A stretch of 39,492 nucleotides of DNA, taken from contig PLMX01000233.1 in assembly GCA_003142635.1 (NCBI GenBank), forward strand, positions 17,392 through 56,883, given 5' to 3'. Below are positions 1 through 39,492 of the stretch, piece by piece. Position 1 is the first letter of the stretch, and each line of letters begins with the position of its first letter. A program made the translations under genes and the position numbers. The notes beneath the pieces are model-generated. The model was not told the DNA's origin and did not search any database. It saw only the letters and a program-made list of their open reading frames with translations. The DNA comes from Syntrophaceae bacterium. GTDB lineage: Bacteria; Desulfobacterota; Syntrophia; Syntrophales; UBA2185.

Positions 1-1104
1 CCTCTGTCGATTCTTCCGGTCGGACTATATAAGTTCTTAACAAGCTGGGAATATGCAAAGGAGAAATTGGCTTTCATATTCTTGCGGCCAGTCCGCCTCT
101 ATTTTAACCCCGAGCTGCGGGAGGAATGGCTCTCCGACATGGTGGAACATGGAAAGAAGAAGCGCATCATAAGCACGAGCGATGCCGAAGAAATAATCAA
201 GACCATCAAAGAACCTTTTATTCAGAAGTACCTAAAGAGTCTCGCTGTTCATATCTGTTTGATGCCGACAACGCATGTGGTTGCGACAGCGCTTGCGATC
301 TACTTTATATGGACGCATCCGGAAATGCCGCGCGCACAGGCCTGGGCGATAGGATTCGGGATAATCGCCTTTTTCCAGCTCATACCGATATCACCAGGAT
401 CGCTGGCGCGGGGGCTGTATGTGCTTTTCTTGGTTATAAAAGAGAGAAATTTTAAGGACTACAGCATCGCCTTGTTCTTAGCGTTCTTCAAATATGTCGG
501 GTATCTGGCCTTCCCTATACAGATGACCTATCGGTACCCCACGCTGGCGCGGTTTATGGCGGGACATTGGGCCACGGAATCCGTGCATGTCGTACCGGTG
601 TTTGGAGAGAGCGGCGCTCTTCTTGAACACGGCGTCTTCTGTCTGTTTTACAACTGGCCGTTGACCATCCGCAGGCACATGGATTTGCGAGCACACAAGA
701 GATCATTGATGAGACCGCGCTACTGGCACGCGGCAGCCCTAGCGATTGGCGCTGCCGGAATCTTGCTTGGAACCGATATGATCTATCTTAAGTATACCGG
801 GGTAATTCCGGATCTGAGACACATCTGGTGGCTAATGGCCGCACTCCCGTTAATCGGAGGCGTTATGGTGAGCAAAGGATGCGGGGGCGCTCTGATGATG
901 AAGCGGATTGCAACAGCGGCGGCCTTCGGCATCTTTGCGAGCCTTATCTATATGATTATCGCAACCTCTATCGGTTTCCATAATTACGCAAATATTTTCC
1001 GGCTCGGCATGGCGTGCTTATGGAGGCTGTTCGTGTTCGGTATCTTCGCAAGCATAGGCGCCATGATAATGGAGTTCAAACTGGAAAAATCTGACGGATA
1101 TTAA
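1..1104 (+). CDS. Uncharacterised multi-pass membrane protein, C-terminal part
   Basis: The reading frame is open from base 1, so the gene very probably starts before the window. A TTG at 67 is the only visible internal start; the AAGGAG before it sits only three bases away, too close for a normal ribosome site. The protein has a charged soluble stretch (about residues 15-55 counted from the TTG) and then seven or eight hydrophobic segments ending close to the C-terminus. I recognise no catalytic motif. A conserved-looking block lies around residues 140-205 (PVFGESGALLEHGVF, then an arginine-rich RRHMDLRAHKR). It ends 35 bases before a convergent response regulator. It may be part of an envelope or lipid-modifying enzyme, but nothing in the sequence proves that. 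Confidence 0.75.
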   Translation, partial: PLSILPVGLYKFLTSWEYAKEKLAFIFLRPVRLYFNPELREEWLSDMVEHGKKKRIISTSDAEEIIKTIKEPFIQKYLKSLAVHICLMPTTHVVATALAIYFIWTHPEMPRAQAWAIGFGIIAFFQLIPISPGSLARGLYVLFLVIKERNFKDYSIALFLAFFKYVGYLAFPIQMTYRYPTLARFMAGHWATESVHVVPVFGESGALLEHGVFCLFYNWPLTIRRHMDLRAHKRSLMRPRYWHAAALAIGAAGILLGTDMIYLKYTGVIPDLRHIWWLMAALPLIGGVMVSKGCGGALMMKRIATAAAFGIFASLIYMIIATSIGFHNYANIFRLGMACLWRLFVFGIFASIGAMIMEFKLEKSDGY

Positions 1105-1139
1105 TGCGCCGCTGAATTCTCAGGTGGCAATAGGTTCGG

Positions 1140-1871
1140 TTACGGGTGGTCGAAGACATACCCGATGGAGCGGATACTCTTGAAATAGACAGGATTTTCC
1201 GGGTCGTTTTCAAAGTACTTTCTCAGGCGCACGATGAAGTTGTCAACCGTGCGTGTCGTCGTCTCGCCGGAGTACCCCCAGCCCACTTCCAAGAGAACCT
1301 TGCGCGATAAGGGTTTCCCACGGTTTGCAATGAAAACCTTGAGCAGCCTCACTTCTTGGTCTGTCAGGCGAATCAGCCCTTGAGCGCCATGCGCGGTCAT
1401 AGTTCCGAAGTCAATCGTGTTGCTCCCAAATACATATGTATCTTTTAATTCTTGTGCTTCCAGTCCCTCATTTACAGTGCCGCTGCGGCTCCAGGAGGAC
1501 CTTTTCATGAGGCGCTCGATACGCATCAGAAACTCCTCGAGGTTAAAAGGTTTGGCGAGGTAGTCATCAACGCCGTAAGAGAATCCCTTGACCTTGTCAT
1601 CGTGGCCGCCTTTAGCCGAGAGGATAAGTACAGGGAGCTTTTCGTCCTCCATGCGAATATGCCGCAGCACTGACAGGCCGTCCAAACCGGGCAGCATGAT
1701 ATCAAGGACGATGAGGTGAGGATTCCACTCTTTCCACAAGCGGAGCCCCGATGTTCCCTCGCCGGCGATTGATACCTCATAGCCCTGAAGGGAGAGATTC
1801 AATTTCAACCCCTCGGCTATATGCTCGTCATCCTCAATGATGAGAATGCGCTTTTGTGGAAGATCTTTCAT
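1140..1871 (-). CDS. OmpR/PhoB-family response regulator
   Basis: DNA-binding response regulator of 243 residues, the normal size for the family. The N-terminal receiver has the acidic pair in IIEDDEH (residues 11-17), the phospho-acceptor Asp57 in IVLDIMLPGLDG and the conserved lysine in YLAKPF. The C-terminal half is a winged helix (VRLLKVFIANRGKPLSR, then a TTRTVDNFIVRLRKYF recognition-helix region). Its start overlaps the end of the kinase gene upstream by four bases (ATGA), so the two are translationally coupled. Its target is not shown directly. It lies about 3 kb from the end of the arn operon, and systems that control lipid A modification (PmrAB, PhoPQ) belong to the same family, but that link is inference. 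Confidence 0.95.
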   Translation of the reverse strand: MKDLPQKRILIIEDDEHIAEGLKLNLSLQGYEVSIAGEGTSGLRLWKEWNPHLIVLDIMLPGLDGLSVLRHIRMEDEKLPVLILSAKGGHDDKVKGFSYGVDDYLAKPFNLEEFLMRIERLMKRSSWSRSGTVNEGLEAQELKDTYVFGSNTIDFGTMTAHGAQGLIRLTDQEVRLLKVFIANRGKPLSRKVLLEVGWGYSGETTTRTVDNFIVRLRKYFENDPENPVYFKSIRSIGYVFDHP

Positions 1872-2839
1872 GGTTTTTCCCTTTTCGGTTTTAAGGGCAA
1901 TGCCACCGTGAAAACGGATCCCCTTCCCACCCCCTCACTATCCGCGGTGATCCTTCCGTCATGGAGTTTTGCGATCTGTTGAGCAAGGTAGAGTCCGATG
2001 CCGCTGCCCCCTACCACGGCATGTTCGCCGCGGTTTCGGCTCTGATAGAATTTCTTGAAGATTTTCTTCCTCTCTCCCTTTTCGATACCGATCCCGTTAT
2101 CCCGGAAACGGATCAGTTGGGTATTCTCAGCCTCCTCGAAGGTGATGCGGACGCTGGGTCTGCCTGAATTGTTGTACTTCTTGGCATTGGTGAGGATGTT
2201 CATCAGGAGCATCTCAATAAGCGATGCAACGACAGGCTGATCAAATCCCTTCTCTTGGGGGTTTTCAACATGGATGTCACATTCCCGGAAGATGTGGCGG
2301 TTGCTCGCAAGAAATCCTCGCACCAGCTCTACAAGGTCGACGTTTGTAAATATCCCTTCGTAGACCTTGCTCTCAATCCGGGCAAGATTCAGGATACTAT
2401 TGATGTTGTTGGAAAGGCGTTCCGCGTCCTGGAGCATGAAGCTGATATATTTGAGTTGCTCATCGCGGGGGATTTCATGCTTTGTAAAGGTCTCGAGATA
2501 TAGCTTCAGAGAGGTAACCGGGGTCTTGAGCTCATGGGTGAAATTGCTGATGAAGGTTTGCTGCAGGCGGTAGAGCTGGAGGGTTTTCAGGTGATAGATG
2601 AAGATGATGAGAATCCCCGCCAGGATGACGCCGACCAAGAGCGACAGGACAAGGATGACAACCCAGGGACTGGCCTCGATGAACTGGCCCGGATCGAGCT
2701 GGTAACGATAGGCGAGTGATTTGAGCCCCGCGCTTATCCCGACATACCAGTAGATATACAGGGAGAGGGAACAAACGAGGGCGATCGTCGACAGAACAAA
2801 AACAAAGATAGGATGGAAAAACCATTTTGCCTGTTTCAT
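1868..2839 (-). CDS. Two-transmembrane sensor histidine kinase
   Basis: Membrane sensor kinase, 323 residues. Two hydrophobic segments (about residues 9-32 and 59-82) bracket a very short periplasmic loop of about 25 residues, too small for a folded ligand domain, so it may sense the membrane or a partner protein. The HisKA motif is FISNFTHELKTPVTS with phospho-accepting His102. The HATPase domain follows with an N box (MNILTNAKKYNN), G1 (FRDNGIGIEKGE), an F box (FKKFYQS) and G2 (GGSGIGLYLAQQIA). It overlaps the response regulator by four bases. A promoter-like pair (TTGACG at 2873-2878, TAGATT at 2850-2855, 17-base spacer) would start transcription only a few bases before this ATG. The transcript would then be nearly leaderless, or the true start lies further in. 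Confidence 0.93.
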   Translation of the reverse strand: MKQAKWFFHPIFVFVLSTIALVCSLSLYIYWYVGISAGLKSLAYRYQLDPGQFIEASPWVVILVLSLLVGVILAGILIIFIYHLKTLQLYRLQQTFISNFTHELKTPVTSLKLYLETFTKHEIPRDEQLKYISFMLQDAERLSNNINSILNLARIESKVYEGIFTNVDLVELVRGFLASNRHIFRECDIHVENPQEKGFDQPVVASLIEMLLMNILTNAKKYNNSGRPSVRITFEEAENTQLIRFRDNGIGIEKGERKKIFKKFYQSRNRGEHAVVGGSGIGLYLAQQIAKLHDGRITADSEGVGRGSVFTVALPLKPKREKP

Positions 2840-2849
2840 AATTCTTTAT

Positions 2850-2878
2850 AATCTATACGATACGTTTATTCCCGTCAA
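2850..2878 (-). promoter_or_regulatory. Candidate sigma70 promoter of the kinase/regulator pair
   Basis: On the minus strand, TTGACG (2878 to 2873) and TAGATT (2855 to 2850) are separated by 17 bases. The predicted transcript start is within a few bases of the kinase ATG at 2839, which leaves little room for a ribosome site. Confidence 0.45.
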
Positions 2879-2907
2879 TTTTCCTTCGCTCTTCCAACTT
2901 ATCCTGC

Positions 2908-2927
2908 ATTGTAAAAGTATTGTAAAA
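2908..2927. promoter_or_regulatory. Tandem ATTGTAAAA repeats, candidate OmpR-type operator
   Basis: Two identical nine-base copies of ATTGTAAAA begin at 2908 and 2919, an 11-base period that puts both on the same face of the helix. OmpR/PhoB-family dimers bind direct repeats with this spacing. The site lies between the kinase gene (minus) and the radical SAM gene (plus), just upstream of the kinase promoter candidate. Autoregulation by the neighbouring regulator is the simplest reading. Confidence 0.45.
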
Positions 2928-3011
2928 CGCTAAGTTATAACTTCCTTTCTGTAAACAAATTTCTTATGCTGCCTCCGCACTAAAATATTTATACCCTCAT
3001 GGAGGAATAAC

Positions 3012-4769
3012 ATGCACAATCGTTCTCTCGAGACCCAACCTGTCCATCCTCTCGGGACCCGTGCCCGCGTCCTGCTTACCAGCGTTTTCGGGCCGTATGC
3101 CCAGGATGATGATTACGGAAGCCGCAAGATCAATCCGATGGAGCTATATCAGAATCAAGTAACTCGTGTCCAGGGAGGGTTTTCTCTCCGTATGTTTCAT
3201 CGCTCCTTCGGCCTGATGATGATTCATGCAAATATCGAAGCCCCCTGCACGATACTGGATTTCCCGGACTTCGATCGTTTCCTCGAAGAAATTCGTGATT
3301 GCCAGTATGATATCATCGGCATCAGCGCCATCATTCCGAATATCGGCAAGGTGAAGAAGATGTGTGAACTGATCCGGCAGCATCAACCGAGAGCCACGAT
3401 TATCGTCGGCGGACATATAACCAACAAAGAGAGAATTGATAAGATAATTGATGCCGACCTCATAGTCCGCGGCGAGGGCATCCGGTGGTTTCAGAGATAT
3501 CTCGGACAGGATGACAAGGCGCCCATCAAGCACCCGATGACCATATCGGGGTTTGGAACAAGGATTATGGGTATCGGTCTGGGCAGCAGACCGCACCGCA
3601 CTGCGGCGATCCTGATCCCCTCCGTGGGCTGCCCCGTTGGTTGCAACTTCTGTTCAACATCGGCGCTATTCGGCGGCAAAGGGCATTTCATAAATTTCTT
3701 TGAGACAGGAGATGAACTTTTTGCAGTAATGTGCGAAATTGAAAAGAAGCTCAAGGTTCGATCCTTTTTCACCCTCGATGAAAACTTTCTCCTCCACAAG
3801 AAACGGGCTTTGAGGCTCCTCGAACTGATGGAAGCCAACAATAAAAGCTGGGCAATATACGTATTCAGCTCCGCACGGGTCCTGCAATCCTATACGATTG
3901 ATCAACTGGTGAGACTCGGCATCGGCTGGGTCTGGATGGGGCTGGAAGGGGAAAGCAGCGACTACAATAAGCTCCATGGAGTCGATACGCGGGCCATGGT
4001 GCAGCTCTTGCAATCTCACGGCATCCGTGTGCTGGGATCATCGATCATCGGCCTGGAAAACCATAAACCGGAAAGTATGGATGCGATCATCGACTATGCC
4101 GTAGGCCACGAAACGGTTTTTCACCAGTTTATGCTTTACACTCCCATTTCGGGGACTCCCCTGTATGAAAAGCACAGGCAGGAAGGAACGCTTCTGGCGG
4201 AATCGGAATTCCCCGATGCCGATGCCCACGGACAATATCGCTTCAATTATCGCCACCCGTATATTAAAGGCGGACAGGAAGAGAAATATATTCTGGAGGC
4301 ATTTTGGCGTGACTTTAAGTTTAACGGCCCCAGTCTGCTTCGCCTGATACGGGTGCTGTTGAACGGATGGCAGGCGCATAAGAACCATCCCCGGCGCGTG
4401 AGGGAGCGTTTTGCACGGGAGGTCTTTCCTTTACGCTCAACGTATGCCGGCGCTGTCTGGGCCATGAGAAAGTCGTATCGCAAAGACGCGCGCATCGCCG
4501 AAAAAGCGGATAGGCTTCTGAAAGATATCTATGCCACATTTGGATGGAAGACGAAGCTCATTACGCCGCTTATCGGCAGGTACGCCCTTCGTTCCTTGAA
4601 GAAGGAGGAGGAGAGGCTGGCTCATGGGTGGACATACGAACCGTCATGCTTCTATGAAAAAAACGAGGCAGCCAGAGCGCTCGAAGCGGCGCCGGCTGTA
4701 AGGCACAGATTGAAGGTGAAAGAAGAACGTCCCGCAGTCAATGAACCGATTCCCAATTACGGTAAATAG
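3012..4769 (+). CDS. B12-binding-domain radical SAM protein
   Basis: Radical SAM enzyme of 585 residues. The N-terminal 170 residues look like a cobalamin-binding Rossmann fold (YDIIGISAIIPNIGKVKKM, then ATIIVGGHI and DLIVRGEG). The iron-sulfur motif follows as CPVGCNFC (Cys207, Cys211, Cys214), the CxxxCxxC signature. Typical radical SAM strand motifs come after it (FFTLDENFLL, WVWMGLEGES, GSSIIGLENH). The C-terminal 170 residues are basic and helical. Proteins of this build include methyltransferases and ring-forming enzymes; the substrate cannot be read from the sequence. GGAGG stands eight bases before the ATG. The gene converges on arnD with only 35 bases between them and starts divergently from the two-component system, so a role in lipid or envelope modification is possible but unproven. 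Confidence 0.9.
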   Translation: MHNRSLETQPVHPLGTRARVLLTSVFGPYAQDDDYGSRKINPMELYQNQVTRVQGGFSLRMFHRSFGLMMIHANIEAPCTILDFPDFDRFLEEIRDCQYDIIGISAIIPNIGKVKKMCELIRQHQPRATIIVGGHITNKERIDKIIDADLIVRGEGIRWFQRYLGQDDKAPIKHPMTISGFGTRIMGIGLGSRPHRTAAILIPSVGCPVGCNFCSTSALFGGKGHFINFFETGDELFAVMCEIEKKLKVRSFFTLDENFLLHKKRALRLLELMEANNKSWAIYVFSSARVLQSYTIDQLVRLGIGWVWMGLEGESSDYNKLHGVDTRAMVQLLQSHGIRVLGSSIIGLENHKPESMDAIIDYAVGHETVFHQFMLYTPISGTPLYEKHRQEGTLLAESEFPDADAHGQYRFNYRHPYIKGGQEEKYILEAFWRDFKFNGPSLLRLIRVLLNGWQAHKNHPRRVRERFAREVFPLRSTYAGAVWAMRKSYRKDARIAEKADRLLKDIYATFGWKTKLITPLIGRYALRSLKKEEERLAHGWTYEPSCFYEKNEAARALEAAPAVRHRLKVKEERPAVNEPIPNYGK

Positions 4770-4804
4770 CGTCGAGCCTTTTCTCTAATTATTGGATTCA
4801 TCGA

Positions 4805-5683
4805 TCATACCGCACATTGAGCAGAGCGTCCGGGCAATAACTCCATCCTGTATTTTCGCACTGCCAGTTCATCTGCCGGCAACAGCTTGCATATCTCGGA
4901 AAGGGTCGCAAACCGGTAGCCTGCCTTCCTGACCTGCTCGATCAGGTCGATGAAGTGGTCGCTCCAGATGCCTCCTTCCACCTCGGCGTGCACCGGCAGC
5001 ACATGGATTTCCGCGTCTTTGAGCACAGAGGTGATGATAGAAATGCCCGCAGGGACGCCAACCTCCTCAAAGCACGGGAGATCGGACGGAATTTCCACAA
5101 CACCTGTCATTTCGTGGATGAATGGCTTCCCGGCCCGGGTGCAGCTCAGATAATCAAACCGGTAATCCCTGAGAATCTCCATCACCCTGTCGTCGATGAC
5201 CCACGCAGGCGCCCCGAATGCCGAGGGCTTTCGCCCGGTCAGCTCCGCAAAACCGCGGATACCTTTTTCGAGCCAATCCCGTATCCAGTCCCTCGATCTT
5301 GTGTACAGCTCGTCCTGCCAGCGTCTGTGATCCCAGGCATGAAATTGTATCTCATGCCCTTGAGACAAAATCTCTTGGACGATTTCCGGAAACGAAAGAG
5401 CGATCATCGGTGAAGGGAGCACGGTCCCATAAAGGGCCGTCCGCAAGCCATAGAGACCGACGGCATTAGTCCTGACCATCTTCTTCAGGAAGCGGGGATT
5501 TTTTATCAGCTGAAGGATGGCCCTGCCTGAGGAGTCGGGCCCTATGCTCAAGAAGAAGGTGGCCTTGATGTCATGGTTTCCCAGGATGTTGAGAAGACGG
5601 GGCACACCATTTTTCATACCATGATAGGTATCAACGTCGATTTTTATGCCCAGTACTTTTTTGCTTTTGTCATCAGACGGCAC
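4805..5683 (-). CDS. arnD: ArnD-like 4-deoxy-4-formamido-L-arabinose-phosphoundecaprenol deformylase
   Basis: Polysaccharide-deacetylase fold protein of 292 residues, close to the usual length of ArnD. It removes the formyl group from undecaprenyl-phosphate-Ara4FN at the inner membrane, leaving the Ara4N donor lipid. Visible motifs are the metal-binding start IKIDVDTYHG, ATFFLSIGPDSSGR, HEIQFHAWDHRRWQ (metal histidines) and AFGAPAWVIDDRVMEILR. All match the ArnD pattern rather than chitin deacetylases. It is the last gene of the arn operon and its start overlaps the end of the dehydrogenase gene by 11 bases. No hairpin terminator is visible in the 35 bases before the convergent radical SAM gene. 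Confidence 0.92.
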   Translation of the reverse strand: MPSDDKSKKVLGIKIDVDTYHGMKNGVPRLLNILGNHDIKATFFLSIGPDSSGRAILQLIKNPRFLKKMVRTNAVGLYGLRTALYGTVLPSPMIALSFPEIVQEILSQGHEIQFHAWDHRRWQDELYTRSRDWIRDWLEKGIRGFAELTGRKPSAFGAPAWVIDDRVMEILRDYRFDYLSCTRAGKPFIHEMTGVVEIPSDLPCFEEVGVPAGISIITSVLKDAEIHVLPVHAEVEGGIWSDHFIDLIEQVRKAGYRFATLSEICKLLPADELAVRKYRMELLPGRSAQCAV

Positions 5684-6701
5684 CCTTGTTCTCCTCCAGG
5701 AAAGAATCGAGTGTCATCCTCAGTGCGTCCTTCAGGCCTATCTCAGGTTTCCAATCCAGGAGCTTTCTTGCCTTCTCAATGCTCGGTTTCCTGGAATAGA
5801 TATCCTGGTAGCCTTTGCCGTAGTAAGATATGGCGGATGCTTCGATGATTTCCGAGTATGCCTTGTCATTTCTGTGGGCCGGATGCGCCATAAAGAGATT
5901 CTTCAGAATATCGGCCAATTCCTTCACGGAGCATTCATTGTCCGGATTTCCAATGTTGATGATCTCGCTTTTGCATACATCATTTTTGTTTTCCAGGATC
6001 TTCACCAATGCGGAGATGCCGTCATCCACATAGGTAAAACATCGCTTCTGATGGCCGCCGTCAACGAGCGAAATCGGGCGCTTCATAAGCAGTTCGGCGA
6101 TGAATTGTGTGACGACTCTGGAACTCCCCTCTTTGGCCACATCCAGGGAATCCAGCCGCGGTCCGATCCAGTTGAAGGGTCGAAACAGGGTGAATTCAAG
6201 ATGACCGCGGGTGCCATAGGCGTAGATCACGCGATCCAGGAGCTGCTTGCAGCAGGAGTAAATCCAGCGCTCTTTTTGAATCGGCCCGACGACGAGGAAA
6301 CTTTCATCCTCCTTGAATTCGGGGTCGGTGCAGGCACCATAAACCTCGGACGTAGACGGGAATACAACACGCTTATGATACTTGACACATTGTTTGACAA
6401 CGGCCAGATTCATCTCAAAGTCGAGGTTGTAGACGCCGATGGGGTCTTCGACATAGAGTTTGGGGGTCGCAATGGCCACAAGCGGTAATACGACGTCACA
6501 TTTCTTTATGTGATACTCAATCCATTCCTTGTTGATCGCCATATCACCCTCAAGAAAATGGAAACGGGGATTGTTCACGGCTTCACCGAGACGGTCATCG
6601 GCAAGGTCCATGCCGTAGACGATCCAGTCTTTTTGAGCGAGTATCCGATTGGTCAAATGATGGCCGATAAATCCATTTACCCCGAGAATTAAGATCTTCA
6701 T
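5673..6701 (-). CDS. arnA: UDP-glucuronate oxidative decarboxylase (ArnA C-terminal half as a separate protein)
   Basis: Short-chain dehydrogenase of 342 residues matching the C-terminal domain of enterobacterial ArnA. That domain oxidises and decarboxylates UDP-glucuronate to UDP-4-keto-pentose. The NAD site is GVNGFIGHHL (residues 8-17). ATPKLYVEDPIGVYNLDFE is the ArnA-specific segment, and the catalytic Ser-Thr and Tyr are in VVFPSTSEVYG. FRPFNWIGPRLDSL and the family end (GWKP-like DWKPEIGLKDALRMTLD) are also present. In Escherichia coli this activity is fused behind a formyltransferase in one protein of about 660 residues. Here the two halves are separate genes overlapping by four bases, in the same order as the fused domains. 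The ArnA-specific segments separate it from ordinary UDP-glucose epimerases. Confidence 0.93.
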   Translation of the reverse strand: MKILILGVNGFIGHHLTNRILAQKDWIVYGMDLADDRLGEAVNNPRFHFLEGDMAINKEWIEYHIKKCDVVLPLVAIATPKLYVEDPIGVYNLDFEMNLAVVKQCVKYHKRVVFPSTSEVYGACTDPEFKEDESFLVVGPIQKERWIYSCCKQLLDRVIYAYGTRGHLEFTLFRPFNWIGPRLDSLDVAKEGSSRVVTQFIAELLMKRPISLVDGGHQKRCFTYVDDGISALVKILENKNDVCKSEIINIGNPDNECSVKELADILKNLFMAHPAHRNDKAYSEIIEASAISYYGKGYQDIYSRKPSIEKARKLLDWKPEIGLKDALRMTLDSFLEENKGAV

Positions 6702-7621
6702 GTTAAGACTAACCCTTCTTTGTTTTTAAAATAGTTAAAAATTTGGCCGCGTTTTATTCTCGACCCCGCGACCTCGATATCTACAAGCTTCAGCCTGCCG
6801 TCTCCCGTCCTGATAAAGACATCCTCCTTTTCAACCTCAATCTCTCCGGGACGATAGTCATCCCTTCTCACCCCTTCGGGAATGGCCCACCAGATCAATA
6901 TCTTCTCTCCTCCGGGCAAAAAACCAAAGGCACCCGGATACGGATCGGTCACGGCCCGGATGAGATTATAGATCCGGACTGCCGGCCAAGCCCAGTCAAT
7001 GCGCCCATCTTCCGGACTCCTCCCTCCGTAATAGCTTCCCTTCGTCAGATCCTGTGGAATCCGTGGGGCCCTGCCTTCCCGGATGAGAGGCAGGACTCCC
7101 GCAAGCATTTCTCTCGCCGCCGCGCAGAGCTTGTCATACAAGGTCCTGGCGGTGTCTTCAAATTCTATTTCAACCGCCTTTTGTCCGACGATGTCGCCTG
7201 CATCCGGTTTGACTGTCATATAATGGAGTGTAACCCCGGTCTCCCTCTCTCCGTTTGCAATGGCCCAGTTTACGGGGGCCCTCCCCCGGTAGGCGGGCAG
7301 GAGCGAGCCATGGAGGTTGTATGCGCCTGACGGTGGTATCTTCAAGATGTCCTGACTCAGCATACGCCGAAAGTAGAAGGAAAAGATCACATCGGGAGTA
7401 AGGCGCGAAACTTTCTCTATCCACACAGGCGTATTCATATCAGGGGGACAGAATATTTCGATATGATTCTTATTCGCCCATGCAACAACGGAATCGAACC
7501 AGCAATTTTCCCCGGGGTCGTCTTCAAGCGAAAAAATCGCCGCGATATCAAAACCTGCCTTCTTCAGGGCTTCAAGCCCGCAAATACCCATGTTGTGGTA
7601 TGCAAATACAACGGCCCTCAT
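6698..7621 (-). CDS. arnA: UDP-Ara4N formyltransferase (ArnA N-terminal half as a separate protein)
   Basis: Formyltransferase of 307 residues equivalent to the N-terminal domain of ArnA. It uses 10-formyltetrahydrofolate to formylate UDP-Ara4N. The opening MRAVVFAYHNMGICGLEAL matches ArnA. The active-site block NLHGSLLPAYRGRAPVNWAI contains the catalytic Asn-His pair and the SLLP loop, and the conserved aspartate follows in TVKPDAGDIVGQ. A Fmt-type C-terminal domain closes the protein. It overlaps arnC upstream and the dehydrogenase downstream by four bases each, so the three are tightly coupled. Methionyl-tRNA formyltransferase is the main alternative, but the arn context and the N-terminus argue against it. 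Confidence 0.93.
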   Translation of the reverse strand: MRAVVFAYHNMGICGLEALKKAGFDIAAIFSLEDDPGENCWFDSVVAWANKNHIEIFCPPDMNTPVWIEKVSRLTPDVIFSFYFRRMLSQDILKIPPSGAYNLHGSLLPAYRGRAPVNWAIANGERETGVTLHYMTVKPDAGDIVGQKAVEIEFEDTARTLYDKLCAAAREMLAGVLPLIREGRAPRIPQDLTKGSYYGGRSPEDGRIDWAWPAVRIYNLIRAVTDPYPGAFGFLPGGEKILIWWAIPEGVRRDDYRPGEIEVEKEDVFIRTGDGRLKLVDIEVAGSRIKRGQIFNYFKNKEGLVLT

Positions 7622-8577
7622 TGCGTCTGCCTTGCGCTCTCCGACGAGTGGACCTTTTCAATAACATACTCCGGCCTTTTTCTCACTTCCCTATAGATCC
7701 GTCCAATGTATTCCCCTACGATGCCGAAGGCAAAGAACTGCAAGCCCACAAAAACAAACAGGATGGCAAATAATGTGAATACACCCTCGGCAGCCCACAG
7801 GGCGCCATACATAATTCTCGCAACGGCAAGGAATATACCGAAGCAGACACCGCCGAGGGCCATAAATATGCCCCCGTACATGAGGAGCTTCATGGGCAGA
7901 TCAGAGAATGACGAGACGAGGTCAAACTGAAGATTGATGAGCTTTCGCAGGGGATAGTGAGATGTGCCGCCCGCCCGCTCGTCGTGGGCAACCTCAATTT
8001 CCGTCACACGCTTGCCAAAGAATGTCGCCAATGCCGGAATGAATGTTGCGTGCTCGTGACAGGCGATCATGCGATCTACCACCGGGCGCCGGTAGGCCCG
8101 GAGCATGCAACCCCAGTCAGTCATCCTGACCTTCGTAATCTTTCTCGCAATGATGTTGATGATCTTTGACGGGATGATCCTGAACATGGAATCCTTGCGC
8201 CCTTTTCTTATTGTGCCCACCACATCATAGCTGCCCGCTTCCATCTCTTTTACAAGCTTCGGTATCTCTTCAGGGGGATTCTGGAGATCCGCATCCAAAG
8301 TGATTATGATATCGCCTGTCACTACAGAGAAACCGGCAAGGATCGCCGCGTGCTGTCCATAATTTCTGACAAGCTCTACAACCTTCACCTCAGGTTCACT
8401 GGCAAAGCCTTTCAATATGGCGAGGGAACTGTCGCGGCTGCCATCATCAACAAAAATTATCTCATGCGGCCTGCCCATGCCTTGCATGACCGGCCGGATG
8501 CGCTCCATGAGGATATGCAGATTCTCCTCTTCATTGTAGACAGGAATGACCAGGGAAATCATCGGTTGTGAACTCAT
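7618..8577 (-). CDS. arnC: ArnC-like undecaprenyl-phosphate Ara4FN transferase
   Basis: Family 2 glycosyltransferase that moves Ara4FN from UDP to undecaprenyl phosphate on the inner face of the membrane. The catalytic domain shows ISLVIPVYNEEENL, EIIFVDDGSRDSS and TLDADLQNPPEEIPKL (the DxD region). Two transmembrane helices lie near the C-terminus (LLMYGGIFMALGGVCFGIFL and the segment around LFAILFVFVGLQFFAFGIVGEY), as in ArnC and DPM1-like enzymes. I place the start at 8577 because GAGGA stands seven bases upstream. An ATG nine codons earlier at 8604 has no comparable ribosome site. It overlaps the downstream formyltransferase gene by four bases. Confidence 0.92.
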   Translation of the reverse strand: MSSQPMISLVIPVYNEEENLHILMERIRPVMQGMGRPHEIIFVDDGSRDSSLAILKGFASEPEVKVVELVRNYGQHAAILAGFSVVTGDIIITLDADLQNPPEEIPKLVKEMEAGSYDVVGTIRKGRKDSMFRIIPSKIINIIARKITKVRMTDWGCMLRAYRRPVVDRMIACHEHATFIPALATFFGKRVTEIEVAHDERAGGTSHYPLRKLINLQFDLVSSFSDLPMKLLMYGGIFMALGGVCFGIFLAVARIMYGALWAAEGVFTLFAILFVFVGLQFFAFGIVGEYIGRIYREVRKRPEYVIEKVHSSESARQTQ

Positions 8578-8644
8578 GGGATTGTCCTCATTGTTACAGA
8601 TCATTCACTCGCTTAGGCACGAGCAAAACGCCTTTACAAAGCTG

Positions 8645-9793
8645 CTAACTTTTCAATATCTCTCTTGTGGCTTCACAAACATAGGATACATCATCATTCG
8701 ACATGCCGGGAAACAGAGGCAGGGAAATTATCCTTTCCGCAGCCCTCTCTGTTTCAGGGAGCATTCCTTTTTCTGTTGCAAACTGCCTCTTGATATAACT
8801 CAAACGGTGACACGCCGGAAAATGAAGACCGTAGCCAACATTATACTCGGATAGTTTTTCCATAAAGAGACCCCGATCCATGGACAGAATCTTTATGATG
8901 AACAGGTGCCAGGCATGCACATGGGGATACTCGGGCACTCCGGGCAATTCGAGGCCCTTTACATCTTTTAGCCCTTTCATATAGAGCCCCGCTAGTTCGG
9001 CCCTTCTATGATTGATCTCGTCCAGCCTCGCGAGTTGCGCAAGCCCCAAGGCCGCCAGCATGTCGGGGAGATTATATTTGAACCCCGGCAGATTAATATC
9101 ATACTCGGGGTTTCCCCCTTTGCCGTAACGTTTCCACGCGTCTCTCTCGATACCGTGAAATCTCAAAAGCCTTAATTTCGCTTCCAGCACATCGTCGGTG
9201 TGTGTAATCATCCCGCCTTCACCGGTTGTTATGTTCTTTATGGGATGAAAGGAAAAGATGGCGGCGTGGCGGAAACCTCCTGCGTGGACGCCTTTATAAT
9301 AGGTGCCTACCGCATGGGCCGCATCTTCAATTACCGGGAGATTGTGGCGCTTTGCTACTTCGAGAATCCTGTCCATATCGGCGGGAGCACCCGCAAAATG
9401 GACGGGAATAATGGCCTTCGTCTTGCGGCTGATTTTCTTCTCTATAAGGTCCGCATTTATGTTCAGCGTATCGTAGTTGATGTCTACAAAAACAGGCCGC
9501 GCCTTCAGCATGGCTATCATATTTACAGTGGAGGCAAAGGTCATCGACGGTGTGACGATCTCATCTCCTTCGCCTATCCCCAGGGCAAGAAACACAAGAT
9601 GCATGCCGGCTGTTGCGGAAGTTACGGAGACTGCATGGGACGCCCCCGTCAATTCGCAGAATCCGTCCTCGAACGCCTTGCATACGGGCCCGGTAGTGAT
9701 CCAGCCGGATTTCAGGCAATCAACAACGCCTTCAATCTCTCTCTCGCCAATAGAGGGTTTGGACAGGGGCAAGAAATCTTGTCTGACTTTCAT
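8645..9793 (-). CDS. arnB: ArnB-like UDP-4-amino-4-deoxy-L-arabinose aminotransferase
   Basis: PLP-dependent aminotransferase of the DegT/DnrJ/EryC1/StrS family, 382 residues. It converts the UDP-4-keto-pentose made by the dehydrogenase into UDP-Ara4N, with glutamate as donor. The start DFLPLSKPSIGEREIEGV and the segment SATAGMHLVFLALGIGEGDE match ArnB. VIEDAAHAVGTYYKG holds the PLP-ring aspartate, and FSFHPIKNITTGEGGMI carries the lysine that binds PLP. The FGGN-like end ISLPLFPGMSNDDVSYV is normal. It lies 11 bases downstream of arnT, and 67 bases separate it from arnC, the largest gap inside this operon. Confidence 0.94.
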   Translation of the reverse strand: MKVRQDFLPLSKPSIGEREIEGVVDCLKSGWITTGPVCKAFEDGFCELTGASHAVSVTSATAGMHLVFLALGIGEGDEIVTPSMTFASTVNMIAMLKARPVFVDINYDTLNINADLIEKKISRKTKAIIPVHFAGAPADMDRILEVAKRHNLPVIEDAAHAVGTYYKGVHAGGFRHAAIFSFHPIKNITTGEGGMITHTDDVLEAKLRLLRFHGIERDAWKRYGKGGNPEYDINLPGFKYNLPDMLAALGLAQLARLDEINHRRAELAGLYMKGLKDVKGLELPGVPEYPHVHAWHLFIIKILSMDRGLFMEKLSEYNVGYGLHFPACHRLSYIKRQFATEKGMLPETERAAERIISLPLFPGMSNDDVSYVCEATREILKS

Positions 9794-9804
9794 AATTCAA
9801 TCAG

Positions 9805-11472
9805 TCACTCATCTCTAAGATGCACGAGGCTATAATAACCATTATCCCACAGAACGTCCGAAAAGGCTGTCTTTTTTTTCAGCTTTTCCGCAATTTCGTG
9901 TTCCGTCACGCAATAGATATCCTTTTTCCCCCGACAAAGACGAAGGAATATATCGGAGGTGAGAAAATAACGATTCCTTTCTTCGAGAGGCAGTTTTTCC
10001 ACCCCCGGTCTCAATTCGCCGATGTCATCGACTACGGGAGTTCTTCTCTTACTGTAAAAATCGACACCGTAAAGCGACATCCCGTACTGATAGAGCTCCT
10101 CACCAGTGGGGACGTAGTCTTTTATGATCCTGGTAATGGGATATGCCGACTTATACGGCGTCAGGAATTGAGACATCGGGAATATCAGCGAACTCATAAA
10201 AAGAAACGAGAGCACATAAATAGTTATGAACCAGCCGCTACGCCATTTTCTTCCGATGATCTCCGGCAGAAATATAATCGCAATCTGCATCAGGATCGGG
10301 AAGACGACCCACGGCAACCACGCATGGAAAGGTATCCCGTGGTTCTTAAGAAAGGGCGGTGCGAGGAGCACGGCGATAAACAGGAGGGATTGCAGGACCA
10401 CCGGGAGACGACAGAGAATCCCTGCATCCTTGCCGTAATCGAGATTTCCGCTTCGGTCGTCATGTGTTCTGAAGATGTGTCCCATAAAAACAGCTATGGG
10501 CAGGAACACCGGGGCGATATAGGGGATAAGCTTGGATGAGGAAATGGAAAAGAAGAGAAATATGAAGCCCGCCCATGCAAACAGGAACAGCTTTTCCGTG
10601 GGACCAAAAAGAGAAAAGAGTTTGGCCCCGCTTTCTTTAGCTGCCTTGAAGAGAAAAGCCCACCAGGGCATCGCACCCGCGATGATGATGGGAACGTAAA
10701 AAAAGACAGACTCGTTTCTCGAGTGCATGGTCGTAGTATATCGGAGGAAATGTTCCTGAACGAAAAAGAACCACAGGAAGTCTTTATTTGCCCCTTGCAC
10801 AAGGATTAACCAGGGTCCGGCGACAGCCAAAAATATTATTATGCCTGTGGGTGAGAACAATCGCAGTGTATCTCGCCACCTTCCGGCTAACACGAGCCAT
10901 ATGATAACGATCGCAGAAGGAAAGACTATCCCGATCAAACCTTTTGTAAGAAAGGCCAGGGAACAGAATAAATAAAAGAGATAGATATTTTTCTTTCCGT
11001 ACGCGCCATCTGAAAAGTATCTGAAGCCAAACCATACTGCGACAGATACAAAGAACGCGAGCGGCATGTCGAGGATATTAAGACGTCCGATGGCAAACGG
11101 AAATAAGGAAGTCGCCAAGACGAGAGCCGCATAAAACCCCGTTTTTTCGCCGTGTAAAAAAGTACCCATCCTATAGACGAGGAGGATGCATCCCCACGCG
11201 CAAAGCGCTGAAAAGAGCCTTGCCGAGAATTCATTTTCCCCGAAGATCTTAAATGACAGGGCCGTCGCCCAGTAGCATAGCGGCGGCTTTTCGAGGTAGA
11301 CGGTCCCCTTCAGATGCGGCGTCACGTAATCTCCCGACTGGTTCATTTCACTGGGGATAGCGCTGTAACGCCCCTCATCCGGCTCCATCAAGGGCACAAC
11401 GGCAAGAAGGCCCAAATAAATAATGAAGGGTAGGAAGAAACAAATAATTTTTTTATTTTTGGCCCAATCCAT
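9805..11472 (-). CDS. arnT: ArnT-like lipid A 4-amino-4-deoxy-L-arabinose transferase
   Basis: Polytopic glycosyltransferase of family 83, 555 residues, similar in size to known ArnT. It transfers Ara4N from the undecaprenyl carrier to lipid A on the periplasmic face of the inner membrane, lowering the surface negative charge. The periplasmic loop after the first helix reads LMEPDEGRYSAIPSEM, the metal/catalytic acidic motif shared with PMT-type enzymes, followed by GDYVTPHLKGTVYLEKPPLCYW, typical of ArnT. About a dozen hydrophobic helices follow, then a soluble C-terminal domain (from about residue 455). It is the first gene of the operon here, whereas in enterobacteria arnB leads. The arnE and arnF flippase genes are not in the window. 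Confidence 0.93.
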   Translation of the reverse strand: MDWAKNKKIICFFLPFIIYLGLLAVVPLMEPDEGRYSAIPSEMNQSGDYVTPHLKGTVYLEKPPLCYWATALSFKIFGENEFSARLFSALCAWGCILLVYRMGTFLHGEKTGFYAALVLATSLFPFAIGRLNILDMPLAFFVSVAVWFGFRYFSDGAYGKKNIYLFYLFCSLAFLTKGLIGIVFPSAIVIIWLVLAGRWRDTLRLFSPTGIIIFLAVAGPWLILVQGANKDFLWFFFVQEHFLRYTTTMHSRNESVFFYVPIIIAGAMPWWAFLFKAAKESGAKLFSLFGPTEKLFLFAWAGFIFLFFSISSSKLIPYIAPVFLPIAVFMGHIFRTHDDRSGNLDYGKDAGILCRLPVVLQSLLFIAVLLAPPFLKNHGIPFHAWLPWVVFPILMQIAIIFLPEIIGRKWRSGWFITIYVLSFLFMSSLIFPMSQFLTPYKSAYPITRIIKDYVPTGEELYQYGMSLYGVDFYSKRRTPVVDDIGELRPGVEKLPLEERNRYFLTSDIFLRLCRGKKDIYCVTEHEIAEKLKKKTAFSDVLWDNGYYSLVHLRDE

Positions 11473-11507
11473 AAGCTCTCAGATATTTTCCTCTTTCAGG
11501 TTAAATT

Positions 11508-11536
11508 TAGTAATTTAAGGTCATCCCTATTGTCAA
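11508..11536 (-). promoter_or_regulatory. Candidate promoter of the arn operon
   Basis: On the minus strand a perfect TTGACA lies at 11536 to 11531, followed after 17-18 bases by a weak -10 (TTACTA or TACTAA, about 11508-11513). This is the only convincing -35 in the 60 bases before arnT. The poor -10 would fit activator control, which is common for arn operons, but no binding site is proven. Confidence 0.4.
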
Positions 11537-11730
11537 GACAAAAAATCGAGAATATCCGAAATACGGGGCGTGACAAGTCCGCAAATATTTTGTGTAAGAC
11601 TGTGCTTGTCGGTTCCGCGGGCAATCGCCATGGTGACGTCTTCTTAAGTTCTCCGTTCATTCTGACGGCCTGATGTATCTACCACCGGGGATGATCAGCC
11701 GTCATGCAAAGTCTGTCACTGCCTCTTAGC

Positions 11731-11759
11731 TTGACACGCAAACATATTTCCCCTATGTT
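11731..11759 (+). promoter_or_regulatory. Sigma70 promoter of the transglycosylase gene
   Basis: A perfect TTGACA at 11731-11736 and TATGTT at 11754-11759 are separated by 17 bases. The leader to the ATG at 11817 would be about 50 bases. Confidence 0.65.
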
Positions 11760-11816
11760 GTTTCCATAGAAGACATTGCGATACTGTTTCAGTAAATCGA
11801 TTTGATGAGGTTTGAC

Positions 11817-12710
11817 ATGACCCGGCGTTTGAATTTCTTGATTCTCGCCTCCATTTTTTCTCTGCCCCTTTTCATTCTCCCTGTGTTGTCGTTTGCGGAT
11901 TGGACGCCGCTCATTGAACGCCTTACAGCCGACAATTTCGACGAGCAGGTCATAAGAAAGATATTTGACCGCCCGGGCGTAAACTTTGATCCCAGCGCTA
12001 TGTCATGCAAGCTCAAGGAGCTCATAAACAAGCGCTACAAGAAACAAGATGCGGTTTCTGCCCGCAAAGTCAGGGCTGCATACGGCCGCTTCTTAAAACC
12101 GGAAGTCATTGCCGAGGCGCAATCCTATTTACAGAAAAACAGAGAGACCCTGCAGGGAATAACGGAGAACTACTGTGTCCCCAAAGAGATTGTCGTATCA
12201 ATACTGCTCGTAGAGACCTGGCTCGGCCGGCATCTCGGTGATCGGGGCGCCTTCAATACGCTGGCAAGTATGGCGCTGTCTTCCGATCTTGAAACTATCC
12301 GTCCCTATCTTGCGCCGGACCTGCTTACCCCGAGGAGCGAGGAATTTGCAAAAAAACGCTGCCGCCAGAAGGCTGATTGGGCTTACGGAGAACTCAAGGC
12401 CCTGATTAGATATGCCGCGGACAACGGCATCGACCCTCTCAGTATCCCGGGTTCACTCTATGGCGCAATCGGAATCTGCCAGTTCATGCCGACAAAGATC
12501 TCCGTCTATGGAGTCGATGCCGATAGAGACGGCCGCGTCAACATCTTTGCGGAGCCGGATGCGCTTTACAGCATGGCAAATTACCTTCGCTCCCACGGTT
12601 GGCGCTGTGACATGAGCGCGAAAAAGCAGCACCGGGTAATCCTCGCTTACAACCACAGTAAGATCTATGCCGACACCGTCCTCACCGTGGCTAAGAAACT
12701 GAAGGAATAA
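11817..12710 (+). CDS. MltB-like lytic murein transglycosylase (exported)
   Basis: Peptidoglycan lytic transglycosylase of the SltB/MltB type, 297 residues from this start, cleaving glycan strands in the periplasm. A signal peptide is evident (MTRR, a hydrophobic stretch to about residue 25, then SFA), without a lipobox cysteine, so a soluble periplasmic form is likely. The catalytic glutamate is Glu133 in VSILLVETWLG, and GAIGICQFMPT is the second family motif; both correspond to IIGVET and GAMGYGQFMPS of MltB. I chose 11817 because GAGG stands six bases before it; a TTG at 11802 and ATG at 11805 in the same frame have no such site. It has its own promoter and converges on the aldolase gene. 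Confidence 0.9.
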   Translation: MTRRLNFLILASIFSLPLFILPVLSFADWTPLIERLTADNFDEQVIRKIFDRPGVNFDPSAMSCKLKELINKRYKKQDAVSARKVRAAYGRFLKPEVIAEAQSYLQKNRETLQGITENYCVPKEIVVSILLVETWLGRHLGDRGAFNTLASMALSSDLETIRPYLAPDLLTPRSEEFAKKRCRQKADWAYGELKALIRYAADNGIDPLSIPGSLYGAIGICQFMPTKISVYGVDADRDGRVNIFAEPDALYSMANYLRSHGWRCDMSAKKQHRVILAYNHSKIYADTVLTVAKKLKE

Positions 12711-12838
12711 GGTTGAACAGGCCGAGCCGCGGACGGAATTGATAGGCGTCATGCCAATGATATTTTAGAGTAACTCTCAGGGTTTCCTTAGAGGGGAAGA
12801 ACTGAAATTGCTGTTAATAAAAAGTAGCGCGAGTGACC

Positions 12839-14239
12839 TCATACCTTGAAGGCCTCAGGAATCTTTATGGGGACATCTACAGGTTTTATATACTTTCCGA
12901 CAATATTAGAGGTATCTTTGACGTTCAGCTTTTCAAACAAAAAAGAGAATTGGTTTTCCAACTCCTGACCTATGGCATGGAGCGCCCCTTTCGGGAGATT
13001 CCAAAGCGCCTTCTTAAAAGGACCTAAGCCCTTCTTCCTGGTCTTGTAGATAAACTGCTCTTCCGTATCCGTGTCTTTCTTTTCGCCTATCATTTTGGCT
13101 TTTATGTATTCATATATCTCGTCCCTGAGGACTGCCGGGAAGTGTTTGCTTTCGTAGATCATATTCTGAAACCCTGTTGCCAGATGGATTTCGGCAGTGC
13201 CCGTCTTGGGAAATTTATCGAAGGCCTCGTTGGGGAGTGTCGATGCGCCGTGCTGAACCGCGCCGGCGAGGCCGAACTCCGCCCTCGCAACCTCGGATAA
13301 TTCTTCGAGGGTATTGAAGTCCAGCTTGACCTTGGCGATAGTCCCGTCAGGGAGAGGGACGCCTCCATGCGTGGTGCCGGACTGCACGCTGATCTTGCTG
13401 ATGCCTTTCATGTCGCCGCCGTCATTCTTGAGCTCTTCAAGATAGCCTGCCATGTAGGCCCGCAGCTCTTCAACCGTGCTGTTCTTTCCACCGACTTCAC
13501 CGATCTCACCACCTACAGAGATCGTCACGCCCGCTGGCTCCAGATCCCGGATCATGGTAGTCAGCTCTGCCGCGAGAGAGTAATTCGCCTCCTGCTGTTC
13601 TTCCACCTTCAGTTTTGACAGGTCTACAAGCGTTGAGGTATCGATATCGATATTGTAGAATCCCGCCTCGATGGCTTCCCAGATCAGGTCTTTGACCGCC
13701 TGCACTTCCTTCCCGGGATCGGATGCAAATTTTTTCGCATTTACCTGGAAATGATCTCCCTGCAGAAAGAGAGGGCCCTTGTATCCTGTCTTGATTGCTG
13801 CGGCTGTTACCGCGGATGTATATTCGTAAGGACGCTGGGCGGTGTAATCAATTTCAGAGCGGGCGATTTCAAAAATTACGGGGCCGACCTTGTCCTTCAT
13901 GGCAGCGCGGAAGACAGCCTGGGCAACATCGTACGTGAGGGCCCGGATGTTGATGGCAGGCACTGTAAAGCCCGTCACCTCCTTGCGCCCCATTGCCTCA
14001 TAGAGAGGCATTATGGATGTCGATAAAATACCCACGGCCGCTCCGATCCTTCGTACCAACCACCTTGCCGTTTTTCTGGTATCATCCTGAGAGCTGAAGA
14101 CCGCCGTAAATACAAGATCGTCAATGAGTGAACTCCGGAGACTTCTCTCATCCAGTACCCTGACATCTCCCTCCGAAATCGTGAGGACGCCTTCCAAATC
14201 TTTTTTCAATTGATCGATAGTTTCGTAGGTCGTTGCCAT
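12839..14239 (-). CDS. Class II fructose-bisphosphate aldolase family protein
   Basis: Aldolase of 466 residues, longer than the roughly 300-360 of classical class II enzymes because of an N-terminal helical extension (about 85 residues) and a C-terminal tail (from about residue 375). The core shows the class II pattern: FTVPAINIRALTYDVAQAVF, then FLQGDHFQ (metal-binding His), IDIDTS, GGEIGEVGGKNST, VQSGTTHGG (metal His) and GAVQHGASTLP. It condenses or splits fructose 1,6-bisphosphate. The gene follows the fructose bisphosphatase gene by 15 bases on the same strand, which points to gluconeogenesis. Substrate identity rests on family and context; tagatose bisphosphate is an alternative. Confidence 0.87.
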   Translation of the reverse strand: MATTYETIDQLKKDLEGVLTISEGDVRVLDERSLRSSLIDDLVFTAVFSSQDDTRKTARWLVRRIGAAVGILSTSIMPLYEAMGRKEVTGFTVPAINIRALTYDVAQAVFRAAMKDKVGPVIFEIARSEIDYTAQRPYEYTSAVTAAAIKTGYKGPLFLQGDHFQVNAKKFASDPGKEVQAVKDLIWEAIEAGFYNIDIDTSTLVDLSKLKVEEQQEANYSLAAELTTMIRDLEPAGVTISVGGEIGEVGGKNSTVEELRAYMAGYLEELKNDGGDMKGISKISVQSGTTHGGVPLPDGTIAKVKLDFNTLEELSEVARAEFGLAGAVQHGASTLPNEAFDKFPKTGTAEIHLATGFQNMIYESKHFPAVLRDEIYEYIKAKMIGEKKDTDTEEQFIYKTRKKGLGPFKKALWNLPKGALHAIGQELENQFSFLFEKLNVKDTSNIVGKYIKPVDVPIKIPEAFKV

Positions 14240-14254
14240 AGCTCTCGCCCTCCA

Positions 14255-15196
14255 TCAACCGTTAGCAAGAAATTCCTTCGCCTTTTCCACCTCGAAACGG
14301 CTCCCGATGTAGATCGGGCAACGCTGATCCAGGTCCCCCACCTTTATGGACAGTATATCCTGCTTGCCGTCTGTGGCCATGCCGCCCGCCTGTTCAATGA
14401 TGAATGCCATGGGCTGAAGCTCAAAAAGAATTCTCAATTTCCCGTTCGGGCTCTTCTTGAGTGCCGGGTATGTGAAGATACCCCCTCTTTTGATCAGCAC
14501 CTGATTTATGTCCGGCACGAACCCCCCGCTGTAACGGAGTTTATAGCCTTCCTTCTCGAGGAACTCTACGTACTTGAGGTGGGCCGGGGTCCATTCCTTT
14601 CTCAGCCCTCCGAGGCTGTATATGTCTCCCCTTTCCTTCAACATTATGTTCTCCTCAGAGAGGACGTATTCGCCCTCCCTGTTCAATACGAATTCATGGG
14701 TTCCCTTTCCCGCGGAATAGACCATCGTGATCAGGGGGCCGTATGTAATATACACGGCCGCAGCCATTGTTTTCTTTCCTTCGGCCAGTATGGCTTCCTT
14801 GTGGATGCCGATTATCGTCCCTATGGCTAGGTTGGTATCTACCAGAGATGAACCGTCAAGCGGGTCGGCAGTAATAAAATATTTCTCATCGCCTTTTCCG
14901 ATCTGTATGACTGAATCCCGCTCCTCCGAGGCATACTCCCGGACAAACCCCGAATACTCGAGCTGGTTCTTGAGAATTTCGTCGGCGCTCCTGTCGAGAG
15001 TAAGCTGCTCTTCGCCATAGATATTTTTGAATCCGGCGAGCTTCCGGTTTGATTCATGAATCTTGGCGGAAATGTATTTCCCCATGACTGCGATCTGCCA
15101 TATAAGCCTGCGCAACTCCATTTCCACGCTCGCCTTCCACATATGTCTGCGGAGATCTACAGTAAATTTCGTATAGTCCGAAATGCCCTCACCCAT
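14255..15196 (-). CDS. fbp: Class 1 fructose-1,6-bisphosphatase
   Basis: Sugar phosphatase of 313 residues, a little shorter than the usual 330-340. It hydrolyses fructose 1,6-bisphosphate to fructose 6-phosphate, the committed gluconeogenic step. The metal-binding signature DPLDGSS is at residues 111-117, preceded by the second acidic site (REYASEERD). The substrate loop includes GGIFTYPALKKSPNGKLR and FELQPMAFIIEQAGGMATDG. An inositol monophosphatase is excluded by the class 1 spacing and by the C-terminal GSRFEVEKAKEFL. It is the first gene of a two-gene operon with the aldolase. A candidate promoter lies at 15226-15254. Confidence 0.95.
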   Translation of the reverse strand: MGEGISDYTKFTVDLRRHMWKASVEMELRRLIWQIAVMGKYISAKIHESNRKLAGFKNIYGEEQLTLDRSADEILKNQLEYSGFVREYASEERDSVIQIGKGDEKYFITADPLDGSSLVDTNLAIGTIIGIHKEAILAEGKKTMAAAVYITYGPLITMVYSAGKGTHEFVLNREGEYVLSEENIMLKERGDIYSLGGLRKEWTPAHLKYVEFLEKEGYKLRYSGGFVPDINQVLIKRGGIFTYPALKKSPNGKLRILFELQPMAFIIEQAGGMATDGKQDILSIKVGDLDQRCPIYIGSRFEVEKAKEFLANG

Positions 15197-15225
15197 GATT
15201 GTCCATCCTTCTCATATTTTTGTTT

Positions 15226-15254
15226 TTTGTAACAATAAATCACTCACTTGACAA
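15226..15254 (-). promoter_or_regulatory. Candidate sigma70 promoter of the fbp-aldolase operon
   Basis: On the minus strand TTGTCA (15254 to 15249) and TACAAA (15231 to 15226) are separated by 17 bases, about 30 bases before the fbp ATG. The -35 overlaps the near-palindrome ACTTGACAAGT. Confidence 0.5.
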
Positions 15255-15356
15255 GTACATTTTCAAGGCTCCTGCCCTGCATTTCAGACGAAACAAATTG
15301 TAACTATGGGCCGGATATGTTAGCCTGTCCGAAGGTGTAATGTGAGGAGATGATCC

Positions 15357-15914
15357 ATGATTACGAAAGAAGATGCGAATGCATTGCTCTCTCAATACAT
15401 AAAGAATGAGAGGAGCTTATATCATTGCTATGCCGCAGAGGCGGTCATGAGGGCATTGGCGCGAAGGTTAGAACAGGATGAGGAGAAATGGGGCATTGCA
15501 GGGCTGCTCCATGATCTGGACCTGGAGCTGATTGACGGCAACCTAACAGCCCATACGCATGAAACCGCAAAGATCCTCGCTGAGCTGGGCGTCGATCCGG
15601 AGATCATCGACGCCATTAAGATGCATAATGAAGATGCCTGGGGCATGAAGAGGAATACTGTATTCCATTACGCTCTCGCCGCAGGCGAGACCATCACCGG
15701 CATGATCGCAGCAACGGCCCTCGTTTATCCCGATAAAAAACTGGCAAGCGTGAAGACGAAATCGGTTACCAAGAGAATGAAGGAAAAGGCCTTTGCTGCA
15801 TCCGTAAATCGGGATACGATCATGGAATGCGAGAAGCTCGGCATTCCGCTGGCTGAATTTGCGGAGATTTGTCTTGGGGCAATGCAGAAAATCAGCGACC
15901 GTTTGGGATTATGA
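15357..15914 (+). CDS. HD-domain protein
   Basis: Small cytoplasmic protein of 185 residues with an HD (metal-dependent phosphohydrolase) core. HCYAAEAVMRALAR supplies the first histidine, GLLHDLDLE the HD pair at about residues 51-52, and further histidines come in AHTHETAKIL and KMHNEDAWG. This is the HDIG arrangement seen in many stand-alone hydrolases whose substrates are nucleotides or unknown. The start is clear: GTGAGGAG lies about seven bases before the ATG. It is 27 bases upstream of leuB on the same strand and probably cotranscribed. Its biochemical substrate cannot be told from the sequence. Confidence 0.85.
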   Translation: MITKEDANALLSQYIKNERSLYHCYAAEAVMRALARRLEQDEEKWGIAGLLHDLDLELIDGNLTAHTHETAKILAELGVDPEIIDAIKMHNEDAWGMKRNTVFHYALAAGETITGMIAATALVYPDKKLASVKTKSVTKRMKEKAFAASVNRDTIMECEKLGIPLAEFAEICLGAMQKISDRLGL

Positions 15915-15941
15915 TCAAACTATCCGTGGGAGGAAAGTATA

Positions 15942-17000
15942 ATGGGTAAGTCGTACAGAGTCGCCGTAGTTCCGGGTGATGGAACAGGACCCGAGGTAAT
16001 CGCAGAAGGATTGAAGGTCCTCAAGGCTGCCTCCGCAAAGTATGGTTTCAAACTGAACCTGTCCCATTATGATTTGGGAGGCGAGCGATATAAGCGTACC
16101 GGTGAGATATTGAGTGATGAAACCATAGAAGAACTGAGAAAATTTGATGCAATATATCTCGGCGCCATCGGCCATCCCGATGTAAAAGCGGGCATCCTCG
16201 AGAAGGGCATCCTCCTTAAGCTCCGCTTCGCCTTGGATCAATACATAAATCTGCGGCCAGTTAAACTCTACGCCGGCGTCGACACGCCCCTGAAAGACAA
16301 GAAACCGGAGGATATAGATTTCGTTGTCGTCAGGGAAAACACCGAAGGCCTTTATGCAGGCGCGGGCGGGTTCCTGAAGAAGGGCACGGCAGACGAAATC
16401 GCGACTCAGGAATCCATCAACACGCGCAAGGGTGTGGAGCGCTGCGTGAGGTTCGCCTTCGAATACTGCCGCAAACGCAACAAGGCAAAGAAGCTGACGC
16501 TGTGTGGAAAGACCAATGTGCTGACGTATGCCTTCGACCTGTGGGAGAGGACGTTCTACGAAGTGGCGAGAGAATATCCCGACATAAAGACCGAATACGC
16601 CCACGTTGATGCGACCTCTATGTGGATGATAAAGAACCCTGAATGGTTCGATGTGATCGTGACGGACAACCTGTTCGGCGACATCATCACCGATCTCGGA
16701 GCGATGATCCAGGGGGGCATGGGCATAGCCGCGGGCGGCAACATAAATCCGGAGGGCGTCTCCATGTTTGAACCCATAGGCGGCTCAGCGCCCAAATACA
16801 CGGGGCTTAACGTGGTCAATCCGCTTGCCGCCATCATGGCCGGGCAGATGATGCTGGAGACATTGGGAGAAGAGACTGCAGCCGCAGCCATCGAAAAAGC
16901 CGTCATGAAGGTTGTAGCAGAAAAGACGAAAAGCATGTCCGCCGGACAGATGGGTTATTCGACGAGTGAAGTAGGCAGCCTTGTGGCCGGCTTGATTTAG
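15942..17000 (+). CDS. leuB: 3-isopropylmalate dehydrogenase family protein
   Basis: NAD-dependent beta-decarboxylating dehydrogenase, 352 residues. It oxidises and decarboxylates 3-isopropylmalate in leucine synthesis. Visible motifs are VVPGDGTGPEVIAEGL at the N-terminus, VVRENTEGLYAG in the substrate site, the lysine region TLCGKTNVLTY, and VTDNLFGDIITDLGAMIQGGMG with the metal aspartates. FEPIGGSAPKYTGLN is the NAD loop. GGGAGG stands about seven bases before the ATG. The gene is separated by more than 9 kb from leuA-leuC-leuD, which lie further right on the same strand. A tartrate or isocitrate dehydrogenase-like specificity is possible, but the absence of any other leuB in the leu cluster favours this call. 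Confidence 0.85.
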   Translation: MGKSYRVAVVPGDGTGPEVIAEGLKVLKAASAKYGFKLNLSHYDLGGERYKRTGEILSDETIEELRKFDAIYLGAIGHPDVKAGILEKGILLKLRFALDQYINLRPVKLYAGVDTPLKDKKPEDIDFVVVRENTEGLYAGAGGFLKKGTADEIATQESINTRKGVERCVRFAFEYCRKRNKAKKLTLCGKTNVLTYAFDLWERTFYEVAREYPDIKTEYAHVDATSMWMIKNPEWFDVIVTDNLFGDIITDLGAMIQGGMGIAAGGNINPEGVSMFEPIGGSAPKYTGLNVVNPLAAIMAGQMMLETLGEETAAAAIEKAVMKVVAEKTKSMSAGQMGYSTSEVGSLVAGLI

Positions 17001-17160
17001 ATGTAACTTACTCTTTCAAACATGCTCCTCCATCCCGCTGGTGGAATGTTCAACAGCTTGCTTGTTCTGTGCCGGTAATCAACCACATTCTCCCCGGTCT
17101 TCCCTGTGACTTTTTTATTTTTTCTCATCTTCTTTTACCTATTCTGGTACCGCAATCTGA

Positions 17161-17991
17161 TTATCTTAATTTTATAGCCAGATCATTAGCCGCTGCTTGA
17201 ACGACAAGCCAACTAATCCCACTTGTATCTTCGTCCGGAAACATTCGTAATGCCATTTGTTCATATGGGTGTATGATATTTCGGAATGCACGAAGCGAAT
17301 GTGAAAATCTCTGAACATCAAGATCAATCCATCCGCACTCATGTGCAACATTTATCATGTCTGACAAAGACAATTCTGCAAAATGTTTCACTTTTCCAGA
17401 ATTGTCTTTTGGTGCAGCAGAACCCATATTTGCCTCTTTCGGAAACTGTTGCATAACCGACAGAAGCATTCCCTCCAAGAATGATCCCATCAAAATGGTC
17501 GCAGCCAAATAGCCCTTAGCATCAAAGCATTTTTGAATTTCGGTCCACCTTTCTTTCAATATTTCACCAATGCCAGGGCCAAGTTTCAAGTTTATGAAAT
17601 CAGGTGGTGGAAGTGGTTTGAGTTCTGGTTCTTTTTTGGTGAATTGAGGCGTGATTGAGCGAAAACGGGGCTCGATCCCTTCTATTTCAACCTTAAGTCC
17701 TTCAATCATCAATATCTGATTCAGCTTATCTATAGCCCTTAAGACTTTTTCTTGATTCCCTCCATATTCTTTGGGATTGGCTAATCTTTGGATTACTGCA
17801 TTAAGATTATTCGAAGTGAGCTGCTGCAGAACAGAAAGTGTCCACCACTTGCGGGTCGATCCGTCATGAATAAAGTTTGAAAAGCCAACTCGACGGAAGA
17901 ATCTCGTCAGTTCTGAACCTGAACGGTATACAGGATAATCACCATCGCCGCAGATAAATTCTGCCAGCCGTTCTATTGTATTGGTATCCAT
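17161..17991 (-). CDS. Abi/HEPN-like protein (AbiJ-type N-terminus suspected)
   Basis: Protein of 276 residues with two apparent parts. The N-terminal 85 residues (ERLAEFICGDGDYPVYRSG, then LTRFFRRVGF and a GSTRKWW element) resemble the N-terminal domain found in AbiJ-type abortive-infection proteins. The C-terminal half (about residues 145-276) is helical, and its RAFRNIIHPYEQ resembles the RNxxxH motif of HEPN ribonucleases (here R-N-I-I-H). A short proline-rich linker (ELKPLPPPDF) joins them. The gene stands in an accessory patch next to a Fic gene. Both family assignments come from my reading of motifs and need a profile search. A possible short ORF overlaps its start. Confidence 0.7.
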   Translation of the reverse strand: MDTNTIERLAEFICGDGDYPVYRSGSELTRFFRRVGFSNFIHDGSTRKWWTLSVLQQLTSNNLNAVIQRLANPKEYGGNQEKVLRAIDKLNQILMIEGLKVEIEGIEPRFRSITPQFTKKEPELKPLPPPDFINLKLGPGIGEILKERWTEIQKCFDAKGYLAATILMGSFLEGMLLSVMQQFPKEANMGSAAPKDNSGKVKHFAELSLSDMINVAHECGWIDLDVQRFSHSLRAFRNIIHPYEQMALRMFPDEDTSGISWLVVQAAANDLAIKLR

Positions 17992-18146
17992 TTCTTCTTT
18001 AGCAGCTTGCTCACAAAGTCACCAGTTTGAAAACTTACTCTGCGTTTCCTCCGATCAAATATGAGGGGCAGATAATCATATCCCGATACCTGCTCCTCAG
18101 TGATGGCGTCAGCCACAATAACGGAGAGAGCCAATCCACAAATCAC
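17973..18146 (-). CDS. Possible short ORF (57 codons, GTG start) overlapping the Abi-like gene
   Basis: An open frame of 57 codons starts at a GTG (18146) and ends with TAG at 17973-17975, overlapping the next start at 17991 by 19 bases. The encoded peptide ends with a basic segment (FDRRKRRVSFQTGDFVSKLL) that looks protein-like rather than random. There is no ATG and no strong ribosome site, so it may instead be the remnant of a longer gene. If real, the overlap would couple it to the Abi-like gene, as in antitoxin-toxin pairs. Confidence 0.3.
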   Translation of the reverse strand: MICGLALSVIVADAITEEQVSGYDYLPLIFDRRKRRVSFQTGDFVSKLLKKKWIPIQ

Positions 18147-18149
18147 TCA

Positions 18150-18236
18150 TGTCGACGGCATCGACACGTCCGGAGAACGAGTCGATAAAATAGTAAAACA
18201 TCGACACGTTTTTATTTTGTGTCGACGGCATCGACA
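18150..18236. repeat. Repeated palindrome TGTCGA-N5-TCGACA
   Basis: The 17-base sequence TGTCGACGGCATCGACA occurs twice, at 18150-18166 and 18220-18236. Each copy is an inverted repeat (TGTCGA/TCGACA around CGGCA). A third partial site (CATCGACACGT) at 18199-18209 matches the right half of the first copy and its flank. The cluster lies just after the Fic stop codon and upstream of the short ORF and Abi-like gene. It has the form of a multi-site operator. Confidence 0.6.
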
Positions 18237-18239
18237 TCT

Positions 18240-19325
18240 TTATTTCGACAGCAGCTTGTACAACTTTACGTTCAAATAAAGCGTTTCCTTGCCGATTTTG
18301 TGATGTTTAAGAATACCGATTTGTTCTAATTCCTTTAAATATTCCGCCGCAGTCTGGCGTTTTGCGATCCCGCCGTCAATAATAAATTGGCCTTTCGTAT
18401 AGGGTTGGCGGAAAATGAGCTCTATCAGTTCCTTGGAGTAAACCCTGGCAGGCAGCTTTTTTCTCGCTGTTTCCATCGTTTCGGCCATTAAAGCCCGAAT
18501 CGCCAAAATACGTTCGCGGGTAAATACGGCAGTGTCTTCAACTGCCTTCAGCATGAAGAGAATCCATGGTTCCCACAGGCCTTTTTCTGTTACCTGACGC
18601 AGCAGTCGGTAGTAGTCGTTCTTCTGTTCAATGATTGCCTTGCTGAGATAGAGCACCGGAATGTTCAGCAGTCCGTTCAGGACAAGAAAAAGGATATTGA
18701 TGATTCGCCCGGCCCGTCCGTTACCGTCGGAGAAAGGGTGAATCGCCTCGAATTGGTAATGGATCAAAGCCAGCTTGATCAAAGGATCTATATCGTCCTG
18801 GCCGTGCATGAAATATTCCAAGTTCCTCAGTTTGTCCCGAATGATGGTTTCTCCCTCGGGAGGTGTATAGATGACTTTTCCGTTTGCAGCATTGACAACG
18901 GCGGTCCCGGGTAACCGGCGGATACCGCCGGAATGTTCCTTGATCGTTTGGACAATATCTATGAAAAGGTTGGTGGCAAGGACCGGCCGCTTTTTTAAGA
19001 TGTTGTATCCCTTCCACAGAGCCTCCCGATAGCGAAGAACCTCTTTCGTAGCCGCATCTGTTTGTTTGTTATTTGCCGCGAAGGCCTGGAACAGAGCATC
19101 GCTGGTGGTTATAATATTCTCGATTTCAGAACTGGCCTTCGCTTCCTGCAAGATCAGGGAATCTACCAGCAGTGCCTGATTAGGAATCGTCTCGCCCAGG
19201 CCTTTCAATTCCGCCAACGCACTTCTGGCCGTGATTGTTTTCTTGAGAATTGACTTGGTCTCCACATCCATTTGGGGTGGTAGTGGCGGCAGATCATTAT
19301 GGGGAGCCTTCGGATTAAATGCCAT
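18240..19325 (-). CDS. Fic-family AMP-transferase-like protein
   Basis: Fic protein of 361 residues. The catalytic motif HPFSDGNGRAGR (residues 196-207) is intact, so AMP transfer to a target hydroxyl is expected. The N-terminal helix holds the inhibitory motif S-x-x-x-E-N (Ser65 to Asn70 in SSEIEN), which marks a class II, self-inhibited Fic enzyme. The Fic core is preceded by a DUF4172-like or Fic_N-like region and followed by a C-terminal winged-helix segment (TAAEYLKELEQIGILKHHKIG), the common build of this subfamily. The substrate is unknown. It is flanked by the Abi-like gene and the sigma54 system. Its last codon is four bases from the palindromic repeats. Confidence 0.92.
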   Translation of the reverse strand: MAFNPKAPHNDLPPLPPQMDVETKSILKKTITARSALAELKGLGETIPNQALLVDSLILQEAKASSEIENIITTSDALFQAFAANNKQTDAATKEVLRYREALWKGYNILKKRPVLATNLFIDIVQTIKEHSGGIRRLPGTAVVNAANGKVIYTPPEGETIIRDKLRNLEYFMHGQDDIDPLIKLALIHYQFEAIHPFSDGNGRAGRIINILFLVLNGLLNIPVLYLSKAIIEQKNDYYRLLRQVTEKGLWEPWILFMLKAVEDTAVFTRERILAIRALMAETMETARKKLPARVYSKELIELIFRQPYTKGQFIIDGGIAKRQTAAEYLKELEQIGILKHHKIGKETLYLNVKLYKLLSK

Positions 19326-19505
19326 AGCCGATGCCCTCCGGATTGAACACGTTATGGTTATGTTTGTTCAGGGATGAACTCATTGGAGATAGGTGATTAA
19401 TACGCCTGAAAGTCAATAATATCAATGAAAAAATGTGGTTACTCGCTCCTCATAATGAAATACTTTCATCTAATAGTCGCGGAGCTGGTGGCCAAGTTCT
19501 AATTC

Positions 19506-20870
19506 CTACATCACGCCGTATTTTTTCAGTTTCAGATGCAGTGTCCGCCGGGTGATGCCGAGCCTTCTTGCTGCCTCGCTCTTGTTCCCCCCCGCCGTCT
19601 CAAGCGCCTTCAGGATCGTGTCCTTTTCTACGGATTCGAGAGACGGCTCTCCCGTGCCGGTCTGATGATCCGGCGCTTCTGGCGCTTGCGGCTCTCCCCG
19701 TAAGACAAGGGCAAATTCCTCTTCACCGAGGTATTCCGAGCGCGATAGCACAACCGCCCGTTCGACGGCATTCATCAGTTCCCGGACGTTACCCGGCCAA
19801 TCATTCTTCAGGAGCCGATCCATGGCCCGAGGTGTGAATCCCTTGATGCTCTTGTGATTCTTCTTGGCAAACAGGGTGAGAAAGTGTCCCGCAATGAGTG
19901 GTATATCTTCCCGCCGTTCCCGGAGCGGCGGCACGTTGAGCGTCACTACATTAAGACGGTAATAAAGATCATCACGAAAACGTCTCGCCTCAATTTCGCG
20001 CGTCAGGTCCTTGTTGGTGGCGGCGATAACCCGCACGTCCACCTTGATGACATCGTCACCACCCACGCGGGTGATTTCCCTTTCCTGCAAAACGCGCAAT
20101 AACTTGACCTGCATGGCAGGAGACATCTCGCTCACTTCATCGAGGAAGAGAGTCCCTCCCTCAGCCTGACGAAATTTTCCTTCCTTGCGCTTATCGGCGC
20201 CGGTGAACGCGCCTTTTTCATGGCCGAAAAGCTCGGACTCGAGAAGGGTTTCCGTGATCGCAGCGCAATTAATCTTCACGAAAGGGCCGTTCTTCCGGAG
20301 GCTGTTGAAATGTATGGCGCCTGCAATCATTTCTTTACCTGTTCCGGACTCGCCGGTGATCAGAACAGTTGCCTCGGAAGGCGCAACCTGAACCATGGTT
20401 TCCATGAGTCTCGTCATAGCCGGACTGTGTCCGATCAGGTTTTGACTGTTAAATTGACCGGCGAGACTCTCCCGGAGGTGGCGGTTCTCCTCCTTTAGGC
20501 GGCTGTGTTCCATAGAGCGTTCGATGGTCAGTTTCAGTTCGTCAAAATCAAGGGGCTTGGTAAGATAATCGTAGGCGCCTTCTTTGAGGGCCTTAACCGC
20601 CGTTTCCACCGAGGCATAGGCAGTCATGATGATGACGGGGATAGCGGGATTGAATCTCTTTATCTCTCGAAGGGCTTCTAATCCGGATACCTTGAGCATG
20701 CGAATGTCCATCAGGATCAGGTCAAAAGGTTTCTCTGAAACGGCTTCGATGGCCTTTCCACCGTCGTCGGCTTCGGCAACATCATATCCCCAGCCGCCGA
20801 GCAGCGTCCTTAACATTGTCCGATGGGCGAGATCGTCGTCCACAACCAAAATGGTATTTTTCGATTTCAT
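19506..20870 (-). CDS. zraR: NtrC-family sigma54-dependent response regulator (ZraR-like)
   Basis: Transcription activator of 454 residues with the classic three-part build. The receiver holds Asp55 in LILMDIRM. The AAA+ domain contains GESGTGKE (Walker A, residues 173-180), GAFTGAD (sigma54 contact loop, residues 220-226), a Walker B at GGTLFLDEVSEM and an arginine-finger region. The C-terminal Fis-type helix-turn-helix reads AAGGNKSEAARRLGITRRTLHLKLKKYG. It follows the kinase gene by 60 bases. Beyond the kinase stands a ZraP-like gene with a perfect sigma54 promoter, so this regulator is the probable activator of that gene. The ZraR name rests on that context as much as on similarity. Confidence 0.92.
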   Translation of the reverse strand: MKSKNTILVVDDDLAHRTMLRTLLGGWGYDVAEADDGGKAIEAVSEKPFDLILMDIRMLKVSGLEALREIKRFNPAIPVIIMTAYASVETAVKALKEGAYDYLTKPLDFDELKLTIERSMEHSRLKEENRHLRESLAGQFNSQNLIGHSPAMTRLMETMVQVAPSEATVLITGESGTGKEMIAGAIHFNSLRKNGPFVKINCAAITETLLESELFGHEKGAFTGADKRKEGKFRQAEGGTLFLDEVSEMSPAMQVKLLRVLQEREITRVGGDDVIKVDVRVIAATNKDLTREIEARRFRDDLYYRLNVVTLNVPPLRERREDIPLIAGHFLTLFAKKNHKSIKGFTPRAMDRLLKNDWPGNVRELMNAVERAVVLSRSEYLGEEEFALVLRGEPQAPEAPDHQTGTGEPSLESVEKDTILKALETAGGNKSEAARRLGITRRTLHLKLKKYGVM

Positions 20871-20930
20871 ATATTTCTCACCAATGTCTGTCTCTTTTGG
20901 TTCAGGCAGAGACCTGAACCAACAAAGAGG

Positions 20931-22784
20931 TTATGCGCACGCCTCGGATGACGGGCCGATGGGTAGAAAGATTGACACCGTGGTTCCCTTCTCAGGTTCA
21001 CTTGTCACCCGGAGTTCACCGTCATGGGATTCCATTATTTTATGGACAATAGCAAGCCCGAGACCCGTTCCTGAAGACCTGGTCGTAAAGTATGGATCAA
21101 AGATGCGGGCAAGGTCCTTTCCATCGATACCTTTTCCCGTATCGGTAACATCGATCCTTACCGTGCGGCCCTCGTGCGGCAGGACCGCTACCGTGAGCGT
21201 GCCGCCTTTGTCCATGGCCTCCAGGCCATTCAAATACAGATTGAGCAGCACCTGCGTGATTCTATCTCTGTCAATGAAAATATCCCCTAAATGCGGAGGG
21301 AAGTCTGTGCGAACGGCAACATTTTTCGCCTTCGCCTGGCTTTCTATCATTCTCAGTGTGTGGCCGATTACCTCCTCGATGGAAGCCCACTGCTTTTTCA
21401 TCTCCAGCGGTCTGGCAAATTCAAGGAGCTGGCCGATAACCCGGTTTAGCCTGTCGACCTCCTGAACCATGATGTCTGCGGTTTTCTGATCCTCAGGGTT
21501 ATCCCTGTAGCGCTCTTTGAAAAAAGTAGCGAAGCCTTTGATGGAACTTAAGGGGTTCCTGATTTCATGAGCAATCCCGGCTGCCAGACTGCCCACAGAC
21601 GCGAGGCGTTGACTGCGTTCCATTTCCTTCTTCAAATGCTGCACCTCGGTGATGTCTCTGAAAAGTATTACATAACCAAGAAATTTGCCGTCATCTTCCT
21701 CGAGGGCTGTGGCAATCACTTCGAGGAAAATTGTCCTGCCGTTTGCAAGAGGGCAATCTATCTCTTTCTCGATTACTTTTTTCTCAGCTTTCAGGCCTTG
21801 CAGTAAGGCCATGCACGGCGGGGGCACGATCTCCGCTGCCTTCTTTCCCAGGACATCTGAATGCAAATGGCCGAGGATGGATTCGGCGGTCTGGTTAAAT
21901 GAGATGATTTCTTCCCGGTCATTTATGGCAACCAGGCCGATGGGCATATTTTCCACGAGGCTGTCGGAAAAGATTTTTATTCTCGAGAAGGAGGTCTTTG
22001 CCGAGCGATACCCTTGCGCGAGAAAGAGAGAAATGACTCCCGAACATCCAATCAGAATAAGAATGGAGGCAATCAAGACGGTACGACGTGTATCCTGCTC
22101 TCTTGCCGCGAGTACCGGCCCCATATCCATCCCAACAAAAATGATGAACCCCGACGGTGTTCCCGCTGACTTATCCATTGTTCGCGCCGATGGCTGCTTA
22201 TCTGATTTTGGTCCTTTCAGAAATCCCTGGAAGGGTTTCTCTGTCGGGGAAAATTGCCGGTAAACTTCAAAGGTATCGGCGCCTTCAGGATTGGGAACCT
22301 GCCGCCATTCCACTTGCTTTAAAGAAGCAAGACGCGCGAGATCAAGATCTGTCCCGTACGTTTCCCCTATCATCGAGGGGTCGCTGTCGGCCACGATTGT
22401 GCCCTCTGCATCAGTTACGATCAGATGATCGATATCCGGTTGCTGTGCTGTTTCAATCAACAGCTTCTGGAGCTGAAAACTGCTCCATCGCATTCCTATC
22501 CCCGTTCTCGCGCCCGCTTCAAAAGATGTTATCAGGGCCGCTCCCTTCTCGACCAAGAGCTGTGTGGTGTATTCCTTTTGTTTATTTATGCTCTGGATAG
22601 TCAGTACAATAAAGACAGGGACAATGATGACCACGGCCCCGATGATAAACCAGGGCGAGACACCTGCCAAGAATTTCCGCCCTTTCTCATTAGTCTTATT
22701 TTTCATGTTCATCTGGATATTTTTTATTCGACTGGATACCATAACTGGATACTTATTATCCATATTTTTTATTTGGAGCAACAA
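20931..22784 (-). CDS. zraS: PAS-domain sensor histidine kinase (ZraS-like)
   Basis: Membrane sensor kinase of 617 residues as listed. A first transmembrane helix (PWFIIGAVVIIVPVFIVLT) leads into a periplasmic cache-like domain of about 180 residues (HLIVTDAEGTIVADSDPSMIG). A second helix (TVLIASILILIGCSGVISLFL) is followed by a PAS domain (NMPIGLVAINDREEIISFN), the HisKA motif SLAAGIAHEIRNPLSSIKGF and the ATPase motifs (VTDTGKGIDGKDLARIF, then TGLGLAIVHKI). This matches the kinases paired with ZraR or HydG. The listed start is a TTG at 22784. ATG codons at 22763 and near 22710 are in frame and none has a clear ribosome site, so the N-terminus is uncertain by about 25 residues. Confidence 0.9.
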   Translation of the reverse strand: MLLQIKNMDNKYPVMVSSRIKNIQMNMKNKTNEKGRKFLAGVSPWFIIGAVVIIVPVFIVLTIQSINKQKEYTTQLLVEKGAALITSFEAGARTGIGMRWSSFQLQKLLIETAQQPDIDHLIVTDAEGTIVADSDPSMIGETYGTDLDLARLASLKQVEWRQVPNPEGADTFEVYRQFSPTEKPFQGFLKGPKSDKQPSARTMDKSAGTPSGFIIFVGMDMGPVLAAREQDTRRTVLIASILILIGCSGVISLFLAQGYRSAKTSFSRIKIFSDSLVENMPIGLVAINDREEIISFNQTAESILGHLHSDVLGKKAAEIVPPPCMALLQGLKAEKKVIEKEIDCPLANGRTIFLEVIATALEEDDGKFLGYVILFRDITEVQHLKKEMERSQRLASVGSLAAGIAHEIRNPLSSIKGFATFFKERYRDNPEDQKTADIMVQEVDRLNRVIGQLLEFARPLEMKKQWASIEEVIGHTLRMIESQAKAKNVAVRTDFPPHLGDIFIDRDRITQVLLNLYLNGLEAMDKGGTLTVAVLPHEGRTVRIDVTDTGKGIDGKDLARIFDPYFTTRSSGTGLGLAIVHKIMESHDGELRVTSEPEKGTTVSIFLPIGPSSEACA

Positions 22785-22860
22785 GACACGGTGCTGAGTA
22801 ACGTAGATGATTCGCCAATACCATTGTTATATAATCATGTTACGTGTTCGGAAATTAATC

Positions 22861-22876
22861 TGGCACAGGCCTTGCT
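22861..22876 (+). promoter_or_regulatory. Consensus sigma54 promoter of the zraP-like gene
   Basis: TGGCAC at 22861-22866, five bases, then TTGCT at 22872-22876 match the -24/-12 consensus (TGGCAC-N5-TTGCW) exactly. The expected start of transcription is about 22885-22890, leaving a leader of about 35-40 bases that includes AAGGAG before the ATG at 22924. Confidence 0.85.
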
Positions 22877-22923
22877 CTGCATACAAGAAAAAGAAAGAAA
22901 TAATATCTAAGGAGAATGTAACC

Positions 22924-23415
22924 ATGAAAAAATTAACAATGACATTAGTAACAGTGTTTGTCGTGATGGCTTTATCGGCTTATGCCTTTGCCTACGATCC
23001 CGGTTGGGGAAGAGGGCATGGTGGAGCGGGCTGCTCTGGGCCGGATACATCCATTCTATCCCGGCTTAATCTGACACCCGGACAGACGACAAAAATCAAT
23101 GCCCTCCGTGAAGCCAATCTGAGGGACACAAAACCCCTCAAGGACAGGATGTACAGCAAGCGCGGCGATCTAAGGCTGCTCTGGCTGCAGACGAACCCCG
23201 ACCAGAACAAGATCACGGCGGCGCAGAAAGAGATCAGAACCCTTCGCGATCAAATGCAGGATAAGATGACCACCTTTAGGCTGGAGGTCCTCAAAGTCTT
23301 GACGCCCGAACAGCAGGAAAAACTGAAGTCTTTCAAACTGGGACATGGTTTTGGCCACGGCATGAAGGGTGGCCCCGGCATGGGCGGAAACCCTGGCATG
23401 ATGAGAGGCAACTAA
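22924..23415 (+). CDS. zraP: ZraP/Spy-like periplasmic protein
   Basis: Exported protein of 163 residues. The start is fixed by AAGGAG about eight bases upstream of the ATG; a longer in-frame opening back to 22807 lacks a ribosome site and would precede the sigma54 promoter. The signal peptide runs to about residue 24 (ALSAYAFA). The mature part has a Gly/His-rich head with one cysteine (GRGHGGAGCSG), a helical Spy/CpxP-type core with the LTPGQ and LTPEQQEKL repeats (LxxEQ-like), and a Gly/Met/His tail (HGFGHGMKGGPGMGGNPG). This is the layout of ZraP, a zinc-binding chaperone of the envelope stress response. The divergent kinase/regulator pair and sigma54 promoter complete a ZraPSR-like module. 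Confidence 0.88.
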   Translation: MKKLTMTLVTVFVVMALSAYAFAYDPGWGRGHGGAGCSGPDTSILSRLNLTPGQTTKINALREANLRDTKPLKDRMYSKRGDLRLLWLQTNPDQNKITAAQKEIRTLRDQMQDKMTTFRLEVLKVLTPEQQEKLKSFKLGHGFGHGMKGGPGMGGNPGMMRGN

Positions 23416-23435
23416 GTAAGGAATCCTTTTCTCGC

Positions 23436-23472
23436 GATCATCCGGGAGGCCACCTCCACCTCCCGGATGATC
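23436..23472. other. Perfect 14-bp stem-loop after the zraP-like gene
   Basis: GATCATCCGGGAGG (23436-23449) is matched exactly by CCTCCCGGATGATC (23459-23472) around a nine-base loop. It starts 21 bases after the stop codon. Neither strand has a T-run after it, so it is not a standard intrinsic terminator. It may end or protect the zraP-like mRNA. Confidence 0.7.
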
Positions 23473-23586
23473 ATCGTATTGCCTTCCGGAGTTTCGCTGC
23501 AACCAACCATTTACATTTTGCATCGTCTCAAAAAAATTCAGTCTTGATCTTCGCAAAAGGTTGCGGCGTTTTTCAAATCTTCTGCC

Positions 23587-24777
23587 TCAGGCAAAAAGCC
23601 CGGCCACCTTCTTTCCATATTCGACGCATGCCGCAATACTTTCCGTATCCGGATTCCACAGGGTCTTTATGCCTCCGTCGACCACCTCGAAGCCCGCAGA
23701 TTGGAGATTCTCGGAAATGACCTTTACAGATTCGCCGCTCCAGCCATAGCATCCGAAGGCGGCTGCTTTCTTGCCCTGGAATCTCAGACCCTTAATTTCT
23801 TCGAGAAGCGACGCGACTGCAGTAAGAATGCCGCGGTTAATTGTCGGGGACCCGACAAGAATTGCCTTCGATTTAAAAATCTCCGTGATCACGTCATTCT
23901 TGTCCGATTTGGCAAGGTTGTACAACTTCACATTTACCTTATGATCAGATTGCGTGATGCCGGAGGCGATATTTTCCGCCATCACGCGGGTGCCGTTCCA
24001 CATGGAATCGTAAATAATGGTGATCTGATTTTCTTTATAGCTGTCGGCCCATTTCAGATACTGCTCAACAATCTGAACGGGGTTATCCCGCCAGATTACG
24101 CCGTGGCTTGTGCAGATAATATCCACGGGTAACTTGAAGGATAAGACCTCCTTGATTTTCTTGCCGACGAAAGCGCTGAAAGGCGTCAGGATATTCGCGT
24201 AATATTTTATGCATTCCTCCATCAGTTCGGCCTGGTCAACGAGATCATTAAACATGAACTCCGTTGCATAGTGCTGGCCGAATGCATCATTGCTGAACAA
24301 GATATTATCGCCCGTCAGGTAGCAAAACATTGTGTCCGGCCAGTGAAGCATCGGCGCTTCCACGAAGATCAATTCCTTTTTCCCAAGACTCAGACGATCG
24401 CCTGTCTTTACTGCATGGAAATTCCAATCCTGGTGGTAGTGGCCCTTAAGGGATTTGATGCCGTTTGCGGTGCAGTATATGGGCGTATCGGGGATATGGC
24501 TCATGAGCTCGGGCAGGGAGCCGCTGTGATCGATCTCCGCATGGTTTGCAATGACATAGTCGATTTTCTTCAGATCAATTGTTTTTTGCAGGTTCTCGAC
24601 ATACTCTTTTGCGAACGGAAGCCAGGCCGTATCGATCAAGGCTACCTTTTCTTCTTCGATGAGATACGAATTATAGGTCGACCCGCGATGCGTGGAATAT
24701 TCATCACCATGAAACTTCCTGAGCTCCCAATCGATCTTACCCACCCACGACACGTTGTTCTTAATATGTAACTTCAT
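23587..24777 (-). CDS. Flavodiiron protein (A-type flavoprotein, FprA-like)
   Basis: Cytoplasmic flavodiiron protein of 396 residues. The family reduces oxygen to water or nitric oxide to nitrous oxide, protecting anaerobes. The N-terminal metallo-beta-lactamase-like domain holds the di-iron ligands in HAEIDH (residues 79-84), in the MLHWPDTMF region and in SNDAFGQHYA. The C-terminal flavodoxin domain (from about residue 250) binds FMN: IIYDSMWNGTRVMAENIASG is its phosphate loop. There is no rubredoxin or NADH-oxidase extension, so a separate electron donor is needed. A GGGAG ribosome site precedes the ATG. It lies 63 bases downstream of a small ABM-like gene and is probably cotranscribed with it. 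Confidence 0.94.
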   Translation of the reverse strand: MKLHIKNNVSWVGKIDWELRKFHGDEYSTHRGSTYNSYLIEEEKVALIDTAWLPFAKEYVENLQKTIDLKKIDYVIANHAEIDHSGSLPELMSHIPDTPIYCTANGIKSLKGHYHQDWNFHAVKTGDRLSLGKKELIFVEAPMLHWPDTMFCYLTGDNILFSNDAFGQHYATEFMFNDLVDQAELMEECIKYYANILTPFSAFVGKKIKEVLSFKLPVDIICTSHGVIWRDNPVQIVEQYLKWADSYKENQITIIYDSMWNGTRVMAENIASGITQSDHKVNVKLYNLAKSDKNDVITEIFKSKAILVGSPTINRGILTAVASLLEEIKGLRFQGKKAAAFGCYGWSGESVKVISENLQSAGFEVVDGGIKTLWNPDTESIAACVEYGKKVAGLFA

Positions 24778-24840
24778 ATTTTGTCTCCCTTCTTCCTATG
24801 ACTAACTCTCTCGCAGTTTGATCAACAATGTCCGCCCGTA

Positions 24841-25131
24841 TTATCCGGCGATCACCTCGTAGAACTGAGGCGTTGGATGACCGTCAAATAGCGGCGCAAC
24901 ATGTTTACCCGCCTCATCATGGATGGGACTGGTATGCATAGCCATAAAGGTTTCACGACTATCATGCTCTACAATGGCAGCGTAGTTACCCTCCTTCAAG
25001 GGTTTCAATAATCGGCGACTGATAAATCCTTTATGTTTCGCAAACTCTTTATTTGACCAGGCGAACCATTCCTTAAATTCGGCGTCCTTGCCTGCCTTTA
25101 TCGGCGGGAAATTAATGATAACCACAAACAT
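24841..25131 (-). CDS. Small ABM-like (antibiotic biosynthesis monooxygenase fold) protein
   Basis: Protein of 96 residues from the chosen start (MFVVIINFPPIKAGKDAEF). The pattern, an opening beta strand, a helix with FKEWFAWSNKEFAKHKGF, and the RRLLKP and YAAIVEHDS strands, fits the dimeric alpha-beta barrel of the ABM family. Some members are quinone or haem-related monooxygenases; many have no known function. The start at 25131 is chosen because AGGGAGG stands about nine bases before it; the frame extends 21 codons further up without a ribosome site. Being first in an operon with a flavodiiron protein suggests a role in oxygen or nitric oxide stress, by context only. Confidence 0.75.
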   Translation of the reverse strand: MFVVIINFPPIKAGKDAEFKEWFAWSNKEFAKHKGFISRRLLKPLKEGNYAAIVEHDSRETFMAMHTSPIHDEAGKHVAPLFDGHPTPQFYEVIAG

Positions 25132-25445
25132 GGCAGATACCTCCCTTCTCAAATTTATCTGACGAAAAGCAATGACGTTAATCAGTAAATGCAAAAGTTA
25201 TTACTATAATACCTATATCTATCATTGAGGTCAAAAATATTTTTGTGGATTTCGTGTAAAGTAAGTTCCTTAATCCATTGACTGACGCAGAAATAAGATT
25301 ATTCACGAATACAATTGACCATTCTCCTTATAGAACTGGCTCCACAACATGTTAATATCCAGGCATGATCTTTTCTTTTCTGAATGACCTTCGAAAGAGT
25401 TGAAAATACGATGTCGCGATGAATAGTGGCGGCGGGAGTTTCCAC
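25132..25445. other. Divergent intergenic region before the YceI-like gene
   Basis: These 314 bases hold the promoter at 25206-25234 on the minus strand. On the plus strand I find no convincing -35/-10 pair for the YceI-like gene. No RNA gene or short ORF with a ribosome site is visible. Confidence 0.5.
25206..25234 (-). promoter_or_regulatory. Sigma70 promoter of the ABM-flavodiiron operon
   Basis: On the minus strand TTGACC (25234 to 25229) and TATTAT (25211 to 25206) are separated by 17 bases. The leader to the ATG at 25131 is about 70 bases and AT-rich. Confidence 0.65.
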
Positions 25446-25985
25446 ATGGCAAAATGGATTATCGACACAGATCATACCGTGGCCCATTTCACGGTGCGCC
25501 ACATGATGATAAACGACGTTCACGGTCAATTCAATAATATCTCGGGCTTTATCAACTTTGACGCAGCGGATATAGCCGTTACGTCCATGGCGATCGAGAT
25601 AGACGCAGCGAGCATCTTCACCGGCGTTGAGGCGAGGGACAACCATCTCCGGAGTTCCGATTTTTTCGAGGTGGAAAAGTATCCCCGTATTTTTTTCAAG
25701 AGTACTAAAATCGAAGAGGTCGGAAGCAACATGCTCAAGGTCCATGGAAATCTCACGATTCGCGGCGTGGAAAAGCCCGTGCTCCTTCACACTGAATTCT
25801 TCGGTCCGACCCACTTCACAGACGAAACCGGTTCATATACCACTATGGGATTCGCCGCTACGGCTTACCTCCAGCGGGAAGATTTCGGAATGACGTGGAA
25901 CTATAAATATCCGGGAGGATTCACGGTGGGGAAACATGTCGACATTACCCTGAATGCGGAAGCCGACCTGGAAAAAGAAGATTGA
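25446..25985 (+). CDS. YceI-family lipocalin-like protein
   Basis: YceI-domain protein of 179 residues from the start chosen here. MAKWIIDTDHTVAHFTVRHMMINDVHGQF is the family opening, split here only by wording; the later strands RGVEKPVLLHTEFFG and GFAATAYLQREDFGMTWN and the closing VGKHVDITLNAEADL are equally typical. The fold binds polyprenoid or other lipid-like molecules. No signal peptide is present, so this copy is cytoplasmic, unlike Escherichia coli YceI. GGGAG lies seven bases before the ATG at 25446; an in-frame ATG at 25419 is less well placed. It stands alone between the flavodiiron operon and the leucine leader. Confidence 0.88.
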   Translation: MAKWIIDTDHTVAHFTVRHMMINDVHGQFNNISGFINFDAADIAVTSMAIEIDAASIFTGVEARDNHLRSSDFFEVEKYPRIFFKSTKIEEVGSNMLKVHGNLTIRGVEKPVLLHTEFFGPTHFTDETGSYTTMGFAATAYLQREDFGMTWNYKYPGGFTVGKHVDITLNAEADLEKED

Positions 25986-26152
25986 GAATAACGGCGATCT
26001 TTTTAGGATGACATTCAGAAGAGTTTCTATAGTGAATTTTCTTTAGAGAACAGGTAACGCCTATGAAGAGCACCAATTCCGGGAAACCGCCCGTCATAAT
26101 CCGCAAGACCGCTTCCTGCCTGTGACTCACTTTGTGCTTTTGAAAAAACGTC

Positions 26153-26181
26153 TTGACATAGTTTCTGTTCTGATTTATTCT
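26153..26181 (+). promoter_or_regulatory. Sigma70 promoter of the leu leader and leuA operon
   Basis: A perfect TTGACA at 26153-26158 and TATTCT at 26176-26181 are separated by exactly 17 bases. The transcript would begin at about 26188, some 35 bases before the leader peptide start. Confidence 0.7.
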
Positions 26182-26222
26182 GAGTCCAATAGCAAAAGGA
26201 TTTTCTGAAAAGGACGTTCGGC

Positions 26223-26330
26223 ATGAAGAAGGCATTGGTTAATCTAAACGGCAACGCAACCCTGTTGCTCCTCGCCCTTCTTGGCCTTTTGCCTAACGGC
26301 AGGCGCCCGTCGTTTTTAGGTAATCCGTAA
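26223..26330 (+). CDS. leuL: leu operon leader peptide
   Basis: A 35-codon frame (ATG at 26223, TAA at 26328-26330) with AGGA eight bases before the start. Codons 14-17, 19, 20, 22 and 23 all specify leucine (the run reads LLLLALLGLL), and Leu also occurs at 5, 8 and 32. It lies between a good promoter and an intrinsic terminator, directly upstream of leuA. This is the arrangement of amino-acid attenuators: ribosomes stalled at leucine codons change the folding of the transcript. The peptide itself is not expected to have a function. Confidence 0.85.
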   Translation: MKKALVNLNGNATLLLLALLGLLPNGRRPSFLGNP

Positions 26331-26355
26331 GTCAACCCTAAATAAAACGTACCTA

Positions 26356-26397
26356 AAGGCCATGGGCTCCAGAAGCTCCTGGCCTTTTTTATTTTTT
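26356..26397 (+). terminator. Attenuator terminator of the leu operon
   Basis: AAGGCCA (26356-26362) pairs with TGGCCTT (26380-26386). After one mismatch, GGGCT (26364-26368) pairs with AGCTC (26374-26378) around a five-base loop. A T-rich tract (TTTTTTATTTTTT) follows. Two competing pairings are visible. TGGCCTTT at 26282-26289, in leader codons 20-22, is complementary to AAAGGCCA of the 5' arm. TTTAGGTA at 26315-26322 pairs with TACCTAAA at 26350-26357, which abuts and slightly overlaps that arm. Confidence 0.85.
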
Positions 26398-26421
26398 GGA
26401 TCGGATTAAATGGAGGGGGAT

Positions 26422-27966
26422 ATGGATGCGAAGAAAAAGCGGGTCTTAATATTTGATACGACGCTCAGGGATGGAGAGCAATCACCAGGAGCAAGCATGA
26501 ACTTGGACGAAAAACTGCGAATCGCGAGACAACTCGAAAAGCTCGGTGTAGATATCATCGAGGCGGGATTCCCGATCTCTTCCGACGGCGACTTCCTGGC
26601 CGTGCAGCAGATCGCCCGTGAGGTTAGAGAGCCGCAGATTGCCGCCCTGGCGAGGGCCAATTCCGCCGATATCGACCGCGCCTGGCAGGCCATTAAAGAA
26701 GCGGCGCATCCGCGGATCCACACCTTTATTTCGTCATCCGATATCCATCTGAAGTACCAGCTTAAAAAGACGAGGGCCCAGGTTCTGAAAGAAGCCCGCG
26801 CCGCTGTGGCACGTGCCTGCTCCTACACACCGAATGTGGAGTTCTCTCCCATGGACGCCACGAGAACGGATTGGGATTATCTCTGTGACATGGTGGAAGC
26901 GGTTATCGCAACCGGGGCCACCACCGTGAACATCCCTGACACCGTGGGCTATATAGTGCCAGATGAATTCGGGAGCCTCATCGATTATCTCTTTGCAAAA
27001 GTCAGGAATATCGGCAAGGCCGTTATTTCTGTTCACTGTCATAACGATCTGGGGCTCGCCGTGGCTAATTCTCTGGCCGCCGTCAAACACGGCGCGCGAC
27101 AGGTGGAATGCACAATCAACGGGATCGGAGAGAGGGCCGGGAATGCGGCCATGGAGGAAATCGTTATGGCCCTGGCGACCCGGAAAGACTTCTTTGGATT
27201 TCGCACGGGAATCAAGACGGAACATATCTATCAGTCGTCGAGACTATTAACGCACATAACCGGCATACCTGTTCAGCCGAACAAGGCGATTGTCGGGGCC
27301 AACGCCTTCGCGCACGAATCAGGCATCCACCAGGACGGTTTGATCAAAGAGAAGATCACGTATGAGATTATGACTCCCCGATCCGTCGGCATCTCCGGGA
27401 CCCACCTGGTTCTCGGGAAGCATTCAGGCCGTCATGCCGTCTCCGAACATCTCAAGAAGATGGGTTATAAGCTGAACGCTGGTGAAGTTAAGAAGGTCGT
27501 TGTGAGGTTCAAGGAACTGGCCGACGTCAAGAAAGAAATCTTTGATGAAGATCTGGAGGCCATTGTATATGAAGAAGTGTACAAGATTGCCGAGAGGTAC
27601 AAACTGGTATCTCTGACTGTGTTAAGCGGCAACGTGGCCGTACCCACGGCGACTATGCAGATGGAAGTAGACGGGAAGACCATTCAGGACGCGGGTTTTG
27701 GCGTGGGGCCTGTGGATGCAACCTTCGCTGCCATCAGGAAAATTACCAAGACCAACTACCACCTGCTCAAGTACGCGGTTTCCGCTATTACCGGAGGAAC
27801 CGATGCCTTGGGAGAGGTCATGGTTCAACTCAAGTACAACGGGCGCTCTGTGGCCGGACGCGGCGCCGAGCCTGATGTTATTGTCGCTTCTGCAAAAGCG
27901 TATATCAATGCACTAAACCGCCTTGAGTTTCTCAAAGGCGATGTGAAAAAGGTTAAAGTTGTGTAA
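26422..27966 (+). CDS. leuA: 2-isopropylmalate synthase
   Basis: First enzyme of the leucine branch, joining acetyl-CoA and 2-ketoisovalerate; 514 residues, the usual size of the long LeuA form. The catalytic barrel begins with [13 protein letters not shown] (residues 11-23) and includes [20 protein letters not shown] (metal histidines), [16 protein letters not shown] and [13 protein letters not shown]. The C-terminal regulatory domain (from about residue 380) is present, so feedback inhibition by leucine is likely. The start at 26422 has GGAGG at the right distance; an ATG at 26410 has none. LeuA-like homocitrate or citramalate synthases are less likely given leuC, leuD and the leucine-rich leader. 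Confidence 0.95.
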
Positions 27967-28020
27967 AGAAGGATAATGGTGTAAATAAATACTCGTATAG
28001 AAAAGTGGAGAGTTAACAAC

Positions 28021-29280
28021 GTGGGAATGACCATCACAGAAAAGATACTGTGCCGCCATACAGATCTCAAAGAGCTACATCCGGGGATGCTGATAAACGC
28101 AAGAGTGGATATCGCGCTCGGGAACGATATAACGGCTCCTATAGCTATCGCGGAATTCAGAAAAGCCGGGGGGCTCAAGGTCTTTGATCGGGATAAGGTG
28201 GTGCTTATACCTGATCACTTCACGCCTAATAAAGACATCGATTCAGCCCAGCAGTGTAAGTTCATGAGAGAATTTGCACGGGAGCAGGGATTAACCCACT
28301 ACTATGACGTTGGTGAAGTGGGCATTGAACATGCCCTCCTTCCTGAACAGGGTATCGTTCTCCCCGGAGACCTGGTCATCGGCGCCGACAGCCATACCTG
28401 CACATACGGCGCCCTCGGGGCGTTTGCCACCGGCGTTGGCAGCACCGATTTTGCGGCTGCCATGATGACCGGTGAGGTCTGGTTCAAGGTCCCTGAGACG
28501 ATGAAGATCGTCTTTTCCGGCAAGATGAAGAAATGGGTTTCCGGCAAAGACCTGATCCTCTATATCATCGGCTCGATCGGCGTCGATGGCGCTCTTTACA
28601 AGGCGATGGAGTTCGTAGGTGAGACCATAGGGCAGCTCTCCATGGCGGACAGATTGACCATAGCCAACATGGTCATTGAAGCAGGCGCAAAGAACGGTAT
28701 CTTCATACCGGACGATATAACGAAGGCTTATGTAGCGGAAAGGGCAAAGCGGCCTTACAGTTTTTATAACTCTGACCCTGATTGTCAATATGCCGATGTC
28801 ATCAATATCGATGTCAGCGGAATCGAGCCGCAGGTAGCATTCCCTCACATTCCTTCAAACGTCAGGGGGATCAGTCAGGTGGGCGATGTCAAGATTGATC
28901 AGGTTGTTATCGGATCATGCACCAACGGCAGGATAGAAGACCTCCGGGTTGCAGCGGGCATTCTCAAGAATAAGAAAGCGGCGCCCGGTGTCCGTTTGAT
29001 CATCGTACCCGCCACACAGGGAATATACAAACAGGCCCTTCAGGAAGGCCTCATAGAGATATTTATCGACGCGCATGCGGCGGTCAGCACGCCGACCTGC
29101 GGCGCATGTCTGGGCGGTCATATGGGAGTACTGGCTGACGGCGAGAGAGCCGTTTCCACGACGAACAGGAATTTCATTGGGCGCATGGGGCATACCGGCA
29201 GTGAAGTATATCTGGCCGGTCCCGCTGTTGCCGCGGCGTCGGCCGTCTTGGGACGGATAGCCGGTCCGGAGGAGTTGTAG
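28021..29280 (+). CDS. leuC: 3-isopropylmalate dehydratase large subunit
   Basis: Large subunit of isopropylmalate isomerase, 419 residues, the length of the archaeal or short bacterial LeuC type rather than the 466-residue enterobacterial one. It is an aconitase-family enzyme with a 4Fe-4S cluster. The cluster cysteines are in IGSCTNGR (about residue 300) and in [13 protein letters not shown] (about residues 359-362). [20 protein letters not shown] is the substrate segment. The start is a GTG at 28021 with GGAGAG about ten bases upstream; ATG at 28027 is the alternative. It follows leuA by 54 bases. A homoaconitase-like specificity cannot be excluded from sequence alone. Confidence 0.92.
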
Positions 29281-29328
29281 CCATCTTTGTCATTTCGACG
29301 AAGAGACTTTGTCGTAATTCTCTTTTTC

Positions 29329-29407
29329 GTCATTTCGAGTGAAACGAGAAATCTTAATGATTAATCATATTAAGGCTCTAAGATTCCTCACATTCGTTCG
29401 GAATGAC
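29329..29407. repeat. Hairpin-type interspersed repeat (GTCATTTCGA family)
   Basis: The 79-base element begins with GTCATTTCGAGTGAAACGAG, and its end is the imperfect complement (29379-29407, closing GGAATGAC). The arms of about 28 bases share roughly 20 positions. A further copy of the GTCATTTCGA end stands at 29289-29298, and a related half-element lies at 35424-35458. The element fills most of the leuC-leuD gap. It is an imperfect palindrome of the REP or small-MITE kind. Confidence 0.65.
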
Positions 29408-29473
29408 ATTAAAAGCATTTTATCAAATACCTCAAATATGAAAAAGATATAGGCTTGTAAAGGTGAGTGGTTT

Positions 29474-29968
29474 ATGAAGTTCAGAGGAAAAGTCTGGAAA
29501 TTTGGAGATAACGTAGATACAGATGCTATCATCGCGGCCCGATACTTGGTATCATCCGATCCTGCGTTTCTTGCCGCGCACTGCATGGAAGACGCCGACC
29601 CTGATTTCATGAAAAAAATCAGCGCCGGCGACATCATTGTAGCAGGAGAGAATTTCGGCTGCGGCTCATCGAGAGAACACGCGCCTATCGCCATCAAGAC
29701 CGCCGGGATTTCCTGTGTCGTCGCCAAGAGTTTTGCCCGCATATTTTACCGGAATGCCTTCAACATCGGACTGCCCATTTTTGAATCAAGGGATTTGTGG
29801 GATGCCGTCTCTGATGGCCAGGAGATCGAAGTGGATGGTGATAATGGAAGCATCAGGATTTTAAACAGCAATAGAGGTCCGCTTCGTATAGAGCCCATTC
29901 CACCGTTCATGCAGCAACTCGTGAGCGACGGCGGCTTGATGAAGCACATCGCAAAGAAGAAAGCATAA
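29474..29968 (+). CDS. leuD: 3-isopropylmalate dehydratase small subunit
   Basis: Swivelling small subunit of isopropylmalate isomerase, 164 residues, the short type that pairs with 419-residue LeuC. The opening FRGKVWKFGDNVDTDAIIAARYL, shown here as FGDNVDTDAI, and the substrate loop GENFGCGSSREHAP are diagnostic. VVAKSFARIFYRNAFNIGLP is equally typical. GGTGAG precedes the ATG. The gap from leuC is 193 bases and holds the interspersed repeat, so leuD may depend on read-through across that hairpin. Confidence 0.94.
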   Translation: MKFRGKVWKFGDNVDTDAIIAARYLVSSDPAFLAAHCMEDADPDFMKKISAGDIIVAGENFGCGSSREHAPIAIKTAGISCVVAKSFARIFYRNAFNIGLPIFESRDLWDAVSDGQEIEVDGDNGSIRILNSNRGPLRIEPIPPFMQQLVSDGGLMKHIAKKKA

Positions 29969-30024
29969 CCGAAGACGCATTCCGCAGTCCCTCAGCAAGG
30001 AAAGGAATCTTCTCATCATCCATC

Positions 30025-30654
30025 ATGGCACCTGTCCTTTTTTTTGAATCCATATCAATCCCCGTGCCCCGCAAAAATATATACAGACGTCTCGGCTTTG
30101 TGAAAGGCGTTACAGATATACCGGCAGCGCAGCAGGAAGAGATCGAAAGGTACATAGGGCACGCGTCATCGCTCATTCACCTGAAGGGCGCAGGCTTACG
30201 CCTGCCCATCACGGAGATTAAAGACGCCAGGATTATCCTTCCTGACGGTGCAGAATTTGAAAGTCTTCAACTTGCCAAGCTTCTTGCCAATTGCAATGAG
30301 ATAGTCCTGATGGGAACCACGGCCGGCCGGGAAATCATGAATGCCATCGAGGCAGATGCCACGGGTGCGAATGTGACCCGCGCCATCGTCCTGGACGCAG
30401 CCGCGAGCGAGATAGTCGATGCTTCTCTCGACTGGATCATGGACTATTTCAACCAATCTCTAAGAAGGGAAAACAGGAGATTGCTGGGAAAACGCTATTC
30501 CGCAGGCTATGGTGATCTATTCCTGGAAACCCAAAAAGCGATGCACCACCTCCTCCAACTCGACAGAATCGGCATAGAGATCACAGAGAGCTCAATACTT
30601 ATCCCGGAAAAGTCAGTTACCGCCATTACCGGCATAAAGGCGCAAGGTTCATGA
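30025..30654 (+). CDS. Stand-alone MetH activation-domain protein
   Basis: Protein of 209 residues that resembles the C-terminal AdoMet-binding activation domain of cobalamin-dependent methionine synthase. RRLLGKRYSAGYGDLFLETQ contains the RYSxGYGD element of that domain, and the end (IEITESSILIPEKSVTAITG) contains the TES..L.P.KSV.AI.G pattern. In the large MetH this domain lets the oxidised cobalamin be remethylated with AdoMet. Here it is encoded separately, directly upstream of a MetH that lacks it. The ribosome site is weak (AAGGAA about 20 bases before the ATG), so the start is not certain. The gene follows leuD by 56 bases. Confidence 0.85.
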   Translation: MAPVLFFESISIPVPRKNIYRRLGFVKGVTDIPAAQQEEIERYIGHASSLIHLKGAGLRLPITEIKDARIILPDGAEFESLQLAKLLANCNEIVLMGTTAGREIMNAIEADATGANVTRAIVLDAAASEIVDASLDWIMDYFNQSLRRENRRLLGKRYSAGYGDLFLETQKAMHHLLQLDRIGIEITESSILIPEKSVTAITGIKAQGS

Positions 30655-30689
30655 GGCAGCCTTTATTCTTATGACAATGATGTTTGCAT

Positions 30690-30695
30690 TATAAT
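30690..30695 (+). promoter_or_regulatory. Possible -10 element before metH
   Basis: A perfect TATAAT lies in the AT-rich gap between the activation-domain gene and metH, but the bases 16-18 upstream match TTGACA poorly. No cobalamin or SAM riboswitch is visible in this 126-base gap. Confidence 0.3.
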
Positions 30696-30780
30696 ATGTT
30701 GATATTATGGGATGCTGATACTATAAGATAAAGGTTGCCATAAAAATAAGGAAGACACTATCTACGACGGGTACAGATCA

Positions 30781-33210
30781 TTGGACAAGAAACAAAAAAT
30801 CCTCAATCTCTTGAAGAGAAGAATTCTGATTCTTGATGGCGCTACGGGGACGGAGCTGCAGAGGCAGGGAATGCCCTCAGGTGTCTGTCCGGAGGTCTGG
30901 TGTCTGGAAAACCCCGCGGCGATTGAGGATATCCACAGAGCTTATCAAAAGGCAGGTGCGGATATTATTTATACCTGTGCCTTCGGCGCCAACCGATTAA
31001 AGCTCGGCCAGTACGGTTTTACTAACGTCAAAGAAATCAACAAACAACTTGTGGTTCTGGCGAGGCGTGCCGTGGGAAACAGGGCACTGATTGCAGGCGA
31101 CATCAGCTCGACAGGGCATTTTGTCGAGCCTTTCGGCGACCTGATGTTTGAAGAGGCGGTTGATATCTTCAAAGAGCAGGTCCGGGGCCTTCTTGCAGGC
31201 GGCGTTGATCTTTTCGTCATCGAAACCATGATGGATATACAGGAGGCGCGGGCGGCGCTTATCGCGGTCAAGGAAATTACCGACCATTTTACCATGGTCA
31301 CCATGACCTACGAAACGAACGGCTATACGCTAAGCGGCACAGATCCTGTGACCGCCCTCATTACGCTGCAGAGCCTCGGGGCCGACGCCGTAGGTTGCAA
31401 CTGTTCAACAGGGCCGGAAGCAATGGTGAAGTTTATTGCCGCCATGAAACCGCATGCCACAGTGCCGCTCGTGGCCAAGCCCAATGCCGGGATGCCGAGG
31501 CTGTCAGGCAAGACCACCGTCTATGATATGGACCCCAGGGAATTCGCCTCATGGGGAAAGAAACTCGCTGCTGCCGGTGTAAACCTTATCGGCGGATGCT
31601 GCGGGACAACGCCCGCACATATCGCGGCGCTGAAGAGGGCGTCAGGCAGGGCCCCGGCGCTTGCTCCCGTGCGAAAGTCCATAAGCGCTGTCAGCTCGGC
31701 CAGGGCATTCAAGATATTTAATGAGGAGAGTCCGCTCCTCATAATCGGCGAGAGAATTAATCCGACGGGCAAGAAAGCCCTGCAGCAGGAGCTCCTTGAC
31801 GGCAAACTGAGTATCGTGAGGCAGATGGCAAGGGAGCAGGAAGCGCAGGGGGCCGCCCTTCTTGATGTGAATGTCGGGGTTCATAAAATTGACGAACTCG
31901 ATACCATAAGAAAAGTCATCCGTCTGCTATCGACAGGCACTTCTCTGCCCTTGGTCATCGATTCCCCGAATATGGAGACGATAAAGGCGGCCCTTCGCAT
32001 CTATCCCGGCCGCGCCCTGATAAATTCCATTTCCGGTGAAAAGCAAAAATTGAAAAAGCTGCTCCCCGTTGCCGCAAAATATGGCGCCATGTTTATTCTG
32101 TTACCGGTGACAGATAACGAGATACCGGAAACTGCGGCAAGAAGAAAAGAAATCATCAGAGATATATTCCGGGCGGCCCGGAGTTTTGGATTTTCAAAAG
32201 ATGATGTCGTCGTCGATGGACTCGTTATGACCGTGGCTGCGAACACCGGGGCTGCGAAAGAAACGCTGAAAACCGTCGCCTGGTCTGCAAATAGCTTTAA
32301 GTGCAGAACCGTTCTCGGTCTTTCCAATGTGTCCTTCGGCATGCCGGAGCGAAAGTGGATGAATACGGCATTCCTCGCCATGGCACAGGCCGCGGGATTA
32401 ACGATGGCTATTGCCAATCCCGCTGACAGAGAGCTCATGAAGGTGAAGATGGCGGGCGACGTGTTCATGCAGAAAGACAGGGACGCCCTGCTGTATATCC
32501 GGCATTCGTCTGAGTATGCCAAGACGGACGCGGCCGTCGCCCCGGCAGTGAAATCGTCACCGGGTCAGGATATCTATGGAGCGATACTGGAGGGCAACAG
32601 GGATAATATTATAAACCTTGTCGATATTGCGCTTGCAGCGGGCATGAGTCCTTCCGGGCTTGTGGATGACATTATGATTCCGGCAATTAACCGGGCGGGT
32701 GAACTGTTTGATCAAAGAAAGTATTTTTTGCCGCAGTTGATAGCGAGCGCCGAGGCAATGAAGGCGGCTCTGGCGCGCGTTGAACCAAGGCTTAAACGCG
32801 AAGAGGGAGGTAGGCCGGGAAAGGGGGCTATCATCCTTGCCACGGTCAAAGGGGACATCCACGACATCGGCAAGAACATAATTTCTTTGATGTTAAAAAA
32901 TCACGGCTACACGATTATTGACCTCGGCAAGGACGTACCGGCCAAGGCCGTTATTGACTCCATCAGACGTTCAAGGCCCGATATAGTCGGCCTTTCCGCC
33001 CTCATGACCACGACCATGGTAAACATGGAGGAGGTCATTGGTCTGGCGCGGGCGGGCGGGTATTCATGTCCGTTTATCGCCGGAGGCGCCGTAGTCACGA
33101 AAGCCTATGCAGCCTCTATCGGCGCCGCTTATGCCAAAGACGGTGTGGAAGCCGTGCGGGTAGTTGAACAACTGATAGAATCATTTTCAAAAAGGCGTAT
33201 ATCAAAATGA
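30781..33210 (+). CDS. metH: Cobalamin-dependent methionine synthase lacking the activation domain
   Basis: Methionine synthase of 809 residues, against about 1,200 for full-length MetH. The homocysteine domain (about 1-290) starts LDGATGTELQRQG and holds the zinc cysteines in GCNCSTGPE and GGCCGTTP. The pterin-binding domain (about 310-570) opens IIGERINPTGKKALQQ. The cobalamin part has a cap region (about 600-680) and the B12-ligand histidine in KGDIHDIGKNI (about residues 693-703). The protein ends after the B12 fold, so reactivation must come from another protein, presumably the one just upstream. The start is a TTG with only a weak ribosome site. The end overlaps pyrE by four bases. Confidence 0.93.
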   Translation: MDKKQKILNLLKRRILILDGATGTELQRQGMPSGVCPEVWCLENPAAIEDIHRAYQKAGADIIYTCAFGANRLKLGQYGFTNVKEINKQLVVLARRAVGNRALIAGDISSTGHFVEPFGDLMFEEAVDIFKEQVRGLLAGGVDLFVIETMMDIQEARAALIAVKEITDHFTMVTMTYETNGYTLSGTDPVTALITLQSLGADAVGCNCSTGPEAMVKFIAAMKPHATVPLVAKPNAGMPRLSGKTTVYDMDPREFASWGKKLAAAGVNLIGGCCGTTPAHIAALKRASGRAPALAPVRKSISAVSSARAFKIFNEESPLLIIGERINPTGKKALQQELLDGKLSIVRQMAREQEAQGAALLDVNVGVHKIDELDTIRKVIRLLSTGTSLPLVIDSPNMETIKAALRIYPGRALINSISGEKQKLKKLLPVAAKYGAMFILLPVTDNEIPETAARRKEIIRDIFRAARSFGFSKDDVVVDGLVMTVAANTGAAKETLKTVAWSANSFKCRTVLGLSNVSFGMPERKWMNTAFLAMAQAAGLTMAIANPADRELMKVKMAGDVFMQKDRDALLYIRHSSEYAKTDAAVAPAVKSSPGQDIYGAILEGNRDNIINLVDIALAAGMSPSGLVDDIMIPAINRAGELFDQRKYFLPQLIASAEAMKAALARVEPRLKREEGGRPGKGAIILATVKGDIHDIGKNIISLMLKNHGYTIIDLGKDVPAKAVIDSIRRSRPDIVGLSALMTTTMVNMEEVIGLARAGGYSCPFIAGGAVVTKAYAASIGAAYAKDGVEAVRVVEQLIESFSKRRISK

Positions 33211-33794
33211 CCCATGATGAAATGAAACATAGACTCGCGGAAATAATCCTCGAGCGCTCCTTCCAGTACAGAGACAACCCTCCCTTTACGCTTGCCTCGG
33301 GAAAAACGAGCAACTATTATTTCAATTGCAAACCGACAACCATGGATCCCGAGGGGATGTACCTCATAGGGAATATTCTTTTTGACATGCTTGCTGACGC
33401 CGATGTGTCGGCGGCCGGCGGCCTGACATTAGGAGCGGACCCCATAGCCAACGCCCTTTCACTCATTTCTTATCAGAAGAAGAAACCGATTAAATCTTTT
33501 GTCGTAAGAAAAGACGCCAAGAATCACGGTACAAGAAGCGGCATCGAAGGGAACATAGCACCAGGCGAAAGGGTTGCGATCATAGACGATGTGATAACGA
33601 CGGGAGGATCGACGATTACTGCCATAGAAATTGCACGGGAAGCCGGTCTCAAAATTGACCGGGTAATCGCCCTTGTCGACAGGGAAGAAGGCGGCGGGGA
33701 GAATATAAAAAAATATGTAGACAGGGTCGATGCCGTATTGACAAGATCAGAGATGATGAATCTCTACAAAGGTCGTTCGAAAGGCGCAAAGTGA
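33207..33794 (+). CDS. pyrE: Orotate phosphoribosyltransferase
   Basis: Pyrimidine synthesis enzyme of 195 residues that joins orotate and PRPP to give orotidine 5'-phosphate. The PRPP signature is VAIIDDVITTGGSTITAIE (about residues 120-138), and FTLASGKTSNYYFNCKPTT is the family's N-terminal substrate segment. VRKDAKNHGTRSGIEG is the flexible catalytic loop with its lysine. The ATG lies inside the last codons of metH (four-base overlap), so translation is coupled. Folate and one-carbon metabolism links to nucleotides give the pairing some sense, but no more than that. Confidence 0.95.
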   Translation: MTHDEMKHRLAEIILERSFQYRDNPPFTLASGKTSNYYFNCKPTTMDPEGMYLIGNILFDMLADADVSAAGGLTLGADPIANALSLISYQKKKPIKSFVVRKDAKNHGTRSGIEGNIAPGERVAIIDDVITTGGSTITAIEIAREAGLKIDRVIALVDREEGGGENIKKYVDRVDAVLTRSEMMNLYKGRSKGAK

Positions 33795-33800
33795 TTTAGT

Positions 33801-34718
33801 ATGAAAAGAATGTTATCTCTGATTATCTCCGTATCGCTCTTCCTGGCTTTCATTCCTATATCAGGATGTCAAAGGGCCGAGGAGCCCAAGAAGCCGGAGG
33901 TAGAGACATCGGCTGCTGCACCTGCATTGCCACCCTCATCTCAGACTGCAACACCTCCGTCAGTTCCTGAAAAACCGAAAACTCCTGTGGCCTCCTCAAT
34001 GGCCGCGACCACGGTTCCCTCGCCTGCTCCTGCCACGTGCGAACCGACGGCTGCTCCGGAAGCCGCGGCTACTCCTGCAAACCTGCGGGGTACGGATATC
34101 GTCCGGGTCGCGGGATTTGACTCCGCGCAGATGCAGAAGGGCGCTCCTCCAGGCTGGTTACTGGATATCAAGTTGGGTGACCCTGCGATCAGTCTTGAAA
34201 GAGGTTCGCAGCTCTACTACCTTCACATGATAAGCAATGGAACATCCTACGGTGTAAAGAATGGCATAAAGGTTGATATCAAAGAATACCCCTATTTGAA
34301 CTGGAGGTGGAAGGTTACCAGGCTTCCTGATGGAGGCGATGTCAGAAAAAGCAACACGGATGACCAGGCAATGCAGATCTATATTGCATTCACTCCGACA
34401 GGATTTCCGGAGGCCCTGAACACTCCCATTCTCGGTTACATCTGGGATAATGAGGCCCCGAAGGGCTGGACGGGCAGGAGTCCGGCAATCGGCGGAGGGA
34501 AGCTCCGGTACGTCGTTGTCCGGAATAAGAGGGATAACCTGGGGCAGTGGTACACAGAAAAAAGAAATATATACGAGGACTATAAAAAGCTCTTAAAAGA
34601 CGTGGAATGCGCCGATCCTGCCGGGGTGACTCATGGTGTCGAGTTTTACATCAATTCGCAGAACACCAAGAGCGCGGCGGAAAGCTTTATCGGCGACGTG
34701 TATTTCAGCAAGGGGTAG
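33801..34718 (+). CDS. DUF3047-family lipoprotein
   Basis: Exported lipoprotein of 305 residues. The signal peptide ends in a lipobox-like ISGC (Cys23), so the mature protein is expected to be lipid-anchored. Residues 24-95 form a Pro/Ala/Thr-rich linker (PAPATCEPTAAPEAAATP and similar). The globular part (about 100-305) has the features I associate with DUF3047: YPYLNWRWKVTRLPDGGDVR, DDQAMQIYIAF, LGYIWDNEAPKG and the end FYINSQNTKSAAESFIGDVYF. The function of the family is unknown. It begins six bases after pyrE and its last 14 bases overlap the convergent endonuclease V gene. Confidence 0.85.
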   Translation: MKRMLSLIISVSLFLAFIPISGCQRAEEPKKPEVETSAAAPALPPSSQTATPPSVPEKPKTPVASSMAATTVPSPAPATCEPTAAPEAAATPANLRGTDIVRVAGFDSAQMQKGAPPGWLLDIKLGDPAISLERGSQLYYLHMISNGTSYGVKNGIKVDIKEYPYLNWRWKVTRLPDGGDVRKSNTDDQAMQIYIAFTPTGFPEALNTPILGYIWDNEAPKGWTGRSPAIGGGKLRYVVVRNKRDNLGQWYTEKRNIYEDYKKLLKDVECADPAGVTHGVEFYINSQNTKSAAESFIGDVYFSKG

Positions 34719-35397
34719 CCGCCTTTGATCGGATTCGATTTACTGCAAGATGCGCCCTTCTCACCGGCTCGGTAATCCGGTAGCCCCTGCAACATGAAAG
34801 AACCACATCCACTGCCCTTCGCAAGCCTATCTTATGCCCCGGTGATACATATAGCGGTTTCACTTTTTTCTTGGTTCGGAGAACGGCTCCCATGATTAGA
34901 CTGTCCAGCATGAGATCCGCATAGTCTCCAACCTCAACACCCACTTCATCATGCACACCGACCAGCCTTTTCTTGGCACAACCTATGGTTGGTATATCCA
35001 GGAACAATCCCATATGCGAAGCAAGGCCAATGCCTCTTGGATGGGCAATCCCCTGGCCGTCGAAAATAACGCAGTCCGGAACGCTCTTAAGCTTCTCAAA
35101 TGCCTTTAATAGTGCGGGGCCTTCTCTAAAGCTCAGCAGTCCGGGAATATATGGGAACGGCGCCTTCTCGGTGAGGGAAACCTCTTCGATGACGTCCATG
35201 GTCGGGTATGCGAGCAGAATAACAGCGGCAAAAAACATGTCGTCTTGTTTCGAATAGGATATATCGGCGCCGGCAATGGTGCTGATCCGCCCGGGAAATT
35301 GTTTGTCATTGAGTATCAGCTTCTCCTTGAGCTCCTGCTGGATGCTGACGGCTTCTTTATATGTGATATTCCAATGGTGGAGATATTTGATCTTCAT
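34705..35397 (-). CDS. nfi: Endonuclease V
   Basis: DNA repair nuclease of 230 residues that cuts near deaminated adenine (hypoxanthine). The family motifs are in order: AGADISYSK (metal aspartate), YIPGLLSFREGP (the PYIP wedge and catalytic Glu), DGQGIAHPRGIGLASHMGLFLDIPTIG with the second metal aspartate, shown here as DGQGIAHPRGIGLASH, and the lysine in AKKRLVG. VSPGHKIGLRRAVDVVLSC closes the fold. It runs against the DUF3047 gene with a 14-base overlap of the coding ends. Confidence 0.95.
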   Translation of the reverse strand: MKIKYLHHWNITYKEAVSIQQELKEKLILNDKQFPGRISTIAGADISYSKQDDMFFAAVILLAYPTMDVIEEVSLTEKAPFPYIPGLLSFREGPALLKAFEKLKSVPDCVIFDGQGIAHPRGIGLASHMGLFLDIPTIGCAKKRLVGVHDEVGVEVGDYADLMLDSLIMGAVLRTKKKVKPLYVSPGHKIGLRRAVDVVLSCCRGYRITEPVRRAHLAVNRIRSKAATPC

Positions 35398-35423
35398 GGC
35401 AGAGGGGAACTATAATCTAAAGT

Positions 35424-35458
35424 GTCATTTCGAAGGCGCGGAGCGACTGATAAATCTA
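35424..35458. repeat. Half copy of the GTCATTTCGA repeat
   Basis: GTCATTTCGAAGGCGCGGAG and the TAAATCT a little further on match the left arm of the element at 29329 with substitutions. No complementary right arm follows, so this is a truncated copy. It lies in the gap between endonuclease V and RibF. Confidence 0.5.
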
Positions 35459-35524
35459 TTGATAAAAACGACTTCTCCTTGGCAGAACGCGAACTATCGC
35501 AGGTCAGTACTCGATCTACTGGTG

Positions 35525-36457
35525 CTAAGAATACGGTTTCAGTATAGCCCGCGCTTCGTCGATGTCTTTTCTTATCTGTTTTACCAACAGCTCGGGATTT
35601 TCAAATTTTACCTCATCCCGTATCCTTTCGATAAAAAAGACATCCACTTTTTTCCCATAAATATCTCCGCTGAAATCAAGTAAGAAAACTTCAACAGAAA
35701 GGTCGGTATCAGAAAAGGTGGGATTGAAGCCGATATTCAAGACACCCTTATGGCGGTCTTTCCCCAAATGGGCAATGACGGCGTAAACGCCTTGGGCGGG
35801 GATTAATTCCTTTTCCGGCATTATGTTGGCCGTGGGAATTCCGAGGATGCTGCCCCGTCTCTTCCCCGCGACGACAATGCCGCTGACATTGTAAGGCCTT
35901 CCGAGCAGCCTCGCAGCCGTTTTTACATCACCTGCGAGAATCAGGTTTCTCAGGCGGGTGCTGCTGATGGTTTCATCGTCGAGTTTGACGGCATTAATGA
36001 TGTCAACCTCAAATCCAAGTTTTCTCCCGAACTCTGCGAGAAACTCTTTGTTCCCCGTCTTGCTTTTCCCGAAGCTATAGTCGTGGCCGACAAATATTTT
36101 CCTGATGTGAAGCTTGTCCCAGAGAATATCACGGACGAACGACTCGGCTGTAATCCTGGAAAAATTTAGATCAAAAGGGATAAGTATTAAACCGTCAATG
36201 CCGGTTTCTTCAAGAAACTTGATCTTCTCTTCGATGGAAGTGATTAGATAAAAAGGTCTGATATCCGGACGCAGGACTTTTTTGGGGTGCGGGTCGAAGG
36301 TGATCACTAAGGCTTTTCTCTTTTCCTTATGGGCTTCCTCTATCAGTTTTTTGAGTATCGGCACGTGGCCCAGGTGGACGCCGTCGAAATTCCCTATTGT
36401 TACGAACGCATCCCTGAATTCACCGGGTATATCTTCTAAACTTGTGATTACTTTCAT
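35525..36457 (-). CDS. ribF: Bifunctional riboflavin kinase / FAD synthetase
   Basis: Two-domain enzyme of 310 residues making FMN from riboflavin and then FAD. The N-terminal nucleotidyltransferase shows TIGNFDGVHLGH (residues 21-32), TFDPHPKKVL and VGHDYSFGKSKTGN, with ISSTRLRNLI as its ATP loop. The C-terminal riboflavin kinase (about 185-305) shows GRPYNVSGIVVAGKRRG and LGIPTANI, then GVLNIGFNPTF and the acidic EVFLLDFSGDIYG. AGAAAGG precedes the ATG. A promoter candidate is at 36484-36511. The gene is divergent from tRNA-Leu. Confidence 0.96.
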   Translation of the reverse strand: MKVITSLEDIPGEFRDAFVTIGNFDGVHLGHVPILKKLIEEAHKEKRKALVITFDPHPKKVLRPDIRPFYLITSIEEKIKFLEETGIDGLILIPFDLNFSRITAESFVRDILWDKLHIRKIFVGHDYSFGKSKTGNKEFLAEFGRKLGFEVDIINAVKLDDETISSTRLRNLILAGDVKTAARLLGRPYNVSGIVVAGKRRGSILGIPTANIMPEKELIPAQGVYAVIAHLGKDRHKGVLNIGFNPTFSDTDLSVEVFLLDFSGDIYGKKVDVFFIERIRDEVKFENPELLVKQIRKDIDEARAILKPYS

Positions 36458-36483
36458 TCCGTGGCCTTTCTTGATTCGGCGCT

Positions 36484-36511
36484 AACATAGCATTAATGTA
36501 GTTAATTTCAA
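36484..36511 (-). promoter_or_regulatory. Candidate promoter of ribF
   Basis: On the minus strand TTGAAA (36511 to 36506) and TATGTT (36489 to 36484) are separated by 16 bases, with about 25 bases to the ATG. Confidence 0.5.
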
Positions 36512-36523
36512 GTCCATTTTTTC

Positions 36524-36553
36524 TTGACAATGGCCGGAATCTCAGTGTAGACA
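36524..36553 (+). promoter_or_regulatory. Candidate promoter of tRNA-Leu
   Basis: A perfect TTGACA at 36524-36529 and TAGACA at 36548-36553 are separated by 18 bases, 38 bases before the mature tRNA 5' end. Confidence 0.45.
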
Positions 36554-36590
36554 ACCAAAGTAACGCCGTCCATTATTATAGAAACAGCGT

Positions 36591-36677
36591 GCCGAAGTGG
36601 CGGAACTGGTAGACGCGCTAGGTTCAGGGTCTAGTGGGGGGTTCTCCGTCCCGGTTCAAATCCGGGCTTCGGCACCA
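36591..36677 (+). tRNA. tRNA-Leu (CAG anticodon)
   Basis: GCCGAAG (36591-36597) pairs with CTTCGGC (36667-36673) as the acceptor stem, followed by ACCA with the CCA encoded. The anticodon arm CTAGG-TTCAGGG-TCTAG gives a CAG anticodon, which reads CUG leucine codons. The long variable arm (around GTGGGGGGTTCTCCGTC) is the class II mark of leucine and serine tRNAs. The T arm is CCCGG-TTCAAAT-CCGGG. Its last 22 bases also form the end of the integrase gene. Confidence 0.95.
36656..36677. mobile_element. Minimum left attachment core of the integrated element
   Basis: The integrase stop lies in the T loop and the last residues (GAEARI) are encoded by tRNA sequence. An element inserted at this tRNA 3' end should carry this segment as the crossover core so that both the tRNA and the integrase stay intact. 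The second copy is not in the window, so only the minimum extent of the core can be given. Confidence 0.55.
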
Positions 36678-37924
36678 AAGATAGAAGAAGGAAATGAGGG
36701 GGTTAGCTGATTCATCGGTTGACCCTCTTTTTCGTTTGGGGGTACTTGGTCAACGTTTTGGTCAACATTTGCGAACAAGCCCTGCATATAGAGCGAAAAC
36801 TTGTCCATCGCCTGTCGAAGATCGTCCTCGTCAATCGCATTGTATCGGTCAAACATCGAAGTTTGAGCGTGTCCTGTTATCGCCATAATCACGGACTGAG
36901 CAACACCCGCTTTTCTCATGTAGGTAGTGAATGAGTGTCTCAGATCGTGGAAGACAAAACCGTTCTTTGTTTTCCTACCATAGGGAATTCCTGCATCACG
37001 ACAAGCCGTCTTCAAAGCTGTCCGAATATCCTTAATCGGTTTTCCGGTATACAGGAATAAATGATCGTCATGGACGGCAACCGGGATGTCTTTCAGTATA
37101 GAGTACAGTTCATCACAAATAGGAACTTTGCGTGGTTCACTGTCCTTGGTGTCGGCTGCATCAAGCTTAATCATCCTCTTTTTAAAATCGACTTTCGGAC
37201 GGATGGTATCAACAATTTCACCTTCTCGCATACCAGTGTAGAAACCAGTGGCAACCATACCCTTTGTAGGCATACGTGATGCTGCTAAGAGCTTCTTGAT
37301 TTCAACCGGGCTTAAAATCCTGTCCCGCGCATTAGCATTTCGCTTGAGTAATTTTTTGACCTTCCTGAAAACCTTAACAGTGTCACCGCTTACCAGATCA
37401 TCGTCAAACGCTTTATTGATAACCGCTCGTGCTGCTCCGATTTCCTGATCAATGTATGAATCAGAATAACCTGCCGCTTTTCTCTTTGCCTGATAATTCT
37501 GTAAGGCAGATGTCTTTATATCCCTGACCATGGTTTCTCCAAATTCTTTGTTAAAACTGGAAAGATTAATCGTCAAGGTTTCGTAGTACGCTTTGGATTT
37601 GACTATTTCCAAGTCAAGATACCATTTACTAAGTTCATTGAAGGGCATCTTTGCATCAGGCTTGATATCAAATATCCTATTCTCCCGTTTCTGACTTCTC
37701 CGTTTGCCTTCAGCGTCCCTTGCTTCCTCAATGGAAAAGCCCACAGCCTCACGCCTTTGTTTCCCGCCCGGTAGTCTGTAGCTAATCCAGTAAGTGACTC
37801 TTAATTTAGCGTCTGGGTTTGTATTATTCTTTTTAATCTTGTCCAGCTTAGCCCCACAATGACATACTTTATTACTTACTTTTTGTTTTCTGTGGCATAT
37901 GGGACATTCTGCTAAAATCGCCAT
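36656..37924 (-). CDS. Tyrosine recombinase / integrase of the tRNA-Leu element
   Basis: Site-specific integrase of 422 residues. An N-terminal zinc-ribbon-like motif (CPIC at 7-10, CHC at 21-23) precedes the arm-binding region and a core-binding SAM-like domain (about 95-190). The catalytic residues are Arg233 in GFYTGMREGEI, Lys260 in DTKDSEPRK, His326 and Arg329 in FHDLRHSF, His352 in TGHAQT and the nucleophile Tyr361 in DRYNAID. AAAGGAGG stands before the ATG, and the start shares one base with the stop of a 39-codon ORF. The gene reads toward the tRNA and ends inside it, as expected for an element integrated at a tRNA 3' end. Confidence 0.93.
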   Translation of the reverse strand: MAILAECPICHRKQKVSNKVCHCGAKLDKIKKNNTNPDAKLRVTYWISYRLPGGKQRREAVGFSIEEARDAEGKRRSQKRENRIFDIKPDAKMPFNELSKWYLDLEIVKSKAYYETLTINLSSFNKEFGETMVRDIKTSALQNYQAKRKAAGYSDSYIDQEIGAARAVINKAFDDDLVSGDTVKVFRKVKKLLKRNANARDRILSPVEIKKLLAASRMPTKGMVATGFYTGMREGEIVDTIRPKVDFKKRMIKLDAADTKDSEPRKVPICDELYSILKDIPVAVHDDHLFLYTGKPIKDIRTALKTACRDAGIPYGRKTKNGFVFHDLRHSFTTYMRKAGVAQSVIMAITGHAQTSMFDRYNAIDEDDLRQAMDKFSLYMQGLFANVDQNVDQVPPNEKEGQPMNQLTPSFPSSIFGAEARI

Positions 37925-38043
37925 TATGCTTTCCTCCTTTCATAAATAATTAAACCTGAAGACTTCTCCCGGTCATAGACATAACCGCCCCATGCGTCAC
38001 CGCATAGGGTATCTTCAGGCTTATATGTTTGTTTAGTTTTCAT
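37924..38043 (-). CDS. Possible 39-residue protein coupled to the integrase start
   Basis: A 39-codon frame begins with ATG at 38043 and ends TAA at 37926-37924, sharing the A with the integrase ATG (TAATG). The peptide has a DTLCGDAWGGYVYDREKSSG middle and a basic end (YERRKA). One-base stop/start overlap strongly suggests translational coupling. No good ribosome site precedes it. The same bases hold nested inverted repeats, so part of its signal could be structural rather than coding. I recognise no family. Confidence 0.4.
   Translation of the reverse strand: MKTKQTYKPEDTLCGDAWGGYVYDREKSSGLIIYERRKA
37955..38019 (-). promoter_or_regulatory. Nested inverted repeats in the integrase leader
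   Basis: CCTGAAGA (37955-37962) is matched by TCTTCAGG (38012-38019). Between them CCCATGCG (37989-37996) pairs with CGCAT-A-GGG (38001-38009) around a TCAC loop, with one bulge. Such a structure could regulate integrase translation or act as an arm site for recombination. Confidence 0.45.
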
Positions 38044-38064
38044 GTGTCTATGTATCGAAGAACT

Positions 38065-38078
38065 TGGTTATATAACCA
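38065..38078. promoter_or_regulatory. Perfect palindrome TGGTTATATAACCA, operator candidate
   Basis: A 14-base perfect palindrome lies between the leftward integrase unit and the rightward ribbon-helix-helix gene. A smaller inverted repeat (ATACC-GGT-GGTAT, about 38124-38136) lies just before the latter gene. Both have the size of sites bound by small dimeric regulators. Confidence 0.45.
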
Positions 38079-38149
38079 TTACCACCATTCCCTTCTCTTT
38101 GTCAAGATATTAATATTGAAAACATACCGGTGGTATTGTATATGAAGCC

Positions 38150-38311
38150 ATGGCAACCGATAAACCAAAGCTCCTTTTTGTCATACCTGAAGACCTATTG
38201 AAACGCATTGATGATTTCCGGTATGAAAACCGTATCCCCGCCCGCTCTGAGGCTGTCCGTCAGCTGATCGAAGCAGGTCTTAAGAAACAAGAGAAGAAAC
38301 CGAAGAAATAG
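38150..38311 (+). CDS. Small ribbon-helix-helix (CopG/Arc-type) protein
   Basis: A 53-residue protein matching the ribbon-helix-helix pattern. LLFVIPEDLLKRIDDF gives the DNA-contacting strand and first helix; the second helix is IPARSEAVRQLIEAGLK, with the RSEAVRxLI signature. A lysine-rich tail (KKQEKKPKK) ends it. Such proteins bind DNA as dimers and serve as antitoxins, plasmid-type regulators or excision factors. The ribosome site is weak. It stands between the integrase and the SIR2-like gene and could regulate either; 36 bases separate it from the latter. Confidence 0.82.
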   Translation: MATDKPKLLFVIPEDLLKRIDDFRYENRIPARSEAVRQLIEAGLKKQEKKPKK

Positions 38312-38347
38312 CCAGAAATCATTATAGGTGGATCGGAAGGTCGATAA

Positions 38348-39349
38348 ATGGTCAAGATCACGTATCTGTTAGGTGCGGGCGCGAGTTGTAATTCTCTGCC
38401 CATGGTCGAAGATTTTCCCGAAAGAATAGATAAACTTAATGACGAACTTTGGTATAGGATGCAAGGAGAATATGGTGCTAAAAATATTTCAACTGACGAT
38501 ATTTTATGGCCTCGCGGTAAATATGCTCAGGCCCTTATGAATCAGATAAAATGGCTCGGTAAGGAATCAACTCGACATGCCTCAATTGATACATATGCTA
38601 AGAAGCTTTTCATCAGAAATGATAAAGAAGCAATAGATCTCTTGCATCTTTTAAAAGCAACTCTCTCTTGCTATATATTGATTGAGCAATCACTCAGAGA
38701 AGCTGACAAGAGATACGATAGTTTTTTTGCATCGCTCCTTAGAAATGAGCCTGGGCAATTACCGTCTTTGCCAAAGGAAGTTAACATAGTTACTTGGAAT
38801 TACGACACTCAACTTGAGAAGTCGTATAGAGAATTCTGTCAAGATCCATCTTTTGTATATGAAGGCATCACAAGAAAACGGAATATCATTCGATTGAATG
38901 GTGCATGTGGAGTGCCATTCGATGAATCGAAACAGGAAAAGAATTTATGTTATGAACATTTCAGCCTATCTTTTTTAGAGTCAGTATTAAAGCTATATGA
39001 TAATTTATTGAGGAAGGCAGAGGGATACCGCCCGTACATTTCTTTCGCATGGGAGAGAAGAGAACCGGATACCAGAATCCTTGAAACTATCAAAGGCACG
39101 ACGACTCTCGTGATTATTGGATATTCATTGCCTTACTTTAATCGCGATATAGATAAGATTATTTTTGAAACTATGGCTCCAAGTTTAGAGAAAATCTTTA
39201 TCCAGGCTCCCGCTGCCGATCATCCGGCATTGGAAGAACGCTTTCTGACTTGTTTTGCAGATCAATCTGTGAAGCAAACAATAAGCAGCGCTATTGAAAT
39301 GATCGAAGGTACAGACCTGTTCTATATTCCAGATAATATGCCGAGGTGA
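38348..39349 (+). CDS. SIR2-like protein, probable defence effector
   Basis: Protein of 333 residues with a SIR2-like NAD-binding domain. YLLGAGASC (residues 6-14) is the glycine-rich nucleotide loop; HASIDTYAKKL (about 77-87) is a segment common in SIR2-like defence proteins. VTWNYDTQLE (148-157) corresponds to the TxNxD motif, RLNGACG (182-188) to the region with the catalytic histidine, and LVIIGYSLPYFNRDID (254-269) to the last NAD strand. The histidine of classical deacylases is not obvious (RLNG in place of HLHG). Such domains deplete NAD in phage defence systems. GGAAGG is seven bases before the ATG. It is cargo of the tRNA-Leu element; defence function is inferred. Confidence 0.82.
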   Translation: MVKITYLLGAGASCNSLPMVEDFPERIDKLNDELWYRMQGEYGAKNISTDDILWPRGKYAQALMNQIKWLGKESTRHASIDTYAKKLFIRNDKEAIDLLHLLKATLSCYILIEQSLREADKRYDSFFASLLRNEPGQLPSLPKEVNIVTWNYDTQLEKSYREFCQDPSFVYEGITRKRNIIRLNGACGVPFDESKQEKNLCYEHFSLSFLESVLKLYDNLLRKAEGYRPYISFAWERREPDTRILETIKGTTTLVIIGYSLPYFNRDIDKIIFETMAPSLEKIFIQAPAADHPALEERFLTCFADQSVKQTISSAIEMIEGTDLFYIPDNMPR

Positions 39350-39447
39350 AGATTTCGGTAATTTTGAAGCTATCTTCCTGTTAGGCTCCCTGCCTACTTG
39401 TGCTGACCGGATACAACTATAAAGGCTATATCAAAGGAGGAATTAAT

Positions 39448-39492
39448 ATGAAATTAACTGCTCTTGTTATCTCACGTTCGACAGTCATAGGC
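39448..39492 (+). CDS. Start of an unidentified gene (15 codons in window)
   Basis: ATG at 39448 with a strong AAAGGAGG ribosome site seven bases before it opens a frame that continues past the window (MKLTALVISRSTVIG). It is on the strand of the SIR2-like gene, 98 bases after it, and belongs to the same element. Too little is visible to name it. Confidence 0.6.
   Translation, partial: MKLTALVISRSTVIG

Follow-up and report, generated by a model that had tools for sequence, protein, structure and literature searches.

Organization of the leuA upstream region

The window, a 39,492-nucleotide stretch of DNA, derives from a MAG of the Syntrophales, Thermodesulfobacteriota, the order and phylum to which Syntrophaceae are assigned (NCBI taxonomy). 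Its closest named relatives are Syntrophaceae MAGs of fen origin. The window carries the leucine biosynthesis genes leuA, leuC and leuD, preceded by a short open reading frame and a hairpin (Table 1). All elements named in the original prediction were present in the sequence: a promoter, a ribosome binding site, a 35-codon leader with eight leucines in codons 14–23, and a hairpin followed by a T-tract upstream of leuA. The leader reading frame translates into MKKALVNLNGNATLLLLALLGLLPNGRRPSFLGNP, in which leucine occupies codons 14–17, 19, 20, 22 and 23. Ten of twelve bases of the predicted promoter agree with the consensus, its score being this consensus match alone. The terminator hairpin (approx. 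26355–26387) with its T-tract was calculated to fold with -18.4 kcal/mol.

Table 1. Features of the leuA locus and its leader in the window.
Feature	Coordinates	Strand	Basis
Predicted sigma-70-type promoter	26153..26181	+	TTGACA 26153-26158, 17 nt, TATTCT 26176-26181
Segment 1, ribosome-binding and start-codon region	26197..26223	+	Complementary to segment 2
Leader Shine-Dalgarno AAGGAC	26210..26215	+	Sequence
Leader peptide ORF, 35 codons and TAA, ATG at 26223	26223..26330	+	Conserved before leuA of relatives
Sensor, 8 Leu in 10 codons (codons 14-23)	26262..26291	+	Sequence
Segment 2, GCCCGTCGTTTTTAGGTA, antiterminator 5′ strand within the last leader codons	26305..26322	+	Pairing, conservation
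Stop codon of the leader, starting 6 nt after segment 2	26328..26330	+	Distance measured
Segment 3, TACCTAAAGGCCATGGGC, antiterminator 3′ strand and terminator 5′ arm	26350..26367	+	Pairing
Segment 4 and T-tract, terminator 3′ arm GCTCCTGGCC then T6	26375..26390	+	Sequence; covariation with segment 3
leuA, 2-isopropylmalate synthase	26422..27966	+	NF002086, TIGR00973 above cut-off
leuC, 3-isopropylmalate dehydratase large subunit	28021..29280	+	TIGR02083 above cut-off
leuD, 3-isopropylmalate dehydratase small subunit	29474..29968	+	TIGR02087 subfamily above cut-off

The leuA product also scored above the cut-off of the NCBIfam equivalog PRK00915. Its reading frame is open from 26410, the start given by the ORF finder. 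The ATG at 26422 is the more likely start because GGAGGGGG (26412–26419) is located between the two positions. A leuB-like dehydrogenase reading frame, below the TIGR00169 cut-off, lies apart from leuACD at 15942–17000. At 36591–37924 a phage-type integrase gene adjoins a tRNA gene, and a SIR2-like protein is encoded further along; this region is possibly an integrated element.

A conserved antiterminator predicted to compete with the terminator

Alignment of related loci displayed a near-invariant GCCCGTCGTTTTTAGG directly after the leucine codons. In the window, segments 2 and 3 form an 18-position helix interrupted by a single C-C mismatch, and segment 3 holds the entire 5′ arm of the terminator. 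The isolated stretch of the window folded into exactly this helix (z -5.2). Across loci, the segment 2:3 duplex had a mean energy of -18.9 kcal/mol compared to -9.1 kcal/mol with shuffled segment 2. Paired cells amounted to 90.6%, while 500 cross-locus permutations reached at most 89.0%. The comparison of leuA upstream regions of relatives, suggested in the original prediction, revealed that the leucine leader is kept and that 15 segment 2:3 cells changed on both sides compared to 6.4, a count above all 500 shuffles. Since the sequences are so conserved, this covariation is modest. Covariation of the terminator (segment 3:4) is clear: 99.4% of its cells were paired, and 27 had changed on both sides compared to 10.2. 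The antiterminator was not found at one locus (L016). An antiterminator that excludes the terminator is a conserved feature of these leaders.

Both alternative pairings of the original prediction are complementary in the window as claimed, and their fates differed. The pairing of TTTAGGTA with TACCTAAA proved correct and constitutes the upper portion of the 18-position helix that uses 26305–26322. The other pairing would make the leucine codons themselves (codons 20–23, TGGCCTTT, 26282–26289) the antiterminator by pairing with AAAGGCCA. It is not conserved: the nearest relative (L002), whose LeuA is 98% identical, has TTCGCCTT at this site, and it and nearly all other relatives are devoid of GGCCTT. 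As the segment 2:3 pairing is both longer and conserved, we consider an antiterminator formed by the leucine codons very unlikely despite the complementarity in the window.

Segment 2 translates as PSFLG at leuA and, one frame over, as PVVFR at a second target described below. The sequences indicate that segment 2 is conserved as RNA and not as peptide. The leader might alternatively be a functional small membrane peptide whose link to leuA is incidental, and its Leu-rich stretch does resemble what could be a short membrane helix. However, the C-terminal residues shift with the frame while the RNA is constant, and leaders of other pathways carry Lys, Trp or Tyr runs instead, which leaves this explanation barely credible.

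Leader geometry and folding energetics

Wherever the leader uses the PSFLG frame, its stop codon follows segment 2 by 6 nt, with L092 as sole exception; in leaders using the other frame it is found -1 to 5 nt from segment 2. The last leucine codon starts a median of 13 nt before segment 2 (range 8–20, all loci). A ribosome covers approx. 12 nt ahead of its A-site codon. With such a footprint, segment 2 would lie just beyond a ribosome that waits at the last leucine codon, and approx. two thirds of it would be covered by a ribosome at the stop codon. A stalled ribosome would thus leave the antiterminator strand exposed and a finishing ribosome would cover it.

The best upstream complement of segment 2 was located at about -16 to +12 of the leader start and is centred on the start codon across loci (segment 1 of the window). 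Pairing of segments 1 and 2 was clear or strong in no more than about one half of the loci and absent in some. In 57 of 59 loci, the antiterminator reached a probability above 0.5 when segment 4 was not yet made. Once the whole RNA was present with segment 2 unoccupied, equilibrium folding preferred the terminator in 54 of 58 loci, and only four, among them the window (0.87), favoured the antiterminator. The switch must therefore be kinetic and operate during transcription in most relatives. Equilibrium folding, which fails for most relatives, was discarded as proof of the switch.

Proposed mechanism

The stretch before leuA is, judged from these sequence data, very probably a ribosome-mediated transcription attenuator that senses charged tRNA-Leu. 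As is characteristic of this mechanistic class, the reading frame, which appears to be translated, is rich in codons of the pathway, and a predicted intrinsic terminator separates the leader from the first gene. Translation of the leader is suggested by its start codon, ribosome binding site and conservation. From the observed sequence, conservation, complementarity, covariation, geometry and match of codons to pathway, we infer how the ribosome stalls, transcription terminates and the system responds to leucine, as follows. When leucine is scarce, the leader ribosome would stall within codons 14–23. Even at the last sensor codon its leading edge would end just short of segment 2, which would be free to pair with the emerging segment 3. 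The 5′ arm of the terminator would then be taken and leuACD transcribed. When leucine is plentiful, the ribosome would get to the stop codon at 26328 and cover most of segment 2, so that segment 3 would pair with segment 4 and transcription would terminate at approx. 26390. If no ribosome is loaded, segment 1 could pair with segment 2 and leave the terminator to form.

Distribution in Syntrophales and a second target

A Leu-rich leader was kept at approx. 53 of the 55 Syntrophales-type leuA loci with enough upstream sequence, roughly 180–400 bases upstream of leuA. Leucine attenuation before leuA, as originally predicted, is strongly supported. No leucine leader was found before more distant leuA genes, e.g. 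those of Nitrospirota.

Genome-wide checks were performed by pattern and model searches. Model R1, built from these leaders, detected a second copy in the window's genome upstream of a 2-oxoacid:ferredoxin oxidoreductase operon of the PorC/KorC type, where the leader reads MTFASIRRELFYLCTSRLLLLALLLTRPPASPVVFRTG. The leuA and oxidoreductase leaders are alike at the DNA level (blastn), and the two sequences likely share descent. Model R2 (E<=1e-7) recovered the element from 118 of 155 genomes in the order, spanning 43 of 53 genera. Weak model matches of 30–38 bits were left out of the membership. Matches of 20–27 bits on the opposite strand represent the terminator read in reverse and were not counted as members.

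Similar leaders with other sensor codons

The model also matched leaders with other sensor codons in Thermodesulfobacteriota. Lys-rich leaders precede dapA, e.g. MRSHIQEDKKKGKKQEVKKTGAPIALGMF, and leaders with Trp runs precede TrpB-like genes and trpE. Leaders with Phe/Tyr runs were found before genes for DAHP synthase, ADH synthase, shikimate kinase, indolepyruvate oxidoreductase and a PLP aminotransferase; some gene families of these other-pathway targets were assigned from N-terminal fragments only. The third match in the window's genome, MNTNGLNKGFYYWNYYYLLVCLLLRRY, is located before DAHP synthase.

Several individual loci deserve mention. In the window's genome, DAHP synthase is preceded by an aromatic leader that has two GCCATGG terminators in tandem (L287, C136:4050-6200). 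Another locus (L267, G098:C206) combines two tandem hairpins with the leader MTNHLSKKYETCAIADPGYYYYYYYYYYSGMRLCALSL, which contains ten consecutive Tyr codons, before a tryptophanase/tyrosine phenol-lyase-like gene. FYFYF-type leaders at L230, L279, L281 and L282 precede a PRK06836-like aminotransferase, and their codons suggest that this enzyme makes aromatic amino acids. At L219 and L227, the Leu-rich leader MGQAVSAYRLLSLLLGLVLKGCPLPERS is followed by a FabK-like gene and no obvious leucine gene.

Some candidates were set aside as non-members or as unclear cases. L274 and L285 are plain terminators without a leader. At L214 and L224 a gene for an ABC substrate-binding protein follows a similar hairpin with no clear leader, L216 and L218 precede an EamA-type transporter, and the Leu-rich leader of L191 has no identified gene.

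In every significant call except L212, the residue set with the strongest enrichment was the one expected for the pathway (approx. 122 automatic calls, some loci being counted twice and two FabK-like Leu calls having no expectation). Shuffled upstream regions were significant for any of the four residue sets in 12 of 945 cases, with the sets and the cut-off of p<1e-4 chosen by the analyst. In a strict 10-residue test only one of 13 dapA leaders passed, the dapA leaders being Lys-rich over a longer stretch, and trpE leaders with two or three Trp failed.

The bare hairpin pattern, for which no leader was required, occurred at 45 places in 18 genomes (0–6 per genome), which were not random and had been chosen since most already had matches. 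A reversed hairpin control pattern was absent from the same 18 genomes. Approx. 41 of the 45 places precede amino-acid genes, and almost every one of these has a leader whose codons fit the pathway. G036:C32 and G210:C304 clearly depart from this rule; at G370:C123 a Leu-rich leader is followed by no identified gene.

These data also bear on control that does not involve translation. A metabolite-binding riboswitch, a T-box or an RNA-binding protein might act on the conserved hairpin, and a common binding protein could explain why an unusually conserved hairpin is found across pathways. However, the codons of the leader nearly always correspond to the pathway encoded downstream, and only translation needs the near-fixed distances of stop and sensor codons to segment 2. 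Moreover, no Rfam riboswitch or T-box matched in the window and 15 related loci: the covariance model of the Leu_leader (RF00512) gave no match at the gathering or a relaxed threshold, that of the T-box (RF00230) gave none, and the relaxed Rfam search returned chance matches only. We regard non-translational control as highly improbable.

Evidence for a single family comes from the shared rare hairpin and the model matches; the likeness in segment 2 follows from function. Attenuators of different pathways might also have converged, with the GCCATGGGC stem being the preferred attenuator stem of this lineage. Any such switch requires a segment 2 that resembles segment 4, which deprives that likeness of weight as independent evidence, and it is mainly through the hairpin that the model recognizes the Trp and aromatic versions. 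Against convergence stand the rarity of the GCCATGGGC stem in the genomes searched, its position before amino-acid genes with matching leaders and the blastn similarity of the leuA and oxidoreductase leaders. Convergence is a less likely but credible alternative. We moderately favour one ancestral attenuator that was copied within and between Thermodesulfobacteriota genomes while only its sensor codons were replaced for Leu, Lys, Trp and Phe/Tyr genes, including the Lys leader at dapA and the ten-Tyr leader.

Implications

A 2013 survey of Rfam motifs, which lists the RF00512 Leu_leader family, suggests in its treatment of amino-acid attenuators that these may originate in gamma-proteobacteria with few transfers (PMC3766115). 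Such attenuators appear to be common in Thermodesulfobacteriota, with one recognisable hairpin and a lysine sensor. The hairpin provides a simple search key. The sensor codons in turn predict functions: aromatic specificity of an unassigned aminotransferase, a role of TrpB-like proteins in tryptophan metabolism and leucine-linked control of the 2-oxoacid:ferredoxin oxidoreductase. If one attenuator has indeed been re-used across pathways, it would be the translated counterpart of the T-box.

Comparison with known systems

Ribosome-mediated attenuation itself is a known mechanism. A hairpin common to leaders whose sensor codons are exchanged, Lys codons among them, looks new. A search of the open-access literature, with subscription journals mostly outside its reach, yielded nothing like a shared hairpin family for Thermodesulfobacteriota and no leader-peptide attenuator for lysine biosynthesis.

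Enterobacterial leuL (RF00512) has a leader peptide with leucine codons, a competing antiterminator and terminator and a leu operon downstream, and the Syntrophales leader shares all three. In contrast to leuL, the final part of the leader reading frame contains the antiterminator strand, and the same hairpin occurs before other pathways. To our knowledge, no hairpin is shared among the leader-peptide attenuators of Actinobacteria. The latter likewise represent ribosome-mediated attenuation outside gamma-proteobacteria (PMC1262725), but belong to another phylum. Segment 1 of the present leaders is the ribosome-binding and start-codon region, whereas in E. coli trpL it comprises sensor codons. 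The four-segment logic of pre-emptor (1:2), antiterminator (2:3) and terminator (3:4) is common to both. T-box riboswitches likewise re-use one conserved RNA architecture for many amino acids by changing the specifier. Unlike the T-box specifier, a codon read by tRNA, the specifier of these leaders would be a translated codon run read by the ribosome.

Follow-up and report, generated by a model that had tools for sequence, protein, structure and literature searches.

A conserved folded RNA, built of a stem (P1) that encloses two hairpins (P2 and P3), lies directly upstream of a tyrosine integrase gene in a 39,492-nucleotide stretch of DNA from a Syntrophaceae bacterium (hereafter the window), and its folding is well supported by the comparison of related sequences. 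We favor, with somewhat better than even confidence, the reading that it is a C4-like leader RNA, acting in cis and possibly also in trans, that governs expression of an integrative element's integrase operon. Judging from the sequences, the RNA probably decides whether the integrase of the mobile element is made.

The integrase gene (422 aa; 36656..37924, (-) strand; Pfam Phage_integrase, 73 bits) terminates within a tRNA-Leu(CAG) gene (36591..36677, (+) strand), which is probably the insertion site of the element. Pieces of the 3' part of this tRNA recur in the same genome, one of them near an integrase fragment (L205, 98% over 66 bp) and the second at L206 (96% over 53 bp); no tRNA was found at either locus, and both pieces are likely attachment-site scars. 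On the other side, a gene for a 53-aa ribbon-helix-helix (RHH, CopG-like) protein (38150..38311, (+) strand; Pfam RHH_1, 16.2 bits with a cut-off of 20.5) diverges from the RNA, and a 14-bp perfect palindrome within the divergent promoter region (TGGTTATATAACCA, 38065..38078) is a possible operator. The RHH gene adjoins the gene of a 333-aa protein (38348-39349, (+) strand) that weakly resembles SIR2-like proteins (20.8 bits against a cut-off of 24.5), possibly a defence gene. The region upstream of the leader RNA resembles that upstream of a dnaJ-like gene of the same genome (L038, about 1501-1536; E 0.009), a match that we read as shared promoter-like sequence. Comparison of the leader and RHH DNA of the window with phages gave no match.

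Read along the (-) strand, the leader starts with a short 5' strand, the target (CATAGACA, 38045..38052), and the AUG of a 39-codon ORF (37924..38043) is located 1 nt 3' of it. An initial annotation of the window had described this ORF as running from 38043 to 37924 and sharing one base (TAATG) with the integrase ATG at 37924, and this was confirmed, the stop codon overlapping the integrase AUG. The nested inverted repeats that it had placed under the ORF are likewise present in the sequence, and their folding as RNA was computed. P1 (5' strand 38011..38020, 3' strand 37954..37963) encloses P2, a 9-bp hairpin (37988..38009) with a GUGA loop of the GNRA kind (37997-38000), and the second hairpin P3 (37970..37987); a T-rich tail (37943..37953) with an interrupted run and then the AGGAGG Shine-Dalgarno-like site of the integrase (37933..37938) follow, all on the (-) strand. 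A hammerhead-like core was also considered and was dropped because its CUGAAGA stretch is paired in P1.

The computed fold of 211 nt has an energy of -59.9 kcal/mol (z -4.15) that none of 200 shuffles equalled. When 3942 stretches of 85 nt were sampled from both strands of the window at a step of 20, with no composition correction, nine folded at least as stably as the core, and the most stable of all overlaps the leader locus. Base changes on both sides were already present in 9 of 25 pairs in an unfitted comparison of three copies (the window, L056 and L058). Structure conservation, proposed as a check in the initial annotation, was borne out by compensatory changes at 25/25 pairs across 81 aligned copies (80 distinct). 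In this alignment (A5; 81 matches at E up to 1e-4 from 77 sources, two rows being identical), whose fitting to a covariance model favors pair counts, 95.7% of cells are paired, dropping to 39-46% in slid controls, and double-changed cells number 547 versus 121.9 after shuffling. The P2 loop is GNRA in 81/81 copies and the joining bases after P3 are similar in many of them. The 9 nt past P1 hold 6.6 T on average (six in the window), versus 2.1 in the purine-rich 9 nt starting 20 bases on. In a 38-copy alignment, with five atypical copies excluded, G-U cells outnumber A-C cells by 113 to 11, indicating that the functional molecule is most likely an RNA of the integrase strand.

The loop region of P3 is complementary to the target strand upstream. 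In the window, CATAGACA pairs with TGTCTATG at 8/8 bases, bases 37974-37981 forming the P3 side, and a loop-target score of p 0.05 or better (200 shuffles) was obtained for 34/38 copies. Across the 81-copy set, the mean pairing score was 17.0 for the loop with its own upstream sequence, 11.2 with the upstream sequences of other copies and 10.6 with shuffled ones, and in 61/81 copies the own upstream sequence beat at least 90% of the others. Because the pairing letters vary widely among copies (CATAGG, CATGAG, CATAGACA, CTGTAGA and CATGATC, among others), we regard this as true covariation of loop and target. No clear match of the P3 loop to the downstream start region was seen in the 81-copy set (mean 11.7). 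C4-type regulation calls for a loop able to pair with a target where a small coupled ORF begins, and such complementarity is present here.

Copies were sought with two covariance models, R1 from the window, L056 and L058 (all of type I, see below) and R2 from 38 copies. With a cut-off of E 0.1, R1 matched 31 of the order's 155 genomes, three weak matches (G151, G143 and G058; E 0.06-0.09) being left out of its list; with a cut-off of E 0.001 it also matched 8/395 genomes sampled across the phylum, four of which lie beyond the order. R2 matched 43/155 of the order's genomes with a cut-off of E 0.01; 16 of its order matches at E 4e-4 to 0.009, of which 15 are 42-53 bases long, were set aside, and the weakest are probably plain terminators. 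At E up to 0.001, R2 also matched 24/192 genomes in the class of G224 and 3/63 in the class of G427, and one further match at E 5.5e-4, from a separate search, was set aside as well. From one named match to the integrase, NaphS2, a delta-proteobacterium, we infer that the genomes bearing copies are Desulfobacterota. The weak L132 and L133 and a reverse-strand match on L100 are absent from alignments A4 and A5. Viral contigs gave no match to four degenerate patterns, and an integrase scan of them found one distant relative. Some loci hold two copies, namely L126 (4013-4092 and 4570-4650), L183 (2514-2597 and 5342-5425) and L201, where the copies (1027-1110, (-) strand, and 2227-2310, (+) strand) are identical and inverted.

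The copies were split by the distance from target to P1 into type I (14-37 nt) and type II (38 nt or more), a division in which some assignments may be wrong: the two copies of L201 are counted as type II yet look like type I, while L187, L190 and L200, placed in type I, lack an RHH-like gene and resemble a third variety. Type I, to which the window belongs, comprises 58/81 copies with the target 16-35 nt before P1, and type II comprises 21/81 with the target 39-56 nt before it, leaving 2/81 unplaced. A run of at least five T between target and P1 occurs in 14/21 type II copies versus 4/58 of type I. By a home-made profile seeded from these same loci, a divergent RHH-like gene accompanies 50/58 type I copies, 2/21 type II copies and 0/2 unplaced ones; among five of the RHH-like proteins examined in Pfam, those of L107 and L100 pass the RHH threshold, that of the window stays below it, and those of L130 and L137 show no RHH family. 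In type II copies such as L165, L167 and L191, a Shine-Dalgarno-like stretch comes immediately after the target, with an ATG next.

Kinship with known RNAs was found mainly through c4-2 (RF02944), which belongs to the clan of phage P1 C4 (CL00128) and which Rfam types as an sRNA. The window copy matches no Rfam family, and its 191 scanned bases contained no c4-2 match even with a cut-off of E 10. A scan of 12 other type I loci with a cut-off of E 1 was likewise negative for c4-2, while type I L180 reached 33.9 bits, under the threshold of 41 (E 8e-6 for 191 bases). When 12 of 20 type II loci were scanned, five scored above the c4-2 threshold, three below it and four gave no match at E up to 1. 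Conversely, R1 recovers 7/14 type II loci tested; it finds L165 and L191 (E below 1e-3) of the five loci that pass c4-2 and misses L194, L195 and L196. By these scores, intermediates link type I to c4-2, but the window copy itself cannot be filed as c4-2. Compared by eye, the two share an overall shape: P1 surrounds two hairpins, one closed by a four-base loop and the other by a large one, and the end is U-rich. Type I departs from c4-2 in that most copies have no T-run separating target and P1, the target leads straight into an AUG, and an RHH-like gene diverges from the RNA.

The C4 RNA of phages P1 and P7 (RF01695; targets a1/b1, RF03163) likewise forms part of an operon's 5' leader and has putative targets upstream. 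In the phage P1 record, putative targets are annotated both ahead of c4 (a1 and b1) and ahead of icd (a2 and b2). According to one study, loop b' of C4 partly covers the ribosome site and the RNA is cut by RNase P (PMC5320573), and two others have icd and ant blocked by C4 RNA (PMC8198154, PMC8201110). C4 differs in heading icd-ant, whereas an integrase or small unknown genes follow here, where one pairing loop is seen and the target is upstream only. Rfam models found C4 and c4-a1b1 in the phage P1 region, with an isrK-like piece below threshold between them; R2, run on the immI region of phage P1, had no match at c4 (best elsewhere, 9.1 bits), which RF01695 scores at 68.8. The stretch before stem P1 in type II copies, T-run included, resembles the b1-to-c4 stretch of phage P1. 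A leader RNA and a small ORF coupled onward are also shared with IsrK-orf45-anrP of Gifsy-1, of which the P4 SeqA/CI RNA is a cited homologue, and orf45, coupled to anrP, is conserved at the nucleotide level but not in its protein sequence (PMC4825925). In Gifsy-1, by contrast, the small RNA activates translation in trans and the operon as described has no integrase (PMC4825925); the window gave no match to Rfam isrK. The int-alpA RNA (RF02996), associated with integrases by its Rfam name, is a different family, and one such RNA was observed at L088 (2909-2979, (+) strand; 37.2 bits, above threshold). A thin search of open-licence papers found, among the titles and abstract openings listed, no integrase leader RNA of this kind in print, and the integrase-, antisense- and phage-related text of PMC11109978 describes none.

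The C4-like reading suggests the following mechanism. Transcription would begin in the region common to the divergent RHH gene, where the promoter is presumed to lie, and the RHH protein would repress the divergent promoters. The transcript would carry, in order, the target strand, the leader AUG, the P1-P2-P3 RNA, the U-rich tail and the integrase Shine-Dalgarno site. The P3 loop would compete with the ribosome for the leader start, loop-target pairing covering the start of the leader ORF. Without leader translation, P1 would close ahead of the U-rich tail and lead to termination, keeping transcription and coupled translation low. If a ribosome reaches the leader AUG first, it would pass through P1-P2-P3, melt the helices and stop at the integrase start, and integrase would be made. 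Action in trans, as in C4, would be the most interesting point of the scheme.

An extension of trans action, which we regard as possible yet well short of even odds, is immunity or copy control: the processed leader RNA would silence the integrase start of incoming relatives, loop-target pairs would define immunity groups, and HTH genes and the RNA would be exchanged modules before one integrase lineage. Close relatives of the integrase were sought in 60 related genomes, the 155 genomes of the order and named genome contigs. Thirteen relatives with 47-65% identity (tblastn) were obtained: L002, L003, L004, L031, L033, L034 (an N-terminal piece), L045, L046, L047, L048, L049, L050 and L053. R1 found no match at E up to 10 in the stretches upstream of these 13. 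In the place of the RNA, seven of them (L002, L003, L004, L034, L045, L046 and L047) have a small HTH-like frame, which overlaps the start of the integrase in L003, L004 and L047, extends up to it in L002 and stops a little short of it in L034, L045 and L046; the one checked, in L004, belongs to Pfam HTH_3 (36.3 bits). The initial annotation had held that related integrases with neither frame nor structure would count against a leader role. All 13 relatives literally answer this description, yet the leader reading stands because the RNA accompanies the divergent RHH-like gene and precedes many other integrases. Their lack of both peptide and RNA indicates that the structure is independent of this integrase lineage.

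We also weighed the simpler explanation of an ordinary attenuator, in which P1 and the U-rich tail are an elaborate intrinsic terminator, leader translation alone decides read-through, and the loop-target helix is a stabilising pseudoknot. Across copies P1 is indeed followed on average by a T-rich tail, while simple terminator and promoter scans of the window found nothing at the tail region, the terminator scan taking loops of 3-8 only. The leader frames were analysed in 54 type I copies, the four of 58 with a weak loop-target helix being excluded. In 36/54 the target strand has an AUG no more than 10 nt away, versus an average of 4.7 and a maximum of 11 with shuffled linkers; with slight overlap of the target strand allowed, 41/54 have a leader AUG, and in 13/54 there is none at the expected place. 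Of the 41 frames, 34 stay open to the end of P1, versus 23.0 expected from random registers (P 4e-5), and 7 hit a stop before it; with copies at least 80% identical removed, 30/35 are open versus 19.3 expected (P 1.5e-5), both P values being optimistic because the copies are related. One register has TGA in the P1 5' strand in 33/54 copies. The AUG registers are used 23, 14 and 4 times, the last being the TGA register, where 2/4 close early. Stops are found 9-38 nt beyond P1, roughly at the start of the next gene, in 21/34 open frames, and in L119, L106, L110 and L130 the leader frame enters the next gene, meeting no stop for over 200 nt after P1.

Frames open through P1 beyond expectation are in keeping with an attenuator and also, together with the AUG beside the target, with the C4-like reading; no shared codon run of the kind expected of regulatory codons in a leader-peptide attenuator is found in them. 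However, the loop-target helix covaries strongly, the target is located where the leader begins, as it is in C4 systems, and some type II copies fit c4-2 RNA, an sRNA; we therefore consider a plain attenuator doubtful, although it keeps a modest share of our confidence.

A compact three-way junction with similar joining bases after P3 and an invariant GNRA loop is also what might be expected of a riboswitch, which would control the operon through a small ligand. The genes downstream argue otherwise. Within about 2.8 kb, a tyrosine integrase follows 29/58 type I copies (four being pieces of less than 200 aa), 6/21 type II copies and 1/2 unplaced ones, and a serine recombinase follows 2/58 type I copies. 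In the window, L104, L109, L134 and L136, among others, the integrase is the first gene after the RNA. The remaining 29/58 type I copies have no tyrosine integrase in 2.8 kb, merely 4 of these 29 having less than 2 kb of downstream sequence, and the copies at L056 and L058 adjoin a divergent RHH-like gene like that of the window but precede other genes. Integrase control would thus be part of the story, as half of the type I copies head other genes, often small and of unknown function. Integrases and assorted small unknown genes show no apparent common metabolic theme, and what is kept of the variable P3 loop is its pairing, making a riboswitch very unlikely.

We then considered that the 39-aa product is itself active, for instance as a regulator or a protein of the excisionase kind. 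In favor are the open frame and the small HTH frames that occupy the same place before seven related integrases. Against this, homologous copies that use different main registers encode unrelated peptides, and compensatory changes in P2 alter the peptide freely, with no common codon run seen. A search for the same peptide upstream of related integrases, proposed as a check in the initial annotation, found it in 0/13 close relatives (tblastn). The peptide belongs to no Pfam family; tblastn against the first 36 fetched loci gave a best E of 0.49 apart from itself and against later loci itself alone at E up to 1e-3, while the best E against phages was 8 and plasmids gave no match at E up to 1. 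An order-wide search gave one clear outside match, L056 (E 4e-7), plus a weak one, L058; both resemble the window in nucleotides and not in peptide and have the same three helices, and a conserved peptide was rejected, its single clear match being to RNA. A functional peptide is accordingly highly improbable. Since frames stay open in differing registers, it appears to be openness through the RNA, and not the product, that is under selection. No Shine-Dalgarno-like stretch was seen at the leader AUG of the window, and TAATG coupling, weak evidence when taken alone, is raised above chance because the structure is conserved elsewhere. The suggestion that the leader gates integrase translation remains the best reading, now resting on a retained RNA fold with varying registers and unrelated peptides in place of a conserved peptide.

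Least credible is a DNA-level element, either a cruciform or the recombination-arm structure of the initial annotation: although the RNA adjoins integrases in mobile elements, the G-U excess points to a one-strand RNA, the T-rich tail and Shine-Dalgarno-like stretch are found on one side only, and the tRNA end, the would-be attachment core, is about 1.3 kb away.

C4-type RNAs are known from phage immunity regions. If the C4-like reading is true, a relative of theirs located before integrases, linked with an RHH-like gene and with a leader frame that is conserved in its openness and not in its product, would extend RNA control to the decision of mobile elements to integrate, in a bacterial group that is represented here mostly by draft genomes.
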